This document shows, in pieces, positions 1 through 51,543 of a stretch of 51,543 nucleotides of DNA (within the stretch, counting starts at the first letter, position 1; every line of letters begins with the position of its first letter). The stretch is from assembly GCF_900220975.1 (NCBI RefSeq), contig NZ_OBQD01000029.1, positions 1 through 51,543 on the forward strand. Reading direction: 5' to 3'. This DNA comes from Rhizobium subbaraonis (lineage in GTDB: Bacteria; Pseudomonadota; Alphaproteobacteria; Rhizobiales; Rhizobiaceae). The notes under the pieces were generated by a model. It had not been told where the DNA came from and searched no databases. It saw only the letters and a program-made list of their open reading frames with translations. Both the position numbers and the translations under genes were made by a program.

Positions 1-3000
1 AGAGCGTGTCGTTGCCGGCCCCGCCCTTGATCAGGTCGGCGCCGAGGCCGCCCTTCAGCGTCTCCGCCTTCGCCGTGCCGGCGATCGTCTCGACCCTATC
101 GGCAACGGTGATGGTGAAGATCTTGCTCACCGTGTTGACGCCGTCCGACGCGGCAACCGTGACGGCGTCCTTCTGCACCTTCTCGTAGTCGACCGCCCTG
201 GCGGTGACGAGCTTCGTGCCGGACAGCTTGAACAGCCCGCCGGCGGTATCGGTCAACTTGTAGGTCAGCGTCCTGCCTTCCGGATCCTTGGCCGAGAAGG
301 TGCCGACCGTGGTGCCGGTCTTGACGTTCTCCTTGACCGTCGTGGCCGACAGCGAAAGCGACGTCGGCGCCTTGTCGACCTCGTTGACGTCCTGGACGCC
401 GATGGTGAAGGTCTTTGCCACCTTGTTGACGCCGTCGGAGACCGCGACGGTAACCTTGCCGGACTTGACCGCCTCGTAGTCGACCGCCTTGGCGGTGACG
501 AGCTTGTTGCCGTCGAGCTTGAACAGCCCGCCGGCATTGTCCGTCAGCGTGTAGGTCAGCGTCTTGCCTTCCGGATCCTTGGCCGAAAGCGTGCCGACCG
601 TGGTGCCGACGGCGACGTTCTCCTTGACGCTGGTGCCCGACAGGGCAAGCGACGTCGGGGCCTCATTGACGTCCTGGACGCCGATGGTGAAGGTCTTGGA
701 AGTCGTGTTGACACCGTCGGAGACCGCGAGCGTGACCTTGCCGGACTTGACCGCCTCGTAGTCGACCGCCTTGGCGGTGACCAGCTTGTTGCCATCGAGC
801 TTGAACAGGCCGCCGGCATTGTCGGTCAGCTTGTAGCTCAACGTCTTGCCTTCCGGGTCCTTGGCCGACAGCGTGCCGACCGTGGTGCCGACGGCGACGT
901 TCTCCTTGACGCTCGACTTCGAGAGCGCAAGCGACGTCGGGGCCTCGTTGACGTCCTGGACGCCGATGGTGAAGGTCTTGGCCACCTTGTTGACGCCGTC
1001 GGAGACCGCGACGGTGACCTTGCCGGACTTGACCGTCTCGTAGTCGACCGCCTTGGCGGTGACCAGCTTGTTGCCGGACAGCTTGAACAGGCCGCCGGCG
1101 TTGTCCGTCAGCGTGTAGGTCAGCGCCTTGCCTTCCGGATCCTTGGCCGAGAGCGTGCCGACCGTGGTGCCGACGGCGACGTTCTCCTTGACAGCCGTGG
1201 ACGACAGCGACAGCCCGGTCGGCGCGGCATTGACCGGGGTATCGATGGTCCTGTCGGAGAACTGCAGCCGCTCGACGCCGGTCAGGGTGTCGATGCCTTC
1301 GTTGACCTCACTCATGCGCTTGTCGGTGACGGTGAGCGTCTTGCCGTCGGCGGAAAGCTTCAGCGCATAGTCCGTAGACTTGCCCGCATAGACCGCCGTG
1401 TCGGTGCCCGCACCGCCATCGATCTTGTCGTTGCCGAGACCGCCGGACAGGACATCGTTGCCGCCGTTGCCGTTGATCGTGTCGTTGAAGATGCTGCCCG
1501 TGAACGTGTCGGCGCCGGCAGAACCTTTAAACGTCTGGGCGTATGACGCGAGGACCGCCTTGACGAAGGCGATCTCGGCGGGATTATCGGCGTTGTTGGC
1601 GCCGTGCATCCAGGCGGCGGCGAACGCATTGGCCTCGCCGTAGATCCGCTCCATCAGACCTGAACCGTTGGAGACGTCGAGCCCGGTGATACTGAGGGCC
1701 TTATCGCTGACCTCGGCGACGTTGCCCGCATAGGTGCCATTTCCGAAGGTCAGTTCTGTGACGGTGCCGCCGACCACATGGACATCCTCGCCGGTGACCG
1801 GGTCAGTCCACCAGTAGGTCAGATCGTTGCCCTTCAGCGATATCAGGGTGCCGTCCGAGCTCGTGTTGTAGACATATTCGCTTGATGTCGCGGGCGCGAA
1901 GGTCACGCCTGCGGGAAGGCCGCCGGTGGTCCTGGCATACATCTCGTCCAGGTAGGTATCCCAGTTGACGCCGCCGTCTTGAGCCATCAGAGCCGTGTCG
2001 GCATCGATGGTTATGGTACCGCGCGCGGTGTCGCCCGCCTCGGCGGCATCGATGACCTTGATGTCGATCGTCTTTTCGTGGCTGATGCCGCTGCTGTCGG
2101 TCGCCTTGACCGTGATGGAATGGCTGACTTCGGCCTCGTAGTCGATCACGCCGTTGGTGACGACATAGTAGCGCGTTTCGCTGCCGACAAGTCGGCTCCT
2201 GATCTCGAACATGCCGCCAGCATCGTCGGTCAATTCAACGCTGACCGGCGTGAAGCTGCCATCGAACGATTTGACGTAGCCTAGTTCGGTGCCGGCCTCC
2301 ACGTTCTCGACCACACCGGCATAGTCCTTGCCTGTCGGCGCGCCGGTAAACTTGACGTGCTCATCCTCCGCCTGAACATACAGGGTATGCTTGGTCTGGT
2401 TGCCCTGTTTGTCGGTGGCGATCACGACAAGCGCATATTGACCGTTTCCGAGCAGGCCGTTGCTGGTCCCTTGCTCATAGTCGAGCGGCTTCAGCAGCCG
2501 GACGCCGACCGTTCCGTCCTCGTTCTCAACCAGCTTGAATGTGGAGAGCGTGTTGTTCTCGTTCCTCTGATCCTGGGTCAGGTTGCTTCCGGTGTTGAGT
2601 GTTGGCAGCGACCAGGTGATCGCGTCTCCCTCCGGATCGGTCGCCGACAGCGTACCGATAACAGCGCCGGTGCGGTCTGCCTCGGTGACCGGCCGGAAAA
2701 GGTCAAGCGCGATATCGATCGGCGCTTCGTTGACGTCGGTTACATTGATCGTAAAGTCCGAAATCACGGAGTCTGCGCCGGCAGAAGCCTTGATCGAAAG
2801 CTTGTGGCTCGCAAGCGTCTCGAAATCCAGCCCGCCAGCGACGCGCAACTCATTGCCGACCACCGTGAAGAAGGCGTTGGCGACCGGGTTGCCGGCGATG
2901 TTGACAATCGAATAGGTGACCGGAAGGCCAGCCGCATTCGTGGCTTCGAGGGTGCCGACGACCGTGCCGACCGCGGCATTTTCAGCCACCGAATCGGCGG

Positions 3001-3691
3001 AAAGCTGCGGCCCGGACACCTCGTTCACATTGACGATGCCGATCTCCTGCGTCTTCTGTGTGATGTTTCCCGCTTCATCCTGGACGTTGATGATGATGGT
3101 GTGGGTTGTCGCGGTCTCGTAATCGACGGCGCTTTTCAGAACGAGGGTGGCAACGCCACCGCGCATCTGAAGCTCGAACTTGTCCGAGCTTGAAGGGTCG
3201 AGTGTGTAGCTCAGTGCTCCGCCTTCGGGATCGACGGCGGAGACGGTCGCAATTGCATTGCCGACTATGAAATCTTCGCCAATGCTGTTGGCGGCAACAC
3301 CGTTGTCCGTCCGGTCGACAGCCTTTGTCAAAGTCACGCTGTGCGGCGGCTGATCCCCCTCATTGAGCTGGTCGGAGATCGAGATCGTGAAGGGATGAAT
3401 GTCGAAGGTTGCGGGCGATCCGGTATCGCGGATCCGGATATCGATGTTGATCGTACCGCTTTCCAAAGCTTCGTAGTCGATCGGGCCCTTGACAACCAGA
3501 TTGCCGGTTGTCGCGCTGGTCCGTTCAATTGTGAAGTAGGGCGAGCTCATGACCTGGAGGCCAACGGCGCTGGTTGCCACGCCATCGGGATCCGACACCG
3601 TCACTGTTGCAACAACAGTTCCGACTGCGGTGTTTTCCTCTACGACCAGCGGCCATGGTTCAATCGTGACAATGGAATTTCCTGCGGCCAT
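1..3691 (-). CDS. Giant RTX / cadherin-repeat surface or secreted protein (C-terminus beyond window)
   Basis: One uninterrupted frame reads leftwards from ATG at 3691 (GAGGGAG ribosome site about 10 nt upstream) and leaves the window, giving 1230 codons here. No signal peptide is seen. Residues 1 to about 620 are cadherin/VCBS-like modules marked by recurring 'ENTAVGTVV', 'DPEG' and 'VDYE' motifs. Around 640-740 is a segment (VVGGTVTELTFG, SITGLDV) resembling the hemophore-like domain of the neighbouring gene. About 740-765 are glycine/aspartate RTX nonapeptides (NGGNDVLSG). About 820-1200 are four nearly identical 94-97-residue cadherin-like repeats, then further RTX nonapeptides. The architecture fits a calcium-binding protein exported by a type I system, probably an adhesin or matrix protein; the C-terminal secretion signal and any exporter would lie left of the window. 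Many small frames on both strands here are shadows of this gene. Confidence 0.9.
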   Translation of the reverse strand, partial: MAAGNSIVTIEPWPLVVEENTAVGTVVATVTVSDPDGVATSAVGLQVMSSPYFTIERTSATTGNLVVKGPIDYEALESGTINIDIRIRDTGSPATFDIHPFTISISDQLNEGDQPPHSVTLTKAVDRTDNGVAANSIGEDFIVGNAIATVSAVDPEGGALSYTLDPSSSDKFELQMRGGVATLVLKSAVDYETATTHTIIINVQDEAGNITQKTQEIGIVNVNEVSGPQLSADSVAENAAVGTVVGTLEATNAAGLPVTYSIVNIAGNPVANAFFTVVGNELRVAGGLDFETLASHKLSIKASAGADSVISDFTINVTDVNEAPIDIALDLFRPVTEADRTGAVIGTLSATDPEGDAITWSLPTLNTGSNLTQDQRNENNTLSTFKLVENEDGTVGVRLLKPLDYEQGTSNGLLGNGQYALVVIATDKQGNQTKHTLYVQAEDEHVKFTGAPTGKDYAGVVENVEAGTELGYVKSFDGSFTPVSVELTDDAGGMFEIRSRLVGSETRYYVVTNGVIDYEAEVSHSITVKATDSSGISHEKTIDIKVIDAAEAGDTARGTITIDADTALMAQDGGVNWDTYLDEMYARTTGGLPAGVTFAPATSSEYVYNTSSDGTLISLKGNDLTYWWTDPVTGEDVHVVGGTVTELTFGNGTYAGNVAEVSDKALSITGLDVSNGSGLMERIYGEANAFAAAWMHGANNADNPAEIAFVKAVLASYAQTFKGSAGADTFTGSIFNDTINGNGGNDVLSGGLGNDKIDGGAGTDTAVYAGKSTDYALKLSADGKTLTVTDKRMSEVNEGIDTLTGVERLQFSDRTIDTPVNAAPTGLSLSSTAVKENVAVGTTVGTLSAKDPEGKALTYTLTDNAGGLFKLSGNKLVTAKAVDYETVKSGKVTVAVSDGVNKVAKTFTIGVQDVNEAPTSLALSKSSVKENVAVGTTVGTLSAKDPEGKTLSYKLTDNAGGLFKLDGNKLVTAKAVDYEAVKSGKVTLAVSDGVNTTSKTFTIGVQDVNEAPTSLALSGTSVKENVAVGTTVGTLSAKDPEGKTLTYTLTDNAGGLFKLDGNKLVTAKAVDYEAVKSGKVTVAVSDGVNKVAKTFTIGVQDVNEVDKAPTSLSLSATTVKENVKTGTTVGTFSAKDPEGRTLTYKLTDTAGGLFKLSGTKLVTARAVDYEKVQKDAVTVAASDGVNTVSKIFTITVADRVETIAGTAKAETLKGGLGADLIKGGAGNDTL
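90..1235 (-). repeat. Four tandem ~282-bp coding repeats (cadherin-like modules)
   Basis: The landmark GCCTTCCGG(A/G)TCC recurs at 275, 566, 848 and 1130 on the plus strand, giving periods of 291, 282 and 282 bp (97, 94 and 94 codons). The longer unit holds three extra residues (VDK) after DVNE. Units are almost identical in DNA as well as protein, which suggests recent duplication or gene conversion and makes copy number prone to change. Confidence 0.9.
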
Positions 3692-3763
3692 GGCGGCTCA
3701 CTCCCTCTCATTTTCCAGGATGGGTCCGCCTTCTCATGAAGGTTGGTGCGGACAGCGAAAATC

Positions 3764-3785
3764 CAGCCCGCACTCTGACGGGCTG
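3764..3785 (-). terminator. Rho-independent terminator-like hairpin after the hemophore gene
   Basis: A 7-bp stem CAGCCCG/CGGGCTG with an 8-nt loop lies 24 bp past the stop codon of the hemophore gene and is followed on the minus strand by GATTTTC. It separates that gene from the giant RTX gene, so the two may be only partly co-transcribed. Confidence 0.6.
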
Positions 3786-3808
3786 AAAAATGTCGATATT
3801 AAAAATAG

Positions 3809-4579
3809 TTAGGCGCTGAAGAGATCTGTCGAAGCGACCGTGGCAAGCGCGAGTTCAAAGTAGTCGTTCGAGGCATCGAAGCCCATCAGCACGCCGGAGT
3901 CGTAGTAGACGTCTCCCGCGTCATCGAGCGCGCTATCCCATGCGAAATTCCATCCGAGCCCGATCTTGTCGGTCCCGCTGACGAAGTCGGTGACGGTGTC
4001 ACCGTTCGCATGCGCGGCATCGGCGAAGATGAAGCTGTCCGCACCGCCGTTTCCGGTGAAGGTGTCAGCGCCGCCGCCGCCGGTAATAGAATCGGCACCT
4101 GTGCTGCCGATGAAGGTCAGGGTGTTGGCCGTGGTCTCGAAGAGGTAGTTGCTGAGCGCCGTATCATCGCCAGCGGCGAGGCCGAACACGATGGAGTGGG
4201 CTGGATCGGTCGCCGTGGATGAGCCGGTAATGTCGAGCCCGCTGATCGTCAACACGTTTCCGGAGTTTACTTCCGGCGGGACGAACACCGTCCATCCGGC
4301 TCCCGTTCCCCAATTCAGCGTGCTGCCGAAATCGATCGAATCCAAGCTACCTTTCAGAACGTGATCGCCGAAGGGATCATAGGTCAAGGATCCTTCAGCC
4401 ACAAACGCGCCCGTGAAGCCGGAACCGGATTGGAAACCGAAGCTCGGATGCGGGCCCGTCAGGTTCTCGAACCAGCCGCGGTTCATAGAACCGAAGCCAC
4501 CACCAAAGTCGGCAAGGTAGCTGTTCACATCAAGCCCGGCACTGCCTGCGCTGCTGGCATCGATCGTAATGTTAGCCAT
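3809..4579 (-). CDS. HasA-type hemophore-like protein with RTX tail
   Basis: Probable secreted heme-binding protein of 256 aa. Start at 4579 (MANITIDAS) is chosen because AGGAG stands 8 nt upstream; an upstream in-frame start at 4618 lacks this. Residues 1-145 follow the HasA pattern: a YLADF helix near 21-25, a loop near 33-47 containing His44, a strand with Tyr67 where HasA has its heme-ligand Tyr75, and His73 matching HasA His83. Residues about 155-182 are RTX-like glycine/aspartate repeats, and the acidic hydrophobic C-terminus (ALATVASTDLFSA) resembles a type I secretion signal. There is no N-terminal signal peptide, as expected for such export. HasA proteins scavenge heme for a receptor such as HasR; no receptor or exporter lies in the window. 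The domain match is by eye and moderately confident. Confidence 0.72.
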   Translation of the reverse strand: MANITIDASSAGSAGLDVNSYLADFGGGFGSMNRGWFENLTGPHPSFGFQSGSGFTGAFVAEGSLTYDPFGDHVLKGSLDSIDFGSTLNWGTGAGWTVFVPPEVNSGNVLTISGLDITGSSTATDPAHSIVFGLAAGDDTALSNYLFETTANTLTFIGSTGADSITGGGGADTFTGNGGADSFIFADAAHANGDTVTDFVSGTDKIGLGWNFAWDSALDDAGDVYYDSGVLMGFDASNDYFELALATVASTDLFSA

Positions 4580-4640
4580 TTCATAAGCTCCTGTGATGGC
4601 GCCCATGCGGCGCGCCAATCGATTGAGAGTTACTTCATGA

Positions 4641-4696
4641 CCGGCCCGGGCCCTGGCCGGTGTCGGCTATAGGTCCGCGAGGACCCTAGCGACACC
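4641..4696 (-). other. Two overlapping stem-loops in the hemophore gene leader
   Basis: On the minus strand, about 60-120 nt upstream of the hemophore start, a long hairpin (4659-4696: GGTGTCG with CGACACC, then CTA with TAG, then GGTCC with GGACC, loop GCGA) is followed by a GC hairpin (4641-4660: CCGGCC with GGCCGG). They share bases 4659-4660, so the stems compete slightly. This could be a 5'UTR regulatory structure; no known riboswitch is recognised. Confidence 0.45.
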
Positions 4697-4896
4697 GCAA
4701 TTGGGCATGCGGAGCTAAGACGATACGGTGCGAGACAGCCTTCTGATGTGCCATGCGGCTCCTCCTTGCGCCCACATACGCGCGAAATAGTTCTGATGCA
4801 ATCAAGGATTGCAATGCCTGCGATTCCCACGAACGGGAGGACGTCGGCGCGGCACTGCCGTACACGCGTCCCGGGCGCGTCATGGAACCAAAATGC

Positions 4897-4926
4897 ACGC
4901 TATGGTATCATGACAACCGGAGTCAA
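4897..4926 (-). promoter_or_regulatory. Candidate promoter for the hemophore gene
   Basis: TTGACT (4926-4921) lies 18 nt before TAGCGT (4902-4897) on the minus strand, about 320 nt upstream of the start codon. The long leader would contain the two stem-loops. I saw no clear Irr, RirA or Fur box. The rest of 4697-5153 holds no gene I can support. Confidence 0.3.
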
Positions 4927-5153
4927 GTATTATTCGTTCGTGGCGGAGAGGCTTTTTTCTTCCGGCCCTAAGCGCCGTTTAAGCCCATCGATCAACAAGA
5001 ATGACACGCCGCCCCCTCGCGTCCGGAAGACGTTCCCAGACACAGCGGTCGAAGACCTTTACGTATCTTTGGGGCAGACCAGGGCGTCACTGGCCACAAT
5101 GCGTTTTCGCGCACGGAAACATCGTGACGGCGTTCGGTGTTCGGCTGTGTCCC

Positions 5154-5834
5154 TCAGGTAGGATCGCGGCCGGTCTTTCCCGGAAAAGAAGGGACTGCAG
5201 GCCATGCCTTGAGTTCCCTCCGCGCTGTTCCGTTGTTGCCGAGCTTGAAGGCGGCGATCGCAGATGGGGAAAAGGCAAACTCCTCGAAAGGCTGGGCTTC
5301 GATCTGGCCGAGCAGGTCGAGCGGCGCCAGCCCCACGGTAAGATGCGCAATGTAGTTGGGGCCGCTATGGTCCGGGACGTATTTCTCCACATAGGCAAGC
5401 GTGTCGGTATTGATTTGCCGATCTTGTGGAGTGACCACAAACGCGTCGGCGGTGCCACCGGATGCCGTGAATGGTTTGAGGGCGTCAATGAGAGCACGCT
5501 GCATTTCCAAGACTTCGGGGCTCGGCGACACGACGATGGCGGCAATTCCTACTCCGGGCAACGCGCCGACAGGCATGTGGCGAAGTGCGGTGGCGCGAAA
5601 CGACAACGCACTGACGTCGTGCGTCCGCAGGAGACGCTCGATCGCGCTGAAGACGGCTTCGAGTTCCGTCGACCGCACATAGCGTTGAAGCAGCGTGATG
5701 TGCGGTTGATGGCTATCGTCCAGCGCGAAGCCTTCCGCGTATCCCGCCCTCAGAAGCCTGTTTTGTGCGGCTGCGTGATCAAGGGCTCTCTGATCCGGCT
5801 TGATCAGAATATCGATGGCGGTCAACTCGCTCAT
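5154..5834 (-). CDS. 2H phosphoesterase (2'-5' RNA ligase / LigT-like family)
   Basis: 226-aa protein with the two H-x-T signatures that define the 2H superfamily: His45-Ile-Thr47 (QPHITLL) and His164-Leu-Thr166 (IAHLTVG). These proteins cleave or ligate 2',5'- or cyclic nucleotide phosphodiester bonds; the substrate here is unknown. The start overlaps the stop of the upstream phosphatase gene (ATGA), so the two form one translationally coupled minus-strand unit. A partner phosphatase suggests a nucleotide or phosphoester clean-up role, but this is inference. Confidence 0.75.
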   Translation of the reverse strand: MSELTAIDILIKPDQRALDHAAAQNRLLRAGYAEGFALDDSHQPHITLLQRYVRSTELEAVFSAIERLLRTHDVSALSFRATALRHMPVGALPGVGIAAIVVSPSPEVLEMQRALIDALKPFTASGGTADAFVVTPQDRQINTDTLAYVEKYVPDHSGPNYIAHLTVGLAPLDLLGQIEAQPFEEFAFSPSAIAAFKLGNNGTARRELKAWPAVPSFPGKTGRDPT

Positions 5835-6507
5835 ATCGCGACCTCTGTCAGCACGTCACGGATATGAGACTGCATTTCGTGATTCAGTCGAAGCCCGTCA
5901 GAAAGATAGTTGTCCATCGAGCCAAAGCGACTTTGCACCTCTTCGAATGCCGCGTGAATGTATTCCGGGCGAACACCGAGAACGGTCAAAAGAACCGCTG
6001 CCGCCCATCCGGTTCGATCCTTGCCTGTGGTGCAATGGAAAAGAAGTGGGCGAAGCGCGCCGTCCGCGAGCGTATGGAAGAACATTTTATATCCTTCCAG
6101 CGCACTCGGGAGCGAAACCAGGTCGCGATACCCCCGCACAAACATCGCCTCTGCCTTGCCGCCACCGAGTATCCGCGCCGCGCTCTTCGGATCAGCCATT
6201 GTCTCCGGCAGTAGTGCAGGCGCGGCATTCGGGGCATCGCCCAATACATCACAGACGAGCTCGCGGCGTCCCGAGGCAGACGATCCGGTTTTGCTTTACG
6301 CTCTGCCGCAGTGCGTAGATCGACGACAGTTCTCACGCCAAGCCGAGCAAATGCGACCAGGCCCTGTTCTTCAAGCCTATCGAGATCAGTCGAACGAAAT
6401 ACCTTTCCGAAAGTCACGCGACGACCGCCAGCGGCCTGCCAACCACCCAAATCTCGCAGATTTGGCAGGGCGGGGATCGCAATGACAGCACCTGGTTCTG
6501 ATGTCAT
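5831..6507 (-). pseudogene. Tyrosine-protein phosphatase (DSP/SIW14-like), frameshifted
   Basis: The N-terminal part in one frame (from 6507) carries the typical NLRDLGGW opening, FRSTDL and VVDLR motifs. The C-terminal part in another frame (to 5831) carries the catalytic P-loop HCTTGKDRTGW (C-x5-R) and the tail helices. The frame changes near 6250-6260, around GACGCCGCGAGCTCG, where a single-base indel would restore a normal ~225-aa protein. All catalytic elements survive, so this is a recent mutation, a sequencing error, or less likely a programmed shift. It sits upstream of and overlaps the 2H phosphoesterase gene. Confidence 0.75.
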
Positions 6508-6923
6508 GACCGTCTCGATGGAGGGTGGTGTGTCTTTTCACGGTTGGCAGATTGCAAGCGAAGCAACTTGATCCGGGATCTGCTGTGACGACGCTGACAA
6601 GCCGGTTGACCAGTTCATCCTGTTCGGCTCTTCGCACCACATCCGAGGCTGCATGCCGGTGGCAGCGTAAAGTGCAAATTGTGCGTCCGCAAGCTCCGCT
6701 CTGAAGCGCCTTAGCTTGGGAAGGTCGTGATAAGGTTGCGGCAGGTGAAATTCAGGCTGAGCTCGCAAGAAACGGGTTGAGGCCGCGAATTGAGACCGAA
6801 CGCTCGCATTGCGCTGCAGATCTTAAGCGCATCACACCCCGCGCGCTCCGCCGCACCGCCAGATGTGAGCGACGCCGCCATGTCCCGCCCTGCTCTTCCG
6901 CAACCCGGTTCGCCGCGTACCCT
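6508..6923. other. Gap of about 415 bp without a supported gene
   Basis: A short minus-strand frame (6538-6768) is open but matches nothing I recognise and has no convincing ribosome site. No terminator or repeat stands out. Confidence 0.5.
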
Positions 6924-7763
6924 TTAAACGATAAAGCGTTCCATTAGAAAACCGGGACGTGCGCCATGCGTCTCGGAGATCACAGCCAGGTCTTCTTCGG
7001 AGCTGCCCGCGAGTACGCCCGTCCGAACAAGGCATGAGGCCAAACCTGCCCTGCAGGCGCCGGCGATATCGTGCTCGATGCTGTCGCCGATGCAAATGAT
7101 GCGATGGTCGGCGATATCGGAAAGCAGAGACTGGGCCTGCCGGTATATCTCGGGATAGGGCTTGCCGAACCAGCGGACGGGCCCGCCGAGATCCTGATAG
7201 GCGAGCGCGATACTGCCGGCGCCCGGTGCGGTGACGCCACCCTTGACGAGCTTGTGGCGGTCGGGATTTGTGCAGTAGCAAGGCACGCCCCGCCGCGCGG
7301 CTGGCTCCAGCCGCTTGCGGTAGGCGGAGAGTGGCGTTCTTTCCGCCTCGCTGCCCGAGATGATCACGATATCGGCAAGCGCTGCGTCCTCGACGCTTTG
7401 GAAGCCGAGCGAGTCTGAGAGGTTGCGGTCGCCGCCGCTCGAGATGGTCAGGCAACGCGTCGCTGTCGAGCCCGCCGTCTCGTGGGCAAGGATATCGCGG
7501 GCGACATCGCCTGAGGTGAGGAAACGGTCGAAGCCCGCGCGGTCGAAGCCCAGCTTCACGAGGCGTTCGGCATTGTAGTCGCCGCTTCGGCCGGAATTGG
7601 AGAGGAGGATGACGGTTTTCCCGGATGCTTTCAGCCGGAGCAAAGCCTCGTTGGCACCGGCATACGGCCGCTCGTCATCCCGCAACACGCCAAACTGGTC
7701 CACGAGAAACGCATCGTAGCGTTCGGCAAGGGTGGCGAGGGTCGTCCATGGTGCGAGGCTCAT
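6924..7763 (-). CDS. HAD-superfamily IIA hydrolase (NagD-like sugar phosphatase)
   Basis: 279 aa from ATG at 7763, which overlaps the upstream kinase stop (ATGA). Motif I is FLVDQFGVLRD, with the D-x-F-G-V form of the HAD-IIA group rather than DxDGT; LLSNSGR is motif II; GKPYPEIY and IGDSIEHDIAGA form the C-terminal catalytic and metal-binding part. The family dephosphorylates small sugar phosphates or related metabolites. Last gene of the three-gene aldolase-kinase-phosphatase unit, so it may recycle a dead-end or toxic sugar phosphate made by the pathway. Exact substrate unknown. Confidence 0.82.
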   Translation of the reverse strand: MSLAPWTTLATLAERYDAFLVDQFGVLRDDERPYAGANEALLRLKASGKTVILLSNSGRSGDYNAERLVKLGFDRAGFDRFLTSGDVARDILAHETAGSTATRCLTISSGGDRNLSDSLGFQSVEDAALADIVIISGSEAERTPLSAYRKRLEPAARRGVPCYCTNPDRHKLVKGGVTAPGAGSIALAYQDLGGPVRWFGKPYPEIYRQAQSLLSDIADHRIICIGDSIEHDIAGACRAGLASCLVRTGVLAGSSEEDLAVISETHGARPGFLMERFIV

Positions 7764-9037
7764 GACCACCGGGCCTTTCCGGCAAGAACCAGTGAGGCCG
7801 TGCCGACGGCCGCTTCAGCCGACCGGGTGGCGAGGAAGGGCACCCCGAGTGCCTTTTCCCGCATTCTCGTCCAGGCGGAATTGGCCGCTCCGCCGCCGAC
7901 CGTGCGCACCGAGCGGACCTCGGGGCCGCCGAGCTCGACCAGGCGGTCGTAACCGAATTTCTCGATGGCGGTGATGCCTTCGAGGATCGCCTGGAAAAAC
8001 ACGACGTCATCGGCCGGGCGCGGCTCCAGCCGCGGGCGATAGGAGGGGTCGTTCACGGGGAAACGCTCGCCGGGCCTTGCAAGCGGATAATAGGCAAGGC
8101 CGGTCGGCACATCCGGCCGCAGAAGGGGTGTCATCGCCTCCAGCTGTTCGTTGTCGAAAAAACTGCGAATGACAGCGCCGCCAGAATTGGACGCACCGCC
8201 CGCGAGCCAGAAATCGAGGACCCTGTGTGAATAGATGCCGTAGCCGGCGGCGTCGATCGGCCGGGCGGCGGCCAGCTTGACGACCAGGGTCGAGCCAAGG
8301 GCGGTGACGCCGTCGCCGATGGCCGAGGCGCCCGTCGCCAGAAAGGAAGCGCAGCCGTCGGTCGTGCCGGCATGGTAGCGGCAGTTGGCCGGAAGGCCGA
8401 ACGCCCGTCCCGCCGGCCCGACCGCCGAGAGGGGCATGCCGGCGCGCTCGACAGCGGGCAGCAAGGCGATGTCCATGCCGCAGGCTTCCAGCCAGTCCGG
8501 CCAGCGGCCGTTGGCGAGATCAAAGCCGGTTTTCAGCGCGTTGTTCTCGTCGCTCGTTGGCGCGGCGAGCCCGAGTTTCAGGAGAATCCAGTCCGCCTGA
8601 TGGACGACCTTGCGTACGCCGCGCCGACGCGACAGGTGGATGGCGCGGGCAAGCGCGGACGTTGCCCCGCGGGCCGGGCTATCAGCCGGCGCCTGTGCGG
8701 CGATCTGTTCGACGATTGCCTGCTCCGGACAGGGATCGTTGTACATCAGCGCCTCGCCGATCGGCTGGGCGTCAGCATCGAGCGCTAACACCGTGCCGGA
8801 CGTGCCATCGACAGCCAAGCCTTCGATAGCGGCGAACGACAGGCGGGCAGAAAGCTCCGCAAGGCAGGACTGCACGCCCGTCCACCAGATGGCCGGCATG
8901 CGTCCCGCGTCCGCGCTAGGAAATAAGAAAGCAGCCATGTCGAGAAGCGTGCCATCCGCAGCAAGCGCGGCCGCGCGCACCCCGGACGTGCCGAGATCGA
9001 TCCCGAGCGCGGTTGCGGGCATCGCCGTCGCGCTCAT
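7760..9037 (-). CDS. FGGY-family carbohydrate kinase
   Basis: 425 aa; start at 9037 (MSATAMPATALGIDLGTSG) overlaps the stop of the aldolase gene by ATGA, although the frame stays open upstream to 9286. LGIDLGTSGVR is the N-terminal phosphate-binding motif, GTTDGCASFLATG and GGGAANSAW are the central and C-terminal ATPase-fold motifs. The length and the 'AVDGTSGTVLALD' segment resemble ribulokinase-like FGGY members acting on ketopentoses or ketoses. With the aldolase and HAD phosphatase it forms a minus-strand operon. This is the second FGGY kinase of the locus and not close to the first, which argues for two substrates or two steps. Confidence 0.85.
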   Translation of the reverse strand: MSATAMPATALGIDLGTSGVRAAALAADGTLLDMAAFLFPSADAGRMPAIWWTGVQSCLAELSARLSFAAIEGLAVDGTSGTVLALDADAQPIGEALMYNDPCPEQAIVEQIAAQAPADSPARGATSALARAIHLSRRRGVRKVVHQADWILLKLGLAAPTSDENNALKTGFDLANGRWPDWLEACGMDIALLPAVERAGMPLSAVGPAGRAFGLPANCRYHAGTTDGCASFLATGASAIGDGVTALGSTLVVKLAAARPIDAAGYGIYSHRVLDFWLAGGASNSGGAVIRSFFDNEQLEAMTPLLRPDVPTGLAYYPLARPGERFPVNDPSYRPRLEPRPADDVVFFQAILEGITAIEKFGYDRLVELGGPEVRSVRTVGGGAANSAWTRMREKALGVPFLATRSAEAAVGTASLVLAGKARWS

Positions 9038-10116
9038 GCCCGTTGGCTCGCCTTGCGGTCGAGCGCCTGGCGGTATTGCTCCGCCTCCCAATGGGTCAAT
9101 TCGTGCTCCTGCTCCGGCCCGAGGTAGACGACGGCCGCCTCCTCGGGAATGCGGGCGACGACCTCTGCAAGGCACCGGGCCATGACGCGTCCCCCATCGG
9201 TCAGTTCGTTCGCCAGCAACACACCGAGACCGGGGGCGAGAAGCATCTTGGGGATGGCGCGGTGCTGCGCACGGCGCGTCTGGCAATAGTCTTTTGCCGT
9301 TTCGCTGGGGCCGAGCACGCCGATTTCAGTGCCGAGGAAGATGACGTGGTCGGGGTAGAGCGAACCGCCTGTGGCGTAAGCGATGCTCGCCGGGCTCAGT
9401 GCCGTCTTGTGGCTTTCGGCATCCTCTGCGGCGTGGAAGTCTGATCCTTCCGCCAGGGCTTTCAGGGCCGCAGGGTTGGCCGGTGCGGCTGGGCGCTCCT
9501 TGACGCACAGGGCGGAGGTGACGCGTGCGATGCGCTCGCTCACTTCCTCCACCGTTTCGCCGGTGACGATGATGCCATGGTTGTTGAGAACCAGGATATC
9601 CGGGCGGCTTGCGGCAACGCTCGCGATCTCGCGGGCAAGCGGCGTGCCGGGGCGGCGGTAGGGAATCGTCACCCAAGTCAGGTCAGGCAGCGTCGCAAGA
9701 CGCTCGGCGATGAGCTTCTCCCGTTCGGCCAGAACCGACAGCGCAATGGCATTGACGCAATGATAGTGGGCAACGACCGCCTGTGGCAGCACGGCGTGGA
9801 AGCTCGCCTCGATCGACGGCCGCAGCCCCGAGGCATTCAGGTCGGAGACGATGAAGTCAGTCGCCTTTTCAGCGCGCGGATCCCGCTGCTGCAACGCCTC
9901 CACCAGCGACGCCACCGTCAGCGGCACCATGATGTCGCGCGCGCCGGCATGGGCAAGCCAAGTGCCCGATGCCTTCACCCACATCACGTCGCCGCGCTTG
10001 AAGGAAGTATTGCCGCCAGCGCCCTGCGTTTTCAGCATATCGCTGCCGATCTGCTGCGAAAGATCGAGAAATGCCTCGAAGGCCGGAATGTCCTCCGACC
10101 GAATGCCCGAAGCCAT
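9034..10116 (-). CDS. Class II aldolase/adducin-family protein
   Basis: 360 aa from ATG at 10116, preceded by GGAGGAGG; the in-frame extension to 10209 runs through the promoter and is rejected. The aldolase_II core shows GAGGNTSFK near the N-terminus, the zinc-ligand segment AHYHCVNA, and LNNHGIIVTGE. The family includes L-fuculose- and L-rhamnulose-1-phosphate aldolases, which split a ketose 1-phosphate into dihydroxyacetone phosphate and an aldehyde. At 360 aa it is longer than FucA (about 215 aa); the C-terminal ~110 residues (LGTEIGVLGPSETAKDY onward) resemble the non-catalytic extension seen in other sugar-locus members. First gene of the minus-strand operon, divergent from the DeoR regulator. 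Confidence 0.85.
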   Translation of the reverse strand: MASGIRSEDIPAFEAFLDLSQQIGSDMLKTQGAGGNTSFKRGDVMWVKASGTWLAHAGARDIMVPLTVASLVEALQQRDPRAEKATDFIVSDLNASGLRPSIEASFHAVLPQAVVAHYHCVNAIALSVLAEREKLIAERLATLPDLTWVTIPYRRPGTPLAREIASVAASRPDILVLNNHGIIVTGETVEEVSERIARVTSALCVKERPAAPANPAALKALAEGSDFHAAEDAESHKTALSPASIAYATGGSLYPDHVIFLGTEIGVLGPSETAKDYCQTRRAQHRAIPKMLLAPGLGVLLANELTDGGRVMARCLAEVVARIPEEAAVVYLGPEQEHELTHWEAEQYRQALDRKASQRA

Positions 10117-10190
10117 GCAGGCCTCCTCCCTTTGAACCTTCGTTCCGCGACATCCCGCCTGGCTGCAGGAGTGATCGAACTTTGCATGTG

Positions 10191-10219
10191 ATGGTATTTT
10201 CATGATCATGAATCGTCAA
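10191..10219 (-). promoter_or_regulatory. Promoter of the aldolase operon with an operator inside its spacer
   Basis: TTGACG (10219-10214) and TACCAT (10196-10191) are separated by exactly 17 bp on the minus strand. The spacer contains the perfect 14-bp palindrome TTCATGATCATGAA (10199-10212). A repressor bound there would directly block RNA polymerase; the adjacent divergent DeoR protein is the obvious candidate. Confidence 0.6.
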
Positions 10220-10244
10220 CCGTGAATAATTATCGTCACATATG

Positions 10245-10273
10245 TTGATAAAACCAATCATCTGTGATTATCT
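10245..10273 (+). promoter_or_regulatory. Candidate promoter of the deoR-kinase-transporter operon
   Basis: TTGATA (10245-10250) and TTATCT (10268-10273) are separated by 17 bp, about 40 nt before the GTG start of the regulator. A further partly symmetrical element, GTGA-ATAATTAT-CG-TCAC (10221-10238), lies between the two divergent promoters and may be a second operator. Confidence 0.5.
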
Positions 10274-10311
10274 TCATTCATCTGGCGAGGGAGACGCCGG
10301 GAGGAGAGGCC

Positions 10312-11091
10312 GTGAACGACACTGAGCGCCACAAAGCCATCATCGACCTGCTGCGCGAGACCCCGTTTGCCTCGGTGCGGGATCTTCAGGAGCACGTCGG
10401 TGTGTCTCCCGCCACAATCCGCCGCGACATTGACAAGCTTCATGAGCTGGGCCGTGCCCGCAAGGTCTATGGTGGTATTTCCGCCATCGACGCCGGCGAC
10501 AGCGCACGCCTGTCCGCGCGGCCTTACGACGAGAACAGGGATATCGCCGTCGAGGCGAAGCGGGCGATTGCTGCCATGGCGGCCGGTCTGGTGCGCGACG
10601 GCGATTCCATCATCGTCCATGCGGGCTCCACCTGCTACCAGCTCGGCATCCTGCTGGCGCAACGCAACCTGCGCATCTGGACGAACTCCATGCCGCTTGC
10701 CGCCTATCTCGGCGAGCATGGCACCTGCCAGCTTTCGCTGGCTGGCGGCGAGCTCTACCGCGAGCCCGGCATCATCCACGATGCGGCGGCCGGCTCGCCG
10801 GCCTTCTTCGCCTCGCGCTTCTTCGTGGGCACGCAGGGCATCAGCAGCAAGGGCCTGCTCGAATCCCACCCCCTGCTCGTCAAGGTGATCGGCGAGCTTG
10901 CCGCCTGCGCCGACGAAATCGTTCTGCTCGCCGACAGCCGGAAATTCTCCATCCAGCCGCGCAACACCGTGCTGGCCCTTTCGCGCATCGGCACCATCAT
11001 CACCGACGACGGCCTTACGGATGTCGCTGCCAAGATGCTGGAAGAGGCGGGTGTCACCATCACGATCGCGACGACGGGAGGCGCAGGTTGA
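10312..11091 (+). CDS. DeoR-family sugar-responsive transcriptional repressor
   Basis: 259 aa from GTG at 10312, chosen for GGAGGAGA 5 nt upstream; the earlier in-frame start at 10264 falls in the promoter. Residues about 5-60 form the DeoR winged helix (RHKAIIDLLRE ... VSPATIRRDIDKLHELG). The rest is the DeoRC phosphosugar-sensing domain with the usual VHAGSTCYQL and SRKF-type motifs. DeoR repressors normally release DNA on binding a sugar phosphate of the pathway. It heads the plus-strand operon, its stop overlaps the next start (TTGA), and it probably controls both divergent operons through the intergenic palindromes. Confidence 0.9.
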   Translation: MNDTERHKAIIDLLRETPFASVRDLQEHVGVSPATIRRDIDKLHELGRARKVYGGISAIDAGDSARLSARPYDENRDIAVEAKRAIAAMAAGLVRDGDSIIVHAGSTCYQLGILLAQRNLRIWTNSMPLAAYLGEHGTCQLSLAGGELYREPGIIHDAAAGSPAFFASRFFVGTQGISSKGLLESHPLLVKVIGELAACADEIVLLADSRKFSIQPRNTVLALSRIGTIITDDGLTDVAAKMLEEAGVTITIATTGGAG

Positions 11092-12491
11092 GCCAAAACC
11101 CCGTCGCCGTGTTCGATCTCGGCAAGACCAACTCGAAACTCTTTGTCATCTCTGCGGACGGCCAGGTGATCGATGAGGCGCGCACCCGCCCTGTCTGGCG
11201 CATCGAAGCCGACCTGCGCGTACTGGACGAGGCCGCGCTCTTCGACTGGATGACGGGGGAACTCGCCCGCGTCGTCGCGGCGCATGGCGTCGATCGCATC
11301 ATGTTCTCCGGCCATGGTTGTACCTTCGCGCTGACGTCCGGTGACAGGCTCCTCCACGCCATCCTGGACTACGAGCAGGAGCCGCCGGCCGATATCGCCG
11401 CCGGCATCGATACGATGGCGCCGGATTTCGGCGAGACCTTTTCACCGCCCCTGCCTCTCGGGTTCAACTACGGCCGGCATCTCCTGTGGCTCGAAGCGCG
11501 CGATCCGGCACTGATCGGAAAGGCGGATGCCATCCTGTCCTACCCGCAGTTCTGGAGCTGGAAATTCTCCGGCCGCGCGGTTTGCGAAGTCTCCTATCTG
11601 GGCTGCCATTCCAATCTCTGGGCGCCGCTGAAGGACGACTTCAGCAGCCTCGTCGACCGCATGGGCTGGCGCCGCAAGATGCCGGACTTCGCACGCGCGG
11701 GCAGCGCAATCGGCACCCATGCCGTTCGGCTCGATGACGGGCGTACCGTTGACGTCGCCGTGCACAATGGCGTGCATGACAGCAACGCGGCGCTCTATTT
11801 CTACCGATCGCTCGAGTTCTCCGATTTCACGCTGGTATCGACGGGCACCTGGGTCATCATCTTCAACCCGGCAAGCCCGCTCGAAACGCTCGATGCGGCC
11901 CGCGACATGCTGGCGAATGTTACGGTGGACCACCAGCCGGTCGCAACCATCCGCTTCATGGGCGGGCGGGAATACGACGTTGCGAGCGGCGGCTGGGCCA
12001 AGCCGGTCTCCGCGCAAGCCGTCGCGTCGGTCATCGCCCAGCGAGCTTACGCCCTGCCGTCCTTCGCCCCCGGCGGTCCAATGCCCGGCCATGAGGGCCG
12101 CTTCATCGGCCCTCATGTCGATGGCGAGGAACGCGCCGCCGTCGCCATGCTCTATGTCGCACTGATGACCGACTTGTCGCTCGACCTCATCGGCTCGAAA
12201 AACACGATCGTCATCGATGGCGGACTGGTGAAGACGGGCCTCTATGCCTCCGTGCTCGCAGCTCTGCGACCGGGACAGGCCGTGCACACCAGCGCCAACC
12301 CGGAGGGCAGCGCCTTCGGCGCAGCGGCCCTCGTATTCGACGCCGCCGGCCGCAACCCCTTCGTCAACGACTGCGCCGCGGCCAACCCGGCGACCATCGC
12401 AGGCCTTGAGAATTATCGGAGGGAATGGCGCCGGCACGTCGATGCGATGACCGCCGGTCAGCGGTACGGAGCAAAGGAGAAGCGCGCATGA
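11088..12491 (+). CDS. FGGY-family carbohydrate kinase (rhamnulokinase/fuculokinase-like)
   Basis: 467 aa from a TTG start that overlaps the regulator stop (TTGA), a sign of translational coupling. [13 protein letters not shown] is the N-terminal phosphate loop, VSTGTWVI the central motif, and [13 protein letters not shown] with [13 protein letters not shown] the C-terminal motifs. The middle part ([20 protein letters not shown]) recalls the kinases of rhizobial L-rhamnose-type loci, so it likely phosphorylates C1 of a ketose such as a deoxyketose or epimerised ketohexose. The next gene starts within its stop (ATGA). Confidence 0.85.
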
Positions 12492-14029
12492 CCGGAACGG
12501 CGAACCAGCAGCATCCGCTCCTCGAAATGCGCGATATCAGCAAGACGTTCGGGGCGTCGAAGGCGCTCTCCAATGTCAGCCTGACCGTCCACCCCGGCGA
12601 AGTGCATTCGCTGATGGGAGAGAACGGCGCCGGAAAGTCGACGCTGATGAAGATACTGTCGGGGGCTTATACAGCGGATCCGGGAGGCTCAGTGCTCATC
12701 GACGGCGCACCGGTCGTGCTCGGAGATCCCCTGCGGGCGAAGGCATATGGCATCGCCGTCATCTACCAGGAGCTCTCGCTGGCGCCGAACCTGACGGTCG
12801 CTCAGAACATGTTTCTCGGCAACGAGCCGTCCCGTTTCGGCATTGCGGACCGGGCGGAAATGGCCCGACGCGCCGAACCGATCCTCAAACAGCTCGGCAT
12901 CGGCTTCGATTCCGCCCGGCGCGTGGCGGAGCTTTCGCTCGGGGAACGGCAGATGGTGGAGATCGCCCGGGCGCTGACGACCAGTGCGCGCATCATCGTC
13001 ATGGACGAGCCGACGACCTCGCTGACAAGCCGCGAGACCGACAAGCTTTTCGACGTCATCGCGCGCCTGAAGGCGGACGGTATCGCGATCATCTACATCA
13101 GCCACCGCATGGAGGAGGTCTACCAGCTCTCCGACCGGGTGAGCGTATTGCGCGACGGCGCCTATGTGGGCACCCTTGAGCGCGCCGAGCTTTCAGCGAG
13201 CAAGCTCGTCTCGATGATGGTCGGCCGCGACCTCTCGTCCTTCTACAAGAAGGAGCACCGGCAGGTGACAGGCGAACGCGCCGCCGTGCTTTCGGCGAGA
13301 AATGTCGGTGACGGCGTCAAGGTGCACGCGTGCTCCTTCGACGTGCGCTCAGGCGAAGTGCTGGGTGTTGCCGGCCTCGTGGGCTCGGGTCGCACGGAAC
13401 TGGCGCGCCTTGTCTACGGCGCCGACCGCAAGACCTCGGGCGAGATCTCGTTGAATGGCAAGCCGCTCGCGATCACCTCTCCGCGCGATGCGCTCGACGC
13501 CGGCATCGCCTACCTCACGGAAGACCGCAAGACGCTCGGCCTCTTCCTCGACATGTCGATCAGCGACAACATCAACATCGGCGTGATCGCCGGTGATGCG
13601 AAAACCGGAGGCGTGCTCGACTTCGCGAAGGCAAGAGAGCGGGCGGCGGATGCGGTGAAGTCGCTGTCGATCCGCACGGCCGGCACGCAGGTCAATGTGG
13701 GCGCACTTTCGGGCGGCAACCAGCAAAAGGCCCTGCTCGCGCGCCTTCTGGAGACGAAGCCCAAGGTCATCATCCTCGACGAGCCGACGCGCGGGGTCGA
13801 TGTCGGCGCCAAGTCGGAAATTTACCGCATCATCGACGAGCTCGCCCAGAACGGCGTTGCCATCGTCGTCATCTCCAGCGACCTGCCGGAAATCCTCGGT
13901 ATTGCGGACCGCGTCCTGGTCATGCGCGAGGGGTGCATCGCCGGCGAGATCCTCGGTTCGGCAGAGGCACCCATCGCGCAGGAAGCGATCATGGCGCTGG
14001 CAACTGGCACCGCCGGCCACGCAGCGTGA
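12488..14029 (+). CDS. Sugar ABC transporter, dual-domain ATPase (CUT2, RbsA-like)
   Basis: 513 aa from ATG at 12488 (AAGGAGA upstream). Two ABC cassettes in tandem: the first has GENGAGKST, the signature [11 protein letters not shown] and IIVMDEPT; the second has a degenerate Walker A (GLVGSGRTE), signature [11 protein letters not shown] and [13 protein letters not shown]. This is the standard layout of ribose-type importers, in which only one site is fully competent. It powers the permease and binding protein encoded next. Confidence 0.93.
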
Positions 14030-14060
14030 AAAAGGCAACGGAAGAAGACGGAACGGAATC

Positions 14061-15044
14061 ATGAGCGCAATCGATACCGAACAGGCCCGGACGGACAAGC
14101 TCAAACTGCGCTCTACGCTGACGGCGCTCGGCATGCTGCCGGTCCTCGTTCTGCTGGCGGTGGGGTTCCATCTGCTCAGCGGCCGCTTCCTTTCCGTCAA
14201 CAACCTGTCCATAGTCATGCAGCAGGCGTCGATCAACACGGTGCTCGCCGCCGGCATGACCTTCGTCATCCTGACGGGCGGCATCGACCTCTCCGTCGGC
14301 TCGATCCTTGCCGCTTCCGCCATGATCGCGGTGATCGTTTCACTGGTGCCGGATTTCGGCATGCTCGGCGTCCCCGCGGCGATCGCCGCCGGCCTTGCCT
14401 GCGGTTTCCTCAACGGCGCGATCATCGCATGGCTGAAGCTGCCGCCCTTTATCGTCACGCTCGGCTCCCTGACCGCCATTCGCGGCGTGGCGCGCCTGCT
14501 CGGCAACGATACGACCGTCTTCAATGCGGATCTGCCCTTCGACTTCATCGGGAATGGAACGCTGTTCGGGATTCCCTGGCTCGCGGTCATCGCCATGGCG
14601 ACGATCCTCGTCTCCTGGTTCGTTCTCAAGCGTACCGTGCTGGGCACCTGGATCTACGCGGTGGGCGGCAATTCGGAAGCCGCGCGGCTGACCGGCATCA
14701 AGGTGCCGCTGGTGCTGCTCTTCGTCTATTCGATGTCCGGCCTGCTCTCCGGCCTTGGCGGGGCCATGTCGGCCGCCCGGCTTTATGCAGCGAACGGCCT
14801 GCAACTCGGCCAGGCCTACGAACTCGACGCGATCGCAGCTGTCATTCTCGGCGGCACCAGCTTCGTGGGCGGCGTCGGCTCAATCTGGGGCACGCTCATC
14901 GGCGCGCTCATCATCGCCGTGCTCTCCAACGGCCTCATTCTCGTGGGGGTTTCGGACATCTGGCAGTACATCATCAAGGGCCTCGTCATCATCGTCGCCG
15001 TCGGCCTCGATCGATACAGGCTCAAGGGGCTTGGCCGGACGTGA
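14061..15044 (+). CDS. Sugar ABC transporter permease (CUT2, RbsC-like)
   Basis: 327 aa, about eight to ten hydrophobic segments, with the family signature FVILTGGIDLSVGS near residues 70-85 and the C-terminal AVILGGTSFVGG and GSIWGTLIGA motifs. Inner-membrane channel subunit. Start ATG at 14061 after a short gap from the ATPase gene. Confidence 0.93.
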   Translation: MSAIDTEQARTDKLKLRSTLTALGMLPVLVLLAVGFHLLSGRFLSVNNLSIVMQQASINTVLAAGMTFVILTGGIDLSVGSILAASAMIAVIVSLVPDFGMLGVPAAIAAGLACGFLNGAIIAWLKLPPFIVTLGSLTAIRGVARLLGNDTTVFNADLPFDFIGNGTLFGIPWLAVIAMATILVSWFVLKRTVLGTWIYAVGGNSEAARLTGIKVPLVLLFVYSMSGLLSGLGGAMSAARLYAANGLQLGQAYELDAIAAVILGGTSFVGGVGSIWGTLIGALIIAVLSNGLILVGVSDIWQYIIKGLVIIVAVGLDRYRLKGLGRT

Positions 15045-15112
15045 GGTCCGGCTGAATGAACCGGTCGGCGACCGGAAACAACGGCGCCAAACGCGCCACA
15101 ATGGAGGAAAAC

Positions 15113-16051
15113 ATGCGTCTTATGTCCAAGTTGCTCGTCGGCACCGCCATGGCCGCAGCACTCTGCATGCCCGCTGCCGCCAAGGACCTGAACAAGATCG
15201 GCATTTCGGTCGGCCTGCTCGGCAACCCATTCTTCGTCGCCACGATCAAGGGCATCGAGGACCGCGCCAAGGAGATCAACCCGAACGTCGAAGTCATCTC
15301 CGTTTCCGCCGACTACGACCTCAACAAGCAGGTCTCGCAGATCGACAGCTTCATCGCCGCCGGCGTGGACATCATCATGCTGAACGCCGTTGACGCCAAA
15401 GCCATTGCGCCAGCCGTCAAGAAGGCCCAGGCCGCGGGCGTCGTGGTCGCCGCCTTCGACGTCTCGGCGCCTGGTGCCGACGTCACCGTCATGACCAACA
15501 ACGTCAAGGCCGGCGAAGAGGCCTGCAACTACATCGCCGAAAAGCTCGGCGGCAAGGGAGACGTTGTCATCATCAACGGTCCGGCCTCCTCCTCGATCCT
15601 CGACCGCGTCCAGGGTTGCAAGGAGGCGCTCGGAAAACACGCCGACATCAAGATCCTGTCCGATGACCAGAACGGCCAGGGCTCGCGCGACGGCGGCCTT
15701 GCGGTGATGCAGGGCCTGCTTACCCGCTTCGACAAGATCGACGCGGTCTTCGCAATCAACGACCCGACGGCGATCGGTGCGGAACTCGCCGCCAAGCAGC
15801 TGAACCGCAGCGAGTTCTTCCTTACCGCAGTCGATGGCGCACCCGACATCGAAAAGTCGCTCGCAAGCGGCAACTCGATGATCAAGGCTTCGGCCTCGCA
15901 GGATCCCTACGTCATGGCCGGCCAGGCTCTTGAGCTCGGGGTCGAGGTGCTGAACGGCAAGAAGCCGGCCGAACCGGTCGTCCTGCTGGATCCGCAGCTC
16001 ATCACGGCGGACAACGTGAAGGACTACAAGGGCTGGACCGCGGCCCGCTGA
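15113..16051 (+). CDS. Periplasmic sugar-binding protein (CUT2, RbsB-like)
   Basis: 312 aa from ATG at 15113 (GGAGGAAAAC directly upstream); the earlier in-frame start at 15056 would bury the signal peptide. N-terminal Sec signal MRLMSKLLVGTAMAAALCMPAAA is followed by a peripla_BP_4 fold: KIGISVGLLGNPFF, IDSFIAAGVDIIMLN, and VFAINDPTAIGA. Captures the substrate for the preceding permease/ATPase. Substrate not predictable from sequence; context suggests a monosaccharide or polyol. Confidence 0.92.
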   Translation: MRLMSKLLVGTAMAAALCMPAAAKDLNKIGISVGLLGNPFFVATIKGIEDRAKEINPNVEVISVSADYDLNKQVSQIDSFIAAGVDIIMLNAVDAKAIAPAVKKAQAAGVVVAAFDVSAPGADVTVMTNNVKAGEEACNYIAEKLGGKGDVVIINGPASSSILDRVQGCKEALGKHADIKILSDDQNGQGSRDGGLAVMQGLLTRFDKIDAVFAINDPTAIGAELAAKQLNRSEFFLTAVDGAPDIEKSLASGNSMIKASASQDPYVMAGQALELGVEVLNGKKPAEPVVLLDPQLITADNVKDYKGWTAAR

Positions 16052-16062
16052 CATTCCTCCCA

Positions 16063-16103
16063 GACGGTCGGGTACGCCGGCTTCGGCGGGGTGCCCGACC
16101 GTC
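16063..16103 (+). terminator. Strong stem-loop between binding-protein and isomerase genes
   Basis: GACGGTCGGG (16063-16072) pairs with CCCGACCGTC (16094-16103); the apex itself folds as CGCCG/CGGCG. A short CCGTTTC follows. It could be a leaky terminator, or stabilise the 3' end of the binding-protein message, which is usually needed in excess over the rest of the transporter. Confidence 0.65.
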
Positions 16104-16136
16104 CCGTTTCAATCCCCTGCAGAAAGTGGCCGGCAT

Positions 16137-17033
16137 ATGTCGAAGATCGGTGTACATTCCTTCGTCTGGAGCGCGGGTTCCTCGCGCGACGAGCTCGAAA
16201 CGGCGCTAGAGAACACACATAAGCTCGGCTACAAGCTTATCGAATTCTCCTATCTCGACCCCAGCCAGGTCGACGTCGCCTGGCTTGCCGACCGCATCCG
16301 CGAACTTGGCCTCGACGTGGCCGTCAGCATGGGATTGCCCCCGGAAGGCGACATTTCCAGCGACGACGCCACGATCGTCGCCAACGGCATCGACATTCTC
16401 GACCGCGCCGTGGCCCTCGTGCGCGACCTTGGCGGCACCAAGCTTGCTGGCATCCTGAGTTCCGCGCACGGCAAGCAGGAACACGCCCTCACCCGCAAGG
16501 GCTGGGACACCAGCGTTTCAGCACTTGCGAAGGTGGCCGAGCGCGCCAAGGCGGCAGGCGTTACGCTCAATCTCGAGATCGTCAACCGCTTCGAGAGCAA
16601 CATGCTCAACACGGCCGCGCAGGGCCTGGCCTATATCCGCGACACGGGCGCCTCGAACGTCTTCCTCCATCTCGACACGTTCCACATGAACATCGAGGAG
16701 GCCGACGTGGGTCTCGCGATCCGCCACGCCGCCGACAAGATCGGTTACATTCACATCGGCGAGAGCCATCGCGGCTATCTGGGCACGGGCACGATCGACT
16801 TCCGGGCAATCTTCGATGCGCTGGCGTCAATCGGCTGGGACGACTACGTGACGTTTGAATCCTTCTCGTCGACCATTGTCGACAGGGACCTGTCACTCAA
16901 GACCGCCATCTGGCGCAACCTGTGGGACGACAATGTCGCACTTGCCCGCCATGCCCACCGGTTCATCGAACTGGGGCTGGAGACGGCAGGTCTCAAGCAC
17001 GAGCTTGTTCGCCAAGCTCACGTCCCTGGCTAG
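16137..17033 (+). CDS. Sugar isomerase/epimerase, D-tagatose/D-allulose 3-epimerase-like
   Basis: 298-aa TIM-barrel protein of the AP-endonuclease 2 fold. The metal-binding set of ketose 3-epimerases is present: Glu147 (LEIVNRFE), Asp180 (HLDTFHMNIEE), His206 (IHIGES) and Glu241 (FESF). The stretch EIVNRFESNMLNTA with LDTFHMNIEE is the hallmark of the tagatose/allulose 3-epimerase group. It would interconvert ketoses at C3 before or after uptake. Lies downstream of the transporter genes past a stem-loop, so still plausibly in the operon. Could instead act on another ketose or inosose; exact substrate open. Confidence 0.83.
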   Translation: MSKIGVHSFVWSAGSSRDELETALENTHKLGYKLIEFSYLDPSQVDVAWLADRIRELGLDVAVSMGLPPEGDISSDDATIVANGIDILDRAVALVRDLGGTKLAGILSSAHGKQEHALTRKGWDTSVSALAKVAERAKAAGVTLNLEIVNRFESNMLNTAAQGLAYIRDTGASNVFLHLDTFHMNIEEADVGLAIRHAADKIGYIHIGESHRGYLGTGTIDFRAIFDALASIGWDDYVTFESFSSTIVDRDLSLKTAIWRNLWDDNVALARHAHRFIELGLETAGLKHELVRQAHVPG

Positions 17034-17332
17034 CTCACCCACGCGTCTGACCTTTATACCAAGCGATTTTTGCCGAGGCTGAATGCTGCCGGAAAACCTG
17101 CGCATAACGGGCTGGGCGATGCGGCGTGCGTCGGCAAATGGCATTTCGACGAATGGCGGCAACGATCAAGGGGGAGAAGACTGGCCTTGGCTTTTCCTTA
17201 TTCATCCCTGACGAAAAGGCGCTCCGGCTTGATCCGGGGCCCCTTCCCCGATCGTTACCGAGAACCCGGTTGCCCATCCCATCATAAGTGGCGTATCGAA
17301 AAGGAAACAAACGTGAGGGGATAGCGCGCTGC

Positions 17333-18289
17333 ATGAGCCAGGATTGGGGACACTTCGACGAAGACCTGGAGCGCGCTCGTGTCGCCTGGCTCTATTTCAT
17401 CGGCGGACAAACCCAGCAGGAAATCGCCCAGCGCATGGACATCACCCGGCTGAAGGTCAACAAGATCATCGGCCAGGTTCGGGAGTCCGGCAGCGTGCAG
17501 GTCCATGTCAGCCTGCCTCTGACGGACTGTATCGAACTCGCTGAAAAGGTCTCTGCCCGCTACGGCCTGGCCGGCACCGTCGTGGTGCCCGATCTCGACG
17601 ACTATCTGGAGCAGAAGCGGGTGATCGGCGAAGCCGCCGGATCACTTGCGAGCGAATTGATCGAAGGTCGCGACATGGGTGTCGGCATTGGTTCGGGGCG
17701 CACCTTGAGCTTTGCGGTCCGCAGCCTGCGCGCCCGGCCCAAGTCCGAAAGCTGGGTGGTGGGCCTGACCGGCGGCGTCACCAGCGGCTCGGCCACCAAT
17801 ACTTTCGAAGTCGCGACCGCGTTCGCGCGGGCGCTTGGCGTCGAATGTCACTATCTGACCGCACCAATCTATTGCGCCAATCCCGAAAGCCGGAACGCGA
17901 TCCTTCTCAACGACGAACTGACGGATGTCCTTGCACGGACCGAGATCGCCGATATCGGCATCGTATCCTGCGGGGCGCTGACGCAGGATACATCACTGAC
18001 ACAGATCCGCGTGGTGAAGGACAATCTCGACGCGGTGCTGAAAGGCGGCGCCGTCGGGGAATTCATGGGATGGTTCCTGGACGCGCGCGGCCAGCCGATC
18101 GATCACTTCCTGAACGATTCGATCATCGCCCTCCCCCCCGACAAGATGAAGCTCAAGCCCATTTCCGTGCTGGTTTCCGGTGGTATCCGCAAGATCCCGA
18201 TCATCCGGGCGGTCCTGCGGGCCGGATACGTCAACCGGCTCGTGACCAACGAAGGTGTCGCGCGGGCCCTTCTGCAAGGCCCGCGCTGA
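17333..18289 (+). CDS. SorC-family sugar-binding transcriptional regulator
   Basis: 318 aa. Residues about 15-65 form a helix-turn-helix (QTQQEIAQRMDITRLKVNKIIGQ), the rest is the sugar-bind domain with GIGSGRTLSFAVR, GGVTSGSATNTF and a C-terminal LVTNEGVA. SorC regulators respond to phosphorylated sugars. Start ATG at 17333 has a weak ribosome site; GTG at 17288 in the same frame is possible. It is separated from the epimerase by about 300 bp with no other gene, and converges on the minus-strand DhaKL/transporter operon, which it may control. Confidence 0.87.
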   Translation: MSQDWGHFDEDLERARVAWLYFIGGQTQQEIAQRMDITRLKVNKIIGQVRESGSVQVHVSLPLTDCIELAEKVSARYGLAGTVVVPDLDDYLEQKRVIGEAAGSLASELIEGRDMGVGIGSGRTLSFAVRSLRARPKSESWVVGLTGGVTSGSATNTFEVATAFARALGVECHYLTAPIYCANPESRNAILLNDELTDVLARTEIADIGIVSCGALTQDTSLTQIRVVKDNLDAVLKGGAVGEFMGWFLDARGQPIDHFLNDSIIALPPDKMKLKPISVLVSGGIRKIPIIRAVLRAGYVNRLVTNEGVARALLQGPR

Positions 18290-18298
18290 AGTCGCCCT

Positions 18299-20065
18299 TT
18301 ATCCGAGCGCCTTCCGCAGGGCTTCGGTCATGGCGCGCAGCGTGACGAAGGTCGAAGCCGCGCCGGGGTCGATGTGACCGATGGAGCGTTCGCCGAGCTT
18401 TGCGGAGCGGCCACGGCGCGATTCCAGCGCCGCCGTCGCCTTCATGCCCGCTTCGCCACCGTCCCGCGCGGCGACCAGGACCTCAAGTGACGTCGCCCCG
18501 CTCTTGGCTGCCTGCGTCGCAGCTTCCACTGCCGGCACCCAGGCATCGATCATCGTTTTGTCGCCAGGCTCGGCGCGGCCGCGATCACGGATGCCCTGGC
18601 AGGCTGCGCTGAGCCACTCGGCCATCCCGGTGCCATCAAGGTTCAGCCGGTCGCCGACTGCCGTGCCGGCGCGCAGGAAGGCGGTGGCATAAAGTGGGCC
18701 GGAGGAGGCGCCGACCGCATCGAGGAACGCCTTCGCCATGCGCTTGCAGATCGCCTCGATCGTCTCGTCCTCCTGCGTGTCCTCCAGCGCGTGCTGGACG
18801 GCCTTCCAGCCGATTTCCATTGTCACGCCGTGGTCGCCATCGCCGATCACGCCGTCGAGTTCGGAAAGCCAGTTCTTCTCGGCGATGATCTGGTCACCGA
18901 CCGCGTGCATCATTGTCTTGAAGACTGCGGGCGTCACGTCGCCCTCGGTGATGAGGACGCGCGGCTTCTCCTGCACCGCTGCTGCACTCTCGGCCACCTT
19001 CACAGCCTTGCGGCTACGCGCCGCAACGTCGTCGGTCTTCTCGAAGGCGCCGACGACAAGCGCCGGCGTACGGCAGGGATGATCGAGCAACGCCTGCAGC
19101 GTATCGTCGAGTTTCATCAGCGTCACCGAGGCGCCGGCCATTTCAAGCGATGTTGCATACTCGCCAACCCACGAGGCATGAATCTGGATGTCGAGCGCGT
19201 CGAGACGCTGTTTGACGCGACGGAAAATCACGTAGAGTTCGATCTGCGAGGTGGCGCCGAGACCGTTGACCAGAACGGCAACCCGTTCGCCCGCCTTAAC
19301 ATCGAGCTCTTTGAGCACCGCATCGACAAGTTCGTCGGTCACTTCGTCCGCCGGCGCCAGCTTCTGCCGGCGGATACCGGGCTCGCCATGGAGGCCCATG
19401 CCGATTTCCATCTCGTCGTCGCCGATCATGAAGTTCGGCTTGCCGGTCTGCGGCAGGGAGCAGGGGCTGAGCGCGACCCCCATCGAGCGGGTCGCGGCAT
19501 TGGCGGCCTGGGCAAGCGCTTCGACCCGCGCCAGCGGTTCGCCAAGATCTGCGGCGGCACCGGCGACCTTGAAGACGAAGAAATCGCCGGCAATGCCGCG
19601 CCGTTCGGATTTGCGCTCGATCGGAGCGGAGGCAACGTCATCCGCAACAGCCACGTGACGCACGGGGACGCCTGACTGTTCCAGCTCTTCCGCCGCCATG
19701 GTGAAGTTCAGGACGTCACCCGTGTAGTTGCCGTAAAGCATGACGACGCCAACGCCGCCATCCACGGCCCGGGCCGCCTCTACGATGTGCGACGGAGAGG
19801 GCGAGGCAAAGACGTTGCCGACGGCTGCGGCGTCGGCAAGGCCGCGGCCGACATAGCCGGCGAAGGCCGGCTCATGGCCGGAACCGCCACCGACGACGAT
19901 GCCCACCTTGCCGTCGCGGGGGCCGTCCACCGCAACGACCGCGCGGCCGGTCTGCCCCTCCACGCGCAGCATTTCGGGATGGGCGCCCACCATGCCTTCG
20001 ATCATCTCCGCGATGATGTTTTCCGGCGCGTTGATCAGCTTCTTGGTTTTGACTTCCTGGTTCAT
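18299..20065 (-). CDS. Fused DhaK-DhaL dihydroxyacetone/ketotetrose-type kinase
   Basis: 588 aa from ATG at 20065 (weak AAGAGA site); the frame stays open to 20365 but that part overlaps the permease. N-terminal DhaK domain (about 1-335) carries GGGSGHEPAF and IGMGLHGEPG, the latter with the His that covalently binds the keto substrate. C-terminal DhaL domain (about 380-588) carries GVIGDGDHGVTM, the Mg-ATP site, and ASSGPLYATAF. This ATP-dependent single-chain form includes dihydroxyacetone kinases and the erythrulose kinases of tetritol pathways. Last gene of a four-gene transporter operon, so its substrate is likely what the transporter brings in or its oxidation product. Confidence 0.88.
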   Translation of the reverse strand: MNQEVKTKKLINAPENIIAEMIEGMVGAHPEMLRVEGQTGRAVVAVDGPRDGKVGIVVGGGSGHEPAFAGYVGRGLADAAAVGNVFASPSPSHIVEAARAVDGGVGVVMLYGNYTGDVLNFTMAAEELEQSGVPVRHVAVADDVASAPIERKSERRGIAGDFFVFKVAGAAADLGEPLARVEALAQAANAATRSMGVALSPCSLPQTGKPNFMIGDDEMEIGMGLHGEPGIRRQKLAPADEVTDELVDAVLKELDVKAGERVAVLVNGLGATSQIELYVIFRRVKQRLDALDIQIHASWVGEYATSLEMAGASVTLMKLDDTLQALLDHPCRTPALVVGAFEKTDDVAARSRKAVKVAESAAAVQEKPRVLITEGDVTPAVFKTMMHAVGDQIIAEKNWLSELDGVIGDGDHGVTMEIGWKAVQHALEDTQEDETIEAICKRMAKAFLDAVGASSGPLYATAFLRAGTAVGDRLNLDGTGMAEWLSAACQGIRDRGRAEPGDKTMIDAWVPAVEAATQAAKSGATSLEVLVAARDGGEAGMKATAALESRRGRSAKLGERSIGHIDPGAASTFVTLRAMTEALRKALG

Positions 20066-20102
20066 TCTCTTGTCTCTCGTCAGATCGATGCGGCCGGCTG
20101 CG

Positions 20103-21065
20103 TCAAGCGTCGCGGCGAAGATAGCGGCGGGAAATGGCGTCGAAGGAAATGGCAAGCACGACGATCGCACCCGAGACGATGCCCTGCCAATAGGGCGAGA
20201 CGCCGAAAAGCACGATGATGTTCTCGATGATAGCGATGATGCCGGCACCGAAAATCGCGCCGATCGGGCTGCCGATGCCGCCGGTCGTGGCAACGCCACC
20301 GATGACCGAGGCCGCGATAGGCGCCAGCACCCAGGTCTCGCCGATCGAAGGCTGTGCGGTGCCAAGGCGGGCGACCATCAGCACGCCGGCAAGGGCTGCG
20401 ATTGCGCCGGCGGCGACGAACACGAGAAGGCGGATCTTGTCGACCTTGATGCCGAGCATGCGCGCGCCGGCCTGGTTGTTGCCGATGGCGTACATGTAAC
20501 GGCCGAAGGGCGTCTTCAGCATCACGAAGGTGGCAACCGCAAGGGCAACGAGCATGATCACGAAGGGAACCGGCATGCCGAGGAAGTCGCCGCGGCCCAG
20601 ATACTGTACGTCACGCGGAATGCCGGTGATCGCGACGCCACGCGTCAGCACCAGGTTTGCGCCCCCGAAGATGCCGGCAGTGCCGATCGTCAAGACCAGC
20701 GAATGGAGCCGCAGGACGGTTACCAGCAAGCCGTTGATAAGACCGAGACACGCGCCAAGCAGAATGGCAAGCAGCATGGCCGAGTAGGGTTCAAGGCCGA
20801 GCCGGACCATCAGGATGCCGGAGATGACCCCGCACAGGCCGCCGATCACGCCGAGCGACAGGTCGAGTTCGCCAAGCACCATCAGCATGGACTGCGCGAT
20901 GGTGATGAGGCCTACAAAGGCGAGACCGCGCGCGATGACCGACAGGTTATAGGGCGTGAGGAAATAGGGAGAAATCAGCGCGGAAAGCGTGAAGATGACG
21001 GCGAGCGCGACGAAGACGCCGGCGAGCGGGCTGCGCGTCAGGAGTGCCAGGGGTTTAGTTTGCAT
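20103..21065 (-). CDS. Sugar ABC transporter permease (CUT2)
   Basis: 320 aa, many hydrophobic segments, with the variant signature MLMVLGELDLSLGVIGG in place of the usual GGIDLS, and C-terminal ASVIGGVATTGG and GSPIGAIFGA motifs. ATG at 21065 overlaps the end of the ATPase gene by 11 bp. The G-E-L-D-L-S variant sets it apart from the other two permeases in the window. Confidence 0.92.
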   Translation of the reverse strand: MQTKPLALLTRSPLAGVFVALAVIFTLSALISPYFLTPYNLSVIARGLAFVGLITIAQSMLMVLGELDLSLGVIGGLCGVISGILMVRLGLEPYSAMLLAILLGACLGLINGLLVTVLRLHSLVLTIGTAGIFGGANLVLTRGVAITGIPRDVQYLGRGDFLGMPVPFVIMLVALAVATFVMLKTPFGRYMYAIGNNQAGARMLGIKVDKIRLLVFVAAGAIAALAGVLMVARLGTAQPSIGETWVLAPIAASVIGGVATTGGIGSPIGAIFGAGIIAIIENIIVLFGVSPYWQGIVSGAIVVLAISFDAISRRYLRRDA

Positions 21066-22554
21066 CGGCTTTCGCCTCCGTGCCAAAGATGGCGCCTACG
21101 AGTGTTTCATTGTTTGTCTCGGCGGTGTCGAACGCGCCGGTGATGCGGCCATGGTGCATCGTGATGATGCGGCTTGCGCACTTCTTCAATTCGTCGAGCT
21201 CCGAGGATACGAGGATGACGCCGACGCCCTCCTCGGCCAGACCTTTCATGATCTTGTAGATCTCGGTCTTGGTGCGGATGTCGATGCCCTTGGTGGGCTC
21301 ATCAAAGATCAGTACGCGCGGACGTGTGGCCATGGCCCGGCCGATGATCGCCTTCTGCTGGTTGCCTCCGGAGAGCTGCGAGATGCGCTTGCCCATGCCC
21401 GATGTGCGGATGCCGTAGTCGTCGATGATCTTCTGGACGGCTTCACGCTCCCGGGTCCCGCTGATGCCAAGCGATCCCCTGGTCAGGGACAGGATCGAAA
21501 TGCCGATGTTTTCGCGTAGCGACAGCAGCGGGAAGATGCCGTGATGTTTGCGCTCTTCGGAGAGATACAGCATGCCGCCGTCAACGGAGGCGGACGTGTC
21601 GTTCAGCGCCCACGGCTTGCCCTCAACCGTAACCTCGCCGGCCTTGGCCTTGAGGTATCCGAAGATCGTCTGCATCACTTCCGACCGACCGGCGCCGACG
21701 AGCCCGGCAAAGCCCAGAATTTCGCCGCGGCGCAGCTCGAAGCTGACATCCCGGAAACGCGCGCCGGAAAGCCCGCGCACATTCATGATCGTGTCGCCAA
21801 CGGCGACTTGAGGGCGGAAATGTTCGTCGAAGGTGATGTCGCGGCCGGACATGGCGCGGATCAGCTCTGCCTCGGAGATATCGGCGATCCTGCCGCTCTC
21901 GATCTTCTCGCCGTTGCGCAGGACGGTGTAATCGTCGCCGATCGAAAACACCTCGTCCATCTTGTGGCTGATGAAGACGATGGCGTGATCGCGGTCGAGC
22001 AGGCCGCGGATCACCTTGAAGACGCGGTCCACCTCCACGCGCGTCAGCGACGACGTCGGCTCATCGAGGATGAGGACCTTCATGTTTGCGTTGGTGCAGG
22101 CGCGTGCGATCTGGAGCAGTTGCTGGTCAGAGACCGAGATGTTCGCCACCAGCTCGCGGGGATCGGCTTCGATACCGAAGCGCTCCAGGTAGCTTCCGGC
22201 TTCTTCCACGAGGGCACCACGATTGACGACAACCCCGCCATGCCCCGTCCGGCTGAACGGCATGAACAGGTTCTCCGCAACGCTCATCTGCGGAAAGAGA
22301 TTGAGCTCCTGCGGCACGTAGGCGACGTTCTTGTAGAGGTCCGGTTCGTCGGCCGGGTTGCGGCCATCGATCAGGACCTCGCCGCGCGACGCCCGGTCTG
22401 TGCCGGTCAGGATCTTCACGAGGGTGGATTTGCCTGCACCATTCTCGCCTGCGAGAATATGAGTGCGGCCGAGTTCGATCGAGAGATCGACATTGTCGAG
22501 TGCGGTCACGCCGGGAAAGTCCCGGCCGAGGCCGCGGGTTTCAAGATAGGCCAT
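21055..22554 (-). CDS. Sugar ABC transporter dual ATPase (CUT2)
   Basis: 499 aa. First cassette GENGAGKST, signature ISVSDQQLLQI and VLILDEPTSSL; second cassette [22 protein letters not shown] and LIFDEPTKGIDI. Start at 22554 with GAGGTG upstream. Middle gene of the binding protein-ATPase-permease-DhaKL operon. Confidence 0.92.
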   Translation of the reverse strand: MAYLETRGLGRDFPGVTALDNVDLSIELGRTHILAGENGAGKSTLVKILTGTDRASRGEVLIDGRNPADEPDLYKNVAYVPQELNLFPQMSVAENLFMPFSRTGHGGVVVNRGALVEEAGSYLERFGIEADPRELVANISVSDQQLLQIARACTNANMKVLILDEPTSSLTRVEVDRVFKVIRGLLDRDHAIVFISHKMDEVFSIGDDYTVLRNGEKIESGRIADISEAELIRAMSGRDITFDEHFRPQVAVGDTIMNVRGLSGARFRDVSFELRRGEILGFAGLVGAGRSEVMQTIFGYLKAKAGEVTVEGKPWALNDTSASVDGGMLYLSEERKHHGIFPLLSLRENIGISILSLTRGSLGISGTREREAVQKIIDDYGIRTSGMGKRISQLSGGNQQKAIIGRAMATRPRVLIFDEPTKGIDIRTKTEIYKIMKGLAEEGVGVILVSSELDELKKCASRIITMHHGRITGAFDTAETNNETLVGAIFGTEAKADAN

Positions 22555-22629
22555 TGGGCACCTCAGCGCCGTATTGAGATGGAAGAGGCGCGGAAAGCCC
22601 GCGCCTCGTGGCAACCCGCACGTGAAGGA

Positions 22630-23574
22630 TCAGCCGTCCACGTTTTCCTTGGTGAGGAAGGCGTTGCCGGTGTCGAGATAGCCTGGAACCTTGGCGCCGG
22701 TCGCCTGCGCCCAGAGCATCATGACTGACCAATAGCCCTGGAGTTCCGGCTGCGAGGCGGACGAGCTGTCTGCGACGCCTTCCCGGATCATGTCGAGCAT
22801 TTCCGGCAGGTTGTCGAGGCCGACGAGCGTGACCTTGCCCTGCTTGCCGGCTTCGACGATTGCCTGGCCGATGCCGATCGGGCCGGCGGCGTCGGACGCG
22901 ACCCAACCCTTGAGGTTCGGGTTGGCCTGCATGATGGCGGCTGCCTGCTGCTGGGCCGTCTCGATGCTGTCGTTGTCGATGCCTTCGGCAACGACCTTGA
23001 TGCCCGGATGTTCGGCGAAGACCTGGCGGTGGCACTCCGCGCGGATCGAGTGGTTCGGTGCGGTCGGAACGCCCTGCATGATTGCGACTTCGCCTTCACC
23101 GCCGAGAACTTCGACGAGGCGGCGGGCAGCAATCTTCGCCTGCTCGCAGAAGTCGGAACCGATATACGGGATCGCCATGCCTTCCGGCGGGACCGAATCG
23201 AAGATCACCAGCGGAATGTTCTGGGACTGCGCTTCTTCGAGCGAGGCGCGGTTGCCGGATGGGTCGAGCAGGTCGAGCGCCAGGCCATCGGGCTGGGTCG
23301 CGAGCGCGCTGTCGATGATCTGGTTCTGCTGGACAACGTCGGCAGACTGCGGTGCCGAGTAGATGACTTCGACGTTCGAGCCGGTCTGCGCCTTGATCGC
23401 GGCAGCGGCCGCCTGCGCGCCTTCGTTCACCTTGTCGAACCACGGATGCACGACTTTCGGCACGACGACGAAGCGATAGCTGTCCTTCTTGGTGGTTCCG
23501 ATTGCGTCCTGTGCCCAGGCGGCGACCGGCAGCGCAAATGCCGCGCACGCCAGAAGCGTGACAAGTTTCTTCAT
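22630..23574 (-). CDS. Periplasmic sugar-binding protein (CUT2)
   Basis: 314 aa from ATG at 23574 (GGGAGGTCATC upstream); Sec signal MKKLVTLLACAAFALPVAAWA. Peripla_BP_4 fold: FVVVPKVVHPWFDKV, a motif usual for the N-terminal ligand-cleft strand, then PDGLALDLLDP and WVASDAAGPIGIG. First gene of the operon, directly downstream of a good promoter match. Confidence 0.92.
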   Translation of the reverse strand: MKKLVTLLACAAFALPVAAWAQDAIGTTKKDSYRFVVVPKVVHPWFDKVNEGAQAAAAAIKAQTGSNVEVIYSAPQSADVVQQNQIIDSALATQPDGLALDLLDPSGNRASLEEAQSQNIPLVIFDSVPPEGMAIPYIGSDFCEQAKIAARRLVEVLGGEGEVAIMQGVPTAPNHSIRAECHRQVFAEHPGIKVVAEGIDNDSIETAQQQAAAIMQANPNLKGWVASDAAGPIGIGQAIVEAGKQGKVTLVGLDNLPEMLDMIREGVADSSSASQPELQGYWSVMMLWAQATGAKVPGYLDTGNAFLTKENVDG

Positions 23575-23675
23575 GATGACCTCCCTTGGAGCAGGCGAAA
23601 ATTCCTTCCCGCCCGAATGATGGAACGAGGGCTCCGTGTGGGGCTTGCTCCCTAAACCCAAAGCCCACACAGCGA

Positions 23676-23704
23676 TCCATACACATGTATTATTTAATTT
23701 ACAA
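23676..23704 (-). promoter_or_regulatory. Candidate promoter of the second transporter operon
   Basis: TTGTAA (23704-23699) and TATGGA (23681-23676) with a 17-bp AT-rich spacer on the minus strand, about 100 nt upstream of the binding-protein start. The spacer includes ACATGT, a short palindrome that could be an operator half. Confidence 0.45.
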
Positions 23705-24357
23705 TAGTAATTGCGCACTTCACGAGGCCGGTGTGCCGAGAACGGTAGCGACAACAATGAGGCGCGTTCGGATTAGCTGATCTCCAGCGACAGCCCTTCA
23801 GCAAGGGAGGCAGCGATCATCGCCATGAACACCGCACGGATCGACGCATCCAGCAGGCGCTGGATCCCTGGGGCAAGATTGGCCACGATCGGCACGCCCC
23901 AGGCCCGGGCTCTCGCCGGCTCAATCTTTGGAGACTAAATGCCGGCCCGTACGTCAGTGGCAAGATCGCAAAAGTCCGGGGTACCGTGCGCGGGCGTCGC
24001 CTCGCTACCGATCACCTCGGATGCTGGGGCTTTTCGGCCATATGCGGGAACTGTACGCGATGTGGGCGTGGTTCCACCGGCGGCTGTCAGGCTTGGCCGG
24101 CCGGCGCAGCGCACTCTTTCGCCGAGATCCGCCTCTCGCCCGGGCCGAGCGGTCGGGCTCGGGATCGGGATCGAGCTTTCCCAGGGTCTGCTGTTTCCGC
24201 CGATGAAAAGCGGGCGAGCCCCCGCGCATATCAACGTCGCAGGCTTTCCTGGGCGCGGTCACGGCCGCAATCTTGATCGTGACTCGATGCATCGGCGCGA
24301 CAAGCCATTCAACCTGAGCGTTACGCTCCTGTGCAGCTAGCCCTCGCCTGCCTCCGC
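23705..24357. other. 650 bp without an intact gene; possible 3' remnant of an oxidoreductase-like gene
   Basis: A minus-strand frame of about 50 codons ending at TAA 23773 (NLAPGIQRLLDAS then MIAASLAEGL) reads like the end of a Gfo/Idh/MocA-type dehydrogenase, but a stop stands directly upstream and the match is weak. Nothing convincing in 23937-24357. Confidence 0.3.
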
Positions 24358-25740
24358 TCAGCTCACCTGGCGGAGGACGTCCGGCACGGATTCCTCGGGC
24401 GTCCCAAGCCAGACGCCGAGTTCGCGCAAGCGCGCCTGCACCTCTTCGGCTCTAATCACAGACGTCAGCACGCCACGCCTGGCGGCCAAGGCAGCGGCGA
24501 TTGCCGTCGCCTCGCCCGTCATCGTGCAGGCCGGCACATTTCGCGTTGAACCGAACGCGATCTCGTCCACGGAGATGCACCGGCCGGCCAGCAGGAGGTT
24601 ATCGATCTTCATAGGCACGAGGCTGCGGTAGGGAATTCCGTAACCCACACCCACGTGATCCATGATGGCGCGGCTGCCGCCGGGCTCGTGCACGTCGACA
24701 GGCGAGTTGCACAGGCCGATGGCATCCTCGAACCGGCGGTTGCCGCGAACGTCCGCCTCGGTCAAGACATACTGGCCCGTCACGCGGCGCGTCTCTCGCA
24801 CGCCAAGTTTCGGGGCGACCTCGAGGAAGATGGCATTTTCGAAGCCCTCTACATACCGCTGCAGAAAGTCGAAGGCGCAATAGGCCTGCTTGCGGATTTC
24901 GATCTCCGCTCGACTGAGATCTCGTTCGTCGAGACCGTTACCCTGGAAGCGGGTGACGTTCACGCTGATCTCACCGGGGATCAGGCCGGTCTTCATCGTG
25001 ATGTGATCCTTGGGAATGATCCAGTTGAACCCCTCGGCCACCTTGTCCTTGATGCGTTGCTGGAAGCCCGTCAGCAAGACGGCCATGGCGTAGTCTTCGT
25101 TGCGGTCGCCCGCCTCCTTCGGATAGACGACTTCCCACATATCGTCGCGATTGGCCTCGCAATCGGCGACAAGGGCTGGCACGTTGACATTCAGCACCCG
25201 GAAATAGGAGGTGATGGGCTGGGTAAGCCCGTCGCCCTCGCGCCCGAGCATGAAATCCACGCCGGCGAGCGCTGCAACGTCACCATCCCCTGAAGCATCG
25301 ATGAACGCCTTGGCAAGAACGATGCTTTCGCCGGACTTGGTGCGGATCAGAAGTCCATGGACTGCGCCTTCCTTCGTCAAGGTCTGCACGACATTGGCAC
25401 GCAGCAGGACCTCGACCCCCGATTCCTCCACCATTTCGATGATGACGCGCTGCATCACCTCCGCATCGAAAGTGCCCGTGTACTTGCCCCAATAGGACTC
25501 GCGGATGCGCCCGTCGGCGCCGCGATAGCCTACACAACGATCCAGCATCTCCTCGAATATTTTCGAGTTGATAAGACCGGTGGGCTTGGTCAGCCGTCCG
25601 CCGGTAATCAGCCCGCCGAGGAAACCGGTGCCTTCCAGCAGCAAGACCCTAGCCCCTTCGCGAGCCGCGCGGATGGCTGCGACAATTCCGGAGGAACCGG
25701 CGCCGGTCACCACCACATCATAAGAGCCAAACAGGTTCAT
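24358..25740 (-). CDS. FAD-dependent oxidoreductase (FAD_oxidored / PF12831-like)
   Basis: 460 aa from ATG at 25740 (AAGGAATAACG upstream). Rossmann dinucleotide motif G13-x-G15-x-x-G18 (VVVTGAGSSGIVAA), then GFLGGLITGG, the FIDASGDGDVAALAG motif and a C-terminal NLLLAGRCISVDE, all typical of PF12831 enzymes. These cytosolic flavoproteins often occur in sugar and sugar-acid loci, with reactions rarely known. Last gene of the minus-strand operon behind the third transporter and the LVIVD protein. It may oxidise the imported compound toward the tetronate handled by the divergent operon; this is inference. Confidence 0.85.
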   Translation of the reverse strand: MNLFGSYDVVVTGAGSSGIVAAIRAAREGARVLLLEGTGFLGGLITGGRLTKPTGLINSKIFEEMLDRCVGYRGADGRIRESYWGKYTGTFDAEVMQRVIIEMVEESGVEVLLRANVVQTLTKEGAVHGLLIRTKSGESIVLAKAFIDASGDGDVAALAGVDFMLGREGDGLTQPITSYFRVLNVNVPALVADCEANRDDMWEVVYPKEAGDRNEDYAMAVLLTGFQQRIKDKVAEGFNWIIPKDHITMKTGLIPGEISVNVTRFQGNGLDERDLSRAEIEIRKQAYCAFDFLQRYVEGFENAIFLEVAPKLGVRETRRVTGQYVLTEADVRGNRRFEDAIGLCNSPVDVHEPGGSRAIMDHVGVGYGIPYRSLVPMKIDNLLLAGRCISVDEIAFGSTRNVPACTMTGEATAIAAALAARRGVLTSVIRAEEVQARLRELGVWLGTPEESVPDVLRQVS

Positions 25741-25779
25741 CGTTATTCCTTTCAAGAAATCACTGATCCGGCGCGGAGC

Positions 25780-27033
25780 TCAGCCGGTATATTCCATGAT
25801 GTAGAGACCTGCGTTGTAGTCGGTCACATAGGTGAGACCGCTCTTGTCGACGAAGATATCGCAGGACTGGATGATCGGTTTCTTGCCCGGCCGCTTGTCC
25901 ATGAGTCCGACAGGCGCGGGCGGCACAAGAGCACCCACTTCCTTCGGCTGGTATGCGTTGGAAATGTCGAAGACTCGCACGCCGGCGTTCTGCCATGTTG
26001 AAAAGATCAGCGAGGAACTCTGGAAGCTTCCCGGCCGGTTCTCGTGAATGTTGTGCGGCCCGTAGTGTGCGCCCTTGTGGGTATAGTCCTGATCCGAGGG
26101 CGGCGGCATGGTGGCGATCGGCACCGGATTGGCGGGATCCTTGATATCGAAGATCCAGATGTTCTTCAGCCCGTCCTCGAAATCATCGAGTACCGCCTCA
26201 TCAAGCACCACCAGCAAGTCCCGGCCGGCGATCGGCAGGCAATTGTGCGTTCCGCCCTGAAAGGGTGGCGACCAGTTGACGTGACGGATCAGTGAGGGGT
26301 TCGCCCGGTCCGCGACATCCATCACCACAAGACCGGCGTCGCGCCATGCGCCCCAGGCAATATGTCCATCGACAATGGCATGGTGCAGGCCGAACTTCGC
26401 ATTGGCCGGCCATGACGGCTTCTCGCCCGCCGCCTGGTGCATTCCCGGCAACGCATAGCGGCCGGCTTCACGCGGATTGGATGGATCGGACATGTCCACC
26501 GTCATGAAGATAAAGTCGGTATAGCCGTCGAGCAGCGCGGAAACGTAGGCCCACTTGCCTCCCGTCCACCAGATCCGATGAATACCTCCTGAGACTGGCA
26601 TGAAGCCGATGCGGCGCGGCACGCCGGGACTGGTTGCAATGTCGTACACCGCAAGTCCGGCATCCCAATTCCGCGACGACGTCGGCGCCGCTGTCCCCAG
26701 CGCCGTGCCTGCCGCCGCCTTGTAGTAGGAGGCTTCGTCAGCAAAGGCCGCATCGGCGAAGACATCCTTGCCGTGAATGACAAGCAGCAGGCCATCGGCC
26801 ACCTGCAGATGCACATTCCAGGTGTTCGCCGGCGCCCGAACGTAGCCAGCCGGTTTCGGATTGGCGGGATCGCGAACATCAACGATCGAAAAACCCTGGC
26901 TGAACAAATGGCCGATATAGGCAAAGCCGCCTTCCACCATCACCTGGATGCCATCGCGGCGACCGCCCTGATCTGAATGTCCGATGAGCCGCATGTTCCG
27001 GGCATGGTCGGGTTTCATGATGTCTGTCGTCAT
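25780..27033 (-). CDS. LVIVD-repeat beta-propeller protein
   Basis: 417 aa with repeated blades of the form 'G-F-S-I-V-D-V-x-D-P-x-N-P' (GFSIVDVRDPANP, FMTVDMSDPSNP, LVVMDVADRANP, IWIFDIKDPANP, VRVFDISNAYQP), the LVIVD propeller pattern. It is rich in His and Trp (GIHRIWW, GLHHAIVDGH, PHNIHENRPG), suggesting a metal or carbohydrate site. No signal peptide, so probably cytoplasmic. Lies 39 bp upstream of the FAD oxidoreductase gene and is likely its functional partner. No enzymatic role is established for such proteins. Confidence 0.8.
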   Translation of the reverse strand: MTTDIMKPDHARNMRLIGHSDQGGRRDGIQVMVEGGFAYIGHLFSQGFSIVDVRDPANPKPAGYVRAPANTWNVHLQVADGLLLVIHGKDVFADAAFADEASYYKAAAGTALGTAAPTSSRNWDAGLAVYDIATSPGVPRRIGFMPVSGGIHRIWWTGGKWAYVSALLDGYTDFIFMTVDMSDPSNPREAGRYALPGMHQAAGEKPSWPANAKFGLHHAIVDGHIAWGAWRDAGLVVMDVADRANPSLIRHVNWSPPFQGGTHNCLPIAGRDLLVVLDEAVLDDFEDGLKNIWIFDIKDPANPVPIATMPPPSDQDYTHKGAHYGPHNIHENRPGSFQSSSLIFSTWQNAGVRVFDISNAYQPKEVGALVPPAPVGLMDKRPGKKPIIQSCDIFVDKSGLTYVTDYNAGLYIMEYTG

Positions 27034-27100
27034 GCATCAATCCGTTCGCTCAATTTTGCATCGGGCGGGACGCGACGCGCGTCCCGCCTGCTCCAGAAGG

Positions 27101-28111
27101 TCAACCCTTGACCATGTTGCCCCAGTTTTCCTCGCTGTCGACATTCTCCTTCCAGATCATGACCGGCTGGATCAGGGTGTTCTTGTTCACCGGTTTTCCG
27201 CTGAAATGGTTCTCCATTTCCTGGATGATGGAGGAGCCCATGGAGAACGGATTCTGGCCCACGTCGGCCGTCTGCGTTCCTTCGCGGATGCGCTGCAGGC
27301 CGAGCGGGGTACCGTCGAAGCCGATCACCGGGATGTGGCCTTCTTCGCCCGCAAGCTTCAGTCTGTCGATCTGGCGAAGCGCCGAGACGACGCCGCGGAT
27401 CATTTCGTCATTGTGGGCCCAGATGGCCGCGACATTCGGATCACGTGTAAAAGCGTCGACGGTCAGGGTCTGCGCGTTGTCCGCGGTCCATTCTGCCTTC
27501 AGGGTTTCAATCGTAATATCGGGATACTTCGCCTCCATCTGCTCATGAAAACCCTGGTAGCGCTTCTCGGATTGGCCCGAACCGATCGCCCCGCGAATCT
27601 CCAGGACGCGGCCCTTGCCGCCCGTCAGCTTGGCCACCGCATCGGCAGCGGCCCGGCCGCCGGCAACGTCGTCGAAGGTATTGTAGGCCACCCACTCGCC
27701 TTCCGGCGGCAGGTTTTCGAGCATGAAGAGCGGAATTCCCGCCTCGTTGGCCTTGCGGACGCCACCCTGGAGAAGTTTGGCATCTACCGGGTTGAGCAGA
27801 ATGATGTCCGGCGACTTCGAAAGCACGTCCAGCAGCTGGGTCGTCTGCGTCGAGGGATCCCCCTTTCCGTCATAGACGGAGATGTTCATGCCCTTCTCGG
27901 CGGCCAGTTTCTTCACATGCTCGACGAGCGTGACCTGGTATTCGTATTGCAGTCCGAAGGCGATATAGGCGAGGTTCTTGCCCTTCAGGGCGCTGTCTTC
28001 CGCAGACGCGTGCCCCGGCAGCGCAACGGCGCCCGTCAGCATCAGGGCGGTACCGGCTGCAAGCTGCAAGAGGGTACGGCGTGTCGCTGTCATTCTGGTC
28101 TTGGTGTCCAT
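27101..28111 (-). CDS. Sugar-type ABC binding protein (CUT2) with Tat-like signal
   Basis: 336 aa from ATG at 28111 (GGGAGGAAACAGG upstream). The signal has a twin arginine (MTATRRTLLQLAAGTALMLTG), suggesting Tat export; a shorter start at that Met is possible. Peripla_BP_4 fold: LAYIAFGLQYEYQVTLV, SPDIILLNPVDA, AAIWAHNDEMIRG, PVIGFDGTPLG. Supplies the ligand to the permease and ATPase encoded upstream. A Tat signal is unusual among the three binding proteins here and hints at early folding or a bound cofactor. Confidence 0.9.
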   Translation of the reverse strand: MDTKTRMTATRRTLLQLAAGTALMLTGAVALPGHASAEDSALKGKNLAYIAFGLQYEYQVTLVEHVKKLAAEKGMNISVYDGKGDPSTQTTQLLDVLSKSPDIILLNPVDAKLLQGGVRKANEAGIPLFMLENLPPEGEWVAYNTFDDVAGGRAAADAVAKLTGGKGRVLEIRGAIGSGQSEKRYQGFHEQMEAKYPDITIETLKAEWTADNAQTLTVDAFTRDPNVAAIWAHNDEMIRGVVSALRQIDRLKLAGEEGHIPVIGFDGTPLGLQRIREGTQTADVGQNPFSMGSSIIQEMENHFSGKPVNKNTLIQPVMIWKENVDSEENWGNMVKG

Positions 28112-28273
28112 CCTGTTTCCTCCCAATTGGACCCGTGATCCACCACATTCTGGTGGCTTGCCATTCCCGCCCTACCCGCTTTCAGGCAAAGCGATCCCGT
28201 TCGCCTGCAAGGGCGTCATTTCATTTGGTTACGCTGATTTGGCCCTTGGTGCGGCGGCCACCGCTCCGCCCCT

Positions 28274-29341
28274 TCAGGCCCTCTGCGATTTGGCAGCTTT
28301 GGTGGCGATCACCTTTTTACGCATTCCCGCTTCCAGATAGCTGCGTCGATAAACATCCAGCGCAGCGGCTGCAGCAATCACCAATCCGGAGACGACGGAG
28401 TCCCAGTTCGGCGGCACGTTGAGCAAGTTGACGGCATTCTGGACCAAGCCAAGCAGCAGCACCCCGAGAAGCATGCTTCCCATGTTGCCCTCCCCCCCGA
28501 AAAGGCTGACGCCACCGATGACCACCGCTGCGATGACGGCAAGTTCCAGCCCCTGGGCCGCCGTCGCAGCACCCGCCTCGAACCGTGCCGTTATCAAGAG
28601 CCCCGCGATTGCCGACATCAACCCCGAGATCATGAAGGCGATGATGATGACACGTTCGGTATTGATCCCGGCGAGGCGCGCGGCCAGTGGATTTCCGCCG
28701 GTTGCATAGACGGATCGGCCAAACGAGGTGCGGGAAAGGACAATCTGGGCAACGAGCGCCAGCGCAAGGGTCAGAACGATCACCGCCGGAATTCCAAGAA
28801 TGCGGGCGGCCTGAAGATCGACGAAGAAGGCCGGCACTGGCGCAATGTTCGTTCCGCCGGAGTAGATGTAGGCGAGGCCGCGACCGATCGTCATTGTGGC
28901 AAGTGTCGCAATCAGCGCCGGGATGCGCAGCTTCGTGACGGCTAGCCCGTTGACCAGGCCGATTGCGAGCCCCGCCATCAACGCAACGAGGATGCCGATT
29001 TCCGGCGAGAAGCCCTGAAACTGTACGAGCCCCACCGAAAGCACCGAAGAAAGCACCAGTACGGACGCCACAGAGAGGTCGATGCCGGCAACGAGGATGA
29101 CGAAGGTCTGGCCAATCGCCACGACCGCGATGATCGTCGCCGACTGCAGAACGTTCTCGATGTTCCGCATGGTTGCAAAAACCGGGCTGAGAATACTCAT
29201 GATGCCGCCGCCAAGCAGAATGACGGCAAGCAGTCCGACGCTCTGCATGAGGTCGATGAAGGATATGCGGCCGCGAAGCGCGGGAAGTTTGTTACCTGCG
29301 TCCGGGGCGATATCGCTCATCGGTGTGTTCTCCAGTGCCAT
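28274..29341 (-). CDS. Sugar-type ABC permease (CUT2)
   Basis: 355 aa with the signature QTFVILVAGIDLSVAS (usual G replaced by A) and AAVVIGGVSLFGGEG and GSMLLGVLLLG at the C-terminus. Start ATG at 29341 with GGGAGAAATTTGA. Follows the ATPase gene by 16 bp. Confidence 0.92.
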   Translation of the reverse strand: MALENTPMSDIAPDAGNKLPALRGRISFIDLMQSVGLLAVILLGGGIMSILSPVFATMRNIENVLQSATIIAVVAIGQTFVILVAGIDLSVASVLVLSSVLSVGLVQFQGFSPEIGILVALMAGLAIGLVNGLAVTKLRIPALIATLATMTIGRGLAYIYSGGTNIAPVPAFFVDLQAARILGIPAVIVLTLALALVAQIVLSRTSFGRSVYATGGNPLAARLAGINTERVIIIAFMISGLMSAIAGLLITARFEAGAATAAQGLELAVIAAVVIGGVSLFGGEGNMGSMLLGVLLLGLVQNAVNLLNVPPNWDSVVSGLVIAAAAALDVYRRSYLEAGMRKKVIATKAAKSQRA

Positions 29342-29357
29342 TCAAATTTCTCCCGGT

Positions 29358-30881
29358 TCAGCCCGTTGTCGCATAGCTCATGATGGTTTCGCTGGTAGCC
29401 TGCTCACGGGTGAGCGCGGCGGATATCCTCCCAGAGCGCATCACCAGGACGCGATCCGACAACGATAGGATTTCCGGCAGCTCCGAACTGATCAGCAAAA
29501 TCGCCATTCCGCTTTCCGCAAGCCGAAGGATGAGCTCGCTGATTTCCGACTTGGCGCCGACGTCGATGCCCTTGGTTGGCTCATCGAGGATCAGCAGTCT
29601 CGGCTGCCGCGCAAGCCAGCGCCCGAGGACGACCTTCTGCTGGTTGCCGCCTGACAATGTGGACACGCGCACCTTCGAGGAGGCCGCCTTCACCGCGAGG
29701 CTGCGCATTTCACGTTCGGCAATCTCGTCTTCCAACGCATTCGACAGGAAACCATAGCGAGAAACCTTGTCGAACAGGCTGAGCGTCATGTTGCTGCGCA
29801 CGCTCATCAGGCCGACCAGGGCCTGCCGGCGCCGGTCCTCGGGAACAAGGCCGATGCCGGCGTCAATCGCAGCCTTGGGATTGTTTTGTTGTACACGCGT
29901 CCCAGCGATCTCGACGCTCCCTTCATCATAGGGATCGATGCCGAAGACGCAGGAAGCAAGCTCGCTTCGGCCCGCACCGACAAGCCCCGACATGCCGACG
30001 ATTTCACCAGCCCTGACATCGAAGGAAACGTTGTCAAGCACGCCTTCACGCGTCAGGTTACTGACCCGCAAAACCACCTCACCGACCGGGCGTGGCTTAT
30101 GTTTGGTTACATGCACCTGACGGCCGACCATCATGCGGATGACCTTGTCGTGATCCAGCTCCGAAATCGGCTTCGTTCCTATCAGCCGCCCATCCCTGAG
30201 AACAGTGACGCGGTCAGCAATGGCAAACACTTCCTCCAGCCAGTGCGACACGAACACGATCCCAAGGCCATTGGCCTTCAAGTCGTCCACCACACGAAAT
30301 AGACGCTCGATTTCCGGCGGCGAGAGCGACGTGGTCGGCTCGTCCATCACAAGGATCTTCGAATCTTCCGAAATGGCCCGAGCGATCTCCACCAGTTGCT
30401 GGTCTGCCGAAGACAAGCGGCCGGCCGGCGTTGCGATATTGAGGTGCGGCGCGACGCGCGCGACAGCCGCCCGCGCCTTCCGCTTCTGCTTTTGGATGGA
30501 AAGCCAGCCATATCGCCCAGGCCAGCGACCCAGCATGATGTTTTCGGCGACGGACATAGCGGGCACGAGATGGGCGTCCTGATGAATTGTCGCGACGCCG
30601 ATACGGTGCGCCGCCGCCGGATCTGCCTGCAGAGGCACGCCATCAACGGTGATCTCGCCGCGGTCCGGAGTATAGAAACCCGCCATCAGCTTGATCAGGG
30701 TCGACTTGCCTGCACCGTTCTCACCCAGGAGCGCGGTCACCTCTCCGGCGCGCACATCGAAATCGACATTGTCGAGGGCAAGGACGCCCGGGAACGACTT
30801 GGTCACTCCACGGGCCACCAGGACTTCCCGCCGTTCGCCATCGGCAAGCTCGATAGCGGCATTCGCGTGCACAGCACTCAT
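29358..30881 (-). CDS. Sugar-type ABC dual ATPase (CUT2)
   Basis: 507 aa. First cassette [20 protein letters not shown] and [12 protein letters not shown]; second cassette [21 protein letters not shown] and LLILDEPTKGIDVG. The chosen ATG at 30881 has a poor ribosome site but overlaps (ATGA) the stop of a 16-codon upstream frame that has a good one, so translation may be coupled. A longer in-frame start at 30974 is less likely. First gene of the operon. Confidence 0.9.
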   Translation of the reverse strand: MSAVHANAAIELADGERREVLVARGVTKSFPGVLALDNVDFDVRAGEVTALLGENGAGKSTLIKLMAGFYTPDRGEITVDGVPLQADPAAAHRIGVATIHQDAHLVPAMSVAENIMLGRWPGRYGWLSIQKQKRKARAAVARVAPHLNIATPAGRLSSADQQLVEIARAISEDSKILVMDEPTTSLSPPEIERLFRVVDDLKANGLGIVFVSHWLEEVFAIADRVTVLRDGRLIGTKPISELDHDKVIRMMVGRQVHVTKHKPRPVGEVVLRVSNLTREGVLDNVSFDVRAGEIVGMSGLVGAGRSELASCVFGIDPYDEGSVEIAGTRVQQNNPKAAIDAGIGLVPEDRRRQALVGLMSVRSNMTLSLFDKVSRYGFLSNALEDEIAEREMRSLAVKAASSKVRVSTLSGGNQQKVVLGRWLARQPRLLILDEPTKGIDVGAKSEISELILRLAESGMAILLISSELPEILSLSDRVLVMRSGRISAALTREQATSETIMSYATTG

Positions 30882-30928
30882 CTCGGCGATCCCGTCATGA
30901 CGGGCCGCCCGAAGACCATCGAAACCAT
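30878..30928 (-). CDS. Possible 16-aa leader peptide coupled to the ABC ATPase gene
   Basis: ATG at 30928 follows GGGGAGGATTTGGAGA; the frame encodes MVSMVFGRPVMTGSPR and stops with TGA overlapping the ATPase ATG (ATGA). The strong ribosome site belongs to this frame and not to the ATPase start, which suggests reinitiation. No amino-acid-run attenuator is evident. Confidence 0.4.
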   Translation of the reverse strand: MVSMVFGRPVMTGSPR

Positions 30929-31006
30929 TCTCCAAATCCTCCCCGCCAGGGTTCGCCACTCCTCGGCGAACCACCGCAAACCCCGAGTTCGCGACTGACG
31001 AGGTGC

Positions 31007-31035
31007 ACGCTAGTGTTGGTCCACAAACTTGTCAA
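31007..31035 (-). promoter_or_regulatory. Promoter of the third transporter operon
   Basis: Consensus TTGACA (31035-31030) with a 17-bp spacer to TAGCGT (31012-31007) on the minus strand. The upstream edge of the -35 hexamer lies inside operator site 1. The remaining 31062-31330 holds no gene I can support. Confidence 0.55.
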
Positions 31036-31058
31036 CTGGTAGAGGCAGCAGGCCAGTT
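31034..31058. promoter_or_regulatory. Operator site 1: AACTGG-N13-CCAGTT
   Basis: Perfect 6-bp inverted repeat, AACTGG at 31034-31039 and CCAGTT at 31053-31058. It overlaps the first bases of the -35 box of the transporter promoter. It has the same half-sites and the same 13-bp spacing as the site before the GntR gene. Confidence 0.6.
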
Positions 31059-31338
31059 AAGTTTTTTTGATGAGGCTGAATGTTATTCGGCGGATCTTAC
31101 AGATCCGGAATTTTCGTTGCGGCCCGAGATTCTTCGTTCTGGCCGACCCACCACGAAATCGAAGCAACGAGACGAGCAAATATAAATAACTGCTGTAACA
31201 GGATATTTTGCAACCAAGACCACCTTCTTTCCGGCCGACCTCTCCCTTCCTGCTTGCCGCGCCTGCCGGGTAGTGGCGAAGGGAAAGGCACGAGATTTTT
31301 TTTGAGGCGGGAGGTGACAGTCACGCTCGAATAGTTTA

Positions 31339-31361
31339 ACTGGACTATAAATCAGTCCAGT
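31339..31361. promoter_or_regulatory. Operator site 2: ACTGGACT-N7-AGTCCAGT
   Basis: Perfect 8-bp inverted repeat immediately upstream of the GntR gene; read as ACTGG-N13-CCAGT it matches site 1. Binding here would block the regulator gene's own promoter or ribosome site, consistent with autoregulation. Confidence 0.65.
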
Positions 31362-31373
31362 AATGGTGTGCCA

Positions 31374-32162
31374 ATGCCCAGCCTTCCGTTGTCCCCTCTA
31401 CACGAGACGCTGCACAAGCAGACAGCCAAGGAAATGATCCGAGACAAGATCGTTTCCATGATCGCGTCGGGCATTCTGCAGCGAGGCGACGAATTGCCGA
31501 GCGAGCGGGAGTTGTCCACCATGCTGGCAGTCAGCCGGGAGACCGTCCGCGGAGCGATACAACTTCTCGCTGGCGAGGGCGTGGTCCAAGTCTCGCAGGG
31601 CGCACGCACCCGCGTTTCGCGCATCGACGTCGCAGTCAGCACACAGCGCATCGGCGTTACCAATCCGACGTCCATCAACGGATATAGCCTTGCGGCGGTG
31701 CATGCGGCGAGGCTGCTGGTCGAAACGGCGGTCGCCGCCGATGCTGCCCGCAACCTGGGACCTGACGACATTCGGCGCCTTGAAGATTCGATCGCCGCAC
31801 AAGAGCAGGCTCTGGACGACCCCGTCCGCTTCCTGATCTGCGACCGCGAGTTCCATCTGACGATCTACTATGCATCGACGAACAAGCTGCTCGCGGACTT
31901 CGTCGTCGATCTCTACACCTACATGCTCGATCATCGCCGGATTGCGATGGGCGAACCGGGCGCAATCGAGAAAAGCCTGGAAGATCACCGGTTCATCGTG
32001 CGTGCGCTGAAAATGCGAAATCCGGAAGCGGTGGCCGCGGCTTTTTCCGAACATATCCTTCGAATTCACGACACATCTCGCGCCATCGATGAAGGCGGCC
32101 TCGCGGAGGCGGCAAGGAAACCCGCAGACGCAGTGCCCTTCAACGCCATCGGCAGAAAGTAA
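31374..32162 (+). CDS. GntR-family regulator, FadR/FCD subfamily
   Basis: 262 aa. Residues about 10-80 form the GntR winged helix (MIRDKIVSMIASGIL, LPSERELSTMLAVSRETVRGAI). The C-terminal half is an all-helical FCD domain with metal/ligand residues in DREFHLTIYYAS and EDHRFIVRAL and a final EHILRIHD. FadR-type members in sugar-acid loci sense the acid substrate. ATG at 31374 preferred; GTG at 31368 is in frame. First gene of the erythronate operon and divergent from the transporter operon; probably binds the two operator sites. Confidence 0.88.
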   Translation: MPSLPLSPLHETLHKQTAKEMIRDKIVSMIASGILQRGDELPSERELSTMLAVSRETVRGAIQLLAGEGVVQVSQGARTRVSRIDVAVSTQRIGVTNPTSINGYSLAAVHAARLLVETAVAADAARNLGPDDIRRLEDSIAAQEQALDDPVRFLICDREFHLTIYYASTNKLLADFVVDLYTYMLDHRRIAMGEPGAIEKSLEDHRFIVRALKMRNPEAVAAAFSEHILRIHDTSRAIDEGGLAEAARKPADAVPFNAIGRK

Positions 32163-32176
32163 GGGAGCCCGCTTAC

Positions 32177-33169
32177 ATGAGAATATTGGTAATCGGCGCG
32201 GCCGGCATGATCGGCCGCAAGCTGGTGCACGCCCTGTTGCAGGCCGGCACGGTCAATGGCAAGCCGATACGCTATCTGACGCTCGCCGATATCGTCGCAC
32301 CTGAACGACCTGATTTCGACGGCGAGATCGAGACAATCGCGAGCGATCTCTCTCGCCCCGGCGCTGCGAAGCGCCTTATCTCGCTGCGGCCAGACATAAT
32401 CTTCCATTTGGCGGCCGTCGTCTCCGGCGAGGCAGAAGCCGATTTCGAGAAGGGCTACCGGGTCAATCTCGACGGAACCCTCTCACTGTTCGAAGCCATC
32501 CGTCACGAGGGCATGGAGCGCCCCTACACCCCACGCGTCGTTTTCACGTCGTCGATCGTGGTGTTCGGCGAGCCCCTGCCCCCGATCATCAGCGACACCC
32601 ATTGCGTCACGCCGCTGACGAGCTACGGCACCCAGAAGGCTATCGGCGAACTTCTCCTCGCCGACTATTCGCGCAAGGGCATCCTCGACGGCATCGGCAT
32701 TCGCCTGCCGACGATTTCGATCCGACCGGGCAAGCCCAACCGGGCCGCCTCTGGCTTTTTCTCGTCGATCCTGCGCGAGCCTCTGATCGGAGAGGAGGCC
32801 ATCCTTCCTGTCAGTGAGACGGTGCGCCACTGGTTTGCAAGCCCGCGCGCAGCCACCCGCTTCCTGTTGCATGCCGCGGAAATTGATACGAGATCGCTCG
32901 GCCATCTGCGCACGATCACCATGCCGGGCCTGTCGGCGACGGTCGGCGACCAGATCGAGGCTCTGCGCCGGGTTGCCGGCGATGGCGCCACGCAACTCAT
33001 CCGCCGCGAGCCGAACGAAGCGATCGCCAGCATCATAGCCGGCTGGCCACAGGGTTTCGACACCCGGCGCGCCGAAGCGCTGGGCTTTCAAGGCGAGGCA
33101 TCGTTCGAGGAGATCATCCGCGTCCATATCGAGGATGAACTGGGAAATCGCATCCGGGAGCACGCCTGA
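32177..33169 (+). CDS. denD: D-erythronate dehydrogenase (NAD-dependent epimerase/dehydratase family)
   Basis: 330 aa, start ATG 32177 after AAGGGAG. Extended SDR fold: N-terminal GAAGMIG nucleotide loop at residues 7-13, HLAAVVSGEAE, catalytic Ser near 125 and Tyr150-x3-Lys154 (TSYGTQK). DenD oxidises D-erythronate to 2-oxotetronate with NAD+. The name rests on the pattern plus the complete set of partners OtnK, OtnC and OtnI directly downstream in the reported D-erythronate pathway; a related C4 acid is possible. Confidence 0.82.
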   Translation: MRILVIGAAGMIGRKLVHALLQAGTVNGKPIRYLTLADIVAPERPDFDGEIETIASDLSRPGAAKRLISLRPDIIFHLAAVVSGEAEADFEKGYRVNLDGTLSLFEAIRHEGMERPYTPRVVFTSSIVVFGEPLPPIISDTHCVTPLTSYGTQKAIGELLLADYSRKGILDGIGIRLPTISIRPGKPNRAASGFFSSILREPLIGEEAILPVSETVRHWFASPRAATRFLLHAAEIDTRSLGHLRTITMPGLSATVGDQIEALRRVAGDGATQLIRREPNEAIASIIAGWPQGFDTRRAEALGFQGEASFEEIIRVHIEDELGNRIREHA

Positions 33170-33170
33170 C

Positions 33171-34421
33171 ATGTTGCTCGGTGTCATTGCGGACGACTTC
33201 ACCGGAGCGAGCGACATTGCCAACACGCTCGCCAAAGGCGGCATGTCGACGGTGCAGTTTTCCGGCATCGGCCAAGCCGTGCCGAACTGCGAAGCAGGTG
33301 TGGTGGCACTCAAGACGCGCTCCATCGCCGCTTGCGATGCCGTTTCGCAGTCTGTAGCGGCGGCGCGCTGGCTTCTAAATCAGGGCTGCGAGCAGATTGT
33401 CTTCAAGTACTGCTCCACGTTCGATTCCACGCCGCAGGGCAATATCGGCCCTGTCGCCGAGGCGCTGCTGGACCTCCTCGGGACGGAACTCGCCATCGTG
33501 TGTCCGGCCTTTCCCGGTGCCGGTCGTCGGATCTTCATGGGGCACCTCTTCGTGGGGGACCAGCTTCTTTCCGAAACGGGGATGCGATACCACCCGCTGA
33601 CACCGATGACGGATCCCGACATCCGGCGGTGGCTGGCGCATCAGACCTCGGGCGAGGTGGGCGCCATTGCCCTCGATACCGTTCGCGCCGGCACCGATGC
33701 ACTGCGCGGAGCCTTCAGAGCGGCACGGGATGCCGGACGCCGCCTCATCGTCACAGACGCGATAGCCGACGAGGACCTTCTAACGATCGGCGCCGCAGCT
33801 GCCGATCACAAGCTAATCACCGGCGGATCCGGCATAGCGCAGGGCCTACCGCAGAATTTTCGCGCAAAAGGCAGGCTGGGCGCGAGGCCAGAAATCGTTC
33901 CCACTGTGGAAGGCCCGGGAATTGTGCTGTGCGGCTCCTGCTCCGCCACCTCGCAGCAACAGGTCGCCACCTTCGCCGCTAGTCATCCGTCCTACGCCGT
34001 AGATACAAACGCGCTCATGCGGGGGGACCTTCCTCTCCACGATGTCGCTGCATGGATCAGTGACCAGGGACGGCAGACTCCCATCGTATACTCCACTGCG
34101 GCACCCGATACCATTGCGGACACACAGACGCGGTTCGGCAGAGACGCCGTGGCCGAGCGGATTGAGCGCTTCTTCGCCGATCTTGCCCGTCACCTCGCCG
34201 ACACCGGCACGCGGCGTATCGTCGTCGGCGGAGGCGAAACATCGGGCGCGGTCGTCGAGGCGCTGGAACTGTCCAGTATGCGCGTTGGCCGCGAAATCGA
34301 CCCGGGGGTGCCGGTGCTCATTGGTGATCGCAACGGCCCGCTGGGCCTGGCGCTAAAAAGCGGCAATTTCGGCGCTCCCGATTTCTTCGAGAAAGCATTG
34401 CACGAGGTGGGACAAGCATGA
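33171..34421 (+). CDS. otnK: 3-oxo-tetronate kinase (DUF1537 / four-carbon acid sugar kinase)
   Basis: 416 aa from ATG 33171, one base after the denD stop; the earlier in-frame start at 33135 would overlap denD. N-terminal SBD_N domain opens with GVIADDFTGASDIAN, the acid-sugar binding motif, with FKYCSTFDSTPQGN next. The C-terminal NBD contains GSCSATSQQQ and VVGGGETSGAVVE for ATP. OtnK phosphorylates 3-oxotetronate at O4. Its stop overlaps the otnC start (ATGA). Confidence 0.88.
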   Translation: MLLGVIADDFTGASDIANTLAKGGMSTVQFSGIGQAVPNCEAGVVALKTRSIAACDAVSQSVAAARWLLNQGCEQIVFKYCSTFDSTPQGNIGPVAEALLDLLGTELAIVCPAFPGAGRRIFMGHLFVGDQLLSETGMRYHPLTPMTDPDIRRWLAHQTSGEVGAIALDTVRAGTDALRGAFRAARDAGRRLIVTDAIADEDLLTIGAAAADHKLITGGSGIAQGLPQNFRAKGRLGARPEIVPTVEGPGIVLCGSCSATSQQQVATFAASHPSYAVDTNALMRGDLPLHDVAAWISDQGRQTPIVYSTAAPDTIADTQTRFGRDAVAERIERFFADLARHLADTGTRRIVVGGGETSGAVVEALELSSMRVGREIDPGVPVLIGDRNGPLGLALKSGNFGAPDFFEKALHEVGQA

Positions 34422-35050
34422 ACGAGGACGCCATCCGCGCCGACATCGTCCGTTGGGGCAAGTCATTCTTCGAACGCGGGCTCACCGCCGGCTCGTCCGG
34501 CAACATTTCCGCGCGCGTCGAAGATGGGTTCATCACGACGCCGACGAATTCCTGTCTCGGATTCCTCAAGCCCGAACGCCTGTCGAAGCTCGACGTCGAG
34601 GGCAACCACATCTCCGGAGATCCTCCGACGAAGGAAATACCGCTGCATTTCGCTTTCTATGAGGGCCGCCAGTGCGGGGCGGTGATCCACCTGCACTCGA
34701 CGTACGCAACAGCTCTTTCGTGCCTTTCGGACATCGACCGGCGCGACGCGCTGCCACCGATAACTCCCTATGTCGTGATGCGTGTCGGAAAGGTTCCTCT
34801 CGTGCCGTACACGCGCCCAGGATCGACGGCCATCAAGCCGCTGGTAGCAAGCATCGTCGCCAACAGCAGCGCGGCTCTTCTCGAGAACCATGGTCCGGTG
34901 GTGTCGGGCTTGACTGTCGAGGCTGCGGCCTTCGCCATAGAGGAGCTCGAAGAGGCCGCCAAACTGGCACTCCTGACCCGGGGCATGCAGGTTCGGCATC
35001 TGCCACCCGAAGCCGTCGCCGACCTCGACGCCACCTTCAAGTTGCGGTGA
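34418..35050 (+). CDS. otnC: 3-oxo-tetronate 4-phosphate decarboxylase (class II aldolase family)
   Basis: 210 aa. Class II aldolase fold with the metal site His91/His93 (IHLHSTYA) and His158 (ENHGPVV), GSSGNIS phosphate loop at 26-31 and Glu73 at the catalytic position. OtnC removes CO2 from 3-oxotetronate 4-phosphate to give dihydroxyacetone phosphate. Overlaps otnK and precedes otnI by 3 bp. Confidence 0.85.
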   Translation: MNEDAIRADIVRWGKSFFERGLTAGSSGNISARVEDGFITTPTNSCLGFLKPERLSKLDVEGNHISGDPPTKEIPLHFAFYEGRQCGAVIHLHSTYATALSCLSDIDRRDALPPITPYVVMRVGKVPLVPYTRPGSTAIKPLVASIVANSSAALLENHGPVVSGLTVEAAAFAIEELEEAAKLALLTRGMQVRHLPPEAVADLDATFKLR

Positions 35051-35053
35051 ATC

Positions 35054-35833
35054 ATGCCCAGGTTTTCTGCCAATCTCGGTTTTCTCTGGCCCGACCGCCC
35101 GCTGCTCGATCGTATCGACGCTGCTGCGGCTGCAGGATTTCGCGCCATCGAACTGCACTGGCCCTATGACGTTTCGGCTCACAGGGTAAAGGACCGTTGC
35201 GCAGAGCACGGCCTTGTCCTTCTCGGGCTAAATACGCCGGTCGGTCAATCCGAGAAGGGCGAGTTCGGCCTTGGTGCCGTCCCCGGCCGCCAGGCCGATT
35301 TCGAAGTCGGCTTTCAACAGGCTCTCGAATGGGGCCGCACGGCTGGCGCCTCAGTGATCCATGTCATGGCTGGTGTCGTGGCGCCGCAAGAAAAGCACGC
35401 CGGCCGATCGGTGCTCGTCGAAAACCTGCGAAAAGCGGCTTCCCGCGCGCCGGAGATGATGCTTGTCCTCGAAGGCATCAACCAACGTGACAGGCCCGGC
35501 TATTTCTATTCCACGATTGGTGAAAAGGCGGAAATCATCAACGAGGTCGACGCGCCGAACGTCAAAATCATGTTTGACGTCTACCACGTCGGAGTTTCGG
35601 AAGGAGACATCTTTGGTAAGCTGGCAACCCACCTGCCCATCATAGGTCACGTCCAGATTGCCGCTGTCCCGAGCCGGGCCGAACCCGACGAAGGAGAGAT
35701 TCACTATGCCAACGTTTTCCGCGAACTCGACCGCCTCGGCTATCGTGGCTGGGTGGGCTGCGAATACAAGCCCCGCGCCGCCACGGACAGCGGGCTTGGC
35801 TGGGCCCGGACGCTCGGTACCGCAATTTCATAG
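35054..35833 (+). CDS. otnI: 2-oxo-tetronate isomerase (hydroxypyruvate isomerase-like)
   Basis: 259-aa TIM barrel of the Hyi/OtnI group. Catalytic Glu140 (LVLEGIN) and Glu237 (GCEYKP) with Asp175 (MFDVYH) and Gln201 (GHVQIA) match the family metal and acid/base set. Converts 2-oxotetronate to 3-oxotetronate, the step between DenD and OtnK. Tight spacing in the operon supports this over hydroxypyruvate isomerase itself. Confidence 0.85.
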   Translation: MPRFSANLGFLWPDRPLLDRIDAAAAAGFRAIELHWPYDVSAHRVKDRCAEHGLVLLGLNTPVGQSEKGEFGLGAVPGRQADFEVGFQQALEWGRTAGASVIHVMAGVVAPQEKHAGRSVLVENLRKAASRAPEMMLVLEGINQRDRPGYFYSTIGEKAEIINEVDAPNVKIMFDVYHVGVSEGDIFGKLATHLPIIGHVQIAAVPSRAEPDEGEIHYANVFRELDRLGYRGWVGCEYKPRAATDSGLGWARTLGTAIS

Positions 35834-35845
35834 ATGGAGGAAAAG

Positions 35846-36289
35846 ATGCTCGCCACGAAGACGAAGCTGACGATTGAGGCTGCAAAGACCGTCGCTGCCA
35901 TCTGTGAAACGGAGGCGAAGAAGCGGGGCCTGCGGCTCGTCATTGCAATCGTCGATGACGGCGGACATCTCGTTCTGTTGCATCGCGATGATGACGCACA
36001 GGTCGGCAGCGTCGAGATCGCTACGCTCAAGGCACGCACCGCTGTGCTTTTCCGCCGCCACACGCGGCAATTCCAGGACGTGGTGGAAGGCGACGGCCGC
36101 CTCGCCCTGCTTTGCATTCCCAACGGCATTCCACTCGATGGCGGAGTGCTGCTGAAGGTGGGCGACGAGATCATAGGGGCCATCGGCGTTTCGGGCGCAA
36201 GCGACGAGGCCGACGGAGACATCGGACGCATTGGCGCCGCCACGCTGGCGGGGACCACCTCCCCGCATGCGGCTGTAACGAGGGCGTAA
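35846..36289 (+). CDS. GlcG/HbpS-family protein
   Basis: 147 aa from ATG 35846 (GGAGGAAAAG upstream). Heme-degrad/GlcG fold: N-terminal helix LTIEAAKTVAAICETEAKK, then VIAIVDDGGHLVLLHRDDDA, and the C-terminal GAIGVSGASDEADGDI motif. Members are often called heme-binding but many sit in sugar-acid loci with no known job. Last gene of the erythronate operon, 12 bp behind otnI. Confidence 0.85.
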   Translation: MLATKTKLTIEAAKTVAAICETEAKKRGLRLVIAIVDDGGHLVLLHRDDDAQVGSVEIATLKARTAVLFRRHTRQFQDVVEGDGRLALLCIPNGIPLDGGVLLKVGDEIIGAIGVSGASDEADGDIGRIGAATLAGTTSPHAAVTRA

Positions 36290-36926
36290 TTCTGCGCTGT
36301 CATGGTTGTTTGGCCGGAAGGCACCCAAACCTTCGAGGCCGAACATTATCGTCGCCATTCCATGCGCAGGGTCGGCACGGGGCCGCGAGAAATGCGGCAT
36401 GCGGAGCGAGCTTGCCGCGCTCGTGGACGGCACGATCCAGGACGACCCGCAAGCGGGAGGCCGATGGATCGGGCGACAAGCCCAAGGCATTCGCGCACGC
36501 AATGGTGAACGACCCCCACGCCGCGGAAGTGCGACCATCGGCGCCTTGATCCGACACGAAGTCAACGAGCGGCGGTATCGGCTGCAGCGGGATCAGCTTC
36601 GTTCCGCGGATTGCAGGACCGCCAGCCGCTCATTCGATGGCGGCTCATCCGACGTGCTCCATTCTCCGCTTTGCGGGCCGTGATGGCCGGGAAGCGCCAG
36701 CCCCCCACGGTGGGGTCACTGATTGAGCCTGCGAGGTACGGCGAAATCGGCAGGTGGTCGAGCGAGACGAACCTCCTGAACAGGATCGCGCTGATGATGT
36801 CCGTCCGCACGAGCGACGGCATAATCGGGCGGAAGATTTTCCAGCGCGCCTAAATTTAGCCGGCTGAAGAGTTCGACAGCGCCGCAGCCGTCTTTCCACC
36901 GGCTAGCGCCACAGGCTCACCGGTCT
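36290..36926. other. 640 bp without a recognisable gene
   Basis: Several short frames are open on both strands (for example 36306-36683 plus) but none has a ribosome site together with a recognisable motif, and they mask one another. Probably eroded sequence between the erythronate operon and an IS remnant. Confidence 0.5.
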
Positions 36927-37151
36927 TCAGGCTTCGCACCGCCGCCGGGCACCCCGCTCCTCCCCCCGGTCCGCGCTGGCGGACTGATGCTGCAATTCAT
37001 CAGCCCATCCGCTCCGGCGGTCCGAACAGCGCGGCCGCCGCACGGGAAGATGGGAATTTTCGGCGCGATTGTTGAGCCCCTTGTGTGACCGATGCTCGAT
37101 GCCCGGCATCAATTCGGAGCGGTCACTGCGTTTACGATACGCGCGCACCAT
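36927..37151 (-). mobile_element. IS6-family transposase remnant
   Basis: The frame contains MPGIEHRSHKGLNNRAENSH, nearly the same as the C-terminal third of the complete IS6-family transposase at 49.4-50.1 kb. Downstream of NSHLP the reading is scrambled by indels. N-terminus and inverted repeats are missing. Confidence 0.8.
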
Positions 37152-37163
37152 CGAGTTGTTCGT

Positions 37164-37376
37164 TCAAGCGGTTCCGGCCGGGCGAGGCTGCCCGGGATCC
37201 GCCTCGTCCCGGTCGACATAGCCCCAATGAGTGATCGCGAATGCGCGCGCCGCATCTTCCGCCGTCTGCAGGGTGTGCAGGTCGCGAAGGACTTTGCTGC
37301 GCATTCCGCACTGAAGCAGCGCGGTCCTGCTGGCCGGATCGTAGTGCACGTTCAGTTTTTGATGGGACGGGATCAT
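37164..37376 (-). CDS. Small conserved-looking hypothetical protein
   Basis: 70 aa from ATG 37376 with AGGTTATC upstream. Soluble, no membrane segment; central part CGMRSKVLRDLHTLQTAEDAAR. Family not recognised. It follows treZ in the same direction with an 84-bp gap. Confidence 0.5.
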   Translation of the reverse strand: MIPSHQKLNVHYDPASRTALLQCGMRSKVLRDLHTLQTAEDAARAFAITHWGYVDRDEADPGQPRPAGTA

Positions 37377-37459
37377 GATAACCTGCCTTTCCGCCCCACC
37401 AATGGCGCGGGGAAAGGAAAGTTCCCGGCTCGTGTCGCGAAATCCGCGTTTCTCCGGCC

Positions 37460-39250
37460 TCATTCCGAAGCCTCCCGTTTGAGGGCGAAGAGCAGGCCAT
37501 GCGCGGGCAATTCGCCGCTGTCGCCCCTTCTGCCCGGCGTTGCGAAGATGATGGTTCCCGGCGCGTCCGGCGCTATGCAGTCGCCATCCAGGAAGTTCGC
37601 GCGGAGCCGGAGGACCGTCGTGCCGGCCCGCCAGTCGACCGCCAGCACGCCCGGAGCCGTTGGTATCACCTCCGCGTCGATGCCTCCGGGGTCTGCGATG
37701 AGCGGTGCAACATGGGCCTGTCGCAAGGCGATGAGCGCCCGTACCAGTTCTGCCTGCCGCCGGCCCTCGGGATGATCGGCGCGCGACCAGTCGGGTCGGG
37801 AGCGCTCGAAGGTGGCAGGATCGCGCGGATCCGGCAGGTCCGCGGCCATGATGCCCGCGGCCACGCCGCCGAAGTTCTCCGCCTCGCGCAGGCGGCTCTC
37901 GCGCAGGTCCTGCGACGTCGCTTTGTCCTGGTCCAGGAAGAAGTGGAAGGGGCCGGCTTCGCCAAACTCCTCGCCCATGAAGAGCAGCGGCACCTGGGGC
38001 GACAGGAGCAGCAGAGCCGTCATCTGGCGAAGCACGCATTGGTCCGTCAGCGCAGCGAGCCGCTCCCCGAACGCCCTGTTGCCGACCTGGTCGTGCGTCT
38101 GCAGGAAGACGACCTGCATCGAAGGCTCCAGCGGCACCGCAAGGCCATGATCGCTTGAGCCGGTGGAGGAAGCGCGGACCCGGCCGGTGATTGCAGCCTC
38201 CAGCGCGCTCCACCGTTCCCGGGCGAAGGGCGCGAAGTAACCGGCTTCCTCGCCGGTCGCCACGACGTGCAGGACATGGTGCAGGTCATGGTTCCATGCG
38301 GCGGTGTAGAGCGGCGGGCGGCCATCCCTGCCCCGGCGCAACAGCGCCGGATGGGCGGGATCCTCCGTGACGAGATGAATGTGGCGGTCAGGAAAGGCAT
38401 GGCGGAGCGTGAGCGCCATGTCCTCCAGGATGTGCCGGTCGTTCGGGTCGACCATCTGCCCGGTCGCGTCCAGGCGTAGGCCGTCAAGATGGAATGTTCC
38501 GACCCAGTACAGCGCGTTCTCGATGAAATAGCGCCTGACGGCCGGTTCCTCGAAGGCGATGGCCGCGCCCCAGGGCGTCTGCCGCTCCGGATGAAAGAAC
38601 TGAGGAGCGTATTGCGAAAGCAAATTGCCCTGCGGGCCGAAGTGGTTGTAGACGACGTCGAGGAACACCATGATGCCGCGGGCGTGGGCTGCGTCCACGA
38701 GCGCCTTCAGATCCTCGACCCCGCCATAGGCGTTGTGCGGCGCATAGTGGAGCACGCCGTCGTATCCCCATCCGCGCCGGCCGCAAAACTGCGCCACCGG
38801 CATGATCTCGATGGCGGTGATGCCGAGTGCCTTGAGGCTGTCGAGCCTCGCGATCGCGCCGCGGAAGGTGCCCTCCGGCGTGAACGTGCCGATATGGACC
38901 TCGTAGATGACCGCCTCGTGCCAGGGCCGGCCGCGCCAGCCGTCGTCCTGCCACCGGTAGCGCTGCTGGTCGATCACGAGCGAGCAGCCGAACACATCGT
39001 CTTTCTGGGCGGCGGAGGCGGGATCTGCGACGCAGGTCCCGTCGGCGAGCCGATACCGGTAGGCCGTGCCGTGCGTCAGGCCGGTGACGTCCACCTCGAA
39101 CCATCCATCGGCGACGGGGCGCATGTCCACATCGCGGTCGTCGAACGCCACGGAAACGAAAGCCTGCGCGGGCGCCCACAGGCGAAACCGGACCCGGCCG
39201 TCGCCCAGAAAGGTTGCGCCCCAGCTTCTGGGCAGTTCCGACCAGTCCAT
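37460..39250 (-). CDS. treZ: Malto-oligosyltrehalose trehalohydrolase
   Basis: 596 aa from ATG 39250 (GGGGGAGATGGC upstream). N-terminal CBM48-like domain (WGATFLGDGRVRFRLWAP), then a GH13 barrel: LDVVYNHFGPQGN, nucleophile Asp in DGLRLDATGQM, acid/base Glu in LVTEDPAH, and QTHDQVGNRAFGER. TreZ releases trehalose from maltooligosyl-trehalose made by TreY. No treY or treX copy other than the divergent glgX is in the window. Confidence 0.92.
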   Translation of the reverse strand: MDWSELPRSWGATFLGDGRVRFRLWAPAQAFVSVAFDDRDVDMRPVADGWFEVDVTGLTHGTAYRYRLADGTCVADPASAAQKDDVFGCSLVIDQQRYRWQDDGWRGRPWHEAVIYEVHIGTFTPEGTFRGAIARLDSLKALGITAIEIMPVAQFCGRRGWGYDGVLHYAPHNAYGGVEDLKALVDAAHARGIMVFLDVVYNHFGPQGNLLSQYAPQFFHPERQTPWGAAIAFEEPAVRRYFIENALYWVGTFHLDGLRLDATGQMVDPNDRHILEDMALTLRHAFPDRHIHLVTEDPAHPALLRRGRDGRPPLYTAAWNHDLHHVLHVVATGEEAGYFAPFARERWSALEAAITGRVRASSTGSSDHGLAVPLEPSMQVVFLQTHDQVGNRAFGERLAALTDQCVLRQMTALLLLSPQVPLLFMGEEFGEAGPFHFFLDQDKATSQDLRESRLREAENFGGVAAGIMAADLPDPRDPATFERSRPDWSRADHPEGRRQAELVRALIALRQAHVAPLIADPGGIDAEVIPTAPGVLAVDWRAGTTVLRLRANFLDGDCIAPDAPGTIIFATPGRRGDSGELPAHGLLFALKREASE

Positions 39251-39487
39251 GCCATCTCCCCCGGATGTCCGCATCGGTCCCGGAACGGTGCACTGCCGCA
39301 AAGGTTCCGCATCGCAAACGTCCGGTCGCGGAACTTTCGCGGCGGTGTCGCGTTGCTGACGCGCCAGCAGGCCAGCCGGGCCTGAGGGGACTGCCGAGAG
39401 ATGACGTCCCGTGCCCGGCACCGCAGCTGGCCGCCTCCACTCCTGGGGCCGGACACCAAACTCAAGCAACGATGGGGCGGGACCAAG

Positions 39488-41575
39488 ATGACCATTTCCT
39501 TTTCCGAACTCGACTTTCTCAAGCCCGAGCTAGGCGCCGAGTTCACGGGCGACGGCGTGCATTTCGCGGTCTTTTCCGCCCATGCGGAGCAGGTCGACCT
39601 GTGCCTGTTCTCGCCCGACGGCAAGGAAGAGACGGCGCGCATGCCGCTGCCGAAGCGCGAGGGCGACATCTGGTCGGGCTATGTCGCAGGCCTCAGGCCA
39701 GGGACGGTCTATGGCTACCGCGCCCACGGCCCCTATGATCCATCCGCCGGCCACCGCTTCAATCCCAACAAGCTGTTGCTCGATCCCTACGCCAAGCAGG
39801 TGATGGGCGAGCTTGCCTGGGACGACGCGCTCTACGGCTACCGGATCGGTGCGGCGGAGGAGGACATGTCCTTCGACGAGCGTGACAGCGCGCCCTTCAT
39901 GGTCAAGGGCGTCGTCCAGGACCCGAACTTCGACTGGGACGGCGACCTGGCGATCCGCCGCCCCTGGACCGACACGATCATCTACGAGGCCCATGTGCGC
40001 GGCATGACCATGCTGCATCCCGACGTGCCCGAGAACCTGCGCGGCACCTTCCTCGGCATGTGCTCCGATCCGATCATCGACCATCTGACCAAGCTCGGCA
40101 TCACGGCGGTCGAAGTGCTGCCGATCCAGTATTTCCCCGACGACCGCTACCTCCTCGAAAAGGGTCTGCGAAACTACTGGGGTTACCAGACGCTCGGCTT
40201 CTTCGCGCCGCAGCCCCGGTTCATGGCGGGCGACCGGATCACCGAGTTCAAGACGATGGTGAAGCGGTTTCATGCCGCGGGCATCGAGGTCATCATGGAC
40301 GTGGTCTACAACCACACCGCCGAGGGGTCCGAACGCGGCCCGACGCTGAGCTTCCGCGGCCTGGACAATCTCAGCTACTACCGCCTCTCGCCCGACGACA
40401 AGCGCCACAGCTACGACACGACCGGCACTGGCAACACCCTCAATGTCGCTCATCCCATGGTCCTGCGCATGGTGCTCGACAGCCTGCGCTATTGGGTCGG
40501 GGTCATGCATGTCGATGGTTTCCGCTTCGACCTTGCCTCCACGCTCGGCCGCACCCGGCATGTCGAGTTCGACAGGGACGGCGGCTTTTTCGATGCGATC
40601 CGGCAGGACCCGGTGCTGGCCGGCGTCAAGCTGATCGCCGAGCCCTGGGACGTCGGCGACGGCGGCTACCAGGTGGGCGGCTTCCCGCATCCGTTCCGCG
40701 AGTGGAACGACAAGTACCGTGACGACGTGCGCCGCTACTGGAAGGGCGACGAGGGGATGATCGCCTGCGTCTCGCAGCGGCTGACCGGCTCGGCCGTGCA
40801 GTTCAACCATTCCGACCGCGGCGCGACCACCTCCATCAACCTGCTCAGCGCGCATGACGGCTTCACGCTCGCCGACACCGTCTCCTATGACGGCAAGCAC
40901 AACGAGGCGAACGGTGAGGACAACCAGGACGGCCACTCCGCCAACCATTCCCACAACATGGGATGGGAGGGGCCGACCGACGACGACGGCATCAACACCG
41001 CCCGCGCCCGGCGGCGCCGCAACATGATGGCGACGCTGCTTCTAAGCCAGGGCGTACCGATGATCCTCGGCGGCGACGAACTCGCAAACAGCCAGGGCGG
41101 CAACAACAACGCCTATTGCCAGGACAACGAGATTGGCTGGACCGACTGGAGCGGCCGCGACGATCCTTTCGTCGATTTCTGCGGGCGGATGATCGCCTTC
41201 CGCAAGCAGCACGGCTGCCTGCGGCCGGAGCGGTTCCTGAACGGCGACAACGAGGGTCCGAGGGAGATCGCCTGGTTCGGCGAGGACGGCGCGCCAATGG
41301 ACGAGGAGGCATGGGGCCAGGCCGGCCGCCGCATGGTGGTCCTCTATCTCGCGAAAGTCGGGACCAACGGGGACACCGGCAAGATCCTCGACCAGTTGCT
41401 GATCGTCTTCAACGCCGGCGGCGAATGCGAACTACGACTGCCCGCCGTCAACGGCGCTCAGGCATGGACGCGCGTGCTCGACACCGGGGCGCAGGCTCCC
41501 TTCGAGCCGGTCGCGGCAGAGGAGACGGTAAAGGTCCCCGGCGAATGCGTCCTTGCATTCCAGTCGGCGTCCTGA
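39488..41575 (+). CDS. glgX: Glycogen debranching enzyme
   Basis: 695 aa from ATG 39488 (GGGACC site); the in-frame extension to 39401 has no support. CBM48 (FTGDGVHFAVFSAHAEQVDLCLF), then GH13: IMDVVYNHTAEGS, nucleophile in MHVDGFRFDLAS, Glu in LIAEPWDVG, and LLSAHDGFTL. Debranching (isoamylase) activity on glycogen, also called TreX when serving trehalose synthesis. Divergent from treZ across 237 bp, so the two may share control. Confidence 0.93.
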   Translation: MTISFSELDFLKPELGAEFTGDGVHFAVFSAHAEQVDLCLFSPDGKEETARMPLPKREGDIWSGYVAGLRPGTVYGYRAHGPYDPSAGHRFNPNKLLLDPYAKQVMGELAWDDALYGYRIGAAEEDMSFDERDSAPFMVKGVVQDPNFDWDGDLAIRRPWTDTIIYEAHVRGMTMLHPDVPENLRGTFLGMCSDPIIDHLTKLGITAVEVLPIQYFPDDRYLLEKGLRNYWGYQTLGFFAPQPRFMAGDRITEFKTMVKRFHAAGIEVIMDVVYNHTAEGSERGPTLSFRGLDNLSYYRLSPDDKRHSYDTTGTGNTLNVAHPMVLRMVLDSLRYWVGVMHVDGFRFDLASTLGRTRHVEFDRDGGFFDAIRQDPVLAGVKLIAEPWDVGDGGYQVGGFPHPFREWNDKYRDDVRRYWKGDEGMIACVSQRLTGSAVQFNHSDRGATTSINLLSAHDGFTLADTVSYDGKHNEANGEDNQDGHSANHSHNMGWEGPTDDDGINTARARRRRNMMATLLLSQGVPMILGGDELANSQGGNNNAYCQDNEIGWTDWSGRDDPFVDFCGRMIAFRKQHGCLRPERFLNGDNEGPREIAWFGEDGAPMDEEAWGQAGRRMVVLYLAKVGTNGDTGKILDQLLIVFNAGGECELRLPAVNGAQAWTRVLDTGAQAPFEPVAAEETVKVPGECVLAFQSAS

Positions 41576-41591
41576 GACGGGAGCGCCGGCG

Positions 41592-42611
41592 ATGCTCGAT
41601 CGCACGCTGCAGAAGATCGGGTTGACCTACGTCAACGACAGCGAGCCGGGCATCCGGCGCGAGCAACGCGGCCGCGGCTTCTGCTATCGCCTTCCGTGCG
41701 GCACGCTCGTGGACGATCCAGACGTCAAAATGCGCATCGCAGCACTCGGATTGCCACCGGCCTATCGCGACGTCTGGATCTGCATGCTGGAGAACGGACA
41801 CTTGCAGGCGACTGGCTTGGATGGGCGCGGTCGCAAGCAATACCGCTACCACAGCGACTGGAAGGCGCTGCGGAGTGCCGACAAGTTCCAGCAGTTGGTG
41901 CCGTTCGCGTTCGCCGTGCCGAAGCTGCGCCGCATCCTGCGCCGGCATATCGAGGGACCGATCAGCGATCCCGACACGATCCTGGCCGGTCTCGTGACGC
42001 TCCTGGACGAGGTGCACCTGCGAGTCGGCAATTCAGCCTATGCCGCCGAAAACCGCACCTATGGCGCCACCACGCTGCTGAAGCGGCACGTGCGGCTGGC
42101 CGAGGACGGCATCGAACTGCGGTTCACCGCCAAGGGCGGCAAGCGGGTGCGCCGTGTCCTGCGCAATCCGCGCCTGCACCGCATCCTCGAGGCGGTCTCG
42201 GACCTGCCGGGGCGGCAGCTGTTCGTCTGGATGGGAGAGGACGGAGCCGTTCGACCGGTCGATTCCGGACGGCTGAATGCCTACCTCGCCGAACACATGG
42301 ACCTGCCGGTCACCGCCAAGACATTCCGCACCTGGGCGGGCACGCTTGCGGCCTTTGCCGAGGCGCGCCGGATGTTGGAGGCAAACGAGCGCCCGACGAT
42401 CCGCCGGATGAGCGAAGCCGCCGCCGCGGTCCTGCACAATACGCCCGCGATTTGCCGTTCGAGCTACATCCATCCCGACGTGCTTGCGCTCTCCGGACGC
42501 GCCGCACCCCTTTCGTCGGGCAGGCGGCAGGCGGCTTCGCCCCAAGGCTTGAGGGCAGAGGAGGGTCGGCTTCTCGCCTTCCTCTCGCGCCGGCCCCGCC
42601 GCAAACTGTGA
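41592..42611 (+). CDS. DNA topoisomerase IB (poxvirus/bacterial type)
   Basis: 339 aa from ATG 41592. N-terminal domain GLTYVNDSEPGIRREQRGRGF, then the catalytic region: QATGLDGRGRKQYRYH, the Arg/Lys segment LRFTAKGGKRVRR, KTFRTWAGT, and active Tyr in CRSSYIHP near residue 291. Bacterial TopIB relaxes supercoils by a 3'-phosphotyrosine intermediate. Position behind glgX (17 bp) is likely co-transcription rather than function. Confidence 0.92.
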   Translation: MLDRTLQKIGLTYVNDSEPGIRREQRGRGFCYRLPCGTLVDDPDVKMRIAALGLPPAYRDVWICMLENGHLQATGLDGRGRKQYRYHSDWKALRSADKFQQLVPFAFAVPKLRRILRRHIEGPISDPDTILAGLVTLLDEVHLRVGNSAYAAENRTYGATTLLKRHVRLAEDGIELRFTAKGGKRVRRVLRNPRLHRILEAVSDLPGRQLFVWMGEDGAVRPVDSGRLNAYLAEHMDLPVTAKTFRTWAGTLAAFAEARRMLEANERPTIRRMSEAAAAVLHNTPAICRSSYIHPDVLALSGRAAPLSSGRRQAASPQGLRAEEGRLLAFLSRRPRRKL

Positions 42612-42624
42612 GGGAGAAATCGGA

Positions 42625-43407
42625 ATGCAGCTGGCGGGCCGTGTCGCACTCGTAACGGGAGCCGGATCGGGCATCGGCCGGGCGACGGCGATCCTGCTCG
42701 CGCAACAGGGCGCCGTCATCGGGGCACTCGGGCGATCCGCAGACGAACTGGAAGCGGCGGGAAGGCAGATCGAGGCCGCGGGCGGGCGCTGCCATGTGCT
42801 GAAGGCGGATGTGTCCCGGCAGGACGAGATGGTTGCGGCCGTCGAGCGGCTGGTCGGGGCGGAAGGCAGGCTCGACATCGTGGTCGCCAATGCCGGCATC
42901 AACGGCGTGTGGGCGCCGATCGACGATTTGAAGCCTGCCGAATGGGACGAGACGATCGCCGTCAACCTGCGCGGCACCTACCTGACCCTGCATGTGGCGG
43001 TGCCGCACCTGAAGAAGACCGGCGGCGGCTCCATCGTCGTCGTCGGCTCCATCAACGGCACCCGGACTTTCACGACCCCCGGCGCAACCGCCTATTCCGC
43101 GACCAAGGCGGCGCAGGTCGCCATGGTGCAGCAACTCGCGCTCGAGCTCGGCAAGGCCCATATCCGCATCAATGCCGTCTGCCCCGGAGCGATCGAGACC
43201 AACATCGACGACAACACCGACCGGCGGTACACGGACGAGACGGAGATCCCGGTGATCTGGCCGGAAGGCGACATTCCGATCACCGATGGCGCACCCGGCA
43301 CCGCCGGCGACGTGGCCGGGGCGATCGCCTTCCTCGTCTCCCCAGCCTCGCGCCACATCACCGGAACGCCGCTGTGGATCGACGGCGGGCAGGGACTGCT
43401 GCGCTGA
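42625..43407 (+). CDS. Short-chain dehydrogenase/reductase
   Basis: 260 aa, classical SDR: VTGAGSGIGRA cofactor loop, ANAGING, catalytic Ser (VVVGSING) and Tyr-x3-Lys (AYSATKAAQ), C-terminal ITGTPLWIDGGQGLLR. Ribosome site GAGGGAGAAATCGGA. Substrate unknown; 13 bp behind the topoisomerase gene. Confidence 0.9.
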   Translation: MQLAGRVALVTGAGSGIGRATAILLAQQGAVIGALGRSADELEAAGRQIEAAGGRCHVLKADVSRQDEMVAAVERLVGAEGRLDIVVANAGINGVWAPIDDLKPAEWDETIAVNLRGTYLTLHVAVPHLKKTGGGSIVVVGSINGTRTFTTPGATAYSATKAAQVAMVQQLALELGKAHIRINAVCPGAIETNIDDNTDRRYTDETEIPVIWPEGDIPITDGAPGTAGDVAGAIAFLVSPASRHITGTPLWIDGGQGLLR

Positions 43408-43927
43408 CCTGCGGGGACGGCTAGGCCAGGGTCGAGACCTGCGCGAAAGCATTGAATGAGAGCGCTGCGAACCGCCTGAGCGATCCGGGAAGAGCAGCGT
43501 TTTCCGTCAGGTATACAGCCCAGCGTAACCAGCCGGGTCAGCTCCTCTATCCCTACTGCTGTTGTGCCGGGGCCGTCGCGTGCCATGGGGCGTCACGCGC
43601 TGGCTTTCGCCGCCAGTGCCGGAGGGCGGGGGTCGGGTCCCCGTCTCCGTTGGTGCGGAGTTTGCCGGATCGCTGCGACCGTGCGCTTGCTTCGGTCGAC
43701 GGCGAGGACGGCTCGGCGGGCGCCTGCTCCACGCATGATTGTCGAGCGCATTAGATCGACCTCTCGGGCAGATACAATGTCACGGGCACGCAGATTGGCG
43801 ATCAGAGCATCGAGCAAGGCTTTCTCTACAGGACAGGAACAAACCCCGGGATTAGAATTGATGACCAGGCGAACTGCGGAGGAGGATTGCGCAATCCGAT
43901 CAGCCGTCGCCGATCGGAGCAATTCAA
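43408..43927. other. 520 bp without a supported gene
   Basis: A long minus-strand frame (43593-44222) crosses this stretch and the DUF6894 remnant, but I recognise no family and see no ribosome site. This is the left edge of the decayed region. Confidence 0.45.
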
Positions 43928-44163
43928 ATGCCACGCTTTTTCTTTCACATCCGGACGACTGAAGGCATGGAAGCTGATTCTGAGAACTTACGTTTGTGGA
44001 CCTAGACGCCGCCGTAGCCGACGCTAGAGCTAGCTTGTTCGAAATGATGGGGGACGACTTAGCGGTTGGCAAGCGCACAAAATATTTGAGCATCAATATC
44101 ACCGATAGCCTGGGCACGCCCCTCGCCATAGTCGATGCAAGTGACGCACTCGGATTGCCTTGA
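43928..44163 (+). pseudogene. DUF6894-like small protein, frameshifted
   Basis: MPRFFFHIRT opens the family; after 'EADSENLRL' the frame shifts near 43994 to continue VDLDAAVADARASLFEM ... ALGLP in another frame. A one-base indel restores a ~78-aa protein typical of Rhizobiales. Confidence 0.7.
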
Positions 44164-44309
44164 AGCACCACCGAAACGCTAGTCAAGCCGAGGCCGTCTG
44201 GCGTTGCCAAGCTTCCTTGCACCCCGACTGGCGGGGCTGTTCTTCAAAGCCTAGCGCCGCGGGCGCCTAGCCCAGCGCGGCGGACCGAGCCTGCCGTTTT
44301 CCCCTTGAG

Positions 44310-44329
44310 AGCGAACGCGCGCGTTCGCT
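44310..44329. repeat. Perfect 20-bp palindrome
   Basis: AGCGAACGCG followed directly by its reverse complement, in a gene-free stretch (44164-44617). Could be a protein-binding site or part of a mobile-element end. Confidence 0.6.
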
Positions 44330-44617
44330 GGGCCGAGGGCTCATACAGCTCAGCGGAGAACACAACGAGGCAGCTCTGAAATCAGTCCTTATTGTCGGCT
44401 TCGGGAGGCATAGCTACCAATAGCACCTCGCGAGGCAGCCAGCCGCCGTTTTCGAACAGTCGCCGACTGAACTGCGCGTCGCAAATAAGATAGATAGCCG
44501 TCGCGCGACTCGACTTCTGTGTGAAACTGCGTACAATTAATCTACCATTGATAATTCCGACAACAGGCATCGACGGTAGGGAGTTGGCTTCTTCCGCCTG
44601 TAGGCAGGGAGGAAACC

Positions 44618-44839
44618 ATGACTTTCGCCCAAATGAACCGGCATTCCCATCATCAACCGACGGTCTACGATCGCAGTGACGTGCGCGTGCTGCGCCATGT
44701 CTTTCGCCGGGCGACAGTTCACCACCGCATTGAACCCCACAGCGAGCGGGCGATGACCCTCGGACGGGAGTTGCTCCGGTTCTACAGCTACGGCGTCCGC
44801 GACACCGAGTTGCTCGAGCATTTCGCAACCCGGAAATGA
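44618..44839 (+). CDS. Small hypothetical protein
   Basis: 73 aa with an excellent ribosome site (GGGAGGAAACC-ATG). Basic, His-rich N-terminus; the C-terminal helix RAMTLGRELLRFYSYGVRDTELLEHF is of a type seen in short rhizobial proteins of unknown role. Flanked by decayed IS DNA. Confidence 0.6.
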   Translation: MTFAQMNRHSHHQPTVYDRSDVRVLRHVFRRATVHHRIEPHSERAMTLGRELLRFYSYGVRDTELLEHFATRK

Positions 44840-44950
44840 TGTCGAACGCGACAAACGACAATGGCTATCCGTCTGGGTGCCCCAGGCTTCGTACGACTCG
44901 GCGGGGCGGCCGACCGCTTTAGAGTGGACGGAGTATGCGCGGCGGATTCG

Positions 44951-45604
44951 CCAATCGGTCGGCCGTCGATCGCGCCTGAGAAGTTGCTTCGCCGATGCTG
45001 CTGCAGGCCTTCTATTTGATACGCTTGACGGGAGCGCCTGACCTCCTGTTTCGCTGGTTCGTCGGCATCGGCATCGACGATGCGGCGTGGGACCATTCGG
45101 TGTTCTCGAAGAACCGAGACCGGCTGCTCGAAGGCGACATCTCCGCGAAGTTCCTGAGCGCGATCCTATCCCAGCCCAAGGTCAGGCGCCTGTTGTCCAC
45201 CGACCACTTCTCAGTTGACGGCACGCTGATTGAAGCTTGGGCGGCCATGAAGCCGAAGGATGGTTCGGGCGCGCCGCCGACCGGACGTGGTGGCCGGAAT
45301 GCAGAGGCAGATTTCCATTTCGACGACCGACCCGGACGCCCGGCTTTGCAAGAAAGGCAACGGCAAGGAGACGAAGCTGTGTTTCATGGGGCATGGCCTG
45401 ATGGAGAATCGGCGTGGCCTACTGGTAGATGCCTGCCGGACCGAGGCACGCGGCCACGCCGGAAGGATTGCGGCGCTGCATGATCGAGCCCCGCGCCGAC
45501 GGCTGGATCAAGGCTAGGCCGGCGGCGTCGGTTGGGCCTTCACTTTTGCAGCTGCCGCCTATGACCTGATTCGGCTGCCGAAACTGGTGGCGGAGACCGG
45601 TTAA
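44951..45604 (+). mobile_element. IS5-family transposase remnant
   Basis: Fragments in shifting frames: GRPSIAPEKLLR, then MLLQAFYLIR, LLFRWFVGIGIDD and DHFSVDGTLIEAWAAMK, then STTDPDARLCKKGNGKETK and FMGHGLMENRRGLLVD, then a short end FTFAAAAYDLIRLPKLVAE-TG. Frameshifts fall near 44993 and 45310, and an internal deletion removes the part between about 45515 and 45530. Confidence 0.85.
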
Positions 45605-45610
45605 TGGCCC

Positions 45611-45865
45611 GCCTTCGCCGGCGGCTGGCGCGTCGTCGAAATGGACAATTGGGACAGTGGCTTCCTTGATCTCGTCGAGGAGGCGCATCGACGGTGCCGC
45701 GGACGCCGAAAACGCCTTCGGGGCACTCAAGGGCCTCCTCGAGTCCGCTATGGTGCACGCGACGGATCGCCCTGCGCCGAGTTCTCATGGGAAGGACACG
45801 ACGAGAACGACAGCGCCTGCGGTCGCGGATGGGCTGCAATCGGCACCGCAGGTCGCCTCGTCGGG
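45611..45865 (+). pseudogene. Remnant of a small conserved protein cut by an IS3-type fragment
   Basis: Pieces WRVVEMDNWDSGFLDLVEEAH, then GAADAENAFGALKGLLE in a second frame, then RYGARDGSPCAEFSWEGHDEND back in the first, ending at GTAGRLVG where the IS3 fragment begins. The pieces resemble a widespread uncharacterised family with a FSWEGHDE motif; two compensating frameshifts and a lost C-terminus. Confidence 0.6.
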
Positions 45866-46009
45866 AGGCCGGCATACTTCTTCTTCCAATTGAAATAGGT
45901 CGCCTGGCTGATGCCCGCCTTACGGCAGATTTCTGCGACCGACACACCCTCATCACCCTGCTTCAGGATGAACGCCTTTCTGAGCGTCCGAAAACTGCGA
46001 TGCCTTCAT
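45866..46009 (-). mobile_element. IS3-family OrfA remnant
   Basis: Minus-strand MKASQFSDA, frameshift, then KAFILKQGDEGVSVAEICR and KAGISQATYFNWKKKYAGL, the helix-turn-helix OrfA of IS3-type elements. OrfB and the rest are missing. Confidence 0.85.
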
Positions 46010-46111
46010 CGTCTTCCGTTGCTTTTCCAGCCAGGAAAACCCCCGGAAAGCTCCAGCCAAAATCGGTCCAGTTTGAAGGGCTCAGATCACCGAGACGAAA
46101 CGCCCGCCGCG

Positions 46112-46232
46112 TCAGACTTTTAGATGGTTGGCGTCGATCCACAGATAGGACCTGTCGCCTTCAATGAGCCTGTCGAGAAAGGCCTTAGCCTTGTCGTCGA
46201 TCTCTTCGCAGGCGGGAAGCCTGGCTCATGTA
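46112..46232 (-). mobile_element. IS256 (mutator)-family transposase remnant
   Basis: Minus-strand EEIDDKAKAFLDRLIEGDRS then YLWIDANHLKV and a stop, matching the catalytic-Asp segment of IS256 transposases. A frameshift lies just upstream. Confidence 0.75.
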
Positions 46233-46305
46233 GAGCGGTCCCTGCCCAAGGGAACCGGCTCAAGTATTGACCGCAAATCAAAACCATGATTTACGATTTA
46301 CGGCA

Positions 46306-47505
46306 ATGATTATACCGCGACCTCGTATCGAAGCTGCCCTTGAGCGAGCCCTGGAACGCGCGCCCGTCGTCGCGCTAATTGGCGCACGACAGGTTGGTAA
46401 GACCACGCTTGCCCGCAAACTCGCAGATCGGGCGAAAGGCACACTCTATCTGGATCTGGAACGTATAGCGGACCGCCGAAAACTGGAAGATGCGGAAGCA
46501 TTCCTTCAAGCCCAGGCCGGACATCTGACGGTGCTGGACGAGGTGCAGCGGCTGCCTGAACTGTTTGCCGAACTGCGCGGGATCGTTGACGATCGGCGCG
46601 CCGGGGGCGAGCGGTCCATGCAGTTTCTGTTGCTAGGCTCAGCATCTTTAGACCTGATCCAGCAGGTATCGGAAACCCTGGCAGGGCGAATTATTTATCT
46701 CGAGATGCCACCGATTGGCGCGGAAGAGGCTGCAGCGGCTTCTATCGATATCGACCGGCTGTGGCTGCGCGGCGGCTTTCCCGATAGCCTGACGGCGGTA
46801 ACGGATGAGGACAGCTACCTCTGGCGGCAGGCTTTTGTCCGGAGCTACCTCGAGCGCGATGTCCCGATGTTTGCTCCGCGCATGCCGGCCGCAATGATTG
46901 GTCGTCTGTGGACGATGTTGGCCAACGGACAAGGAAATACACTTAACAGCGCGCGGCTCGGCCAGGGTCTGGGCGTGTCCGCTCCCATGATTGGCCGGTA
47001 CATTGATCTTCTTGTTGATCTCATGCTGGTTCGCCGCCTCCAGCCATGGAGCGGCAATCTCGGCAAGCGCCTAGTGAAGTCCCCCAAGATTTACGTCCGC
47101 GACAGCGGCCTCGTCCATGCCCTCCTGGAAATCGGCACGCTCAATCAATTGTTGGGACACCCCGTGGTCGGGCCAAGCTGGGAGGGGTTTGTGATTGAGA
47201 CGCTCATCGAAGCGGCTGGGCCTGATGTGGCTCCCTTGTTCTACAGAACCGCCGACGGTGCAGAGATCGACTTGGTGTTTGAACAGGCGGGCAAGCCAAA
47301 GGTGGCGATCGAGGTCAAACGCGCCAGTGCTCCGCAGGCCGAGCGCGGCTTCTTTGTCGCCTGTGACGATCTTGAAATAGAGAACAGAATCATTGTTGGC
47401 GCAGGGGCGGAGGACTATCCGGCGAGGGGCGGGGCCAAGGTGCGTACGCTGCTGTCGGCGGTTAAAGAGATCCGCGAAATTCTGAAATCACCGTTTCCGG
47501 CGTGA
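46306..47505 (+). CDS. AAA ATPase with C-terminal DUF4143 (AAA_14 family)
   Basis: 399 aa; ATG at 46306 (start of the conserved MIIPRPR opening), weak ribosome site. Walker A GARQVGKTT (26-34), Walker B LTVLDEVQRLPELF, sensor LLLGSASL, then DUF4143 from about 170 with RSYLERDVPMF, and a nuclease-like end WEGFVIETLIEAA ... ADGAEIDLVFE ... KVAIEVKRA with the D-x(n)-E-x-K pattern. Widespread, patchily distributed and of unknown role; often linked to mobile or toxin-antitoxin-like contexts. Intact among remnants. Confidence 0.85.
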   Translation: MIIPRPRIEAALERALERAPVVALIGARQVGKTTLARKLADRAKGTLYLDLERIADRRKLEDAEAFLQAQAGHLTVLDEVQRLPELFAELRGIVDDRRAGGERSMQFLLLGSASLDLIQQVSETLAGRIIYLEMPPIGAEEAAAASIDIDRLWLRGGFPDSLTAVTDEDSYLWRQAFVRSYLERDVPMFAPRMPAAMIGRLWTMLANGQGNTLNSARLGQGLGVSAPMIGRYIDLLVDLMLVRRLQPWSGNLGKRLVKSPKIYVRDSGLVHALLEIGTLNQLLGHPVVGPSWEGFVIETLIEAAGPDVAPLFYRTADGAEIDLVFEQAGKPKVAIEVKRASAPQAERGFFVACDDLEIENRIIVGAGAEDYPARGGAKVRTLLSAVKEIREILKSPFPA

Positions 47506-47711
47506 TCATTATTATGAAACTCTCGCAACTGCCGGCCGCCGCAGCCGACTTTTTTTCGTGACGCGGGCGTCGCGCGCATCAAGCAACTGACGAACGAAGT
47601 CGCAGCCGGATCCAAAGCGGCCAACACCGGGTCCGGTGGAATGGGAAGCTCTCCGTTTGGCAGGAAGACCGCGTGGAGCTCCCAGCCCCCACCGACGCGT
47701 CGCCAGTGTTG

Positions 47712-49010
47712 TCATGTCACCTCAGGTAGACTGCCAATCAGCTTGTCGAGGGTGATGGGACATTCTCGAACCCTGACACCCGTGGCGTTATAGATAGCGT
47801 TCGCGATGGCGGCCGAAACTCCGCACAGACCGAGCTCCGCAATACCCTTGGCCTTCATGGGCGACGAATACGGATCGGTTTCGTCCATGAAGATCACCTC
47901 CTGATGCGGAATGTCGGCGTGTACCGGGACTTCGTAACCCGCCATATCGTGATTGACGAAAAAGCCGCGCCTGAGATCGACCGCAAGTTCCTCCGAAAGT
48001 GCACCGCCAACGCCCATGGTCATCGCACCGATAACCTGGCTGCGCGCGGTGATCGGATTGAGGATGCGCCCGGCGGCGCAAACCGCGAGCATCCTACGAA
48101 TGCGGCTTTCGCCCGTTGCGATATCAACGCCCACCTCTACGAAGTGGGCACCGAACGTCGACTGCTGGTGGCTGTCCGCAAGCTCTTCCCATTCGACAGT
48201 GTCCTCCCCGGCAAGACCCTCGGAACCCGCAGCCTCGGCAAGCGGCACAGACCTGTTGCCTGACCGGACCTCCCCATTTTCGAACATGGCGTCCTCTGAA
48301 TTGAAGCCCAGCGTCTGCGCGATGGCTTCCCGGAGTTTGACACACGCCGCGTAGACGCCGGCGGTAGAACAGTTGGCGCCGAACTGACCGCCTGAACCTG
48401 CCGACACCGGAAACCGGGAATCCCCCAGGCGGACGACGACTTTTTCAATGGGGACGCCCATCATTTCGGCCGCCGTCTGGGCAATTATTGTGTAACTCCC
48501 GGTTCCGATGTCCGTCATATCGGTTTCGACGGTGATAACACCCTCGCGATCGAGCCGAACCCGCGCACCTGATGGAACGAGCAGGTTGTTTCGGAACGCG
48601 GCGGCGACTCCGAGCCCGATGAGCCAATTCCCTTCTCTCCGCGACGCGGGCCTGCCCCGGTCGCTCCACCCGAAACGTTCAGCTCCGAGCCTGAGGCAGC
48701 CGACAAGATCGCGATGGGAGAACGGCCGCTCCGGTTTTTCCGGGTCGACCTGTGTATCGTTGATGATCCTGAATTCGACGGGATCGATATCGAGCTTCTC
48801 AGCCATCTCGTCCATGGCGATCTCGAGCGCCATCATGCCGGGAGCCTCCCCAGGCGCGCGCATGGCGTTGCCTTCCGGCAAATCCAGCGTTGCCAACCGC
48901 ATGGCAGTCATACGGTTCTTGCCGGCGTAGAGCAGCCGTGTCTGCATCGCCGCCGTCTCAAGCTGACCGCCCGGAAGGTCTCCCGACCAGCTAACGGTTT
49001 TGAGGCAGAT
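47712..49010 (-). pseudogene. Molybdopterin-binding oxidoreductase subunit (xanthine dehydrogenase/PaoC family), 5'-truncated
   Basis: Open frame of 433 codons from a stop at 49011-49013. It begins inside the protein (QLETAAMQTRLLYAGKNR) and has only the C-terminal ~430 of about 730-760 residues: MRAPGEAPGMMALEIAMDE, GIGTGSYTIIAQTAAE-type Moco loop, GSGGQFG, and GIAELGLCG with the catalytic-Glu motif GxxE. No FAD or 2Fe-2S subunit genes nearby. Probably a leftover of a deleted three-gene operon. Confidence 0.85.
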
Positions 49011-49355
49011 TCATGGATGGAGCGATTCTCGTTCGCGTTTCCTCCGGCCCTCAACACGACTATTCATCCAAGGTCCTTCGAGGCAGCTCTTTATGTTTCG
49101 CTACGTTTCGTCAAGCCGGCTATTCCTCCCGCATCGCCCTGCTATTTGCCGACAGCTGGCGACGGGAATGCAGACTCGCCCTCCACGTTGACAGCCTCGT
49201 CAGCTTCAAGACGGGGGGATTTTATTCTGATGCGACCTGCGCCGTCGTAGGTCTTCGCGACACTGATCGCCTCTGCGCTGGGGGCGACGATCAGTCGGGA
49301 ACCGAACAACCTTTCACGCGTTGCCGCCGCTGGCACACCGGTCAGGTGTCCTATC
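49011..49355. other. 345 bp between the oxidoreductase fragment and the IS6-type element
   Basis: Short frames on both strands (49013-49381 plus, 49142-49396 minus) match nothing I recognise. No repeat seen. Confidence 0.45.
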
Positions 49356-50165
49356 GGAGTTGTCACGTTATAGAGCGGTGATCGAACTACGCCCACGGCT
49401 CTCTGAGATCAGGCAACCGCGCCCGTCACGGCCTTCCAACCAATGCGCTATTGCGCGGATGCGGTGAATGTGTGTGGCCAGGGCGGATCGTTTGTGATGC
49501 GGGGTGACGAAGAGATTTCGGAGCGCCGAGAAGATCGAGATGAGCCGCTGCAAGCTGCCGGCTGATCGGAAACCCTGCATCGTACGTTCTCGTTTTCGGA
49601 GCGGCAGATGAGAATTTTCCGCTCGATTGTTGAGACCCTGGTAGGACCGGTGCTCGACAGCCGGCATAACGTCACGCTCGGCCGCGCCATACGAACGGAG
49701 TTTGTCGGTGACGATCCGCTTGGGCGGCATGCCTGCTTTCGTTAGTAGCCTGATCAGCAGTCGCCTCGCGGCTTTCGTATCGCGTCGGCTTTAAACGATC
49801 TCGTCGAGAACATAACCGTCTTGGTCAACGGCACGCCAAAGCCAGTGTTTGCGGCCAGCGGTCGAAACCACCACCTCATCCAGACGCCAGACGTCCCGCT
49901 GCGACGGCGGCCGGCGACGGATTTGCTTCGCGTAAGCCGGTCCGAATTTCCGACCCCATCGGCGGATCATTTCATACGAAACGACTATGCGCGCCAGCAG
50001 CAATTCCTGGCCGAGGCGCAGGCTCAGCGGGAACCGAAAGTACAACCAGACCGAATGGGCGATGATATGTTGCGGGAAACGGTGGCGCTTGTAGCTGATA
50101 GCTGAATTCTTCATTCCGCTATCTCTACGCCCCACTTACTGACAGCGGGGTTATGTGACAACACC
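49356..50165 (-). mobile_element. Complete IS6-family insertion sequence (810 bp)
   Basis: Ends are imperfect inverted repeats: GGAGTTGTCACGTTAT at 49356-49371 and the complement of GGTGTTGTCACATAAC at 50150-50165 (12 of 16 match). It encodes one transposase on the minus strand. Flanking 8-mers (GTCCTATC and GTTCCTTC) are not a target duplication, so one flank has probably been rearranged. Confidence 0.75.
49368..50114 (-). pseudogene. IS6-family DDE transposase with a premature stop
   Basis: From ATG 50114 (MKNSAISYKRHRFP) through VVSYEMIRRWGRKFG and the first Asp motif WRLDEVVV to a TAA at 49791-49793, which stands where the family has Gln (…V-Q-S-RRDTKA). The same frame then continues with RRDTKAARRLLIRLL, IVTDKLRSYGAAERD (second Asp) and NRAENSHLPLRKRER (Glu). 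So one substitution inactivates an otherwise full-length enzyme, unless readthrough occurs. Confidence 0.85.
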
Positions 50166-50616
50166 GTTCCTTCTTCTCAGGAAGAACCTGCTGTCGGCTG
50201 GCGACGGCACCCTTGGCTCAGGCTGCTTTGAATGGCGCTTCCGCGCCACGCCGACTCCATTGTCCCGTATATACGGGGCACGCCTGGAATTTGCGTCTGA
50301 CCGATCGCCCCGGGTTTACATTGAAACTCCGGACCTGGTGCTGCTGGCAGGTGGAAAGAAACTTCCTCACGTCTACGAGCAGAGCCCCACGCGCCTATGT
50401 CTTTATCTGCCTCGAACATATGAATGGCAGCCCTGGATGAGGTTGGATCAGACCATCGTCCCCTGGACGTCGCTGTGGCTGTTTTACTTCGAGGACTGGC
50501 TAAGTGAGGGCGAATGGCGAGGTGGAGGAGAGCATCCCGAGCCACAAGACGTCGAGCGCCGCATTAGCCGGGGCCGTTTGCAGCGCCGGCATCCCCTTCG
50601 CGAAAGGATTGAGTAA
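50155..50616 (+). CDS. E2-like (ubiquitin-conjugating fold) protein of a CBASS-type operon, 5' end disturbed by IS6
   Basis: 153 aa as read from 50155, but the first codons lie inside the IS inverted repeat, so the native N-terminus was replaced. From about residue 28 the family pattern appears: TPTPLSRIYGARLEF, then RVYIETPDL, LPHVY with His72, RLCLYLP with the likely catalytic Cys82, then RLDQTIVPWTSLWLFYFEDW and GEWRGGGEHP. These are features of the standalone bacterial E2-like proteins of short type II CBASS operons, where they act on the CD-NTase C-terminus. The nuclease gene starts right after its stop. No CD-NTase gene is present upstream: the IS occupies its place. Confidence 0.7.
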   Translation: MTTPFLLLRKNLLSAGDGTLGSGCFEWRFRATPTPLSRIYGARLEFASDRSPRVYIETPDLVLLAGGKKLPHVYEQSPTRLCLYLPRTYEWQPWMRLDQTIVPWTSLWLFYFEDWLSEGEWRGGGEHPEPQDVERRISRGRLQRRHPLRERIE

Positions 50617-51491
50617 ATGGCGAAGACGAAAGTCGATCAGAAGACGCAACGGGCGCTTTGGGCGCGTGCCGCCGGCCGCTGCCAATATCGTGGCTGCAAC
50701 TGCGAACTTGTTGGGGAGCTGCTGTCTGGCAAGGAGGATAAGATGTTCGGCTTCGTCGCACACATTGTTGCCGACTCACCGAACGCGCGCGAGGACATCC
50801 GACCCGGTCCGCTTTTCTCGCGAAAGATATTTCAAATCTCATGTTGCTCTGCGCGAAACACCATCGTCTCATCGATGACGAAGCACCCGATGATCATCCG
50901 AAGGAACTTCTCCTGCGGATGAAGGACGACCATGAGCGGCGGGTGCGTATCGCAGCTGGTATTCAGCCGGACCGGACATCTCATGTAATCCGTTTCGGCG
51001 CGAATATCGGCATAAATGAGGCGCTCGTTGCAAGGGAGGACATTTTCGCTGCCATGCAGCCTGATCGCTCGCCGGCGTCCTTCGACACTATCGATCTGGA
51101 GATGCTTGGTCTTTCGCTCGATGATGCTGACGAACAGTATTGGCAGGTTCAGCAGAGCAACCTCCAGCGGCAGTTTGCCGAAAAGGTCCGGGGCCGGATC
51201 GAACGGCAGCAGATCACGCATGCATGCGTCTTCGCGCTTGCGCTCCAGCCGCTCCTGATCGAACTGGGAAGGCAGCTTTGCGACATTCTGCCCGCCCAGG
51301 TTCATCAACGACACAGAGAGCCGGCGACATGGAAGTGGCAGAACGACAGTGCGCCGATCGAGTTCCAGGTCGAGGCGCCCACCGAGGTTCATTCGACGGT
51401 GGCCCTGATTCTGGGTTTGAGCGCGACAATATCGAAGACGCGCATTGATGGGCTTTGGTGCATCGATCCTTTTTCAATGGTTTGGAAGTAG
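50617..51491 (+). pseudogene. HNH-SAVED effector nuclease (Cap5-like), frameshifted and truncated
   Basis: Frame one (50617 to about 50790): [17 protein letters not shown] (zinc-type Cys22/Cys27) and [12 protein letters not shown] with the HNH His49. The frame then slips at GCGCGCGAGG (about 50786-50795) and continues in frame two: [16 protein letters not shown] completing the HNH, a linker, then SAVED-like THACVFALALQPLLIELGRQL, VHQRHREPATWKW and ALILGLSATISKTRI. The match ends near 51440, leaving roughly 290 of the usual ~390 residues. SAVED domains sense cyclic nucleotides and switch the HNH nuclease on to degrade DNA. Inactive as it stands. Confidence 0.72.
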
Positions 51492-51543
51492 GCCTGTTGG
51501 ACCCCAATCAGTCTGATCCGAGCGATGCCGTTCAAACATAATG

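Follow-up and report, generated by a model that had tools for sequence, protein, structure and literature searches.

We find that the window, that is, the whole stretch of 51543 bases analysed here, carries at 50166-51450 the 3′ half of an operon of the short type II CBASS kind, consisting of a 5′-truncated E2 gene followed by a frameshifted HNH-SAVED gene. The locus is very probably what is left, in dead form, of a plasmid-type CBASS operon of the short (E2-only) type II. The PADLOC matches, the full-length plasmid relatives, the missing genes and the element junctions all agree on this, and they bear out the original prediction of a decayed short type II CBASS adjoining an IS6-family element. 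The remnant is a clear and fairly ordinary case of defence-gene decay, and not a new system. Here a plasmid-type CBASS has been dismantled in a genome with another CBASS that looks complete, and the position of both junctions is known to within one or two bases. Three more close copies are also broken, and the four make up a small set in which one may ask how frequently a costly abortive defence disappears, and which of its halves is the first to go.

The window is one entire contig (C63) of a 6.58-Mb draft genome in 85 contigs. No publication on this locus could be recognized from titles or the openings of abstracts, which is not proof that it is absent from print.

In the intact relatives, a DncV/SMODS-like cyclase would make a cyclic nucleotide upon phage attack, the E2-like protein would act on the cyclase, and the HNH-SAVED effector would bind the nucleotide and cut DNA. 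Having no cyclase and a broken effector, the present locus should neither signal nor kill, and anti-phage activity through a cyclic nucleotide is expected to be absent from it.

Results and Discussion

The features of the locus are as follows.

49356-50165, minus strand: insertion sequence of the IS6 family (IS240-type DDE); terminal inverted repeats imperfect, transposase in two frames
50155-50616, plus strand: E2-like gene, 5′-truncated; 153 aa; PADLOC PDLC00864 5.1e-51; PDB 8hsb_B 4.4e-25
50617-50919, plus strand: HNH-SAVED 5′ part, with homology as far as about 50784, beyond which the frame is lost; PDLC00739 2.1e-20; 7rwk_A 1.1e-9
50841-51450 (ORF to 51491), plus strand: HNH-SAVED 3′ part, in another frame; PDLC00739 1e-79; SAVED 2.8e-18; 7rwk_A 3e-40
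51451-51543, no strand assigned (.): mobile-element end, probably of IS5 type, with the contig stopping 93 bases into the element

The genes of the remnant

The profile matches of the E2 and of the effector are far beyond chance. The E2 ORF matches ten PADLOC families, eight of which are E2 models (the best being PDLC00864), and it represents the stand-alone E2 of CBASS type II short, the E1-E2 model PDLC00857 being reached with a value of only 0.02. Pfam and NCBIfam give no match to this protein up to E = 1. A solved E2 structure (PDB 8hsb_B, also 8yjy and 9kkb) is matched over residues 27-135, and compared with it the window copy is truncated at the N-terminus. It had been suggested that the E2 might belong to a poorly described subgroup, but the matches to PDLC00864 and 8hsb_B do not support this. 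The cysteine of the LCL motif, which we take to be the catalytic residue, is present in all 21 aligned E2 rows, 4 of the 25 loci being absent from the alignment.

Codons homologous to the intact E2 start at 50167 (residue 15), and over residues 15-163 of the E2 from the CIAT894 operon the identity is 94%. The GTG at 50155 belongs to the end of the IS6 element, the inverted repeat of which ends at 50165, and the E2 ORF begins inside the IS end, as had been claimed.

The E2 stop (50616) is followed without a gap by the effector ORF, which begins at 50617, and this confirms the proposed gene order of E2 followed by HNH-SAVED. Searched separately against PADLOC, both of its frames match the HNH-SAVED effector model PDLC00739, 50617-50919 at model residues 3-58 and 50841-51491 at residues 77-280. 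The 5′ part shares 98% identity with the intact protein over residues 1-56 of the latter, and a one-base frameshift is located near 50,784, within the HNH part of the gene. The HNH_2 match of an intact relative spans residues 47-88, scoring 17.8 bits, which is below its cut-off of 21, and PF13395 (HNH_4), which is a poor query, gives no match. The Pfam SAVED profile is covered over 1-95 of 190 in the window piece, compared to 1-190 in the intact CIAT894 protein.

The PDLC00739 pieces do place an effector with a nucleotide-sensing domain beside the E2, although it is frameshifted and cut at 51450. The Cap5 arrangement of N-terminal HNH and C-terminal SAVED in one chain is not found, the gene being split into two frames. 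Both pieces match Cap5 HNH-SAVED nucleases of known structure (7rwk best; also 8ysq and 7rwm), but compared to these the window gene is interrupted in the HNH region and in SAVED, making a whole enzyme impossible. In Cap5, according to a passage of PMC8568899, binding of 3′,2′-cGAMP by the SAVED domain activates the HNH nuclease. The original prediction gave the nuclease one frameshift and a lost C-terminus; the former is present, while the latter is better described as an interruption of the gene at 51450 by another mobile element.

Intact relatives and missing genes

Of the 36 records in the plasmid collection that match the remnant, 13 have a query coverage of 80% or more. DNA identities in the four best are 96.7, 96.0, 95.3 and 93.3%, and the first of these (Khangiran2) is itself incomplete. 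The other three, on A. tumefaciens pLN1-183666 (LN-1, 96.0%), the A. pusense GV2 plasmid (95.3%) and Rhizobium sp. CIAT894 pRheCIAT894c (93.3%), are full-length operons, so that relatives with the intact locus exist at 93-96% identity. They encode an ImmA/IrrE peptidase and an HTH regulator on one strand, and a nucleotidyltransferase, an E2 (annotated hypothetical) and an HNH endonuclease on the other, with E2 followed by HNH-SAVED as in the window. Compared with PADLOC, the CIAT894 proteins match capP (7.8e-62), capH (1e-24), Cyclase PDLC00780 (1.4e-108), E2 PDLC00864 (3.8e-56) and HNH-SAVED PDLC00739 (2.1e-162). Judged by these profiles, the intact operon is a short type II CBASS with CapH/CapP regulators, and it reads capP-capH, cyclase, E2 and HNH-SAVED, with the regulator pair upstream.

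Compared to the three operons, the window is without capP, capH, the cyclase, the E2 start (the first 14 codons, by tblastn) and the effector C-terminus, and the frameshift is added. The CD-NTase had been predicted to be missing, and indeed none is present in the window, nor are capH and capP; tblastn of the intact cyclase against the whole window gives chance matches only. The possibility of a cyclase fragment left of 49.3 kb was also considered and rejected, as the intact cyclase and capP yield only chance matches of 17-21 residues over the whole window, and capH none.

The CD-NTase that belongs to CBASS type II short is absent from the locus, and its best match in the genome, at 34-35%, is part of another CBASS on contig C31. 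For capP there is no match in the whole genome, in a search without a positive control, and for capH there is only a 33% partial match on C43. The whole genome contains neither an E2 of this kind besides the window's own nor a second HNH-SAVED.

The left junction

The homology to the close relatives is confined to 50166-51450. Its left limit is at 50166 for four CBASS relatives and at 50163 for the fifth (R. chutanense), and on the right the alignment of one relative extends with gaps to 51467. The CBASS homology thus begins within two bases of the outer end of the IS6 element.

This element belongs to the IS6 family by its IS240-type DDE transposase and terminal inverted repeats, the transposase being broken. 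The frames 49368-49730 and 49791-50135 match DDE_Tnp_IS240 (8.3e-14 and 3.4e-7), and plasmid DNA, in several records annotated as IS6 family transposase, matches from 49353-49361 (near-full-length hits) to 50162-50177. On C36 there is a copy of the element, 94% identical over 49356-50163, in which a single frame of 241 residues is open, compared to pieces of 140 and 114 in the window. Since the window transposase is split while the C36 copy is open, the event at the left junction is probably not brand new. With the element as query, at least 19 matches including the window's own, mostly partial, were found in the genome, 40 of the 70 candidates having been scored.

Simple insertions of the IS6 family are characterized by an 8-bp target duplication. 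The 8-mers flanking the present copy differ, and hence no such duplication is found. The 5′ half of the operon may have been removed through a deletion adjacent to this element or through recombination between copies of the IS, either of which would leave a scar without target duplication. Because there is no duplication and the element's own transposase is broken, we can only infer its causal role, and the same applies to the order of the lesion events. The loss of the defence by IS action, as originally put forward, is plausible because both edges of the remnant fall at mobile-element ends, and we consider it likely but unproven. What does not fit as well is the lack of a target duplication at the IS6 copy and the case of the 96.7%-identical Khangiran2 plasmid, where the half that went missing is the same one and the junction carries no annotated IS.

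The Khangiran2 plasmid (LR723669.1; L015:5822-7579) is also what recommends the main competing scenario, which we nevertheless regard as unlikely, namely that the cyclase half was lost by an ordinary short-homology deletion and that the IS6 element came to the scar later. This closest relative likewise lacks capP and capH, together with the cyclase and E2 codons 1-7, as judged from a 13.3-kb stretch of the plasmid. The deletion junction is a different one, with 2 shared bases and no annotated IS, and the full-length HNH-SAVED frame is kept next to an unannotated E2. In the window, however, no more than two bases separate the break from the outer IS end, and an element arriving later would have hit this position by chance only. 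Also, a simple insertion should leave a duplication, and none is present at the IS6 copy. An event at the IS6 element itself is the scenario that we prefer.

The right junction and the contig end

At the other edge, the effector homology ends at 51450 because another mobile element starts at 51451. A stretch identical to 51451-51543 closes contig C22, after a different left neighbour, which accounts for the break in the assembly at the end of C63. R. johnstonii pRL10 has a 93.9% match to this element end, and a more distant copy in S. meliloti (73.7%) continues into a frame with DDE_Tnp_1_5 (1.2e-32) and DDE_Tnp_1 (6.1e-24). Taking a DDE_Tnp_1 transposase to denote the IS5-type family, as we presume here, the element is probably IS5-type. 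Another option considered was a Tn5053-like transposon end, owing to the TniA/B/Q-like genes near the pRL10 copy, and this was dropped since the S. meliloti copy runs into the DDE_Tnp_1 transposase. A frame in Phyllobacterium resembles the S. meliloti DDE_Tnp_1 frame, by eye alone.

Apart from a 70% stretch on C69, the assembly yields nothing of the body of the right-hand element. Effector residues 296-375 have no match anywhere in the assembly, and a search of the genome with the DNA beyond the effector break, run without its own positive control, gives no match.

Selection on the remnant

We counted as unique changes the sites where the window alone differs from four relatives. In the SAVED piece (203 codons), the window has 8 amino-acid-changing and 3 silent unique changes. 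The corresponding changing:silent counts in three relatives are 1:7, 1:9 and 5:10, or 7:26 when pooled, which differs from the window with a Fisher p of 0.003. The window changes are scattered along the piece, and with two of them left out p becomes 0.016. For the E2 and effector pieces together, the counts are 9:4 in the window versus 16:46 in the relatives (p = 0.007). The HNH piece has zero unique changes in 55 codons. In the E2 piece there are one silent and one changing unique substitution, which are too few to tell and give no sign of relaxed selection.

The excess of amino-acid changes in the SAVED piece looks as it would in a pseudogene. It is important to note that such an excess is not proof of decay, because the full-length E2 of locus L066 shows one as well (5 changing, 1 silent).

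The frameshift and the contig end both rest on one draft assembly, and one has to consider the possibility of an artefact, in which the frameshift would be a base-calling error and the contig end a result of unresolved repeats, with the operon continuing elsewhere. In favour of this, the window comprises an entire contig and terminates within a repeated element, only one frameshift was detected, and the absent body of the right-hand element means that the assembly has gaps. However, the 5′ half is missing at an internal junction, away from the contig end, no close cyclase, capP or capH is present elsewhere in the assembly, and effector residues 296-375 are unmatched. Together with the amino-acid-change excess in the SAVED piece, this makes an artefact very improbable, and genuine decay of the operon remains the preferred reading.

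A second CBASS in the genome

Contig C31 harbors a second CBASS (L069:4621-10408), with a cyclase of 420 aa (PDLC00770, 1.6e-139), an E1-E2 protein (3.8e-213), a JAB protein (6.2e-67) and a 2TM-SAVED effector (8.2e-143), as well as a divergent HTH-ImmA/IrrE regulator, the best PADLOC match of which is RmrA (5.7e-53; capP 2.8e-18). The five genes are open frames, and the system is apparently complete. Its presence may have relaxed the selection on the broken operon.

One could also imagine that the E2, with or without the truncated effector, has been retained because it serves some other purpose, such as partnering the C31 CBASS or playing a dominant-negative role. Its frame runs through 149 homologous codons without interruption and has just the two unique substitutions given above, and the Khangiran2 plasmid too has a cyclase-less E2 beside a full-length HNH-SAVED. 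The window gene, on the other hand, has no native start codon or N-terminus, just the GTG in the IS end, and the C31 system has its own E1-E2 protein and a cyclase that is 34-35% identical to that of CIAT894, so that we give this idea the least credence of those discussed.

Decay among related loci

The five genes were tested by tblastn in 25 loci. Seven of these are close copies, with an E2 at least 91% identical to that of CIAT894 (the window, L001, L015, L016, L017, L066 and L067), and four of them are broken, each differently (the window, L015, L017 and L001). If the window is left out, because it was chosen for being broken, the count is three of six. Besides the Khangiran2 locus (L015) described above, L017 (pTiFPH-AT4, L017:5960-6404) has an internal frame-breaking deletion in the E2, for which the locus table shows no E2, and L001 (R. 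chutanense, L001:5451-6575) has one in-frame stop codon in HNH-SAVED, both operons being otherwise full length.

Among the loci with an E2 of 74-78% identity and an HNH-SAVED neighbour (L002-L006, L018 and L068), by comparison, none of the seven is broken, all being full length without stops, although these are not independent, some of them being near relatives of others. Scoring did not extend to the remaining 11 loci, eight having no HNH-SAVED match and L012, L019 and L073 lying at 52-60% with an incomplete set of genes, and the near-duplicate plasmid records H7, H8 and H10-H12 were left out of the decay count.

At least 18 of the 394 genomes of the family have any match, with at most two candidates scored per genome. 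Among the candidates scored, long matches are limited to the window's own genome, G198 and G097 (75%) and G129 (66%), the rest not exceeding 189 bases. Within the genus, six other genomes were searched, and none of them contains a copy.

The cyclase is present in five of the seven close copies, and the sensing half is missing in the remaining two, with different junctions. It is conceivable, but in our view doubtful, that this rhizobial CBASS lineage tends to lose the sensing half (capP, capH and cyclase) first while the E2-effector half lingers, and that in this way different lesions repeatedly disarm the system on plasmids.

Sequence to the left of the remnant

To the left of the IS6 element, a molybdopterin-binding (MoCoBD) gene of 411 aa is found at 47712-48947. 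It is probably 5′-truncated, since its match to MoCoBD_1 does not begin until profile position 186 of 244. At 46267-47505 there is an AAA_14/DUF4143 ATPase that matches the PADLOC candidate PDC-S01 (3.3e-86). Further out, 45868-46089 shows an 87% match to L066:9404-9626, a stretch of A. tumefaciens pLN1 that includes the start of an IS3-family transposase gene, and is probably part of an IS3-type element.
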